Positions 1 through 38,330 of a stretch of DNA of 38,330 nucleotides are shown one piece after another (the first letter of the stretch is position 1; the number at the start of each line of letters is the position of its first letter). Location of the stretch: assembly GCA_002694035.1 (NCBI GenBank), contig NZKY01000026.1, positions 9,549 to 47,878 on the forward strand, read 5' to 3'. The notes beneath the pieces are model-generated. The model saw nothing but the letters and a program-made list of their open reading frames with translations, was not told the DNA's origin and made no database searches. This DNA is from Opitutia bacterium (lineage in GTDB: Bacteria; Verrucomicrobiota; Verrucomicrobiia; Opitutales; Seribacteraceae). Position numbers and translations under genes: made by a program.

Positions 1-302
1 GTTTTTGCAAGATCGACCCCAAATTCAAGCACAACTCTAACTTCAATTTCGTATCCACCATCACTAGATTCAGTAACTTTTACCCCTCTTTCGGACTCCT
101 TCTTGGAGAAAAAATCTGTTAAGCCTTCAACCACTCCTGCGGATCCTACATTAACGACTCCTTGCACAGATTGTGCCGCAAGTCGAACTATTCCAGCAAT
201 TACGCTGTGATTAATCCTGATAGTTCCAAGTTCACTCGATTCTTCAGAGATGGTTGGAACTGTTACCTCTTCTATAACTTCTTCCTTAGCCTTTTTGCTC
301 AT
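1..302 (-). CDS. Asp23/Gls24 family envelope stress-like protein (partial)
   Basis: Partial gene running off the left edge; about 100 N-terminal residues are present. After a charged lead rich in Lys and Glu comes the typical Asp23/Gls24 core, with a segment reading [19 protein letters not shown] followed by a VxGV turn and an [13 protein letters not shown] strand. Members of this family (old name DUF322) are small alkaline-shock or envelope-associated proteins of poorly defined function; in many bacteria one sits next to accBC and nusB. The ATG at 300-302 overlaps the accC stop (ATGA), which suggests translational coupling, and an AAGGA stretch lies about nine bases upstream. Family assignment is fairly safe; the C-terminus is not visible. 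Confidence 0.8.
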
Positions 303-1687
303 TTTATTGATTCCTTAACATTATTATCCAGTAAATCTTTTGGTGCTCTTGCTAAAAAGCCTTCGATGTATGAAGTGGTGGCTTCACCTTGCCTAAAAGC
401 AGGATCTAGGATCACTGCCTTTAAAAAATCAATATTTGTATCTATTCCCCTAATAATGTACTCGCTAAGAGCTCTGTACATTCTATCGAGTGCGATTTTT
501 CTAGTTCTGCCGTAGGTAACTAATTTACAAATCATACTGTCATAGTGAGGAGATACTACATATCCACCGTAGGCATGAGAGTCGACTCTTACACCATGTC
601 CACCGGGAGCATAATACAAATCAATTGTCCCAGGTGAAGGAATAAACCCTTTTGAGGGATTCTCTGCACATATACGGCATTCAATCGCATGTTTAGACAA
701 AGAAATATCTTTTTGAGAGAAAGACAGCCTTTGTCCGGAAGCAATTTGAATTTGTTCTTTGATCAAATCAATTCCAGTAGCCTCTTCAGTAACCGCATGT
801 TCAACCTGAATTCTGGTATTCATTTCAATGAAATAAAAGTTACCTTTAGCATCTACAAGAAATTCAATAGTCCCAGCGTTAATATAATCAGCAGCTTGTG
901 CGGCTTTAATGGCTGCTTTTCCCATTCTATTTCTCAGGCTTTTATCCAAGAAGGGAGATGGAGCTTCTTCGATAACTTTTTGGTGCCTTCTCTGAACAGA
1001 GCAATCTCGCTCTCCTAAATGAACCATATTGCCGTGTTTGTCCGATAATATTTGAAATTCGATATGCCTTGGACTTTCCAAATATTTTTCAACATAAAGA
1101 GAACCATCACCAAAAGCTTTTTCAGCTTCTAATTTTGCTGCAAGAAACTCTTTCGCAAAGGATACTGCATTGTGTGCAATTCTCATGCCTCTTCCACCAC
1201 CACCGGAAACTGCTTTAATTATTACAGGAAAACCAATTTTTTGGGCAACTTTTGTAGCTTCTTTTTCATTTGCAAGTGGACCATCGCTTCCAGGTATGAT
1301 TGGAACCCCGGCCTTTGAGACCGTTTCTCTGGCCATGGATTTATCTCCCATTTTTTTAATGGTCTCCGATTTTGGTCCGATAAATTGAATATTGCATGAC
1401 TCACATTGTTCAACGAATTCTGCATTTTCAGATAAGAAGCCATAACCTGGATGAATTGCGTCTATATCCCCTACCTCTGCCGCACTAAGAATGCGGTCAG
1501 CCCTAAGATAGCTATCTGATCCGCTAGCCGGACCGATACAAATTGCTTCGTCAGCTAACTGAACATGAAGTGATTGTTCGTCCGCTTCTGAATATACGGC
1601 AAGTGTGTTTATACCAAGTTCGCGACATGCTCTTACAATGCGGAGGGCAATTTCTCCCCTATTCGCAATAAGAATTTTTTTTATCAT
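299..1687 (-). CDS. accC: Biotin carboxylase subunit of acetyl-CoA carboxylase
   Basis: Carries out the ATP-dependent carboxylation of biotin on AccB, the first half-reaction of acetyl-CoA carboxylase in the cytoplasm. The 462-residue length matches the family (E. coli 449). The N-terminal biotin-carboxylase fold begins [15 protein letters not shown]; the ATP-grasp glycine loop GGGGRGM lies at about residues 162-168; the catalytic [10 protein letters not shown] segment lies near residue 288, followed by AVTE where most homologues have PVTE; the C-terminal domain contains [12 protein letters not shown]. It starts with ATG 12 nt after the accB stop, so the two are surely co-transcribed, and its stop overlaps the start of the Asp23-like gene. 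No anomaly seen. Confidence 0.97.
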
Positions 1688-1699
1688 ATGAAGGTGTAA

Positions 1700-2143
1700 C
1701 TATGTGCGGAGCTTAAACAAAGGTTGACCGTATTCTACACTGACGCCGTCTTCTACGAGAATTTCAATAACTTCACCATTCTGGTCAGATTGAATTTCGT
1801 TCATAACTTTCATTGCTTCGATAATACAAAGTATAGATCCAGTTTTTATTTGGTCTCCAACTGAAACAAAGGCTGCATCGTCAGGTGATGGTTTACGATA
1901 GAAGGTGCCAACCATCGGAGATTTAAAAATGTATCCATCCTCAGGTGGCAATTTTTCTGCAACCGGTGGTCTTTCAGAAACACTTTGAGTCTGTGTAATA
2001 ATTTCGGGAACCGCAGTGATAGTTTGTTTAGCATTACCGGGTCTAGCTAGTCGAAGTTTCAAATCCTGCGTTTCGATTTCTAAATCTGTAAGATCAGATT
2101 TCTGCATTAAGGATATAATTCCTTTTAATTGACTTAAGTCCAA
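1700..2143 (-). CDS. accB: Biotin carboxyl carrier protein of acetyl-CoA carboxylase
   Basis: Carries the covalently bound biotin that AccC carboxylates and the carboxyltransferase AccAD uses. The 147 residues show the N-terminal helix, an acidic/Pro linker (about 40-70), and a C-terminal biotinyl domain with SPMVGTFYRKPSP and the biotin attachment motif EAMKVMNEI, Lys at about 112. The start is TTG (2141-2143), chosen because the protein then begins with the conserved DLSQLKGIISLM helix and because the strongest Shine-Dalgarno of the window, AAAGGAGGA, lies 7 nt upstream. Lysine modification would be done by the BirA encoded at 10736-11788. Confidence 0.96.
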   Translation of the reverse strand: MDLSQLKGIISLMQKSDLTDLEIETQDLKLRLARPGNAKQTITAVPEIITQTQSVSERPPVAEKLPPEDGYIFKSPMVGTFYRKPSPDDAAFVSVGDQIKTGSILCIIEAMKVMNEIQSDQNGEVIEILVEDGVSVEYGQPLFKLRT

Positions 2144-2147
2144 AATA

Positions 2148-2159
2148 TATTCCTCCTTT
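2148..2159 (-). promoter_or_regulatory. Strong Shine-Dalgarno site for accB
   Basis: On the minus strand the sequence reads AAAGGAGGA followed by a 7-nt AT spacer and TTG. It is a full anti-16S match and decides the TTG start of accB. Nearly all other genes here lack such a site. Confidence 0.8.
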
Positions 2160-2181
2160 AGGTTAAATTAATTATTTCATC

Positions 2182-2217
2182 AAAATCTATTTTAAGTAAG
2201 TTGCAATGATAGATTTT
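2182..2217 (-). terminator. Inverted repeat between the AsmA-like gene and accB
   Basis: Perfect 9-nt arms AAAATCTAT and ATAGATTTT are separated by an 18-nt loop, directly after the AsmA-like stop codon. The stem is almost all A/T and the loop is long, so it would be a weak intrinsic terminator at best. It is the only structured element in this 78-nt gap, which must also contain the accB promoter unless accB is read through from upstream. Confidence 0.25.
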
Positions 2218-2221
2218 TGAA

Positions 2222-4813
2222 TTAATCCAAATTAAGTGGGTCAATCACCAAATTCCACTCTGGATTATTCCAATCACCAAATATTTTAAATTTAATAAGC
2301 ATAGATAAGGGGTCTGCAATCTGAGTGAGCTTTCCGATTAGTGGAATATTTCCTATGATCTTCAGAGTTGAATTAAAGTTAATGGTTTTTTTATCTAAAT
2401 CTATGTACCCTTTATTGTTTAGTTTAGAAAAGTTCCCCGACATAATCATATCTTCAAAAATGAACCTATTATTTTTGAACTCAAAAAGACCATCTAATTT
2501 GTTGAAAGTTAATGAAGCAGTAGGGATAGGGATTGTCAAATTAGCAAGTACTTCAGAAATTACTCCCAGTAAAGGAATTTTACTTAATTTTTTATCGCGG
2601 ACTTGAATACTTCCTGAACCTTCAAGTTTCTTATAATTGGTCGACGGGCCAGATGCTTTTAAAAAGAAATTTAAAATACCTTCATCTTTATTCTGATCGT
2701 GAATTTCATCAACTTGAACCTGAGAATTTGCTTCTCCGAAATATTTTCTGAGAGCAATTATTGTGTTATTAATGCTACAACTTTTCAGCTCAGTAGTTAA
2801 TTTAATTCTCTCACCGATGTGATCATTTTCTGAAAAAAGTGACATTTCACCTTTGTCAAATTTAACACTATTTAAACTCAAAGTCGTGATCGAAGAGTTT
2901 GACTCAATTTTACCAATTGCTGAATTAAAAGGTATATCATTCCAGGTGCCGTTTTGATCTGTCCTAAATTTAATTGAATAGGAAAGCGGGTTTTCAATTC
3001 TTTCAACCGTATTTTTAAATTCAAGAGGAATGCGACCACTTGAATTAAGATATGCATATGACAGGTTGAAATGATTTAGGTATTTTTCTATCTCAGTCCC
3101 AAAACATAACTTTCCAAGATTAAGTGGGTAATCACCTTCAATTGAATAATCTAAGATGTTATTTTTTCTTTCAAAAGATAGAGTTCCACTAATCTCACCT
3201 TCTTTATGTATTAAGGAAGGTGAAATTAATTTTGTGAAATTTTCATCTACGATTATCTCAAGCTGAGAGTGATATAACGGGAGCTTTCTGTAAGTTATAT
3301 TGGCACCTGATACAAAACCATGTGTGAAAGATTCTGTTAAATCACCCCATACGCCAGAGATTATGAAATTACCTTTTGGGAGATTTTTTTTATCGAAGGA
3401 AAAATCATGCCAAATATTTTCCCACCAAGAGCCCAACCAAGTATTTAGGTCAGTTGGTAAGCAAACTCCATCAACAACAAATTTATATGTATTTGGAGAC
3501 CATTTTTGAAAGAAAGATCCATTAACTTGGCTCTTCCCTACAGAGCCATTTACATCGTTTAAAAATATAGTAAAATTTGAGTCTAAATTACCCTGTGCTT
3601 TAACATTTGTGGGCGGTGAACCTAAGACTGAAAAGTTTTTTGTATTCAATTTAAGAAAGTGGTCATGATTTCCGAGGAGAGAATCAAGGGGACGAGCAAA
3701 AATCTCAAAATATTCTCCGCCTATGAGAGTTTTTTGTCCTTCAGTTGTATTTAAAATTAAATCTGAATATAGTGGAAATACTCGCATTGAAACATCCATT
3801 GAAATTTGGCTTTTATTTTTTTTAGTTAAACTAGCTGAGACCTTTAAGAAGTTAGAGTTCGTTAAAGCAGAAAAAACCGATTTGTTTTCATTTATATTTC
3901 CGAAAATTGTATGGTCTTTCAGATTGCCAACTATTTTACCTGATAGATTTATGGAATTTGCGTTTATTTTGAAACCAAAACTATCATGTAAAATCTTTGC
4001 TCCTCTGAAATCTAAGTTTTTTATTTCGAAAATTTGATCGTGTATATTAAATTTTAGATCATCGACTTTTAATGATGAATTTATATTTTTTAATGATGAG
4101 TCAGTTACAATGTGAAAATTTAAATTATTGTATGAGGGGTTCTGTGATATTTTGTTTTTTTGATGAATAAAAACTCTTATTTGATTCCCAAACTCGAAAC
4201 TACAAATATGAGATTGCTTAAAATTAAATGGCTTTAAATATTTTGTATAGTTGTCTATTTGTTGAGTGAGGAGATTAATTGAATTTGTAAATTTTGTAAT
4301 GTCTATTTCTCCCTTAGAAGTTGAAATTTCCTGTTCTTTTTTCTCAATCGATCCTCTTAAATTAATTACAGAAAATTCGTTTTCGATCGAAGAGAATATT
4401 TTGATATTGTTAAGTGCGTTTTGAACTATTAACTGTTCAATTTTAATTATTTCTTTATTGTTACCAGTAAGAGTCGAAATTTGATCAGCTTTAACCACTT
4501 TAGGGTAAAAAGAAATAACATCCCAAAAGGAACGAAATTTAAACTCAATATTTTCACCTTTTGCTATATTGTTACCGTATTCATCATGTAAAACTATGCT
4601 CTTAACGTATAGATTATTTTTATGAAATCTCACTCTATCAATCTTTAAATGATTAAAAATCGGGTGAAACTTTTTTAAAAGACCATTGATCTCTGGGAAC
4701 TCGAAACCGAAATAAAAAAATGAAAAGATTGTAAATTGCAATCCTAGTAATAAAGAAAGGAAATAGGTTAATATACTAGATTCTTTTCTTCTAAAAATTT
4801 TTTTAGGGTTCAA
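2222..4813 (-). CDS. AsmA-like (YhdP/TamB superfamily) inner-membrane-anchored protein
   Basis: Large envelope protein of 863 residues: a basic N-terminus, one hydrophobic anchor at about residues 15-35, then a long beta-rich stretch with many short alternating strands and few cysteines. The end resembles the AsmA C-terminal region: a segment around LTFNKLDGLFEFKNN followed by a membrane-proximal turn and GNIPLIGKLTQIADPL. Related proteins (AsmA, YhdP, TamB) bridge the periplasm and are thought to move phospholipid to the outer membrane. It starts with TTG 7 nt after the DUF4340 stop, and no other start lies close to the anchor. It ends the long operon and directly follows the ABC/GldG/DUF4340 genes, hinting at a joint envelope role. 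The specific function is unknown. Confidence 0.7.
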   Translation of the reverse strand: MNPKKIFRRKESSILTYFLSLLLGLQFTIFSFFYFGFEFPEINGLLKKFHPIFNHLKIDRVRFHKNNLYVKSIVLHDEYGNNIAKGENIEFKFRSFWDVISFYPKVVKADQISTLTGNNKEIIKIEQLIVQNALNNIKIFSSIENEFSVINLRGSIEKKEQEISTSKGEIDITKFTNSINLLTQQIDNYTKYLKPFNFKQSHICSFEFGNQIRVFIHQKNKISQNPSYNNLNFHIVTDSSLKNINSSLKVDDLKFNIHDQIFEIKNLDFRGAKILHDSFGFKINANSINLSGKIVGNLKDHTIFGNINENKSVFSALTNSNFLKVSASLTKKNKSQISMDVSMRVFPLYSDLILNTTEGQKTLIGGEYFEIFARPLDSLLGNHDHFLKLNTKNFSVLGSPPTNVKAQGNLDSNFTIFLNDVNGSVGKSQVNGSFFQKWSPNTYKFVVDGVCLPTDLNTWLGSWWENIWHDFSFDKKNLPKGNFIISGVWGDLTESFTHGFVSGANITYRKLPLYHSQLEIIVDENFTKLISPSLIHKEGEISGTLSFERKNNILDYSIEGDYPLNLGKLCFGTEIEKYLNHFNLSYAYLNSSGRIPLEFKNTVERIENPLSYSIKFRTDQNGTWNDIPFNSAIGKIESNSSITTLSLNSVKFDKGEMSLFSENDHIGERIKLTTELKSCSINNTIIALRKYFGEANSQVQVDEIHDQNKDEGILNFFLKASGPSTNYKKLEGSGSIQVRDKKLSKIPLLGVISEVLANLTIPIPTASLTFNKLDGLFEFKNNRFIFEDMIMSGNFSKLNNKGYIDLDKKTINFNSTLKIIGNIPLIGKLTQIADPLSMLIKFKIFGDWNNPEWNLVIDPLNLD

Positions 4814-4820
4814 TATATTT

Positions 4821-6569
4821 TTAGGGATCAGATTTACTCAAGATGCTTTGCAAATTTTCAATAAGATCAACATCTAAGTTGAAAGTAAGATTATTGTCTT
4901 TAAAAGAAGCTAACCACAATGTAGCACCGAGTTGTTCACTCAGCATTAATCTGTCTGGATTGATATTTTCAGGATAAGCAAAATCGAATTCCACAATATG
5001 TTTCCAAGGAACCCAATCTCCTTTATGCCAAGTTCCGTCATTTTCACTTTTACGATTCAAATATGCTTTGATTTTAGAATTTAAGAATAACTTTGAAGTA
5101 AAGGTATGATTTTTATCAAATATCACTTCTTCATTATTTTTATTAAGTATTCTTAAAGTTTTGATCGAATATTCGTCAGGAAAATAATCTTTATTTAAAA
5201 ATTCAAAATTTTTATAACTTAAAATTTCATTAAAACTTTCTTCAATCAGACATAATATTGAAAGCTCTGGTACAAAAATTTTTCTGAGCGTTGCATCCTC
5301 AAATTTATTGTTACAAAGAATAGTGATAGTAGATGTATCACTGAATTTAATCTGTATAGATTCTGAATTGTTTTCAAACTCAGAAGTGTTTAGCTGATTT
5401 TGAGTCGGATTAAAGGAGAGAAATTCAATAACTTCCAACGAATTTAGTTTCTTAATTAGTTGCTTTATCATGTCAGGATCAGCAACTGAATCGGATAGGG
5501 TGCCTCCCTTTAATTTCCAATCATTCTCGCCTTTCTTAAGAATCAAGTTTTCATCGTTTCGGTTAATTTTGATTTGATTTATATCAAGGTATTGAAATTG
5601 AAAAATTCTCTTTTCGCGTAATTTAGTAGACCAATCAGATAAATTATTTAGGAAAGAGGATTCTATCTTGAGTAGATTTGAAGAATAGTTGGATAAACAA
5701 AAACAAAATTTTTGATTTCCTTGTTCGACGGTTTCGCTTAACAAAAATGTTTGGTTTCTATCTCCTGTTTCGACTGTAAGCTTGCTTTTCCAATTATCTC
5801 TTAAATTTAACTTATTTTTGAATGTTTCATTATTGTCTATTTTAATGATTTTTTCATTAAGTAAATTTCCCAATAGTGTTCTGACTTCATCTGAATTGGT
5901 CTGAGCTACAAAGGGGTATGAAAAAGCCCATTTATTTTGTTTTTTTTGTAAAGTAGTCTTAGTTGTTAATTTATTTTCTGATTTGAATTGGACGGTCAGT
6001 TTATCAATTTGATAAAAATTTGAATTTATTAAATCCATATTTGCCCATGATGAAATTTCTGTATCGGAAAGCTCAACGATCTCTTTTGAAATCCTCCATA
6101 ATTGGTCAGTTGGCACATTATTTATTTCCAGTTTACAAAAAACAGTTTCTGAATCTCTACAATCTGCACCAAGGATGAATTTTGAAGTAGAATTTAAACG
6201 CTTTACAGATATGGATGTTGAATTTGAATTAATTCCATAATCAATTAGTTTTTCACCTCTTTCTTTGATTTCACTTAAATTAGCGTATTCAATAAATTTA
6301 ATATGTGAAAAAGTATTAAGGAATTTTGATATTGCGAAGTAATCTAGTCTCCATTTAAGAGGGGATTTAATTTTCCAATCATAATTATCTTTAGAAAATA
6401 TAATATTATTTTTGTTCTTATTTATTACTATTTCAGTGATTGAATTTATATCAGTTAATTCATTCAACTCGCTATTTCGCAAATCATTGTTTTTTTCACT
6501 TTGACTAAAGTACAAAATTATAAATAACAAAAGATTGGAAATAATGAGTAGATTTTTTATTTTTCTCAT
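4821..6569 (-). CDS. DUF4340 domain-containing membrane-anchored protein
   Basis: A 582-residue protein with one N-terminal membrane anchor (about residues 6-22, LLIISNLLLFIILYF) and a large extracytoplasmic part. It contains repeated blocks of the DUF4340 type: short strands with a W-K-I/L pattern (DNYDWKIKSPLKW near 60, NKWAFSYPF near 215, NDWKLKGG near 350). DUF4340 proteins are commonly encoded directly after a GldG-like protein and an ABC-2 transporter, as here. The biochemical role is not known. The ATG lies one base past the GldG-like stop, so the two are translated together. Lys, Asn, Ser and Ile are very frequent, in line with the AT-rich genome. Confidence 0.75.
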   Translation of the reverse strand: MRKIKNLLIISNLLLFIILYFSQSEKNNDLRNSELNELTDINSITEIVINKNKNNIIFSKDNYDWKIKSPLKWRLDYFAISKFLNTFSHIKFIEYANLSEIKERGEKLIDYGINSNSTSISVKRLNSTSKFILGADCRDSETVFCKLEINNVPTDQLWRISKEIVELSDTEISSWANMDLINSNFYQIDKLTVQFKSENKLTTKTTLQKKQNKWAFSYPFVAQTNSDEVRTLLGNLLNEKIIKIDNNETFKNKLNLRDNWKSKLTVETGDRNQTFLLSETVEQGNQKFCFCLSNYSSNLLKIESSFLNNLSDWSTKLREKRIFQFQYLDINQIKINRNDENLILKKGENDWKLKGGTLSDSVADPDMIKQLIKKLNSLEVIEFLSFNPTQNQLNTSEFENNSESIQIKFSDTSTITILCNNKFEDATLRKIFVPELSILCLIEESFNEILSYKNFEFLNKDYFPDEYSIKTLRILNKNNEEVIFDKNHTFTSKLFLNSKIKAYLNRKSENDGTWHKGDWVPWKHIVEFDFAYPENINPDRLMLSEQLGATLWLASFKDNNLTFNLDVDLIENLQSILSKSDP

Positions 6570-6570
6570 A

Positions 6571-8172
6571 TTAAAGATCTTTTCTCAACCATCCAACAAA
6601 CCCCCCTAATAAGATTACAGAGATAGGGATTATTGATATCCCGTACAAAAATTTATGGAAATCTTTTTCGTTCATTTCTAGATTGTAAATCTTTACTTCT
6701 TTACCACTAGTTGCAATTAATTGATCATATTTAGCCAACCAATTAATTATATTCTTAGCCAATATTTTGTTGCCGGTGCTTTCTTTAAGTCTCTTGTTAT
6801 TAACAAGACCTGAACTTCCAAAAACTGCAATCCTACCTCTTCTATTGTTTGAATTACTGCTGTTTGAGGTTTCTTCAGATATGGCAACTACTGGAATCGG
6901 TCCTTCTACATCAAGCAGTTCGTTAATATTTGGGGGAAAGGATCTATCCACCCATGAAGACAACGCCCAAGAACTCTTGGATGAAAAGATTATTTCATCA
7001 ACATTAAATTTCGTTGAGGAATTAGAAATTGCTTCTACTGGTCTAAGTCTTGAGGATTTTATATAGTACCTTCCTTCGCTAAGATCTTTGACAATAGAGT
7101 TTTTTTGGTTTTTTTGGTAGGTTTTTAACCAATAATCGCCAGAAAAAAAATCATAGTTATTTTTCACTGGGTCATGAATTAACAAATCGTGACATCTTAT
7201 GCCCCATTCTTTAAGGATATTGCGTAATCCGTAAGCTGGTTTATCAACTAAATATATTTTTTCATCGGGATCGATTGAAATGAGAACTGAACCTTTTTCA
7301 TTTTTTACAAAGTTTCTTATAACGGCGATTTCTTTTTCGTAAAAAAGTCCATCAGGTCCGATAATCACAAGAATCTTACAATTAGATGGAACATTCTCAA
7401 TTTCAGCTAAATTTATAGTCGATACCTTAAAGTTGATTCTTTCGAAAATATCTTTTAACTCAGAAAAGCCGTCATTTATGTTTGAATTGTATGGATTTCC
7501 CTCACCATGACCTTGGGTAAAATATACGGTGTTTTTTTCATTTTTTGAAGCTGCTATTTCTAGGATTGAGTTTAGAATTAAGGACTCTCCATTGAATTGA
7601 GTAGGCTCAAAAATTCCATTTATAGATTCTTTCCAATTGCTGTAAAAACCTGATTCCCAAACTTTTTCCCTAATTAATGAATTATTTGACCGATAATTTG
7701 AGTTAACTGAAAGAATATTTTCATCATCGGAATCATTGTAACTAAACAGAATTTTTTTTCTATTTTGTTCGGTTGTTATTATAATTGCATTTCTTTTTAC
7801 TAAATTAAATCTTTTTACAACTTTAGCATCCTTAATTGAATCAATGTTTATTCGGTGAATTCTTATTGGAAATTTTGACTTATAACTTTCAAAGCTATCC
7901 AAGACGATGCCTAAGTCATGCAAGAGTTTCTGAATTATTTTTGGGTTTTTACTTCTTTCTTGAATGGTAATAAAAATATCGACTGGGCATTTAATCTCAT
8001 TGAGGCGAATTTTCGAATCAAGCGAAAGACTATGTTTCTCTTTTTTAGACAAGTCAACGAAGCCATCAATTTTGGAAAATAAAAAGTTTAAAGCAAAAAA
8101 AAGTGTAATTAAAAGTGCAGAAGAAACGAAAATGTCTTTTCTTTTATTTTTGGAAGATTGTCTGAAGTCCAT
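6571..8172 (-). CDS. GldG-like auxiliary component of ABC transport system
   Basis: A 533-residue protein with an N-terminal transmembrane helix (about 15-33), a long periplasmic region and a second helix at the C-terminus (about 508-526, ending GGFVGWLRKDL). The middle contains the ABC-transporter auxiliary (GldG/IFT52-like) fold, with NTVYFTQGHGEGNPY near 215 and KILVIIGPDG near 265. GldG works with GldA and GldF in gliding Bacteroidetes, but homologues are widespread in non-gliders and their substrate is unknown. The start overlaps the stop of the permease gene in a TAATG arrangement. Function here is inferred only from family and neighbours; gliding should not be assumed. Confidence 0.8.
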   Translation of the reverse strand: MDFRQSSKNKRKDIFVSSALLITLFFALNFLFSKIDGFVDLSKKEKHSLSLDSKIRLNEIKCPVDIFITIQERSKNPKIIQKLLHDLGIVLDSFESYKSKFPIRIHRINIDSIKDAKVVKRFNLVKRNAIIITTEQNRKKILFSYNDSDDENILSVNSNYRSNNSLIREKVWESGFYSNWKESINGIFEPTQFNGESLILNSILEIAASKNEKNTVYFTQGHGEGNPYNSNINDGFSELKDIFERINFKVSTINLAEIENVPSNCKILVIIGPDGLFYEKEIAVIRNFVKNEKGSVLISIDPDEKIYLVDKPAYGLRNILKEWGIRCHDLLIHDPVKNNYDFFSGDYWLKTYQKNQKNSIVKDLSEGRYYIKSSRLRPVEAISNSSTKFNVDEIIFSSKSSWALSSWVDRSFPPNINELLDVEGPIPVVAISEETSNSSNSNNRRGRIAVFGSSGLVNNKRLKESTGNKILAKNIINWLAKYDQLIATSGKEVKIYNLEMNEKDFHKFLYGISIIPISVILLGGFVGWLRKDL

Positions 8173-8951
8173 TATCTATTGACTCTTTCAATTTGAAGCA
8201 CGGAAAGCATTAGGAAAAATAGAGTGAGGTTAATTTGATAAAGAATTGTTTTAATCTTTATTATTCCTAGGCTAAAATTCTCTATCGAGGTTAACCCATT
8301 GTTAAGAAATTCAAAGCACCTGTAGATGATATCTTGAATATTAGAGGAATAATATGTTGATGAGCTGGTTTTAAAATTGAAAACCATTATAAAAATTAAA
8401 ACTGTCAGCTTTGTAAAAGTCAACATGCCTGCCACCATTTGATTTTTCGTTAAAGAACTCGAAAAGATTCCGATGGCTGTGAATGTTGCACCATAAGACA
8501 AAATAAAAAATAAATTCCCTGCCCAAGATTCAATTTGATCGAAACCGAGATTTTCAGCTTGTGTTGGAAAGAGCAATGTAAACAGCAGAGGATATAAAAA
8601 ACAAAGCAAAGTAATGGTAGTAAAAAAAAGAAAACATGCAGTCCATTTTCCAATGACAAGGCTTGTAAAGTTTATTGGTGCCGAATTTAGAGTTTCTAAG
8701 GTTCCAAGTTTTTTCTCTTCGGCAAGACTTCTCATGGTTAGAAAAGGAACAAGGGCGGGAGAACCAAAAAACAAACCTAGTGTAATAGAAGATAGTGGGG
8801 TAAGTATCCAATCGGTGTGGATGAAACTTTCGATAAAATATCTAAAGCCAACACCGATAAGTGAGAGGAAATAAAAGGAAGAGACATATGTCGCTGGAGA
8901 AATAAAAAGTAAAAAGATTTCGTATCTGAGAATCACAAAATAAGAGTTCAT
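8172..8951 (-). CDS. ABC-2 type transporter permease, GldF/NosY-like
   Basis: A 259-residue integral membrane protein with about six predicted helices (near residues 10-30, 50-68, 105-127, 145-162, 175-195 and 235-252). It resembles ABC-2 permeases of the GldF/NosY group, including the RSLAEEKKLGTLETLNSAP coupling segment before the third helix, which is typical of the family. It would form the membrane channel driven by the ATPase encoded one base upstream. A GGAAG stretch lies about 9 nt before the ATG. Substrate is not predictable from sequence. Confidence 0.88.
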   Translation of the reverse strand: MNSYFVILRYEIFLLFISPATYVSSFYFLSLIGVGFRYFIESFIHTDWILTPLSSITLGLFFGSPALVPFLTMRSLAEEKKLGTLETLNSAPINFTSLVIGKWTACFLFFTTITLLCFLYPLLFTLLFPTQAENLGFDQIESWAGNLFFILSYGATFTAIGIFSSSLTKNQMVAGMLTFTKLTVLIFIMVFNFKTSSSTYYSSNIQDIIYRCFEFLNNGLTSIENFSLGIIKIKTILYQINLTLFFLMLSVLQIERVNR

Positions 8952-8952
8952 T

Positions 8953-9963
8953 TTATTTAATCTTCCGTTCTAATGAATCAAAGTAGTTCCAATTCTCATT
9001 TGTTGCTCTAAGAAAAATTGATTCCAAATTTGGTCTGTTTATTTGAAATTCAAATATTTTAAAATTTTCTTGGTTTACCAGATGACGAATAATCGTTACT
9101 GCAGTTTCTTCACCTTTGTCTGTGGTGAAAACAAATCTTCTTTTTCCTGTTAGATCAACTGGATCGTCAGTAATGAGCTCACATGACTCGTCAATCGATC
9201 GAATTGATTTTTTTATGTTAATTTTTCTAGTTTTGGCTACAACCTCGAATTTTGTTTTCGTAATAAATTTTTCCTGCAAACGATTTAATGTTCCCTCGGC
9301 TACGATCTGTCCATGACTTAGAATAATCATGCGATCGCAGCACGCTTCGACTTCTGATAAGATATGACTTGAAAGTAAAAAGGAAACTTCTCCTTTTAGT
9401 CTTTCCATCATTTTGCGTGTGACAGCAGATTGATGAGGGTCTAAACCAATAGTTGGTTCGTCTAGAATAACTAGACGAGGTTCAGCTAGTATAGAATCGG
9501 CAATTCCTACTCTCTGTCTAAAGCCCTTCGAAAGATTTCCAATTTTTCTTTCCGAAATTCTTCGCTCGATATCACATGTTTCAAGAGATATTTTAACGCG
9601 TTCCCTTAGGCGACTGCCACTCAAACCTTTCAGCTTAGCTCTAAAATTAAGATATTCTATTACTCTCAAGTCATCAGGTAAGGGATTATTTTCTGGTAGA
9701 AAACCTATGAGGTTTCTGACTTCACCGTCTCCTTCCGCCAAATCAACACCGCACACCTTCGCTTCCCCCGAATCAGCTGAAATTAGACCTGCCAAAATAC
9801 GCAAAGTAGTGCTTTTACCAGCTCCATTTGGACCAAGAAAACCTACAATTTCACCCTTCCCAACAGAGAAGCTTATTCCTTTAATTGCATTAATTCTACC
9901 GTACTTTTTTTGCAAATTAATAACTTCAATTATTGGAGTAGGCTTGTTTTCAGGAGTGCTCAC
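8953..9963 (-). CDS. ABC transporter ATP-binding protein, GldA/CcmA-like
   Basis: Supplies energy to the adjacent permease. In its 336 residues: Walker A GPNGAGKS (44-51), Q-loop region around 85-95, ABC signature LSKGFRQ (144-150), Walker B with catalytic Glu in LVILDEP (164-170), D-loop IGLDP and the H-loop in LSSHILSE (about 196-203). A roughly 100-residue C-terminal extension, typical of GldA-like ATPases, follows. The start is GTG; it overlaps the coaX TGA as GTGA, so coaX and the transporter module are coupled in translation. Confidence 0.92.
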   Translation of the reverse strand: MSTPENKPTPIIEVINLQKKYGRINAIKGISFSVGKGEIVGFLGPNGAGKSTTLRILAGLISADSGEAKVCGVDLAEGDGEVRNLIGFLPENNPLPDDLRVIEYLNFRAKLKGLSGSRLRERVKISLETCDIERRISERKIGNLSKGFRQRVGIADSILAEPRLVILDEPTIGLDPHQSAVTRKMMERLKGEVSFLLSSHILSEVEACCDRMIILSHGQIVAEGTLNRLQEKFITKTKFEVVAKTRKINIKKSIRSIDESCELITDDPVDLTGKRRFVFTTDKGEETAVTIIRHLVNQENFKIFEFQINRPNLESIFLRATNENWNYFDSLERKIK

Positions 9964-10736
9964 TTGGAAATTGATTCGGCGAGGTTTAATTGAAAAGAGT
10001 AAGCTAACCCTAGTGATGTCAAATTGGGTACCTTCTCAAAACTTTGGTTATCCAATATTTCATTATTACCTCCGGTCAAAATGATACTCGCCGCTTGTTT
10101 TATTCTGTTATTGATTTCTTGTAGTAATAAGTCAACTAGTGAGGATATCATTGCTGGGTAACCTTTAAGAGTCCCAATCATTATCGCCTGTTGAGTACTT
10201 TTACCAACCATATTTTGATGTTTGTAATTTTTCAGTTTAAGATTGGGCAATAATGCAGTGTTATTGCCAAGATAATCCAGAAATCCTTGAGCTCCTGGTA
10301 CAATTATACCACCCTCGTAACCATTTTCTTGAGTGATAATGTCAAATGTTGTAGCAGTGCCCATGTCAATGACAATACAAGGTATCTTTTTAATCGATGT
10401 AGCTGCAATAACATTTGATATTCTATCATGTCCAATTTCGGTTGGAGACGGGTAGGAAGTTTTTATTCTAGAGAGAGCTTTTGAATTCAAATTGTGCAGT
10501 TTTATTTTATATGCATTGGAATAATTAATTAGTGAATTTTCTGCGTTTGGGGATACCGAGCAGTATGTGCATGAAAATTTATTTAAGCACTCAATTTTAC
10601 TGATAATATTGTGATTATTAATTATATCATGCGTTTCGATTTTCCATTCCTTTTTAATTACACCATTTTCAAAAAAATGTACAGTGGTCATTGTGTTTCC
10701 AATGTCTATAGTATGACCTGAATAGTCTAATTTCAT
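9960..10736 (-). CDS. coaX: Type III pantothenate kinase
   Basis: Phosphorylates pantothenate, the first step of CoA synthesis, using the CoaX fold (ASKHA superfamily) that is insensitive to CoA feedback. Visible motifs in 258 residues: the phosphate-binding DIGNT at 11-15, GHDRISNVIAA near 104, the DMGTATTFDII segment near 124, and GGIIVPG near 142; a late ILTGGN matches the adenosine motif. Slightly unusual is the long N-terminal lead before DIGNT. The ATG overlaps the birA TAA as TAATG. The birA-coaX pairing is common in bacteria. High confidence. Confidence 0.93.
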   Translation of the reverse strand: MKLDYSGHTIDIGNTMTTVHFFENGVIKKEWKIETHDIINNHNIISKIECLNKFSCTYCSVSPNAENSLINYSNAYKIKLHNLNSKALSRIKTSYPSPTEIGHDRISNVIAATSIKKIPCIVIDMGTATTFDIITQENGYEGGIIVPGAQGFLDYLGNNTALLPNLKLKNYKHQNMVGKSTQQAIMIGTLKGYPAMISSLVDLLLQEINNRIKQAASIILTGGNNEILDNQSFEKVPNLTSLGLAYSFQLNLAESISK

Positions 10737-11788
10737 TATTTTTGAATGGATGTATCACCACTATTTACTTTTTTGACTTCACCATTTTTTAGTTTCAACA
10801 GTAAGTTTCCATCGTTATCAATTCCTTGAGCTACTCCAGCAATCTTATTCATTCCATTGATAACTTGAATTCTTTTATTGAAAAGTGCGTCTAGTTTATT
10901 CCAGTCATTAAGTAATTTTTTAGAATCTAATCTATCAATTAGTTTATCCAATGAGTTTTGTATGGATACTAATAGCTTAGCACTTATTTCATTAATACTA
11001 ATTTGTCTTCCTGAAATTTCCTTTAATGAAGAAATTGTATCCGTTAATGGACTTGGAAAATCTGATCTTGTTGAATTACAATTTATGCCAATTCCAATTA
11101 CAAGCGATTTAACATTCTCACAATCGATTGATGCCTCGGTAAGTACTCCTCCAATTTTTCTATCATCGATAACAATATCATTTGGCCACTTAATTTTTAT
11201 ATTATTACTACCAGTAATTTTTCTTAAAAGTTTTACTACATCAATTCCCAACCAAAGTGTAAGTGTCCTCAATTGTGTAAAGTTTACATTTGGTCTAGAC
11301 GCAAATGAAAGATTTATATTTCCATTCTTTGGACAAACCCATTTTTTACCATGTCTCCCTCTTCCTTCGGTTTGGTAATTTGTGAGAACTGAAAAAGGTG
11401 CACCTTCACCAATAGCTAACAATCTTTCTGCTTCGCTGTTGGTTGACTTAATAGATTCATGCAAATGTACATTGTGATTATTATTCAACAAATTCATCCA
11501 AGCCTTTAATAAGTGAATATTTGTTTTTTTGGGTTCTTCCGCTAACCTATATCCCCTATTTTGAGTTGCTTCTATTATTATTCCTTCTTGTCGAAGTTTG
11601 TTAATTTTACTCCAAATCCCAACTCTAGATATATTTAGTTGTTTTGAGAATACTGTTCCAGACACATAAAAAGGTGAGTGTTTTAGTAAAGTTCTCAATA
11701 TAAATGTAAAAGAACTTTCATCTGCTAGCTTTTTTGGTTCTTTCAGCAAAGAAATCTTTTGTTTTTTTCCTTTTTGTAATTGAGACAC
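10736..11788 (-). CDS. birA: Bifunctional biotin-protein ligase / biotin operon repressor-like
   Basis: Activates biotin with ATP and transfers it to the carrier lysine, here presumably on AccB (1700-2143). The 350 residues comprise an N-terminal winged HTH (about 26-82, with LNISRVGIWSKINKLRQEG as recognition region and NRGYRL as wing), the ligase core with STNSEA, the biotinyl-AMP loop GRGRHG (142-147) and KWPNDIV near 200, and a short C-terminal SH3-like domain. The HTH implies it can also repress DNA, but no target is seen. The start is GTG, 9 nt after the nadC stop; about 25 polar residues precede the HTH, so a later start cannot be excluded. Confidence 0.92.
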   Translation of the reverse strand: MSQLQKGKKQKISLLKEPKKLADESSFTFILRTLLKHSPFYVSGTVFSKQLNISRVGIWSKINKLRQEGIIIEATQNRGYRLAEEPKKTNIHLLKAWMNLLNNNHNVHLHESIKSTNSEAERLLAIGEGAPFSVLTNYQTEGRGRHGKKWVCPKNGNINLSFASRPNVNFTQLRTLTLWLGIDVVKLLRKITGSNNIKIKWPNDIVIDDRKIGGVLTEASIDCENVKSLVIGIGINCNSTRSDFPSPLTDTISSLKEISGRQISINEISAKLLVSIQNSLDKLIDRLDSKKLLNDWNKLDALFNKRIQVINGMNKIAGVAQGIDNDGNLLLKLKNGEVKKVNSGDTSIQK

Positions 11789-11797
11789 TTCAGTTTT

Positions 11798-12712
11798 TTA
11801 ATTCCAATCCAAACCAATATCTAGCCATCGGCTTTGATGCACTATGGAACCTGTTGATATAAAGTGAGGTTTAGCTTTAGCGTATTTAGATATTGTAGAT
11901 AAATTTATGCCTCCACTCGCTTCAATGATAACTCTATTATTATTTATATTCATAGTCTTTTTTACTTCCTCAGGACTAAAGTTATCAACTAAGATGGCAT
12001 CAAATTTACAAGAGATTGCGGGTTCTAAGAGTTCGACGGAGTCTATTTCAACTTCTATGATATGATCTTTATATTTATCTCGAATACTAGACAATTTATT
12101 AGTAAAGGAATCTTTGTTGTATACGCCGATTGCTCTTAAATGATTATCTTTTATGAGAATACGATCATAAAGACCCATTCGATGATTGAAAGATCCTCCA
12201 CATGCAGTAGCGTACTTTTCCAATTGTCTAAATCCCGGAGTAGTTTTTCTAGTGTCAAGTAAATCCACAGAAAAAGGATCTATCTGATCAACATATTTTT
12301 TGGTTAGAGTTGCAATACCCGAGAGTTTTTGCAGAAAATTTAATATTGTTCTTTCTACAAGAAGAATCTCTTTTTGTTCTCCATCGATAGTTGCTACGGA
12401 GGAATTTTTTGAAACTTGGTCACCTTCCTTGAAATGTAGTTTATGCGAAATTGTATTAGTATTGAATATTTTAAGAATATGAGGGATTAGATGTAGTCCA
12501 CAAATAGTAAGGTTTTCCCTCACAACGATTTCAGCTGAACCATTTCCAGAAACACAACATGCATCTGAGGTTATATCCGCTTCGTCTATTTTTTGATTAC
12601 TAATCTCTTCATAGCGAGCGGATTCAAGTTGAGAGATTAGTACTTGAGTATTTATGTCGTCCCAAGCGATTCTTCTTCGAAATTTTTCTAATACAGAAGA
12701 TTTTATTGACAT
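11798..12712 (-). CDS. nadC: Nicotinate-nucleotide pyrophosphorylase (carboxylating), quinolinate phosphoribosyltransferase
   Basis: Converts quinolinate and PRPP to nicotinate mononucleotide, CO2 and PPi in de novo NAD synthesis. The 304 residues show all family landmarks: ERTILNFLQKLSGIAT, LLDTRKTTPGFRQLEKYA, the GGSFNHRMGLYDRILIKDNH block with the substrate-binding Arg and Lys residues, EVEIDS, DAILVDNFSP, ASGGI and STGSIVHQ. It starts with ATG after the purA stop, 8 nt apart. NadA and NadB are not in this window. Confidence 0.96.
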   Translation of the reverse strand: MSIKSSVLEKFRRRIAWDDINTQVLISQLESARYEEISNQKIDEADITSDACCVSGNGSAEIVVRENLTICGLHLIPHILKIFNTNTISHKLHFKEGDQVSKNSSVATIDGEQKEILLVERTILNFLQKLSGIATLTKKYVDQIDPFSVDLLDTRKTTPGFRQLEKYATACGGSFNHRMGLYDRILIKDNHLRAIGVYNKDSFTNKLSSIRDKYKDHIIEVEIDSVELLEPAISCKFDAILVDNFSPEEVKKTMNINNNRVIIEASGGINLSTISKYAKAKPHFISTGSIVHQSRWLDIGLDWN

Positions 12713-12720
12713 GGAAAGTG

Positions 12721-14268
12721 TTAATTACCTTTGATCAGGTCCAGAGTAGAAGGAAGTTCAGTTATGATTTGTCCTGGGTCTGGTCCTACACCTATAAAGC
12801 GCAATTTGGGTAACTTTTCATTTTCAAAACCTTCAGGGTAAGCAACTTCGAAGATACTACTAAGCATTCTTGAAACATATTTTTTTGCTTCTACGGGCAA
12901 ATCATCGAAAGAGCTGATACCACTTATATCTTCTTTCCAAGACGGTAGTAGCTCGTAAATCGGTTCGAGTTTTTTCCTGAGGGATTCTCTTCTTGGAACT
13001 TGTAAAATTTTTTCACCGGTTATCATTTTATACCCTGTGCAAATTTTTAGCATTTGCTCATCATTCAGCTCGCCAATTGAAAGGGCATCTAACTTGTTAA
13101 TTACTATTTGATCAAATCCGCCATACCTCAATGCATTACCTTTTTCGACAGCGTCAAACCACCCAACCATTCTTTGCCTGCCAGTTGAAGTGCCGAATTC
13201 TAATTTTGCTAGTTTTTTTCCAAGAGAGTGGGAGAGGTGGTCAATTTGCGTTATAAAATGATGAGTTCCCACTTTTGTGTCATAAGCTTTGCAGCATCCG
13301 ACAGTAGTTACTTCCTGAGCAGGTATACCAGTAGATAGGAATAACTCAGGACTTGTGGTGTGGGAAGCAGTTACATTTGGCGTAAATCCATGTCTCTTAT
13401 CTAGCCAGTAAGCCTGACCGAATTCGGCCACAATTACTTTGTTTTTTCTAACATCCGTCAGAATTTCATCTCTTATATCTCTGATGGTATGAACCAATCT
13501 CTGACCAGCATTCCAATATACATCTTCTAATAAATCAATGTTTAGTGAAAAGGGTGTAGAACCTCTAAAAACTTCAAAATCAAATTCACTTTCACAAAAC
13601 ACACCTGAATTGATGGATTCTATATTGGCATTTTTTTCTGCAGTAGTGAGAGTTTGAAAAAAGTTATTCCAGTCTTGTTCGCTGACCTTACAAACATGTT
13701 GTATTGTATCCATAGCTCTTTTTACACGCTGATGAAGGATATTCCTGAATTCACTCCTATCTTCAGTAAAATAATGGTAAAAAATCTGCCATTGACCCGT
13801 TTCGTCTGAATACGCTGGGCTTATGCCACGACCAGTTGAGCCCCGCTTTTCCATTCCAAGTTGTTTAACCCTGTAATCTTCCCAAGATAGGTCGAGCAGT
13901 CTGTGTGTTAAATCACTAACTTGAGTTTTCTCGTCTATTATTAATCTATCAAGAACACGAATGCCTCTTTTTTCGAGCGGAATTGCTTCCCAAAGAAATT
14001 TTCTCGGATCAGCGACTACTCCACTTCCAATTATTAGCTTGTTAACATTCGGATTACCAACACCAGATGGTAACAGATTTAGTTTTAGCCCCGCTGCAGT
14101 GTGACCAGCGTTTGCTCCACCATTGACCTTTATAACGCTAGCAGGGGGAGATCCCGATATTTTTTCTGACTGATCTAAAATTTCGTGCACTACTCGACCT
14201 TTGCCTTCATCTCCCATACTAATTCCAATAATGGAATAAAAATTTGAAGAATCCCTTAAATTTTTCAT
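12721..14268 (-). CDS. purA: Divergent adenylosuccinate synthetase
   Basis: Catalyses IMP + Asp + GTP to adenylosuccinate, the committed step to AMP. Recognisable PurA motifs in order: GDEGKGR (catalytic Asp kept) near residue 19, GGANAGHT near 50, GSTGRG near 143, a Q-containing EFGQAYWLDKRHG loop near 295 followed by NVTASHTT, KAYDTKVG, STGRQRM near 374 (first and third Arg kept), NKLDAL (guanine-binding) and GVGPDPG near the end. At 515 residues it is about 85 longer than E. coli PurA, mostly from an insertion around 160-280. Usual GTQWGDEG is ISMGDEG. Encoded 14 nt after guaB, so both IMP-consuming enzymes share a transcript. Probably functional, although strongly divergent; a related ligase is the alternative. 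Confidence 0.8.
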   Translation of the reverse strand: MKNLRDSSNFYSIIGISMGDEGKGRVVHEILDQSEKISGSPPASVIKVNGGANAGHTAAGLKLNLLPSGVGNPNVNKLIIGSGVVADPRKFLWEAIPLEKRGIRVLDRLIIDEKTQVSDLTHRLLDLSWEDYRVKQLGMEKRGSTGRGISPAYSDETGQWQIFYHYFTEDRSEFRNILHQRVKRAMDTIQHVCKVSEQDWNNFFQTLTTAEKNANIESINSGVFCESEFDFEVFRGSTPFSLNIDLLEDVYWNAGQRLVHTIRDIRDEILTDVRKNKVIVAEFGQAYWLDKRHGFTPNVTASHTTSPELFLSTGIPAQEVTTVGCCKAYDTKVGTHHFITQIDHLSHSLGKKLAKLEFGTSTGRQRMVGWFDAVEKGNALRYGGFDQIVINKLDALSIGELNDEQMLKICTGYKMITGEKILQVPRRESLRKKLEPIYELLPSWKEDISGISSFDDLPVEAKKYVSRMLSSIFEVAYPEGFENEKLPKLRFIGVGPDPGQIITELPSTLDLIKGN

Positions 14269-14282
14269 GGTTGCTTAAAAAG

Positions 14283-15836
14283 TTAAGATCTTGAGAAGTC
14301 GGTTCTTTTAACTTCTATCACATCGTGTGTTCCGGATTCTTTTTGGCCAGCATAGCTAACTTTTATGAACCTAGCTCTTTTACCAAGTTCTGAAAGATTT
14401 TTTGCACCAAGATATCCAAAGCCAGACCTTATTCCACCTACGAGAGTTTCTATGGTTTCCTTGACTGAGCCAGCAACCTCTTTGAGTGCTTCAATCCCCT
14501 CAGCCGTATTTTTTATTGTTTTGTCTCCAGTAATATGACCATACCTAGCAGCAGATCCTTCTTTCATTGCCTCTAGACTTCCCATCCCCCGATATTGTTT
14601 ATAGTACTTTCCTTCAATTTCTATTATCCTTCCGGGTGCTTCCTTACAGCCAGCTAGAAGCCCTCCACAAATAACTGCATTTGACATAGTTAGTGCTTTG
14701 ACTATGTCACCAGATTTTGAAATTCCACCATCAGCAATTGTTGTAACACCACTTCTTTCAGCCCCTTTCATGGCCGTATAAAGTGCGGTCATTTGAGGTA
14801 TTCCAACTCCTGCTACAATTCTAGTTGTGCAAATTGAACCAGGACCCTGTCCGACTTTTATAGCATTCGCTCCAGAATTAGCCAAAAATTCAACACCTTC
14901 TCCACTAGTGACATTTCCAGCAATTATACATAAGTCAGGAAATAGGTCTCTAATAAGGCGAGTTGTTTCTCCAACCCCTTTGGTATGACCATGTGCAGTG
15001 GAAACTGCAACTGCATCTAAACCCTGTTCAACCATATTTGAAACATGATTTAACACAGAGTCTTTGTCTAAAGTACCATCATGTTTTCTATTTGCAGAAA
15101 TAGCAGCCCCGCAAAGAAGGCGAAATTTGGAGTCTCTTGCCGGTTTTAAATTATTTCTATTTTCACCCATGATTCTCTCAATATCACTAAGGGTGTATAG
15201 TCCTCGAAGGCGATCTTGTTGATCAACGACTAAGAGTTTATGTATGCCCATGTTTTTGCTAAAAAAAGTATCAGCAGTTTTGATCGGATCTTTTCCAACT
15301 TCATTTTCTTTAATGGTAAAAACTTGATCGCGTGCAAGCATACCATCGGTAACTGGTCTATTACAATAACGCTCTTTAACTACTCTGCCTGGTAGTAGAC
15401 CAATAAGCTTTTCCTTTTCGTCTACTACAGGAAAAGTTCTGAATTGAAAATTCTTTTGCTCGATAAGATTTAATACATCTCCTACTAGTTTATCAGCTGT
15501 TATCGTAATAGGATCACGAATTAATCCATGAACATGATACTTGACTCTTGATACTTCCTTAAGTTGCGATTTTTGTGACATATTGTAATGGATAAGTCCG
15601 ATTCCTCCAGACAAAGCCATCGCAATAGCCATTTCTGATTCAGTGACGGTATCCATGTCAGAAGAAAGAATAGGAATATTTAATTTTAATGATTCAGATA
15701 GATCAGTCTGTAGATCGACATCTCTTGGAAGTATTTCGGAGTATTGAGTTGCAAGAGATAAATCATCAAAAGTTAGACCGTAGGGAATGTTTTTCTGAAA
15801 AAAATCGGAAGCATTTAAATAGAAATCTTCGTCCAT
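14283..15836 (-). CDS. guaB: Inosine-5'-monophosphate dehydrogenase
   Basis: Oxidises IMP to XMP with NAD, the first step to GMP. The 517 residues have the barrel start [19 protein letters not shown], two CBS domains (about 105-225), the catalytic loop GPGSICTTR with its Cys near 325, [20 protein letters not shown] and the Arg-Tyr pair of the mobile flap in SAARYGH. The segment after the flap reads [12 protein letters not shown], where E. coli-like enzymes have an EGxVxYKG motif, so the distal flap differs. It ends [14 protein letters not shown]. It is the first gene of the long minus-strand run; its promoter must lie in the 72 nt shared with menC. Confidence 0.93.
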
Positions 15837-15908
15837 AATTAGTGATTAATACATCGCATTGATAACATAACTTATGATATATAAAGAAGCAGTTCTCAAG
15901 GTTATTTA
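15837..15908. promoter_or_regulatory. Divergent promoter region, guaB / menC
   Basis: Seventy-two AT-rich bases separate two divergent starts, so they must hold promoters in both directions. On the plus strand a TTGATA (15859-15864) and several TATA-like hexamers occur, but none has ideal spacing, so I do not assign exact -35/-10 boxes. No riboswitch-sized structure fits here. Confidence 0.5.
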
Positions 15909-16856
15909 ATGATAGAATCTAGGCAATTTAGAGTTTACAGGCAAAAGTTTACTACACCTATCATGACTGCTCATGGTCAATGGAATGAAAAAGAGGCTAT
16001 AATATTGAGAAAAGAAGATAGCAAAGGTAAGGTATCATTTGGTGAAATATCACTCGTGAATGGTTTTACCTTTGATAGACTAAATGATCTCTTGCCAAGA
16101 GTTGAAAATTGGTGTGCAAAAGGCGAAATAGGTGAGAATAAACTTATTCAATCTGCTGTTAGCAGTTTAGATTCAGAGATTTGGGACTGTTCTAAAGGTA
16201 ATCAAAATTATAAAATAAAGACCGCAAAATTGTTCAGGAAAGATTATAAGTTTAAAATTGGTGATACGATTAAGGTAAAAATCGGTATTAGAAATACCGA
16301 AGACGAAGTTAAAAATGTAAAAGGTTTGATACAGCAAACAGGATCAGGTTGTAAATTAAGACTAGATGCAAATGAAGGTATTGAAATGGAAGATTTGCTG
16401 CTTTGGGATGAAGCTTTTAAAGAAAATAAAGAAATTGAATTTTTAGAGCAGCCTTTTTCAGGAGAATCAATTGGTGACCTCTTAAAAATACAAAGCTTAA
16501 TTGATCTTCCTTTAGCTTTGGATGAAAGTATTGTTTGGCTGCAAGATCTATCTTACTTTTGTAATCAAAAATGGCTTGGTAAATTCATTATTAAGCCTTG
16601 TTTAATGTCCAATTGGGATAGAACAATTAACTTTATAAGTTCAAATTCTGAAAAAACCATAGTGTCCACATCATTTGAAAGTCCGTTTGGATACGAAGCT
16701 GTTCTTAGGTGTGCTAGTTACTCGAATCGTGTAGCAGGTCTCGACCGTAAGCTGTTTTCCAACTGTGAAGGAGAGTTTTCTCAGCATCACGAAGAAATTT
16801 TAATTCCTTACAGCGTATCGGTTGAAGATCTCGACAATCTTTGGGCAAGTCTATGA
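15909..16856 (+). CDS. menC: o-Succinylbenzoate synthase
   Basis: Enolase-superfamily dehydratase making o-succinylbenzoate in menaquinone synthesis. The 315 residues show the barrel catalytic set in order: KxK (Lys 122 and 124, in IKVKIG), Asp 153 in LRLDANEG, Glu 180 in FLEQP, Asp 205 in LALDES and Lys 229 in FIIKP. The length is close to E. coli MenC (320). ATG start with AAGG upstream. The stop TGA overlaps the next start as ATGA; the MenE-like neighbour supports OSB synthase over other enolase-family activities such as dipeptide epimerase. Confidence 0.88.
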   Translation: MIESRQFRVYRQKFTTPIMTAHGQWNEKEAIILRKEDSKGKVSFGEISLVNGFTFDRLNDLLPRVENWCAKGEIGENKLIQSAVSSLDSEIWDCSKGNQNYKIKTAKLFRKDYKFKIGDTIKVKIGIRNTEDEVKNVKGLIQQTGSGCKLRLDANEGIEMEDLLLWDEAFKENKEIEFLEQPFSGESIGDLLKIQSLIDLPLALDESIVWLQDLSYFCNQKWLGKFIIKPCLMSNWDRTINFISSNSEKTIVSTSFESPFGYEAVLRCASYSNRVAGLDRKLFSNCEGEFSQHHEEILIPYSVSVEDLDNLWASL

Positions 16857-17965
16857 ATTTAAATTCAGAACTTTCATGGGTAGATCCAAAGAATGACCCG
16901 AACAATCGTTCTTTGCTTTTTGCAAAAAAAATTTTTCACAAACAGAAACAAAATCAATTTGTTAAACTGAGTGAATTCAATGTTTTACCTATTAAACAAA
17001 AGCTTGAGTCTTTGACTCCCGAAACTTCTTTTTTATTTAATACTGGAGGAACTTCAGGTAATACAAAACTAATTCAGCATACTTACAAGTCAATGTATGC
17101 AGGAGTTAAATCTCTTATTGATTGCCTGAAGTTAGATGAACTTTCTTCATGGTGCTGTTTACCTTTGCATCATGTCGCCGGAATAATGCAGATTATCAGA
17201 GCAAAATTTACTGGTGGAACAGTTTATTTTTTAGATTATCGAGATTTATGTTCTGAAATTATTTGCCAAGAAGTATCTCATAAATGGATATCACTAGTAC
17301 CCACTCAGTTACATTATCTGATTAAAAATTCAATTGCTTGTGAGAATTTGAGAAAGTTCAGAGGTATTTTTATTGGTGGTTCAAGATTGTCTGAAAAGTT
17401 AGCAACCGAATGCAGGAGTCTTGAGTTACCGCTCTATCCAACATATGGGATGACAGAGACTGCTGGTATGGTTACAATTTTAAAGAAAACAGATTTTTTA
17501 AATGGAATGGACGGAGTTGGTAAACCATTACCTCATTCGTCTTTAAAATTAGAGAACGAAAGTAATAAAATTTTGGTAAAATCTAAAAGCACTGCACCAA
17601 ACTTAATAGGGCAGGGTTTAAAATCAGACTGGTTTCAAACCCCCGATTTTGGGAGAGTGGACGATAGGGGGAATTGGTGGATTGATGGCCGTTCCGATAG
17701 GATACTAATTACGGGAGGTAAAAAGGTAAATCCAGATAAAATTGAAAGGATTTTATTAAATACTGGGTTAGTAGAGGGCTGTCTTATAAAAGGTGAAAAG
17801 AGCGAAGTTTGGGGCGATTGTATTACAGCTTTTATCAGCCCGAAGGACGCCGACTTGGAAAATCTAAAGATGAAAGCTTCGAAAATTCTGGAAGCATTTG
17901 AAGTCCCGAAAAAATGGCAACTAGTGGAAAATTTGCCACTTTCAGAAATGGGCAAACCTAGATAA
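16853..17965 (+). CDS. menE: o-Succinylbenzoate-CoA ligase (AMP-binding family)
   Basis: Activates o-succinylbenzoate to its CoA thioester through an acyl-adenylate. The 370 residues carry the adenylate-forming motifs: P-loop NTGGTSGNTK (about 63-72), YGMTETAG near 200, a DFGRVDDRGNWW turn, then GRSDRILITGGKKVNPDKIE. The catalytic Lys lies in LSEMGKPR at the very end, so the C-terminal domain is complete but with no tail. I chose the ATG at 16853, overlapping the menC stop; a TTG 12 nt earlier is in frame but would add only four residues inside menC. It is compact next to E. coli MenE (about 450). Confidence 0.85.
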   Translation: MNLNSELSWVDPKNDPNNRSLLFAKKIFHKQKQNQFVKLSEFNVLPIKQKLESLTPETSFLFNTGGTSGNTKLIQHTYKSMYAGVKSLIDCLKLDELSSWCCLPLHHVAGIMQIIRAKFTGGTVYFLDYRDLCSEIICQEVSHKWISLVPTQLHYLIKNSIACENLRKFRGIFIGGSRLSEKLATECRSLELPLYPTYGMTETAGMVTILKKTDFLNGMDGVGKPLPHSSLKLENESNKILVKSKSTAPNLIGQGLKSDWFQTPDFGRVDDRGNWWIDGRSDRILITGGKKVNPDKIERILLNTGLVEGCLIKGEKSEVWGDCITAFISPKDADLENLKMKASKILEAFEVPKKWQLVENLPLSEMGKPR

Positions 17966-17966
17966 A

Positions 17967-18542
17967 TTAAATTTTATCAACTATTTCATCAGCAAGACCA
18001 TATTCAATAGCCTCCTGTGCATTCAAATAAAAGTCACGATCCGTATCCTGTTGGATTTTCTCTAATGGTTGCCCGGAGGTTCTAGCTAGAATGCCATTTA
18101 GTTCTTCTCTCAGTTTTTCTATTTCTTGTGCCTGGATATTTATATCAACAGCCGCGGCAACCATGCGACCAGTAATCAAGGGTTGATGAATGAGAACCCG
18201 AGAATGAGGGTATAGATAGCGCATTCCTTTAGTTGCTCCGCATAGTAAAATAGATCCCATACTTGCAGCCATTCCAGTAACAACAACTGCAATTGGCGAA
18301 GAAATAAGTTGCATTGTGTCAAAAATAGCCATCCCTGCTGTAATTGATCCCCCCGGAGAATTAATGTAGAAGGTAATTTTTTCTCCAGGTGATTCAGATT
18401 CTAAAAATAGAAGTTTTTCAGTGAGATCTCGGGCTGATCTATCGCTGACTTCTCCCCATAAGAAAATTTTTCTTTCCTCGAGGAATTTACTTTGAATAGC
18501 TTCAGCTACAGAATCGCGTTTTTTATCTTTTTCTTTGGTCAT
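17967..18542 (-). CDS. clpP: ATP-dependent Clp protease proteolytic subunit
   Basis: Serine protease barrel that degrades proteins fed by ClpA/X-type ATPases. The 191 residues include the catalytic Ser in GMAASMGS (about 94), His in SRVLIHQP (about 119) and the Asp in DTDRD near 168. No ClpX gene follows, which is where it is often found; instead clpP closes the fur-suf-rpiB run, 12 nt after rpiB. Its stop is separated by a single base from the stop of the convergent menE. Confidence 0.96.
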   Translation of the reverse strand: MTKEKDKKRDSVAEAIQSKFLEERKIFLWGEVSDRSARDLTEKLLFLESESPGEKITFYINSPGGSITAGMAIFDTMQLISSPIAVVVTGMAASMGSILLCGATKGMRYLYPHSRVLIHQPLITGRMVAAAVDINIQAQEIEKLREELNGILARTSGQPLEKIQQDTDRDFYLNAQEAIEYGLADEIVDKI

Positions 18543-18554
18543 TTAAATATCTAT

Positions 18555-19010
18555 TTAGTCATTTATTTCTAGCATTTTGATTCGCCTTTCATGTCTGCCT
18601 CCCTCAAATGAAGATTTCAGCCATATTTTGACGATATTGAGTGCCATTTCTATTGAAATTTGTCTTTCGCCGATTGATATAAGATTAGCATCGTTATGTT
18701 CTTTGGCAAGTCTTGCAGTTTCTTCAGACCAACATACAGCACAACGAATTCCATTTACCTTATTCGCGGCAATAGCTTCACCGTTGCCACTGCCACCGAG
18801 TACAATCCCGAATGTGCAAAGTTTGTTTGCTACAGCTTCTGCAGTGGGACGAATAAAAATTGGATAATCAACTGATTCATCTGAAAAAGTTCCAAAGTCT
18901 TTAACTTCATACCCTGAAACTTGAAGATACTCTATAATTGCCTGCTTGTACTTGTAACCTGCGTGATCAGAACCTATGGCAACACAAATTTTTTTCGGTT
19001 GGGATTCCAT
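18555..19010 (-). CDS. rpiB: Ribose-5-phosphate isomerase B, Glu-type
   Basis: Interconverts ribose-5-phosphate and ribulose-5-phosphate. The ATG at 19008-19010 puts the start five residues before KKICVAIGSDHAG; a TTG at 19029-19031 would add seven polar residues and cannot be excluded, as neither has a good ribosome site. The active-site strand reads GIVLGGSGNGEAIAANK, the version in actinobacterial RpiB where a Glu is thought to act as the base in place of the Cys of E. coli RpiB. Further matches to that group are ETARLAKEHND and the C-terminal GGRHERRIKML. A LacA/B-type sugar isomerase is the alternative. Confidence 0.9.
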   Translation of the reverse strand: MESQPKKICVAIGSDHAGYKYKQAIIEYLQVSGYEVKDFGTFSDESVDYPIFIRPTAEAVANKLCTFGIVLGGSGNGEAIAANKVNGIRCAVCWSEETARLAKEHNDANLISIGERQISIEMALNIVKIWLKSSFEGGRHERRIKMLEIND

Positions 19011-19049
19011 CTTAAGATTATTTTTGGACAAAATCTCTGAAAAGTGGTT

Positions 19050-19601
19050 TTAAATCAAACCTAATTCCATTTTACCTTCTTCAGACATCATATCTTGGGT
19101 CCATGGTGGGTCCCAAACAATTTCTACTTCGGCATCGTTTATCCCAGAAAGTTCTAAAACTTTATTTTTGACATCCTCTGCAATTACAGGGCCCATTCCA
19201 CAACCGGGTGCCGTGAGAGTAAGGTCTACAAATGCAACTCTTCCTCTATCCTCAGTCTCTTCGATTAATACTTTATAAATTAAACCAAGATCTACGACAT
19301 TAACCGGAATTTCAGGATCAAATACAGTCTTAAGATTTTTGAGTATTTCTTCTTCACTAGCCGGTTGAGCTTTATCATCAGGTTTGTTTGTAGATAGGGT
19401 ATTTTTCTCTTTACCGAGAGCATCAGCATCCTTTGCTGCAATTCTATACATCCCGTTTAAAGTCATAACAGTGTAATTGCCACCTAACAAATGAGTAATA
19501 GTGACTTTATCTCCTTTAGTAAGAACAAATTCTTCTCCATGTGGAATAAGGGTGGCAGACACATCTCGTAACAGCGTTATTTCTTCCTGTGAGTTATTCA
19601 T
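19050..19601 (-). CDS. sufT: SufT-type Fe-S cluster assembly protein (DUF59/MIP18)
   Basis: Auxiliary factor of Fe-S cluster maturation. The 183 residues have an N-terminal SufT-specific part (LLRDVSATLIPHGEEFVLTKGD, YRIAAKDADALG) and a C-terminal MIP18 domain with FDPEIPVNVVDLGLIY, LTLTAPGCGMG with the conserved Cys, and VWDPPWTQDMMSEEG. SufT proteins are typically coded in suf operons and affect delivery of clusters to clients. The ATG lies 9 nt after the sufD stop. Confidence 0.9.
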   Translation of the reverse strand: MNNSQEEITLLRDVSATLIPHGEEFVLTKGDKVTITHLLGGNYTVMTLNGMYRIAAKDADALGKEKNTLSTNKPDDKAQPASEEEILKNLKTVFDPEIPVNVVDLGLIYKVLIEETEDRGRVAFVDLTLTAPGCGMGPVIAEDVKNKVLELSGINDAEVEIVWDPPWTQDMMSEEGKMELGLI

Positions 19602-19610
19602 TGAGAGAAC

Positions 19611-20861
19611 TCAGATTGTAGTATCAAAATGAGCAGATATTTCATTTCTTAATTGATTGAGCAAATCATCATTTTTAATTTTTGAGATCACTTCGTCGAA
19701 AAACCCAAGAACAACGAGTTTTTCACAAGTTCTTTTAGGGATACCTCGACTGAGCAGATAGAAAAGTTCTTGATCATCAATTTTGCTGGTAGTGGCGCCA
19801 TGGCTACACTTCACTTCGTTCGCGAGAATTTCCAAGCCTGGCAAAGAGTCTGCTTCTGCCTCATTACTTAAGAGAAGATTACGGTTAGTTTGAAAGGCGT
19901 CAGTATTTTGGGCCTCAGGATCAACCTTTATCATTCCAGAAAAAACTGATTTTGCTTCATCAAGCAATGCATTTTTAAAAAGAAGATTACTATTAGAATT
20001 CGGTGAAGAATGATGTTGGATGGTCCTTTGGTCAAAAAGTTGTTTATGAATACCAAGACATATCGAAGAGTTATTGAATTCCGCTCCTTCGCCGAATATG
20101 CTTCCTTTAGATTCAATTCTGCTTTGTGAAGATCCTAATTGTACAATAATATTGTTAAATTGAGACCCTTTTTGTAATTCAATATTTTCATGATGAAGAA
20201 ATGTTGATTCATGATTAAGTTTTTGAATTACTACTCTGTTAAATATTGAATTTTCAGATAAAAAAATGTTGGAGGTATTAGAAAGCAATCCGCTTGAGTT
20301 ATCTTCTGATTCGTACCATTCAAGTAATGTGAGTTCAGAGTGGGGTTCCAAAAATATAAAATTCTGTTGGAACCTGCTCTTGTTATTTTGCGGAGCAAAG
20401 TTTGTCGTTTTGAATATGGAATTGCTTTGGAATTGCTTTGGAGCTTTTATTACAAAACCATTCTCAGCAAAAGTGCGACAAAGTAAAAGGTTGGAAATTG
20501 AACCAAGATTTGGTTCAGTTAAATTAGGTAGGTCACTTAATATTGAAGGAGAATCTAAAATAGTCTGATTTAAAGACTCAAAAAATACATTCGAAGTGTC
20601 ATCGCAATTAAGAGTTGATTCTCTCTCCGATTTGGTAAGCTCAGGAAAATTTGAATATCCAAAACGTGAGCGTGGTGAAAATCTCCAATTTTCATCCTTA
20701 AGCCTTTCTTTGGGAAGATCTAAATATTTTTCCCACGATTCTTTTCTGAAATCAACAAGCCAGCCGGGCTCCCAAGATCTTTTTTCAAGGAAAACATCGA
20801 GAAAATCAGATGATAAAAAGTTGCTTTTAGGACTTTCTGATATTTGAGAGGAACTACTCAT
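19611..20861 (-). CDS. sufD: SufD, subunit of the SufBC2D Fe-S scaffold
   Basis: Partner of SufB in the scaffold on which clusters are built. The 416 residues have a diverged N-terminal helical part (RSWEPGWLVDFRKESWEKYL; NWRFSPRSRFGY), a right-handed beta-helix core, and a well-conserved end: EVKCSHGATTSKIDDQELF, then YLLSRGIPKRTCEKLVV. Sequence is less conserved than SufB, as usual. The ATG overlaps the sufB TAA (TAATG). Confidence 0.93.
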   Translation of the reverse strand: MSSSSQISESPKSNFLSSDFLDVFLEKRSWEPGWLVDFRKESWEKYLDLPKERLKDENWRFSPRSRFGYSNFPELTKSERESTLNCDDTSNVFFESLNQTILDSPSILSDLPNLTEPNLGSISNLLLCRTFAENGFVIKAPKQFQSNSIFKTTNFAPQNNKSRFQQNFIFLEPHSELTLLEWYESEDNSSGLLSNTSNIFLSENSIFNRVVIQKLNHESTFLHHENIELQKGSQFNNIIVQLGSSQSRIESKGSIFGEGAEFNNSSICLGIHKQLFDQRTIQHHSSPNSNSNLLFKNALLDEAKSVFSGMIKVDPEAQNTDAFQTNRNLLLSNEAEADSLPGLEILANEVKCSHGATTSKIDDQELFYLLSRGIPKRTCEKLVVLGFFDEVISKIKNDDLLNQLRNEISAHFDTTI

Positions 20862-22270
20862 TACCCAACAGAACCTTCCATTTCTAGATCAATAAGTCTC
20901 TTTAATTCGACACTGTATTCCATAGGGAATTCACGTATTAAATCATTAACAAATCCGTTAACATACATGCTCATTGCTTCAGCTTCTGACAAGCCTCTTT
21001 GTTGCATGTAAAAAATTTGTTCGGCACTAACCTTCGAGACACTAGCTTCGTGCTGGACAGAATTGTCATCTCCTTTGACTGCAATTGCGGGATAAGTATC
21101 AGTCTGGCTCTCGCTGTTGATCAAAAGTGCATCGCATTCGGTATTATTTTTACAGTTCTTTAAATGCCCAGGAATTTGCACAAGTCCACGATATGAGGAT
21201 CGCCCGTTACCGATAGATATTGATTTTGCGATAACATTACTGCTCGTTTCACTAGCCGAATGAATCATCTTTGCTCCAGTATCTTGATGCTGACCATCAT
21301 TAGCTAAAGCTATGGATAATACTTCTCCTCGAGATTTTCTACCTTTCAAAACAACTCCCGGGTACTTCATAGTAAGTTTTGATCCAATATTGCAATCGAT
21401 CCAGCGAACTTCAGCGTTTTCCTCAGCAATGGCTCTTTTAGTCACGAGATTGTAAACATTATTAGACCAATTCTGAACAGTTATGTATTGAATTTTTGAA
21501 CCCTTTAGAGCAACTAATTCGACCACAGCACTGTGAAGGGTGGATGTTTCAAATTTTGGAGCGGTGCAGCCTTCCATGTAGGTGATTTCAGAGCCCTCGT
21601 CTGCAATAATTAAGGTTCTTTCAAATTGACCAAAATTTTCCGCATTAATCCGGAAATATGCCTGTAGGGGTTGAGCTAGTTTGACGCCTGGTGGAACATA
21701 GATGAAGCTACCACCACTAAACACTGCACTGTTTAATGCGGAAAACTTATTGTCTGAACTAGGGATAACTTTACCAAACCATTTTCTGAAAATTTCAGGA
21801 TGATCTTTTAGACCTTCTGTGGGCCCAACAAAAATGACGCCCTCTTTCTCAAGATCTTCTTTCATCCTTGAGTATGCAGCCTCACTGTCGAATTGTGCTT
21901 CAACCCCGGCGAGAAACTTCCTTTCCTGTTCTGGGATTCCAAGTCTTTCAAAGGTTTCTTTTATGTCATCAGGTACCTCATCCCAAGTCCTGCTTGGTTG
22001 CTGACCTTGGGCCAGATAATAGCGGATAACATCAAAGTCTATATTTTCTAAATCTTTAGATGCCCAGTGGGTAGGCATAGGTTTCTTTTCAAAAATAGAC
22101 AGAGCTTTCAAACGATGGTCCAAAACCCAGTTTTCTTCATTTTTAACTTCCGAGATATATTTAATAACTTCAGCAGAAAGTCCGATACCAGCATCAAAAG
22201 CATAACTGGAAGTAGGGTAGTGAAAATTTCCTTTTTCACGGTCAATTTCGATATTAGAAGGTTTAATCAT
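20861..22270 (-). CDS. sufB: SufB, Fe-S scaffold subunit
   Basis: Main scaffold subunit of the SufBCD complex. I use the ATG at 22268-22270 (469 residues, [18 protein letters not shown]); a longer frame from a TTG at 22306 would read through the end of sufC. Conserved blocks include [24 protein letters not shown] with conserved Cys, [34 protein letters not shown] and [20 protein letters not shown]. Placed 5 nt after sufC and overlapping sufD. Confidence 0.96.
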
Positions 22271-22275
22271 AACTT

Positions 22276-23031
22276 TTACGCAACAACAGCTTCGTTTTTG
22301 ATCCAATCATAGCCATTCTTTTCAAGTTCAATAGCGAGATTCTTATCCCCAGTTCTGACGATCTTGCCGTCCCACATTACATGAACTTTGTCTGGCACGA
22401 TGTATTCAAGAAGCCTTTGGTAGTGAGTAATCACAAGGATACCTCGGCCTGAGTTTTTCATTGAATTAACTCCTTCTGAAACGACTCTCAAAGCATCAAT
22501 ATCTAAACCACTGTCAGTTTCATCTAGAATACAGTATTTAGGTTCAAGCATTGACATTTGCAAAATTTCACATCTTTTCTTTTCTCCACCGGAAAACCCT
22601 TCGTTCATAGACCTTGAGGTAAAAGTTTTATCAATCCCTAGGCTTTCCATTTTAGAATAAAGTTTTTTGTAGTAATCTACTGCCTTTATACTATCACCTT
22701 TCGGGAGCCTTGCTTGTAAGGCTGCTCTTATGAAATTTGCAATACTTACACCCGGTACTTCAACGGGATATTGAAAGGCAAGAAAAAGACCTTCGCGAGA
22801 AATTTCGTCAGGTTCCAAGCCTAAAAGTTCAGTTTCATCCATTTTTGCGGATCCAGAAATAACTTCGTAATCAGGATGTCCTGCTAAAACTTTAGATAAA
22901 GTACTCTTTCCACTTCCATTAGGGCCCATTATTGCATGAACCTCTCCTTTGGGAATCGTGAGGCAAAGATCTTTAAGAATAGACTGATCCTCAATTTTTA
23001 CATTTAGATTTTTGATTTCAATAGAGTTCAT
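22276..23031 (-). CDS. sufC: SufC, ATPase of the Fe-S assembly scaffold
   Basis: ABC-type cytosolic ATPase that remodels SufBD. The ATG at 23029-23031 gives 251 residues starting [13 protein letters not shown]; the open frame extends another 34 codons upstream, but that part lies over the end of fur and does not look like SufC. Motifs: Walker [21 protein letters not shown], signature [12 protein letters not shown], Walker [13 protein letters not shown], and the H-loop in [13 protein letters not shown]. Encoded 22 nt after fur. Confidence 0.96.
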
Positions 23032-23053
23032 TAATAAGAAAAAACGGATATGA

Positions 23054-23479
23054 TCATAAAGAATTGCCGACAAATGATAATTCAAAATTTTCAGCACTAA
23101 AGCCTTCGGGCAGAACGGCATGCAAAGACTCAATTGATTTTGTGTCTAATGCGATATCAAAGATATCTCCAGACTGTTTGCATTTAAAATGGGCATGGGG
23201 TCTAAGATTAGGGCAGAATCTGCTGGGAGCTCGGTCAAAATTAACCTGTCGTACCAATCCACAGTCGACTAAAGTTTCCAAGCAATTATAGACGGTAGCG
23301 AGCGAGATAGTAGGTAAGTTTTTGCGTACTCTAGTTAAAACATCATCTGCTGTCGGGTGATCGGTTTTTGCAAGAATAACGGAATAAACCGAAGATCTCT
23401 GTTTTGTTGACCTGAGACCGTTTTGAGAAAGGGCGGTATTCAGGGATATTTTTTGCTTTTTTGTGAGGTTTGAAGACAC
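23054..23479 (-). CDS. Fur-family metalloregulator with atypical metal sites
   Basis: DNA-binding repressor of the Fur/PerR superfamily, 141 residues. It has a winged helix ([20 protein letters not shown], then [20 protein letters not shown]) and a dimerisation domain with [16 protein letters not shown]. Compared with PerR, both His of the HxH and the late Asp are kept, but the ligand usually Asp/Glu before it is Cys (SRFCPN). The structural-zinc CxxC is broken (C-K-Q-S) and no C-terminal Cys pair exists. It starts with GTG; a perfect palindromic box lies 40 nt upstream and the suf genes follow, so autoregulation and control of Fe-S assembly are likely. Whether it senses iron, heme or peroxide is open. 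Confidence 0.9.
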
Positions 23480-23518
23480 ATTATGTAACTTATAGCAAAA
23501 TCTGTTAACTTCAAGCGG

Positions 23519-23539
23519 TAATTAGAATTATTCTAATTA
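23519..23539. promoter_or_regulatory. Fur/PerR-box-like palindrome upstream of fur-suf
   Basis: A perfect 10-1-10 inverted repeat centred on 23529. Its core TTAGAAT-T-ATTCTAA has the 7-1-7 form known for Fur and Per boxes (Per consensus TTATAAT-N-ATTATAA). It ends 40 nt before the GTG of the Fur-family gene. A TATAAG hexamer closer to the gene (about 23489-23494, minus strand) could be a -10 element, placing the box near the -35. There is no T-run, so a terminator for the lipoprotein gene is unlikely. Confidence 0.7.
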
Positions 23540-23555
23540 TTGTTTGTGTTTTTTA

Positions 23556-23834
23556 CTAATAGTCGGTGAAGGTAAAAAGTCCCCAAAGGAAAGTAGTTTT
23601 ATGACCACTAAAATCTCGCCTATACCACACCTCTTCGGATTGCAAACGAATGGTTCCTGCGTCTACGGGAGCAAATGAATTGGGAGTATGGGTGACTGCC
23701 CCCGCTATGTTAATATCAGATGAAACATATTTTTTGAATCCAGGAAAAACCTTACATCCACTGGTAGAAAAGCAAATCAACAATAGAACAAATGTTGCTA
23801 ATGTTTTAAAAGTTTTAGCTTTGTTGGATAGCAT
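23556..23834 (-). CDS. Small putative lipoprotein of unknown function
   Basis: Encodes 92 residues. A basic start is followed by a hydrophobic stretch (about 11-21) and STSGC with the probable lipidated Cys at 27, fitting a signal peptidase II site, although the -3 residue is Thr. The mature part is about 65 residues with INIAGAVTHTPN, TIRLQSEEVWYRRDFSG, and an aromatic end LWGLFTFTDY. I recognise no named family. It stands alone, divergent from glyQS (107-nt gap) and upstream of fur; the palindrome at 23519-23539 lies just downstream. Confidence 0.7.
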   Translation of the reverse strand: MLSNKAKTFKTLATFVLLLICFSTSGCKVFPGFKKYVSSDINIAGAVTHTPNSFAPVDAGTIRLQSEEVWYRRDFSGHKTTFLWGLFTFTDY

Positions 23835-23941
23835 GTTTCAATAAAAATAAGCTAGGGCACTTAAGTCAACTTACAATTCTAGTGTAATTTATTAAGAGTT
23901 GGATGTTGTAGATTTTTTACTAAACCCTATCATTAAAATCT
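23835..23941. promoter_or_regulatory. Divergent promoter region, lipoprotein / glyQS
   Basis: A 107-nt AT-rich gap between two divergent starts must drive both. No T-box-like leader (no specifier hairpin or terminator/antiterminator pair) is apparent before the tRNA synthetase, and no exact promoter boxes can be assigned with confidence. Confidence 0.4.
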
Positions 23942-25447
23942 ATGTCAAATAGTACATCACTTATAGATGAGATTGTATCATTGTGTAAAAGAAGGGGATT
24001 TGTTTTTCAATCTTCTGAAATTTATGGAGGGATAAATGGTTTTTTTGATTATGGACCTCTTGGAGTTGAGTTGCGCAAAAATATTAAAGACGCGTGGTGG
24101 GAAGACATGGTAAGACGAAGGGATGACATGGTTGGTTTGGATTCTAGTGTAATAATGAATCCAAAAATTTGGAAAGCGTCTGGTCATGTTGACGGTTTTT
24201 CAGATCCTATGGTTGACTGTAAAGATTCTAAGATGCGTTATCGGGCGGATCAGATTTTTGCTGCTAATATATCTGTAAGTGGAGACTCCTTAGGGTGGAT
24301 TTGCTTGATTGAAAGTGTAGATTTGGATGAAGAGGCCCAGAAAAAGGCCGAGTTATTAAAAAGAAAAGCTCAAAAGCAAGGTGTTTTAGATGCAATAGTT
24401 CTTAGACCTTTTGATGAACTTTCTGCCGAAGAACAAAAAATGGTACCATCTCCCGCAACTGGCAAAGTAGGCACTTTAACCGAGCCAAGAGATTTTAATA
24501 TGATGTTTGAAACAAATGTTGGTGCGTTGAAAGATGCTTCCTCAGTCGCCTATCTGAGACCAGAAACTGCTCAAGGGATTTTTTCAAATTTCAAAAATAT
24601 TGTTGATACTGGTAGAGTTAAAATCCCATTTGGAATAGCTCAAATTGGAAAGGCCTTTAGGAATGAAATTACTCCTCGAAATTTTATTTTCCGGTCTCGG
24701 GAATTTGAACAAATGGAAATTGAGTACTTTATTCCCCCTGATGAAGAATTATGGCCTAAATTTCATAGAAAATGGATCGATGAACGAAAAGCGTGGTTTA
24801 ATTCAATTGGATTAACATCAGATATGCTTGGCGAGGAAGTTCATCCGAAAGAGAAACTTGCTCATTACGCGAAAGCCTGTACCGACATAACATTCAAATT
24901 TCCATTTGGTGAACATGAATTAGAAGGAATTGCTGCTAGAGGAAATTTTGATCTCACTCAACATCAGGACCATTCAGGTAAAAATTTGGAGATTTTTGAT
25001 GAGGAAAGAAAGATAAAATATTTACCGCATGTCATCGAGCCTAGTCTGGGTGTTGATCGTACTTTTCTTGCTGTAATATGTTCATCATATCACATTGATG
25101 AGGTTGACGGAGAGAAAAGGACGGTATTGCGTTTTCACCCTAGGGTAGCACCAGTCAAAGTGGGAGTTTTTCCACTCGTTAAAAATAAGCCAGAGTTGGT
25201 CGAAAAAGCTCGAAATTTGTATAGTAAGTTACGACGGAAATGGAATGTAATATACGATCACGGAGGTGCGATTGGCCGAAGGTATCGCAGGATTGATGAG
25301 ATTGGAGTCCCATTTGGTGTAACCGTCGATTTCGAAAGTATTGAAGGGGACGGTACGGTTACTCTTCGTGATCGAGATTCAACTAAACAAGAAAGATTAT
25401 CTGAACACGAATTAGTTTCATATCTAGAAGATAAAATAGATCCTTAG
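23942..25447 (+). CDS. glyQS: Glycyl-tRNA synthetase, single-chain (alpha2) type
   Basis: Charges tRNA-Gly. The 501 residues match the single-subunit dimeric GlyRS rather than the two-gene alpha2beta2 kind. Blocks: [29 protein letters not shown] at the N-terminus, [13 protein letters not shown], motif 2 [31 protein letters not shown], motif 3 [12 protein letters not shown], and a C-terminal anticodon-binding domain ending around [11 protein letters not shown]. The ATG directly follows an AT-rich leader with no ribosome site. The TAG stop overlaps the stop codon of the convergent recJ. Confidence 0.96.
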
Positions 25448-27159
25448 TCACTTAATTTCCAGTCCTCAAGAATCATCTGAATTCTTTCTCGGCCATTCCA
25501 TGAATTTATTTTAAGCTTGAAGGCTAAATCTAAATTGTCAGAAACAGGAGGCATTCTGTCAGCCATGTTCCAAGCTATACCAGATATGTTATCAGTGCCG
25601 TTATTAACAGTAAACTGAAAGTGCTCACCTGATCCAACTTTTTTGGGTGCATGAATTAATTTAATTTTTTTGATAGTTAATATGGGTTCTGGATTACCCT
25701 GACCAAAAGGTGCCATTCTGTTCAAATCTTGAATAAGTCGGAAATTCAAATCTTGTTTTTTAATATTAGTTGAAATCTTGATTGATGGTTCCTGAAGTAA
25801 GTTTTCTAAATTTTTGGAAATTTCTTCCGTAAACTTCTTTCGAAAATCTCTAATTAAATCACCTTTCACTGTTAAGCCAACAGCAGCGGGGTGACCTCCC
25901 CAGTGAACTAACAAGTGCTTACATTTTTCTAAACATTTAACTAAGTTTATGCCTGGAACTCCTCGTCCAGATCCCTTAAAGTCAGGTCCTGATTTGGCCA
26001 AGACAACGCAAGGTTTACTTAATAAATTTGCAAGCTTACCGGCAACAATTCCAACAACTCCTGGATTCCACTTTTCACTTTCTTCGAATGCGACAACAGC
26101 AGGAAGTTTGGAGAATTGTTGTTCAGCTTGAAGTAATGCTTGTTGTGTGATGATTGTCTCAATCCCTTTTCTTTCGTTATTAAAGGTTTCAATCTCTTTC
26201 GCTAATGAGCTACATGTCTCATCATTTTTTTCCATAAGGAGAGAAACTGCGACTTCTGGGCTATCAAGCCTTCCGCATGCATTCAATCTCGGAGCAATTT
26301 TGAAAGAAACATCTTCACTTTCAATTTTATTTAAATTTAATTTTGCTTCTTTAAATAATGCGTTAAGCCCTGATTCTTTATTTTTTGCCAAATATCTTAA
26401 GCCGTGGAATGCAATGATTCGGTTTTCATGGTTTAATGGTACGAGATCAGCAATTGTACCAAGGCAACTTAGAGAAAGAAAGTCTTTAGGATCAATTTGA
26501 AAGGCTTTTTGAAAACCCTGTTCCCTTGAATATTTAACAAGTCCATGTACAAGTTTAAAGGCAAGGCCAGCGGTGCAAAGGAATTTCCATGGTTTATCCT
26601 TATTTTCTTTTAAATGAGGATTAACCTGGATTATGTTTTCCGAAATTCTTTCTTTTGCCTGGTGATGATCAACAACAATAAGATCGATGTTTCTATCTTG
26701 TAAAAACTTTGCTTCTTTTTGGGAATTTGTCCCACAATCTAGTGCAATTACTAGTTGAATTTTATTATTTTCTAAACCTCTAGAAAGGACTTCAAGAGTT
26801 AAGCCATAGCCTTCATCTTTTCTTTTTGGAATGACATATTTTGCTTTGAGACCAAAATCCTTTAGAAGCTTTTTAATAATAACAGTCGATGTTATTCCAT
26901 CGACATCATAATCGCCGACCAACAATATGTTTTCATTTTTTTCGATTGCCTTATGGATTCTTTTTACGGCATCAAATAATCCATTGATATCAAATGGATC
27001 TGTTAAATTGGCAAGCTTGGGGGATAAAAAAGAAATAGCTTCCGATTTTATTTTAATTCCCGATGAGATCAGGAATTTAGATAATACTTTTGAAATGTTT
27101 AATTCTTTGGAAAAGAAATCAACTTTACTTTCTTCAAACTGATCCTCGATCCATTGCAT
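25444..27159 (-). CDS. recJ: Single-stranded-DNA-specific exonuclease RecJ
   Basis: 5'-3' exonuclease of recombination and mismatch repair. The 571 residues (E. coli 577) contain the DHH metal motifs: DYDVDG (83-88), ALDCGTNS near 140, VDHHQAKE (164-166 for DHH), [16 protein letters not shown]; the DHHA1 part [18 protein letters not shown] and [11 protein letters not shown]; and a C-terminal OB-fold. ATG start 25 nt after secDF, so it is probably the last gene of the DUF445-mscS-yajC-secDF-recJ run. Confidence 0.95.
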
Positions 27160-27184
27160 TCAATGATAAACAGGGAGTGTATGA

Positions 27185-29869
27185 CTATTTATTAGCTGAT
27201 GTCTGCCAATCATATTTTGGCAAGAATTCACCTTCTTCAACATGCTTTCTGTCACCTTTATGCCATAAGAAGAAAATAGGACTTGCGATGAAAATTGATG
27301 AAAAGGTACCAGTTAAAATTCCGATTACAAAAACGAATGCGAAATCATTAATTATACCAGCACCGAAAATCCAAAGAGATAAGGCAGCTAAAAGTGTGGT
27401 AATACTGGTTAAGATGGATCTTGATAATACGCGGTTAATTGCGATGATAATTATTTTTCGTAAATTTGTTACTGGATTTACCTCCAACTCCTCGCGAATT
27501 CTATCAAAAACGACAATTGTGTCATTAATAGAATATCCAACGATCATTAGAATTGAAGCTAACATGGGAGCTGTGAATTGCCCTGAGCATAGAATGCCAT
27601 CTGAAATCGAGCCAATGAGAACAAACAAGCCCACAGTCATGAGAACATCATGTACAGTCGCGACAACTGCACCAATAGCATATCCCATCTCAAACCTAAT
27701 GGTTACATATAGTAAAATGCCTAATAGTGCCACAACCACTGAAAGAATGGCATCTTCTTTGATTTGATTACTTACAGAGGCACCTATGTTGCTTAGGCCT
27801 TCTTCACTCAGAGAAGCGTCAGGATGAGCAGTGTTTAATGCTTTCAAGATTTCTCGAGACTTTCCTTCTTCGGTTTGTAAAACAAGCCGAGATACTCCTT
27901 CTCCTGATCCTAGTTCAGATCTGTAGACATGTTGTACTTCCCCATATTTTTCTCTGTCCTCCAATGTGGAGTCAATTTCGGTTGGACTAATTCTTTTAGC
28001 AAATGAGGAAACCAATTCTTCCCCCCCTTTAAAGTCAATGCCAAGAATCTTGTCTTTGTTGGCATAAACAGAAAACACTCCAATTATTACAATAGTCCAA
28101 GATATGATAAATGCAGTTGTTCGATATTTGTGGAAATCAATTTCTGGACGGTAGCCTTGTTTTTCAATTTTGTTGAGACTTATTAGGTTTTTAACTCCTG
28201 ATTGTAGAAGTACATTGAGAAGCAATCTACTCACAAACAAAGCACAAAAAACGGATGTTACAATTCCGATAGCTAAAGTTATTCCGAAACCTTTAACAGG
28301 GCCAGTACCGAGCCAAATTAAAATCGAGGCAGTTATGAGAGTGGTAAGATTAGCGTCTATAATTGTTGAAAATGCTTTCGCGTAGCCTCCTTCGAGGGCA
28401 TTTTCTGAGCTTTTGCCTGCTTTTAATTCTTCTCTTATTCTCTCAAAAATAAGAATGTTTGCATCTACAGCCATTCCAATCGTGAGAACTAGTGCTGCCA
28501 TCCCAGGAAGAGTAAATGTGGCCTGAAAAATACCTGCAAGAAAAGCGATGACCAAAAGAATATTTGTGCCGACAGACAGCACTGCTACCAGACCGCCACT
28601 TTTGTACCATGTAATCATAAATGCAATGACCAAAACTGCACCCAAGATACAGGCATTCATGCTACTTGATAGAGCTTCGGAGGCAAGAGTAGGAGAAACT
28701 TCGTATTTTTCTCCAATGTCGAGAGATACTTTTAATGGATTGTTTAAAATGTCAGAAAGCATTTTAGCTTCTCTGTAACTGAAATTTCCATTGATTACCG
28801 CACTTCCGCCGTCGATTTTTTCTTTTACAGTTGGAGCACTTTCAAGCTGCCCGTCTAGTACTATTGCAAGCCTGCCAAGAGCTCCACTCGAAATATCGTT
28901 TGATTGAGCAATGTCGCCAGTAAGATCCGCAAAAACTTTGCCGCCTTCTGAAGTAAAATCTAGGCCAACTTCCCAACCGCCCATTTGATCCTGCCTAGGA
29001 TAAGCTTCCTGAATGATTTCGCCATCAGCTGACCACAATCTTCTTACCCAAATTGGTCTTTCATTAGCGACAGCATCGCTTCTTAGCATAGCAACGTATG
29101 GAATTCCCTCATCGTCGGTCCATTCTTCCCCTTCTTGAATAGGGATTGGGGCTGTTGAACTTACATTTACGATTCTAAATTCAAGTTTCGCAGGTTTTTG
29201 CAGTTCTTCTATTATTCCAGGGTCTTGTTTTGTTGTACGGTCTGGAATTTGGATTTCAATAGCCCGATCACCTCTTTTTCTAACCAATGTTTCGGCAACC
29301 CCGAAAGCATTCAGTCTTTCACTCATAATTTCAACCACTTTATCCATAGGAGTTACACCAGATGATGCTGTCTCAAATTCACTTTCATTTACATCGGAAA
29401 TTTCCATCGTGAAAGCTATTCCACCTCTTAGATCTAACCCACGTTTGATTGCAGCTTGCGAATTTCTAAGTAATGTACGAAGGACAAGATCATTTCTCTT
29501 GTCTCTGTCTTTAACATGCCTAGATCGTATTCCTGGTTTAATCCAAAAAGGAAATATTCGGGAACCGACTGTTTTAATTACCCCAGTCGGCGGTCGGAAG
29601 TAAGCTGCATAATCAAGCCTGTTTCTTTTACCGTATGCACGAAGTGCACCATAATCTATAGGTTGATCTTCTGGCAGTTGGTTGCGAAGATTTTCAACAA
29701 CTTCAGATAGACTTTCATGCCCGACATGATTAGAAGAATTAGCTTCAGAACTAACTTGTGTTAATGCAAATTCTCCGAGTTCTTGATCTTCAAAGGGTGT
29801 TACTAGTGAAAAGCTGACGATTATGACTAAGGTCGTAAATAAAAGCTTCCAAATTATAGACTTGTTCAT
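27185..29869 (-). CDS. secDF: Fused protein translocase subunit SecDF
   Basis: Proton-driven accessory of the Sec translocon that helps pull proteins out of SecYEG. One 894-residue chain joins SecD and SecF. The SecD half has an N-terminal helix (8-24), RGLDLRGG near 142, the P1 periplasmic domain (RLNAFGVAETLVRKRGD), and transmembrane segments with GMAVDANILIFERIREEL. The SecF half starts near 590 with LGIDFKGGEELVSSF and includes VGYSINDTIVVFDRIREEL. Twelve helices are expected. It lies 41 nt after yajC, the usual partner. The P1 domain carries acidic inserts of no obvious consequence. Confidence 0.95.
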   Translation of the reverse strand: MNKSIIWKLLFTTLVIIVSFSLVTPFEDQELGEFALTQVSSEANSSNHVGHESLSEVVENLRNQLPEDQPIDYGALRAYGKRNRLDYAAYFRPPTGVIKTVGSRIFPFWIKPGIRSRHVKDRDKRNDLVLRTLLRNSQAAIKRGLDLRGGIAFTMEISDVNESEFETASSGVTPMDKVVEIMSERLNAFGVAETLVRKRGDRAIEIQIPDRTTKQDPGIIEELQKPAKLEFRIVNVSSTAPIPIQEGEEWTDDEGIPYVAMLRSDAVANERPIWVRRLWSADGEIIQEAYPRQDQMGGWEVGLDFTSEGGKVFADLTGDIAQSNDISSGALGRLAIVLDGQLESAPTVKEKIDGGSAVINGNFSYREAKMLSDILNNPLKVSLDIGEKYEVSPTLASEALSSSMNACILGAVLVIAFMITWYKSGGLVAVLSVGTNILLVIAFLAGIFQATFTLPGMAALVLTIGMAVDANILIFERIREELKAGKSSENALEGGYAKAFSTIIDANLTTLITASILIWLGTGPVKGFGITLAIGIVTSVFCALFVSRLLLNVLLQSGVKNLISLNKIEKQGYRPEIDFHKYRTTAFIISWTIVIIGVFSVYANKDKILGIDFKGGEELVSSFAKRISPTEIDSTLEDREKYGEVQHVYRSELGSGEGVSRLVLQTEEGKSREILKALNTAHPDASLSEEGLSNIGASVSNQIKEDAILSVVVALLGILLYVTIRFEMGYAIGAVVATVHDVLMTVGLFVLIGSISDGILCSGQFTAPMLASILMIVGYSINDTIVVFDRIREELEVNPVTNLRKIIIIAINRVLSRSILTSITTLLAALSLWIFGAGIINDFAFVFVIGILTGTFSSIFIASPIFFLWHKGDRKHVEEGEFLPKYDWQTSANK

Positions 29870-29910
29870 AGAGAGACTGGTTTAAAGACCCGATTTGAAG
29901 GTCGAGGAAG

Positions 29911-30237
29911 TTATTCTATTTTAGCAGATATTGCTTCTTTAGCGATTTCTACTTTTACATTTTCAGCGACTTTCACTACAAAACAATCATCCTTTACTCC
30001 GGTTATTGTTCCCAGCATTCCGCCAACAGTTTTAATTTTGTCACCCTTGTCCAGGGATTGAACCATTTTCTCGTGTTGCTTCTGCTTTTTTCTTTGTGGT
30101 GCAATAAGCAGGAAGTAAAAGGCCACAAATATAAGAATCATGGGAAGAAAACTGAGTAAGCCTCCTTCTGCAGATTGCCCATTAGGCGGAGCCATTGCTA
30201 GAATAGAATGAGGAGTTATAAGATCGATAGTTGGCAT
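29911..30237 (-). CDS. yajC: Preprotein translocase subunit YajC
   Basis: Small Sec accessory membrane protein, 108 residues. A single helix (about 27-45, SFLPMILIFVAFYFLLI) is followed by the hallmark APQRKKQKQHEKM, then a basic cytoplasmic tail with GDKIKTVGGMLGTI and an end rich in V/E/K. The ATG at 30237 gives 14 extra residues; an internal ATG at residue 15 (MAPPNG) would also fit. It is followed by secDF. Confidence 0.94.
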   Translation of the reverse strand: MPTIDLITPHSILAMAPPNGQSAEGGLLSFLPMILIFVAFYFLLIAPQRKKQKQHEKMVQSLDKGDKIKTVGGMLGTITGVKDDCFVVKVAENVKVEIAKEAISAKIE

Positions 30238-30279
30238 AACTTTAAGGGAAACCGATTATAAAAACTTCATTTCTCCTTT

Positions 30280-30299
30280 TTGGCAAGCATTGATGCCAA
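30280..30299. other. Short hairpin between mscS and yajC
   Basis: TTGGCA and TGCCAA arms enclose an 8-nt loop, 42 nt before the yajC start. There is no T-run on either strand, so it is not a standard terminator. It might be an operator or a processing site, or chance. Confidence 0.25.
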
Positions 30300-30330
30300 G
30301 AGAAGAAGAGAATAGAAATTAATTAAATAG

Positions 30331-31617
30331 TTATTTATTGATCTGAGATAAAATATTTTCGGGAATGCTTGATATATGAACATCTCTCTGCGGGTATGGG
30401 ATTTCAATTCCTTCTTTCTTGAATAAATCCCAAATTGACAGCATTACTTCACTTCTAACATTACCGACTCCGTTAGAGGGGTCATCAATCCAAAAACGTA
30501 ATTCTAAATCTATTGAATTATCTCCAAATCCAATTATCAGACATTTGGGTTGTGGATCTTGTAGCACTCTACTACAGGATTTTGCTGCTTGAAGACAAAG
30601 TTCAATACCTTTTCTAGGATCTGCATCATATGAAATTCCAATTGGAACACGCACACGAACATTCCGATCGCTGAAAGACCAATTGATTACACGATTAGTT
30701 ATCAAATCTTCGTTTGGAATTAGATGCTCTTTACCGTCGCGTGTAATAACTGAGGCATATCTTGCCCGGAGAGAATTAATCCATCCATAAGTACCTTCAA
30801 TTTCGATTACATCACCAGGTTTTATAGATCTATCAAGAAGTAAAATTAGGCCGCTAACTAAATTCGAAACTACTTTTTGAAGACCAAAGCCAATTCCTAC
30901 ACCAATTGCCCCACCAAGAATGGCAAAGGAGGATAAATCTAGTCCAATAGTTGAAAGAGCTACTGCAAAACTAACAAAAACCAGTAGGACCCTAAGGATT
31001 TTTGTAAGTAGCACCTGCAACGAGGGTGGAATATGGGGCAATTTTTTGATTTTTCTTTCACCAGATGAACCTAGTAAAGAACTGATCCATAAAAGAATTA
31101 GAAGAATGATACCTCCATTCAGAATATCGAGAACAGATATTCTTCGATCTCCAACATTAAATGCCAACAATCTGAGTAAGTCTAAAGTTGTTTGTAATAG
31201 ACCAAAACTGTTTAGAGCAGCTAGACCGAACGCCAGAACTGCAATTAACCGAAGCCAAGCTCGACTTTTGATAAAACCCGAAATCATTCGATAAGTTGCC
31301 CAAGCTCCAGCAACGCTTGTAAACGGACGAATTAACTCTTGGGAAGAAATGGAAAATCGCTCAACAAGAGCGAGGGCAATTAGACAGGAGGTGAGCAAAT
31401 AAAAAGGAGCAATCATCCTAATGGAATTGGTCCAAATTAATTTTTTAAATTCACTTTTTTCAGAATTTGCAGCAAAGGAAAGAAATAATGGCTTGGTTAA
31501 TTTTGTTAAAATAAACGCTAAAACTATCAGACAAGTTAAAATACCCGCTTGGAGTTGAAAAGATGGGTCTTCCCAGAATCCTTCCCAATTTCCCCAATTT
31601 ATTTCACTTAATTTCAT
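30331..31617 (-). CDS. MscS-family mechanosensitive ion channel
   Basis: Pressure-release channel of the inner membrane. The 428 residues include several N-terminal helices (near 15-35, 55-75, 85-105, 115-140, 158-178) and the conserved MscS core from about 210: the pore helix AILGGAIGVGIGFGLQKV, then SGLILLLDRSIKPGDVIEI, a beta domain (ITRDGKEHLIPNEDLI, TNRVINWS) and the mixed C-terminal domain ending IPYPQRDVHI. Larger than E. coli MscS (286), resembling the MscS proteins with extra N-terminal helices. Paralogue and gating properties cannot be told. Confidence 0.92.
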   Translation of the reverse strand: MKLSEINWGNWEGFWEDPSFQLQAGILTCLIVLAFILTKLTKPLFLSFAANSEKSEFKKLIWTNSIRMIAPFYLLTSCLIALALVERFSISSQELIRPFTSVAGAWATYRMISGFIKSRAWLRLIAVLAFGLAALNSFGLLQTTLDLLRLLAFNVGDRRISVLDILNGGIILLILLWISSLLGSSGERKIKKLPHIPPSLQVLLTKILRVLLVFVSFAVALSTIGLDLSSFAILGGAIGVGIGFGLQKVVSNLVSGLILLLDRSIKPGDVIEIEGTYGWINSLRARYASVITRDGKEHLIPNEDLITNRVINWSFSDRNVRVRVPIGISYDADPRKGIELCLQAAKSCSRVLQDPQPKCLIIGFGDNSIDLELRFWIDDPSNGVGNVRSEVMLSIWDLFKKEGIEIPYPQRDVHISSIPENILSQINK

Positions 31618-31666
31618 GGGATAAGATCAAAGTTTTAAAAATTAATGTGATCGTTTACAATCAATC

Positions 31667-32269
31667 TTAGATCGCTGATGTCAAAGCTACTTGAACACAA
31701 CCAATACAGAATCCAATAATAGCCCCAATTTTCTCTATGAACTTAAATTCTTTTTTCATTATGGAAAAAAGAATTTCTTCTAATTTTTCAGAGGAAAACT
31801 CTTCAACTTTTTTTTGGACAATTAAATTTACATTGAATTCTTGTTCTAGTTTCTCGGAAAGTTGTTTAGCAGATTTTTCTAAAAACTCTTTCAGGTCAGA
31901 CTTAAACAAGTTGGTAACTTTCTCCACCATTTCATCTGTAAGAAACATGGCAAGCATTGGGAAATTTTGAACTAGTTTTTCACGAATTGTTGATTCGATT
32001 CTTTTCCCTATTAAATTAATAGATTCTTCACTTGTCGCAAGAGATTCAATTTTTTTTGATACATCTTTAATTGATAAAAGTTCCTCTGAGACTAGATTAC
32101 CAAGTTTCCTTGCAAGTTGGGTTTGTCTTTTAGGGAAAACGCCATGTAGCGTGAATAATTTGAAGTTTCTGGGCGTCTTTGGGTGAAATAGCATTTTTAC
32201 AGCCAAATAATTGGTGAACCAACCTATGAGTGCTGCAATAAAAGGTAGTAAAAACAGAATTGGTGACAT
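31667..32269 (-). CDS. DUF445 family membrane protein (YheB-like)
   Basis: A 200-residue protein with hydrophobic helices at both ends (about 3-22 with ALIGWFTNYLAVKMLFHP, and 178-198) and a long charged coiled-coil-like middle rich in Lys and Glu. The N-terminal GWFTNYLAVKMLFHPK and HGVFPKRQ are the DUF445 signature. The function of this family is not established. It is the first gene of a run to mscS, yajC, secDF and recJ. Confidence 0.85.
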   Translation of the reverse strand: MSPILFLLPFIAALIGWFTNYLAVKMLFHPKTPRNFKLFTLHGVFPKRQTQLARKLGNLVSEELLSIKDVSKKIESLATSEESINLIGKRIESTIREKLVQNFPMLAMFLTDEMVEKVTNLFKSDLKEFLEKSAKQLSEKLEQEFNVNLIVQKKVEEFSSEKLEEILFSIMKKEFKFIEKIGAIIGFCIGCVQVALTSAI

Positions 32270-32386
32270 ATCTTGTATCTTAATAAATTAATTTAAATGA
32301 GTATTCTATAACTTATTGAAAATAAGCTTATCAAGTTTCTATTCTGTTTTCCCGAACATCTAAATTTAAGTTAATCGTTTAGCGTA
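32270..32386 (-). promoter_or_regulatory. Leader region of the DUF445-mscS-yajC-secDF-recJ run
   Basis: About 117 AT-rich bases between the rhlE terminator and the DUF445 start. A promoter for the run must lie here, because rhlE transcription should stop upstream. I see no confident boxes. Confidence 0.4.
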
Positions 32387-32434
32387 TTTATATTAAAAAC
32401 AAAAAAAAACCGCGAACGGTTTTTTTAATATAAA
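32387..32434 (-). terminator. Intrinsic terminator downstream of rhlE
   Basis: On the minus strand the stem ACCG-TTCG-CGGT is flanked by A-runs before and a T-run of nine after, a classic rho-independent terminator. The outer TTTATATTAAAA / TTTTAATATAAA arms extend the palindrome, with a short insertion in one arm. It is near-symmetric, so it could also stop plus-strand transcripts. Best terminator in the window. Confidence 0.9.
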
Positions 32435-32461
32435 TTTAAGTAATTTATAATTTTTTCTGAA

Positions 32462-33679
32462 CTACCTCCTTCTTCGTGACCCGAAAGAGACTCGAGAACC
32501 AAATCCACGGTTTCTTTTTTTTGAAACCACTGCACCAATCGGAGCCAAATTTTCCTGTTTCTCTCTGTATGAAAAATCATCAAGAAATTTTCTTGGTAAA
32601 GGATTGCCAAGAAGTTTTTCTACCGATTCTACCAAAGGAATTTCTTCTGGTTTGCAAAGTGTAAACGCTTCACCTTCTGTTTTTGCACGACCAGTTCGTC
32701 CAATTCTATGGACATAATCTTCTGCATGTTGAGGAACATCATAATTAATTACATGAGTAACATTAGATATATCTAAGCCCCGAGAAGCAACATCTGTGGC
32801 TGACAATATTCTTACTTTGCCATTCTTAAAGTCAGCAAGTGCAGCCATTCGATCTTTTTGTTTTAAATCAGAATGCAAAACGCGTACATTTTGTCCGTGT
32901 TCAGACAACCAATGGCTTATTTTGTCAGTACCTCTTCGAGTTTGGAAAAAAATAATAAGACTTTCAAATTCAATTTGCTTTAAAAGGGCAATTAGAAGGT
33001 CAAATTTTTGAATTGCCGGAACTGGATACAAAGCATGGGAAACTGTTTCGGCGGCTGAGATTTTAATATCAATTTTCGCTTCTGCGGGGTCATTTAATGC
33101 CCATTTTGATAATCGTAAAACTTCTTCTGGAATTGTAGCAGAGAAGAATAAAGTCTGTCTGTTGCGGGGAGTTTTTTTAATAATTTTCGTTACATCTTCA
33201 ACGAAGCCCATATCCAACATTCTGTCTACTTCATCAAGAATAAGAACTTCAATTTTGCTCAAGGATAGATTGTTCTGTTGCAAGTGGTCAATTAGTCTGC
33301 CTGGTGTAGCAACTACAATATCCGGTTTGTTCCTGAGTTCTTCGAGTTGTTTACCATATTTTACACCGCCATAAAGAAGAGCCAATTTCAGATTTAGATA
33401 CTTGCCATATTTTTTAAAATTTTCCTCTATTTGAATTGCAAGTTCTCTGGTAGGTGCCAATGCAAGTGCCCGGCATACGCCTGTGCCTTGCAACCTATGC
33501 AATGTGGGCAATGCAAAAGCTGCAGTTTTTCCGGTTCCAGTTTGAGCGGAACCAATAAGATCTCTACCATCTACAATTGATGGTATAGCTTTTTGTTGAA
33601 TTGGAGTAGCTTCTTCATATCCAAGTTCTTCAATGGCTCTGAGAATTTCAGCACGTAAACCTAAGTTTTTAAAATTCAT
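32462..33679 (-). CDS. rhlE: DEAD-box ATP-dependent RNA helicase, RhlE type
   Basis: Unwinds RNA structure, for example in ribosome assembly or mRNA decay. The 405 residues show the Q-motif (NLGLRAEILRAI..ATPIQ), Walker A AQTGTGKT (45-52), PTRELA, TPGR, motif II as DEVD instead of DEAD (149-152), SAT, FFQTRRGTD, ATDVASRGLDI and HRIGRTGR, plus a short basic tail ending RRRR. The DEVD change is conservative. Monocistronic, with a clear terminator downstream. Confidence 0.93.
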   Translation of the reverse strand: MNFKNLGLRAEILRAIEELGYEEATPIQQKAIPSIVDGRDLIGSAQTGTGKTAAFALPTLHRLQGTGVCRALALAPTRELAIQIEENFKKYGKYLNLKLALLYGGVKYGKQLEELRNKPDIVVATPGRLIDHLQQNNLSLSKIEVLILDEVDRMLDMGFVEDVTKIIKKTPRNRQTLFFSATIPEEVLRLSKWALNDPAEAKIDIKISAAETVSHALYPVPAIQKFDLLIALLKQIEFESLIIFFQTRRGTDKISHWLSEHGQNVRVLHSDLKQKDRMAALADFKNGKVRILSATDVASRGLDISNVTHVINYDVPQHAEDYVHRIGRTGRAKTEGEAFTLCKPEEIPLVESVEKLLGNPLPRKFLDDFSYREKQENLAPIGAVVSKKRNRGFGSRVSFGSRRRR

Positions 33680-33746
33680 AAAAATATATTTTGAAACAGA
33701 ATTTTTCTCTGTTTATAAAGATCAAGCTAAAGCCTAATTTAACAAA
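33680..33746. promoter_or_regulatory. Divergent promoter region, rhlE / gluQ-like
   Basis: Sixty-seven AT-rich bases between divergent starts. It must contain promoters for both genes; exact elements cannot be assigned. Confidence 0.4.
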
Positions 33747-34562
33747 ATGTGCGAGGAGAAAGAAAAAATATCTTATCGGGGGCGTATTGCACCCACGCCA
33801 TCAGGTTATTTGCATCAAGGGCATGTAGAGACTTTTAAAGTTGCCTACCAAAGAGCTCAGGAAAGAAATGGGAAAATCGTTTTTAGGAACGATGATATTG
33901 ATAAAAATCGTAGTAAAAATTTTTTTTTCCAAGCCGCAATTGAAGATCTAAAGGGATTGGGAATAGAATGGGATGAAGGACCAGATTGTGGCGGGAAGTT
34001 TGGACCTTATAATCAAAGCGAAAGGGGAGCATTATATTTTGATATATTAGCTATGCTTGCTCAAATGGGATTTATATACCCGTGTAGTAAATCCCGAAAA
34101 GATATAGAAAAATTTGAATTAAAATCGCGAGAAGGGAATGAATTTTTATTTCCAAAGAAATTGCGTCCACCAATCTCAAAAAAAGCTATAAATCAAATTG
34201 ATCTCACAACTAACTGGAGATTTTGGACTGAATGGGGTTCTCAAGTATCATTTTTAGATCAGAGGGCAGGGGAGATGAAATTTGAAATCGGAAGAGACTT
34301 TTCTGATTTTTTGGTTTGGAGAAAAGAAGGAATTGCTTCTTATGAACTTGCAACGGTGGTTGACGACCATTTAATGCAGATATCCGAAGTTGTGCGTGGG
34401 GAGGACTTACTAATTTCTAGTGCTAGGCAGTGCTTGTTGTTTGAAGCTTTGGGATGGTCAACTCCTTCTTTTTACCACTGCAAATTACTTTATGGATCAG
34501 ATGGTAAAAAATTATCTAAATCAACGCGTACTCTTCCAAGACTCTATGCCTTTGATTGCTAG
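33747..34562 (+). CDS. gluQ: Glutamyl-Q tRNA(Asp) synthetase-like protein, shortened C-terminus
   Basis: Class I GluRS-like core without an anticodon-binding domain, as in GluQ-RS, which attaches Glu to queuosine of tRNA-Asp. In 271 residues: GRIAPTPSGYLHQGHVETF (HIGH-like HQGH at 23-26), RNDDIDKNR, NQSERGALYFDIL, FIYPCSKSRKDI, DFLVWRKEGIASYELATVVDDHLM and VVRGEDLL, then the KMSKS-like KLSKS. It stops 12 residues after KLSKS, whereas relatives have roughly 25-60 more, and its last 42 nt overlap the end of the opposite glycosyltransferase gene. It may be functional but truncated. A shortened GltX is the alternative. Confidence 0.8.
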   Translation: MCEEKEKISYRGRIAPTPSGYLHQGHVETFKVAYQRAQERNGKIVFRNDDIDKNRSKNFFFQAAIEDLKGLGIEWDEGPDCGGKFGPYNQSERGALYFDILAMLAQMGFIYPCSKSRKDIEKFELKSREGNEFLFPKKLRPPISKKAINQIDLTTNWRFWTEWGSQVSFLDQRAGEMKFEIGRDFSDFLVWRKEGIASYELATVVDDHLMQISEVVRGEDLLISSARQCLLFEALGWSTPSFYHCKLLYGSDGKKLSKSTRTLPRLYAFDC

Positions 34563-35399
34563 TGCTTTAGCTTTTGTCATCGACAAAAATTCATATTGAG
34601 CGTGGAGGCGGGCGAATACATAGCCTGACCATCCATCTAGAAATCCCATTTGCCATAAATATACATACATAAAACGAAGAGTTGGGCGAAATGGAAGTTT
34701 GCGAAATATTTTGCGGAGTCTTCTCTTACCTTTGACCTTATCATGCTGTAGAGCAGATTCATCATCGTAAGATGAACTTTCCACAACCGCTTCCCAATTG
34801 GAATAGCGATTGTGCTTTTCAACAAAGCTATCGATCGTCGGGAAGGCATGATGATCCATAATTGATTTTAGCTTCCCGGTTGATCCTTGCACCACGACAT
34901 GCTCATGGACTTCGTTGTCACCACTTCCAGTTGATAGATCTGTGATCTTTTCATAGCGACCAAGTTTATGTTTAAAAAGGCGAAGATTCCAATTTGGGAA
35001 ATAAGCATGCTTTAGAGGCTTACCGAGAAAAAAATATCGTCGATTGATCCAATATCCAGAATGCTTTTCATTTGGGTTTGAAACAATTTCTTTTATTTCA
35101 TCCTTCGATTCAGGAGGAAGACATTCATCAGCATCTAAAATTAATACCCATTCGTTGGAAAAAGGTAAATTTTCCAATGCCCAATTTTTTTTCTTAGGCC
35201 ATCCCCCCTGGTATCTAAATTGAATAACTTTTGCTCCATACTTCTGAGCAATTTCTGGCGTTTTATCCGAACTTTGTGAATCGACTACGAAAATTTCGTC
35301 TGCCCAATCAACAGACTTAATGCATCTCTCCAAGTTAGTTTCCTCATTTTTACAAGGAATCATTAAAGATACAAAAATCTTTTCACATGATCTTTTCAC
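34521..35399 (-). CDS. Glycosyltransferase family 2, WaaE/KdtX-like
   Basis: A GT-A sugar transferase, 292 residues. Features: SLMIPCKNEETNLERCIKSV, EIFVVDSQSSDKTPEIA, the metal-binding DADE at 89-92, and the conserved middle FFLGKPLKHAYFPNWNLRLF with EVHEHVVVQG; the C-terminus has FLDGWSGYVFARLHAQYEF. The pattern fits the WaaE/KdtX group that adds sugars to the LPS inner core, though acceptor and donor are unknown. Starts with GTG, 3 nt after the SGNH-like gene; a later ATG at residue 13 would cut into the first strand. Confidence 0.88.
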   Translation of the reverse strand: MKRSCEKIFVSLMIPCKNEETNLERCIKSVDWADEIFVVDSQSSDKTPEIAQKYGAKVIQFRYQGGWPKKKNWALENLPFSNEWVLILDADECLPPESKDEIKEIVSNPNEKHSGYWINRRYFFLGKPLKHAYFPNWNLRLFKHKLGRYEKITDLSTGSGDNEVHEHVVVQGSTGKLKSIMDHHAFPTIDSFVEKHNRYSNWEAVVESSSYDDESALQHDKVKGKRRLRKIFRKLPFRPTLRFMYVYLWQMGFLDGWSGYVFARLHAQYEFLSMTKAKALAIKGIESWKSTR

Positions 35400-35402
35400 T
35401 TT

Positions 35403-36359
35403 TTATAAATGCTCTGAAATACTTTCTGACAATTTATTAGTTCTCAACTGCACACCTTTTGTATTTAAATGATAGCAACTATCATAGAAAAATTCGGAGG
35501 TATACATTGAATCATAAGGCTCGCCTACAAGAGGAATTTTTAAGTTTCTCCAAAAAGTCTTTATTGTTTTGAAATTTTTCAGAACAATATGGTTCGAATA
35601 ATATTCAGGATGTTCAAAAGTATTTGGCCAAGTGGCATATAATTTTAAATTATTTTTTTTCGCAAAACTATTAATGTTTCTCATTATTTTATAAAGATCA
35701 TTATGAATTGTTAACTTATTAAGTAAAGGTCTCAAGGGCGTTGCCAAAAGTTCTCTTTCAGGGATTTGGTTTCCTGAATTTGATGTTACATTACCCAAGG
35801 AGTCAAATTGCCAACCGCATGCGTATATTTTATTTGGATTAAAGTTTTTATTAATTAGACTGTATACTGAAAACCTCGTCAGGTTTACTGGGAAATAAAG
35901 CCTTAATAATGTTCTGTCGTAGAGAGGGAAATTTTTTTTAATTCTGCTTTGAGGTCCTTCAATCATACCCAAATAGTTCAAGTTTCTGTTTGTTCTATTA
36001 AAAAGATAAGTTTCGTACTCCCAACAGAAAATTATTATATCGTTCTGCCTAGTAAATGGTTTGATATTTTCAAATATAATTTCTGGACCAAGACCTACCA
36101 TACATCCAAAATTTATTACGGGTCTTCCTAATGATTCGAACAATATTTTACAATCAATGCCATAAGCTATATTTGATCCTCCAGAAAATATGATTTTTTC
36201 ATGATCTAGAAAGGCTTTTACCGACTCCTTCTTTATATCAATCATTGATTGGCTGAATATAGCACCCGCAGACGGATAATCTCTGTGGATTGAAATTAAA
36301 TAATTCCAAATTATAACCCCAATCAAGAAACCTAAAATTATGAATTTTGAATTTTTAAT
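35403..36359 (-). CDS. Membrane-anchored SGNH-like protein (probable glycan O-acylation partner)
   Basis: No standard ATG exists at the 5' end. The conventional start is TTG at 36324-36326 (307 residues), but the open frame extends upstream, and an ATT at 36357-36359 would give (M)KNSKFIILGFLIGVIIW, a natural signal-anchor with a basic lead; I show the longer form (318 residues). The soluble part has a nucleophile-like GGSNIAYGID (Ser in the first strand-turn) and a C-terminal YDSCYHLNTKG with the Asp and His of an SGNH hydrolase or transferase. It follows an MBOAT gene, as AlgX/DltD-like partners do, so it probably helps transfer acyl groups to a surface glycan. No direct evidence for the acceptor. 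Confidence 0.65.
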   Translation of the reverse strand: MKNSKFIILGFLIGVIIWNYLISIHRDYPSAGAIFSQSMIDIKKESVKAFLDHEKIIFSGGSNIAYGIDCKILFESLGRPVINFGCMVGLGPEIIFENIKPFTRQNDIIIFCWEYETYLFNRTNRNLNYLGMIEGPQSRIKKNFPLYDRTLLRLYFPVNLTRFSVYSLINKNFNPNKIYACGWQFDSLGNVTSNSGNQIPERELLATPLRPLLNKLTIHNDLYKIMRNINSFAKKNNLKLYATWPNTFEHPEYYSNHIVLKNFKTIKTFWRNLKIPLVGEPYDSMYTSEFFYDSCYHLNTKGVQLRTNKLSESISEHL

Positions 36360-36370
36360 AGTATAAATGA

Positions 36371-37867
36371 CTAAAACTGAAAATATAAGAATTCATGAAC
36401 TGTGTTCTCGAGTGATATCTTTATGGAGAAGAAAAACAAAATTCCACAAACTAATAATAAGATTTTAGAAGGTATTTTAGAAGAAAACTTTGTTGGATTT
36501 AATTTTAAGATTTGGTTTGAGTTGGGCATAACCCATACAATCAATAATAATATCGGTATCATTGGCAGCAGAGTAATATCTAATTCTTGATTTGGTAAAA
36601 AACCGTTAAATCTAATTATTTCAGTTTCATTGATAATTTTCAGAGATCTGCTTAAATCGAAGCCACTTAATCCAAACATAGATTCTAAAACAATTCTAGC
36701 TTGTTGAAAATTTTCCGAACGAAAGAAAACCCATCCTATCGAAACTAAAACAAATGTAGTGAACTTATTAAAACAAACGGTATTTATAGACTTACTTATC
36801 ATTTTTGAGTTAAATCCAACATATCTCTTAAGTGCATGAGTTAATCCGATAAGGATTCCATGGTATGTTCCCCATGCAATGAACGTCCATGAAGCCCCAT
36901 GCCATAGCCCTCCTAAAATCATAACAAGCATTGCATTGAAAATTCCTCTGTGAAGTCCTTTTCTGTTTCCACCGAGCGGAAAATACAAATAGTCTCTGAG
37001 GAATTCTGAAAGTGTGATATGCCACCTTCTCCAGAATTCAGTTATGTTTGCGGATTTGTAAGGAGAATTGAAATTTAATGGTAAATAAATGCCAAATAAT
37101 AGAGCAAGACCGATAGCCATATCGGAATAAGCAGAAAAATCGAAATATATTTGTAATCCAAAAGCAATAGAGCCAATCCACGACTCCAAAATTGAAGGAT
37201 TCGATCCTCTATCTATTATAAAAAACAGAGAATCTGCTATTGGTTTCATCCCATCTGCCAAGTAATGCTTCTTATATAGACCGAAAGAAAATAAACAAAA
37301 TCCTGTGAGTAAATTTTCAGGTTTAAGTTGTTTTTTTACACTGTTTAATTGATTGATTATTTGCTGGAATCTCACTATTGGACCAGCAATTAGTTGTGGG
37401 AAGAAAACAATAAAGAGACAATATTTTATGAAATTAGTATTCTTTATTAATCCTTTTTTTGAATCTACAAGATAGGCAATCTGTTGAAATGTAAAAAATG
37501 ATATTGCTAATGGTAGTTCTACTTCTAAATTCTTTTTACTTTGTCCAAAAACAAAATTAAAATTGTAGATTATAAAATCTATATATTTAAATGATATAAG
37601 CAATAAAATATTAGAAAATAAACCAATTATAAGAGCGATTTTAGAGAGTTTTTTATTCCTAATTATGAATGAACTAATATTGTAATTAAATAATATTGAA
37701 AAAATGATTAAAAAAATATGATTAAGATTATAGTAACCATAGAAAAATAATGAACAAGTTAGTAGAAATATATGTTGAATTATTTTCGGATATCTAATTA
37801 GTAAAAAGTATCCGAGTACAACAAATGGTAGGAAAATTAATAAAAATGATTGCTCGTGGAAAAGCAT
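36371..37867 (-). CDS. MBOAT family O-acyltransferase (AlgI/DltB-like)
   Basis: Polytopic membrane acyltransferase of 498 residues with about ten or more helices. The N-terminal MLFHEQSFLLIFLPFVVLGYFLL matches AlgI-like proteins. The catalytic core has FWRRWHITLSEFLRDYLYFPLGG (near 278-300) and GGLWHGASWTF with the catalytic His near 321. Such proteins move acetyl or similar groups across the inner membrane for alginate, cellulose, peptidoglycan or other glycans. The next gene encodes the SGNH partner, then a GT2 glycosyltransferase, so surface polysaccharide or LPS decoration is likely. ATG start with no ribosome site. Confidence 0.92.
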   Translation of the reverse strand: MLFHEQSFLLIFLPFVVLGYFLLIRYPKIIQHIFLLTCSLFFYGYYNLNHIFLIIFSILFNYNISSFIIRNKKLSKIALIIGLFSNILLLISFKYIDFIIYNFNFVFGQSKKNLEVELPLAISFFTFQQIAYLVDSKKGLIKNTNFIKYCLFIVFFPQLIAGPIVRFQQIINQLNSVKKQLKPENLLTGFCLFSFGLYKKHYLADGMKPIADSLFFIIDRGSNPSILESWIGSIAFGLQIYFDFSAYSDMAIGLALLFGIYLPLNFNSPYKSANITEFWRRWHITLSEFLRDYLYFPLGGNRKGLHRGIFNAMLVMILGGLWHGASWTFIAWGTYHGILIGLTHALKRYVGFNSKMISKSINTVCFNKFTTFVLVSIGWVFFRSENFQQARIVLESMFGLSGFDLSRSLKIINETEIIRFNGFLPNQELDITLLPMIPILLLIVWVMPNSNQILKLNPTKFSSKIPSKILLLVCGILFFFSIKISLENTVHEFLYFQF

Positions 37868-38058
37868 AGTTAATATGAATTAAAATAAAACTTTCTTTGC
37901 ATTAATTAAGATTTATTTGAATAATGCATATTTGAATTGAACTTTGGTTGTGCCAAGCAAGAAGATAAAAGTCATTACTTTTTTCTTCAAAGTCATTTTA
38001 AGCTACTAATAAATTTTGCTCCCGTTAAAATGCTATTATTTTTCTATTTAAAATAATC

Positions 38059-38295
38059 TCATGCATCGTCCATGAATAAATATGCAATTGCTCTAATATC
38101 GTAAAAACCTTCATTAACCAAGGTATGTAATTCATGGACTTGTAACCTTGGGTTGGTTCAAGTGTTTTTTGAACATCTTACGGATAAAGATCTGAGGGCA
38201 TAAGGCATTCCCATTACACAACCCAATGTTAAAATAATTGGGATTATAATAAAACTTCTTAACAAATACTGAAAAGATTTTATTCCACTGTAGGA
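38059..38295 (-). pseudogene. Interrupted small ORF, possible decayed exported protein
   Basis: One minus-strand frame reads a hydrophobic lead (LLRSFIIIPIILTLGC, 38263-38218 region), then MPYALRSLSVRCSKNT, a TGA at 38158-38160, and continues in the same frame with TNPRLQVHELHTLVNEGFYD followed by IRAIAYLFMDDA and a stop. Both halves look protein-like, particularly the second, with regular hydrophobic spacing. The only plausible start is TTG at 38263-38265 and it has no ribosome site. I read it as a small lipoprotein-like gene broken by a nonsense change; recoding or chance are alternatives. No family recognised. Confidence 0.3.
38068..38139. repeat. Nested inverted repeats
   Basis: GTCCATGAAT (38068-38077) and ATTCATGGAC (38130-38139) are perfect 10-nt inverted arms 52 nt apart. 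A second pair, CCAAGGT (38118-38124) and ACCTTGG (38145-38151), overlaps the same area. They lie just after the in-frame TGA of the interrupted ORF on the minus strand. Their role is unknown. Confidence 0.4.
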
Positions 38296-38330
38296 TTAAA
38301 CTTGTGCATTAGTTTGTAACCACTGAAAAA

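Follow-up and report, generated by a model that had tools for sequence, protein, structure and literature searches.

Conserved gene linkage in Verrucomicrobiota suggests that an ABC pump with GldG-like and DUF4340 proteins feeds an AsmA-like lipid bridge

The window – the whole 38,330-nt stretch of Opitutia bacterium DNA that was analyzed – carries five adjacent open reading frames on the minus strand between positions 2222 and 9963. In gene order these encode an ABC ATPase (GldA-like, 8953–9963, 336 aa, GTG start), an ABC-2 type permease (GldF-like, 8172–8951, 259 aa), a GldG-like protein (6571–8172, 533 aa), a DUF4340 protein (4821–6569, 582 aa) and an AsmA/YhdP-like protein (2222–4813, 863 aa, TTG start). 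The junctions are, in turn, a 1 nt gap, a 1 nt overlap, a 1 nt gap and a 7 nt gap: all five of the near-contiguous genes claimed in an earlier note on this DNA were recovered in the ORF map, with junctions of 1–7 nt. Absent from that note is the longer same-strand gene run in which the module is embedded. Upstream lies coaX (type III pantothenate kinase, PF03309, 9960–10736, minus strand), the frame of which shares 4 nt with that of the ATPase; the first gene downstream of the AsmA-like gene, after a 78 nt gap, is accB (biotin carboxyl carrier, PF00364, 1700–2143, minus strand), followed by accC (biotin carboxylase; PF02786, PF00289 and PF02785; 299–1687, minus strand). All three are neighbours outside the core. 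Promoter-like sites were rarer than in shuffles (40 against 61.4) and the promoter and terminator scans were therefore set aside.

Four of the module proteins exceed Pfam cut-offs, for ABC_tran, ABC2_membrane_3, ABC_transp_aux and DUF4340. The ATPase (PF00005, 94.2 bits) has intact motifs: Walker A (GPNGAGKS), signature (LSKG), Walker B (LVILDEP) and H-loop (SHI). The permease matches only ABC2_membrane families in Pfam (PF12698, 38 bits, over the cut-off) and has, by hydropathy, about six candidate membrane segments. The GldG-like protein, which passes the PF09822 gathering score (71.4 against 34.7 bits), has a predicted membrane segment at each end and a large predicted periplasmic region with a GIFT/IFT52-like domain (IFT52_GIFT, 27.2 bits); a profile of its homologues matches IFT52 structures (best 2.4e-11). 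The DUF4340 protein passes the PF14238 gathering score (69.4 against 25 bits, in two stretches), and hydropathy gives it a single N-terminal anchor, with its tandem DUF4340 domains placed in the periplasm. Hydropathy thus agrees with the six-helix permease, the GldG-like protein anchored at both ends and the singly anchored DUF4340 protein of the earlier note.

The AlphaFold2 model of the DUF4340 protein has a mean pLDDT of 88.8. Foldseek returned no match to it at E 0.001 or better, and the best VIA scores belonged to a thioesterase-like protein (Z 5.8) and to YycH (5.1). A lipid-binding fold was considered and rejected, the structural matches being weak and uninformative; lacking any convincing relative among known structures, the model gives no indication of lipid. 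Long and short DUF4340 proteins are both present in several genomes of the same class, and a DUF4340 domain is reported as essential in Verrucomicrobium spinosum (PMC12283558); it may belong to this module or to its paralogue.

The first three proteins are distant relatives of GldA, GldF and GldG of gliding Bacteroidota, and the best NCBIfam matches of the ATPase and the permease are GldA and GldF. The locus could on these grounds be a gliding-motility GldAFG module beside which the AsmA-like gene is incidental. However, both matches miss their curated NCBIfam thresholds by a wide margin (TIGR03522, 267 against 402.6 bits; TIGR03518, 76.8 against 288.5 bits), and the AsmA linkage is phylum-wide (84 of 120 listed genomes, below). 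A role in gliding is therefore very improbable. A further difference from GldAFG is that DUF4340 and AsmA-like genes come next in the module.

The fifth protein, taken by itself, reached no Pfam model in hmmscan; its match to the YhdP C-terminal model PF13116 (E 4.3e-7) is below the cut-off. Among 14 of its homologues, seven match PF13116 and one matches PF05170 (AsmA). A profile of 92 homologues matched E. coli AsmA at 9.9e-17, YhdP at 1.3e-15 and TamB at 1.6e-8, while all 14 control proteins gave E values of 0.48 or worse; hhalign probabilities were 96.3 against AsmA and 86.7 against YhdP. These comparisons uphold a label that had been given by eye: judged from its sequence, the protein is a remote AsmA/YhdP relative. 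The sole PDB sequence match of the profile, apolipoprotein A-IV (E 0.0059), was judged to be chance. The gene is the only YhdP-family match in this genome, in which neither PF04357 (TamB) nor PF05170 gave a match.

Hydropathy gives the AsmA-like protein one N-terminal membrane segment (residues 14–32). Its structural model is mostly beta strand, with fair confidence, over residues 385–860 and poor in the N-terminal half (mean pLDDT 56; residues 63–384 below pLDDT 50). The best structural match is a remote one, to ApoB100; the bridge structures of TamB, YhdP and VPS13 are absent among the structural matches listed, which proves nothing. The predicted N-terminal anchor and the long, apparently beta-rich body resemble those of E. 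coli YhdP, TamB, YdbH and AsmA, and the length of 863 aa compares with 617 for AsmA, 879 for YdbH, 1259 for TamB and 1266 for YhdP. In contrast to the four E. coli genes in the regions fetched, the module gene adjoins a complete ABC/GldG/DUF4340 set.

The distribution of this arrangement was surveyed across the phylum Verrucomicrobiota. Of 288 genomes, 213 have both GldG-like and AsmA-like genes, 29 only the former, 7 only the latter and 39 neither, counts that are not corrected for kinship. Linkage – both genes on one strand and within 10 kb, AsmA downstream of GldG-like – was found in 84 of the 120 genomes for which matches to both genes were among the matches listed (AsmA in 143 of 220 genomes with a match, GldG in 149 of 242; weaker matches are omitted). 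It holds in 41 of 44 genomes of this order, in none of 13 from other orders of the class and in 43 of 63 from the rest of the phylum; this genome and two others (G033 and G036) contributed to the search profiles. Two unlinked genomes (G150 and G302) have pieces of the module at contig ends. Gene maps of 40 loci show the five-gene order kept across the phylum, and the AsmA gene adjoins the module in 60 of the 65 named loci with a resolved GldG frame, some named loci seeming identical to contigs of the surveyed genomes. A further 15 of the 80 named loci fetched are unresolved, probably because greedy longest-ORF calling fails: it misses genes in some loci, as at L190 (G252), where the ORF map showed no module genes and genome searches place GldG and DUF4340. 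The earlier note had held that adjacency in this genome alone would speak against a joint system and that recurrent co-occurrence would support one; the counts (84/120 and 60/65) exclude the former and bear out the latter.

Its other caveat, that the module may commonly occur with no AsmA-type protein, is only half excluded: AsmA-free modules do exist. Outside this order, the rest of the class (0/13 linked) has both genes, which lie apart, and a second, paralogous ABC/GldG/DUF4340 module of related genomes has an AsmA gene in 0 of 15 loci. G029, a reduced genome from this order, still has the ATPase, permease, GldG-like and DUF4340-like genes, and an AsmA gene was not detected in it. Outside the phylum, plasmid p195_1 of Bradyrhizobium sp. 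195 carries ATPase, permease, GldG and DUF4340 genes in identical order, with a short DUF4340 frame (9332–9859 of the fetched stretch L184, about 175 aa); there a HupE/UreJ gene comes next instead of an AsmA gene. The existence of such modules implies that this type of pump has other uses.

The genes flanking the module differ between loci. In this genome and several relatives it lies among nadC, birA, coaX, accB and accC, which would fit a growth-linked operon of envelope and cofactor genes that share regulation and have no joint mechanism. We consider this quite unlikely: among the 65 resolved named loci these neighbours are far less conserved (birA 17, coaX 12, nadC 5) than AsmA (60), and the paralogous module never carries AsmA. 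Adjacency of accB and accC to the module is not general, accB being within the fetched stretch in four of the 60 linked named loci. A sixth conserved gene after AsmA was sought and rejected: ten neighbouring proteins, about 290–480 aa long, are not related to one another (PrmA, AP_endonuc_2, Radical_SAM, secretin, Na_Ca_ex and other families; no match for two of them), which makes AsmA the apparent last gene of the module. Also rejected was a DUF4340–AsmA fusion in G246 (L077): only the C-terminal part of this 1365-aa frame is AsmA-like, no DUF4340 profile matches it, and its N-terminal part was taken as a spurious long frame.

That the ABC module and the AsmA-like protein are partners is well supported by genomics, and their linkage suggests a pump feeding an AsmA-like lipid bridge. 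We infer the cargo, direction and contact of the pair as follows. ATPase and permease would form an inner-membrane ABC pump, on the periplasmic side of which the GldG-like and DUF4340 proteins would sit; the AsmA-like protein, anchored beside the pump and spanning the periplasm as a beta-groove, may be the bridge for the substrate that the pump delivers; ATP hydrolysis would load inner-membrane lipid, most likely phospholipid, into the groove, which would deliver it to the outer membrane. We advance this one-machine reading tentatively, its chances falling somewhat short of even. It draws on the conserved order (84/120 listed genomes, 40 locus maps, 60/65 resolved loci) and on the pairing with a family whose members are proposed phospholipid carriers (PMC10900882); the pairing appears specific to this module because the paralogous one has AsmA in none of 15 loci. 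A lipid cargo is hinted at by the fatty-acid synthesis genes accB and accC, which immediately follow the module in this genome and some related ones. Counting against one machine are the 0/13 linkage in other orders, the G029 set with no detected AsmA, the poor N-terminal model and remote ApoB100 match of the AsmA-like protein, and the AsmA-free related modules.

The linkage data (84/120, 60/65, paralogue 0/15) also fit a partnership in which no lipid is pumped: ATP cycles in the cytoplasm would move the GldG-like and DUF4340 proteins to open, assemble or regulate the bridge, through which lipid would flow unaided, as has been suggested for other AsmA-like proteins. Synthesis-driven flow with no dedicated pump has been named as an alternative (PMC10900882). 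The large periplasmic parts of both proteins would suit such force transfer. ABC-2 permeases, however, usually transport hydrophobic or polymeric substrates, and we hold this version rather unlikely. Alternatively, the module may export other cargo (lipoprotein, glycolipid or polysaccharide), with the AsmA-like protein serving that cargo or outer-membrane assembly generally. The literature searched names no substrate for GldG/DUF4340 pumps, and the AsmA-free paralogue and the related Bradyrhizobium module would sit well with other cargo; yet no cargo-specific genes travel with the module, both flanks varying between loci, and we judge this unlikely.

Lipid export by a single five-protein machine, which we prefer, would have a counterpart in the Lpt system (LptB2FG, LptC, LptA, LptD), likewise an ABC pump with periplasmic adaptor proteins and a beta-groove bridge. 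The overall layout would be alike, built from other parts: the Lpt permease is of the LptF_LptG family (PF03739), matches to which lie outside the module in this genome (contigs C36 and C10), whereas the module permease belongs to ABC-2 families. A wider proposal makes the module the motor, in the inner membrane, that drives an AsmA-type phospholipid bridge; such a machine would run parallel to Lpt and might be the chief route of phospholipid export in many Verrucomicrobiota. It is conceivable and, on present evidence, doubtful. MCE systems (Mla, Pqi, Let), described in PMC12800296 as transporting lipid between the inner and outer membranes, differ in their MlaD/MCE domain, which is absent from all five module proteins; the sole MlaD match in this genome is on contig C71, outside the module.

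Phospholipid transfer from the inner to the outer membrane is still poorly understood. A 2024 study of AsmA-like proteins noted a lack of data on how these extract lipid from the inner membrane and judged the known ABC pumps unlikely to perform this step (PMC10900882). The linkage of an AsmA-family gene to one particular ABC module across much of a phylum, absent from the paralogue, provides a specific candidate for the motor and makes the extraction step testable; if the proposal is true, it would point to a function of DUF4340 and GldG-like proteins beyond gliding motility. Relatives carrying the locus include Coraliomargarita and Opitutaceae, examples in which the candidate motor could be tested.

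The module comprises five consecutive genes on the minus strand, read from the window's ORFs, with gaps that are nearly nil: an ABC ATPase with a complete set of catalytic motifs (8953-9963), a permease (8172-8951), a GldG-like protein (6571-8172), a DUF4340 protein (4821-6569) and an AsmA-like protein (2222-4813). The first four are assigned by Pfam and the last by a profile of homologues. By hydropathy, candidate membrane segments number six in the permease and two in the GldG-like protein, one per terminus, while the DUF4340 and AsmA-like proteins each have a single one near the N terminus; the gene run, six-segment permease and anchors described in the earlier note are confirmed. The same run includes coaX, birA and nadC upstream, and accB and accC downstream. 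The closest named relatives are from Opitutae/Opitutales (Verrucomicrobiota), with 36% identity for the GldG-like protein, and the window's order is accordingly presumed to be Opitutales.

As a single sequence the AsmA-like protein has no match in Pfam, NCBIfam, PHROGs or PDB sequences. Its label was nonetheless upheld by a profile of 92 homologues, which matched E. coli AsmA (9.9e-17) and YhdP (1.3e-15), TamB more weakly (1.6e-8) and YdbH not at all (0.18); 14 further E. coli proteins used for comparison scored 0.48 or worse. Profile-profile comparison gave probabilities of 96.3% for AsmA, 86.7% for YhdP and <4% for TamB and YdbH. Among 14 homologues from the order, Pfam recognized YhdP in seven and AsmA in one, and the sole match to the YhdP family in the window's own genome is the module's gene (E 4.3e-7, under the curated cut-off). 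An AlphaFold2 model built on 14 sequences is fair over residues 385-860, a predicted extended series of beta-strands, and poor up to residue 384 (mean pLDDT 56). Its top structural match, a beta region of ApoB100, is remote and not decisive (Foldseek 2.5e-5; by VIA, Z 11.4 with 349 residues aligned at rmsd 11.7).

The pairing of the AsmA-like gene with the ABC module is real, widespread and specific. Across the window's genome and 37 relatives, the AsmA-like gene was detected in 34/38, the GldG family in 38/38 and DUF4340 in 37/38. A phylum survey of 288 genomes, each at least 90% complete, returned AsmA profile matches in 220 and GldG matches in 242: both in 213, AsmA only in 7, GldG only in 29 and neither in 39, counts uncorrected for kinship. 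The "GldG only" class partly reflects detection sensitivity, because one such genome (G174) carries a weakly scoring AsmA-like gene beside its module. Linkage (AsmA downstream of GldG within 10 kb, on a shared strand and contig) was counted in the 120 genomes with both genes among the matches listed, and was found in 84. Co-occurrence across Verrucomicrobiota, proposed in the earlier note as support for a joint system, holds among the matches listed for the order (41/44) and for the phylum outside the class (43/63), but not for other orders of the class, where AsmA was never adjacent (0/13). Gene maps of 40 loci show the order ATPase-permease-GldG-DUF4340-AsmA recurring across many families.

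A second collection held 80 named loci, the GldG frame being resolved in 65; AsmA adjoins the module in 60 of these, and two of the other five end too early (L118, L149). With these and the 84 linked genomes, the adjacency is not peculiar to this genome, the outcome that the earlier note had held against its proposal. Nor is it a binning artefact, since some named loci come, going by record titles, from isolates or single-cell genomes (Coraliomargarita sp. SDUM461004, Opitutaceae EW11, AG-457-L13, AG-913-J04). A frozen wider neighbourhood does not account for it either, because birA (17), coaX (12) and nadC (5) are sparse among the 65 loci and the genes downstream of AsmA belong to unrelated families between loci. 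In three families an AP_endonuc_2 (xylose-isomerase-like TIM barrel) gene adjoins the AsmA-like gene (L046:12904-13896; L051:12524-13405; L084:4035-4976, the last with AsmA apart from the ABC module).

A paralogous ABC/GldG/DUF4340 module, present in the window's genome and relatives, provides a control. In this genome it lies on the minus strand of contig C46 (L062:1440-7198), where a 998-aa frame has permease-like and GldG-family (PF09822) matches; within the genus this frame is accompanied by a DUF4340 protein of ~650 aa, and elsewhere in the order GldG is ~640 aa and the DUF4340 protein ~380 aa. No AsmA gene lies near it in L062, and the AsmA profile (E 0.01) matched no frame in any of 15 paralogous loci. 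The same scan was positive in four linked loci (the window, L046, L064, L098) and found nothing in two unlinked ones (L097, L190). The AsmA gene is therefore tied to one specific paralogue rather than to every GldG pump. A named Opitutales locus (L154) carries tandem ABC/GldG sets on a single strand, with DUF4340 after the second.

Several genomes run against the pairing. The AsmA gene is on a separate contig in three families of the order (G028, G034, G035) and located elsewhere in three more genomes (G115, G183, G210). In the 0.9-Mb genome G029 the pump is retained along with a DUF4340-like gene, called by eye and unmatched by PF14238, but AsmA went undetected; two long proteins, each a string of many short leucine-rich repeats, lie a few kb upstream of its module (L061, contig C31, 1-4081). 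Outside the phylum, a related module on the conjugative plasmid p195_1 of Bradyrhizobium sp. 195 differs in its short DUF4340 gene and absent AsmA gene; it is flanked by N-acyl homoserine lactonase-family and HupE/UreJ-family genes.

A joint machine of the five genes is the best reading of these data, and some functional partnership between ABC module and AsmA-like protein is judged likely. With the genome's LptF/G and MlaD matches located elsewhere, the module is neither Lpt nor Mla; Pfam TamB and AsmA searches of the genome gave no match, PF05170 being insensitive enough to miss the module's own gene. The accB and accC genes, whose products catalyse the opening step of fatty-acid synthesis, come immediately after the module in the window's genus, G032, G037 and G137, and one gene farther downstream in G027. 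According to the accessible text of a transposon-sequencing study, a DUF4340 domain is essential in Verrucomicrobium spinosum (PMC12283558), although the gene may be either module's, several genomes of its class having two DUF4340 proteins. Both observations are indirect hints of a dedicated lipid module. AsmA-like proteins are proposed phospholipid conduits; a 2024 Pseudomonas study states that data are lacking on how these proteins draw lipid from the inner membrane, and argues that dedicated machinery should be essential, LptBFG and LolCDE being unlikely candidates (PMC10900882). The most likely single mechanism is putative ATP-driven loading of phospholipid by the ABC module into the AsmA-like bridge; if true, the module would supply this missing machinery. 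The pairing is undescribed in the portions of PMC literature covered for these families; most subscription papers and bioRxiv fall outside that scope, and an earlier description may therefore exist.

The DUF4340 protein is confidently modelled (pLDDT 88.8) as a predicted anchored repeat chain, for which structural search gave no clear relative. The profile of the GldG-like protein matches IFT52 structures (GIFT domain, 2.4e-11) and, weakly, the eukaryotic oligosaccharyltransferase subunit WBP1 (0.00038).
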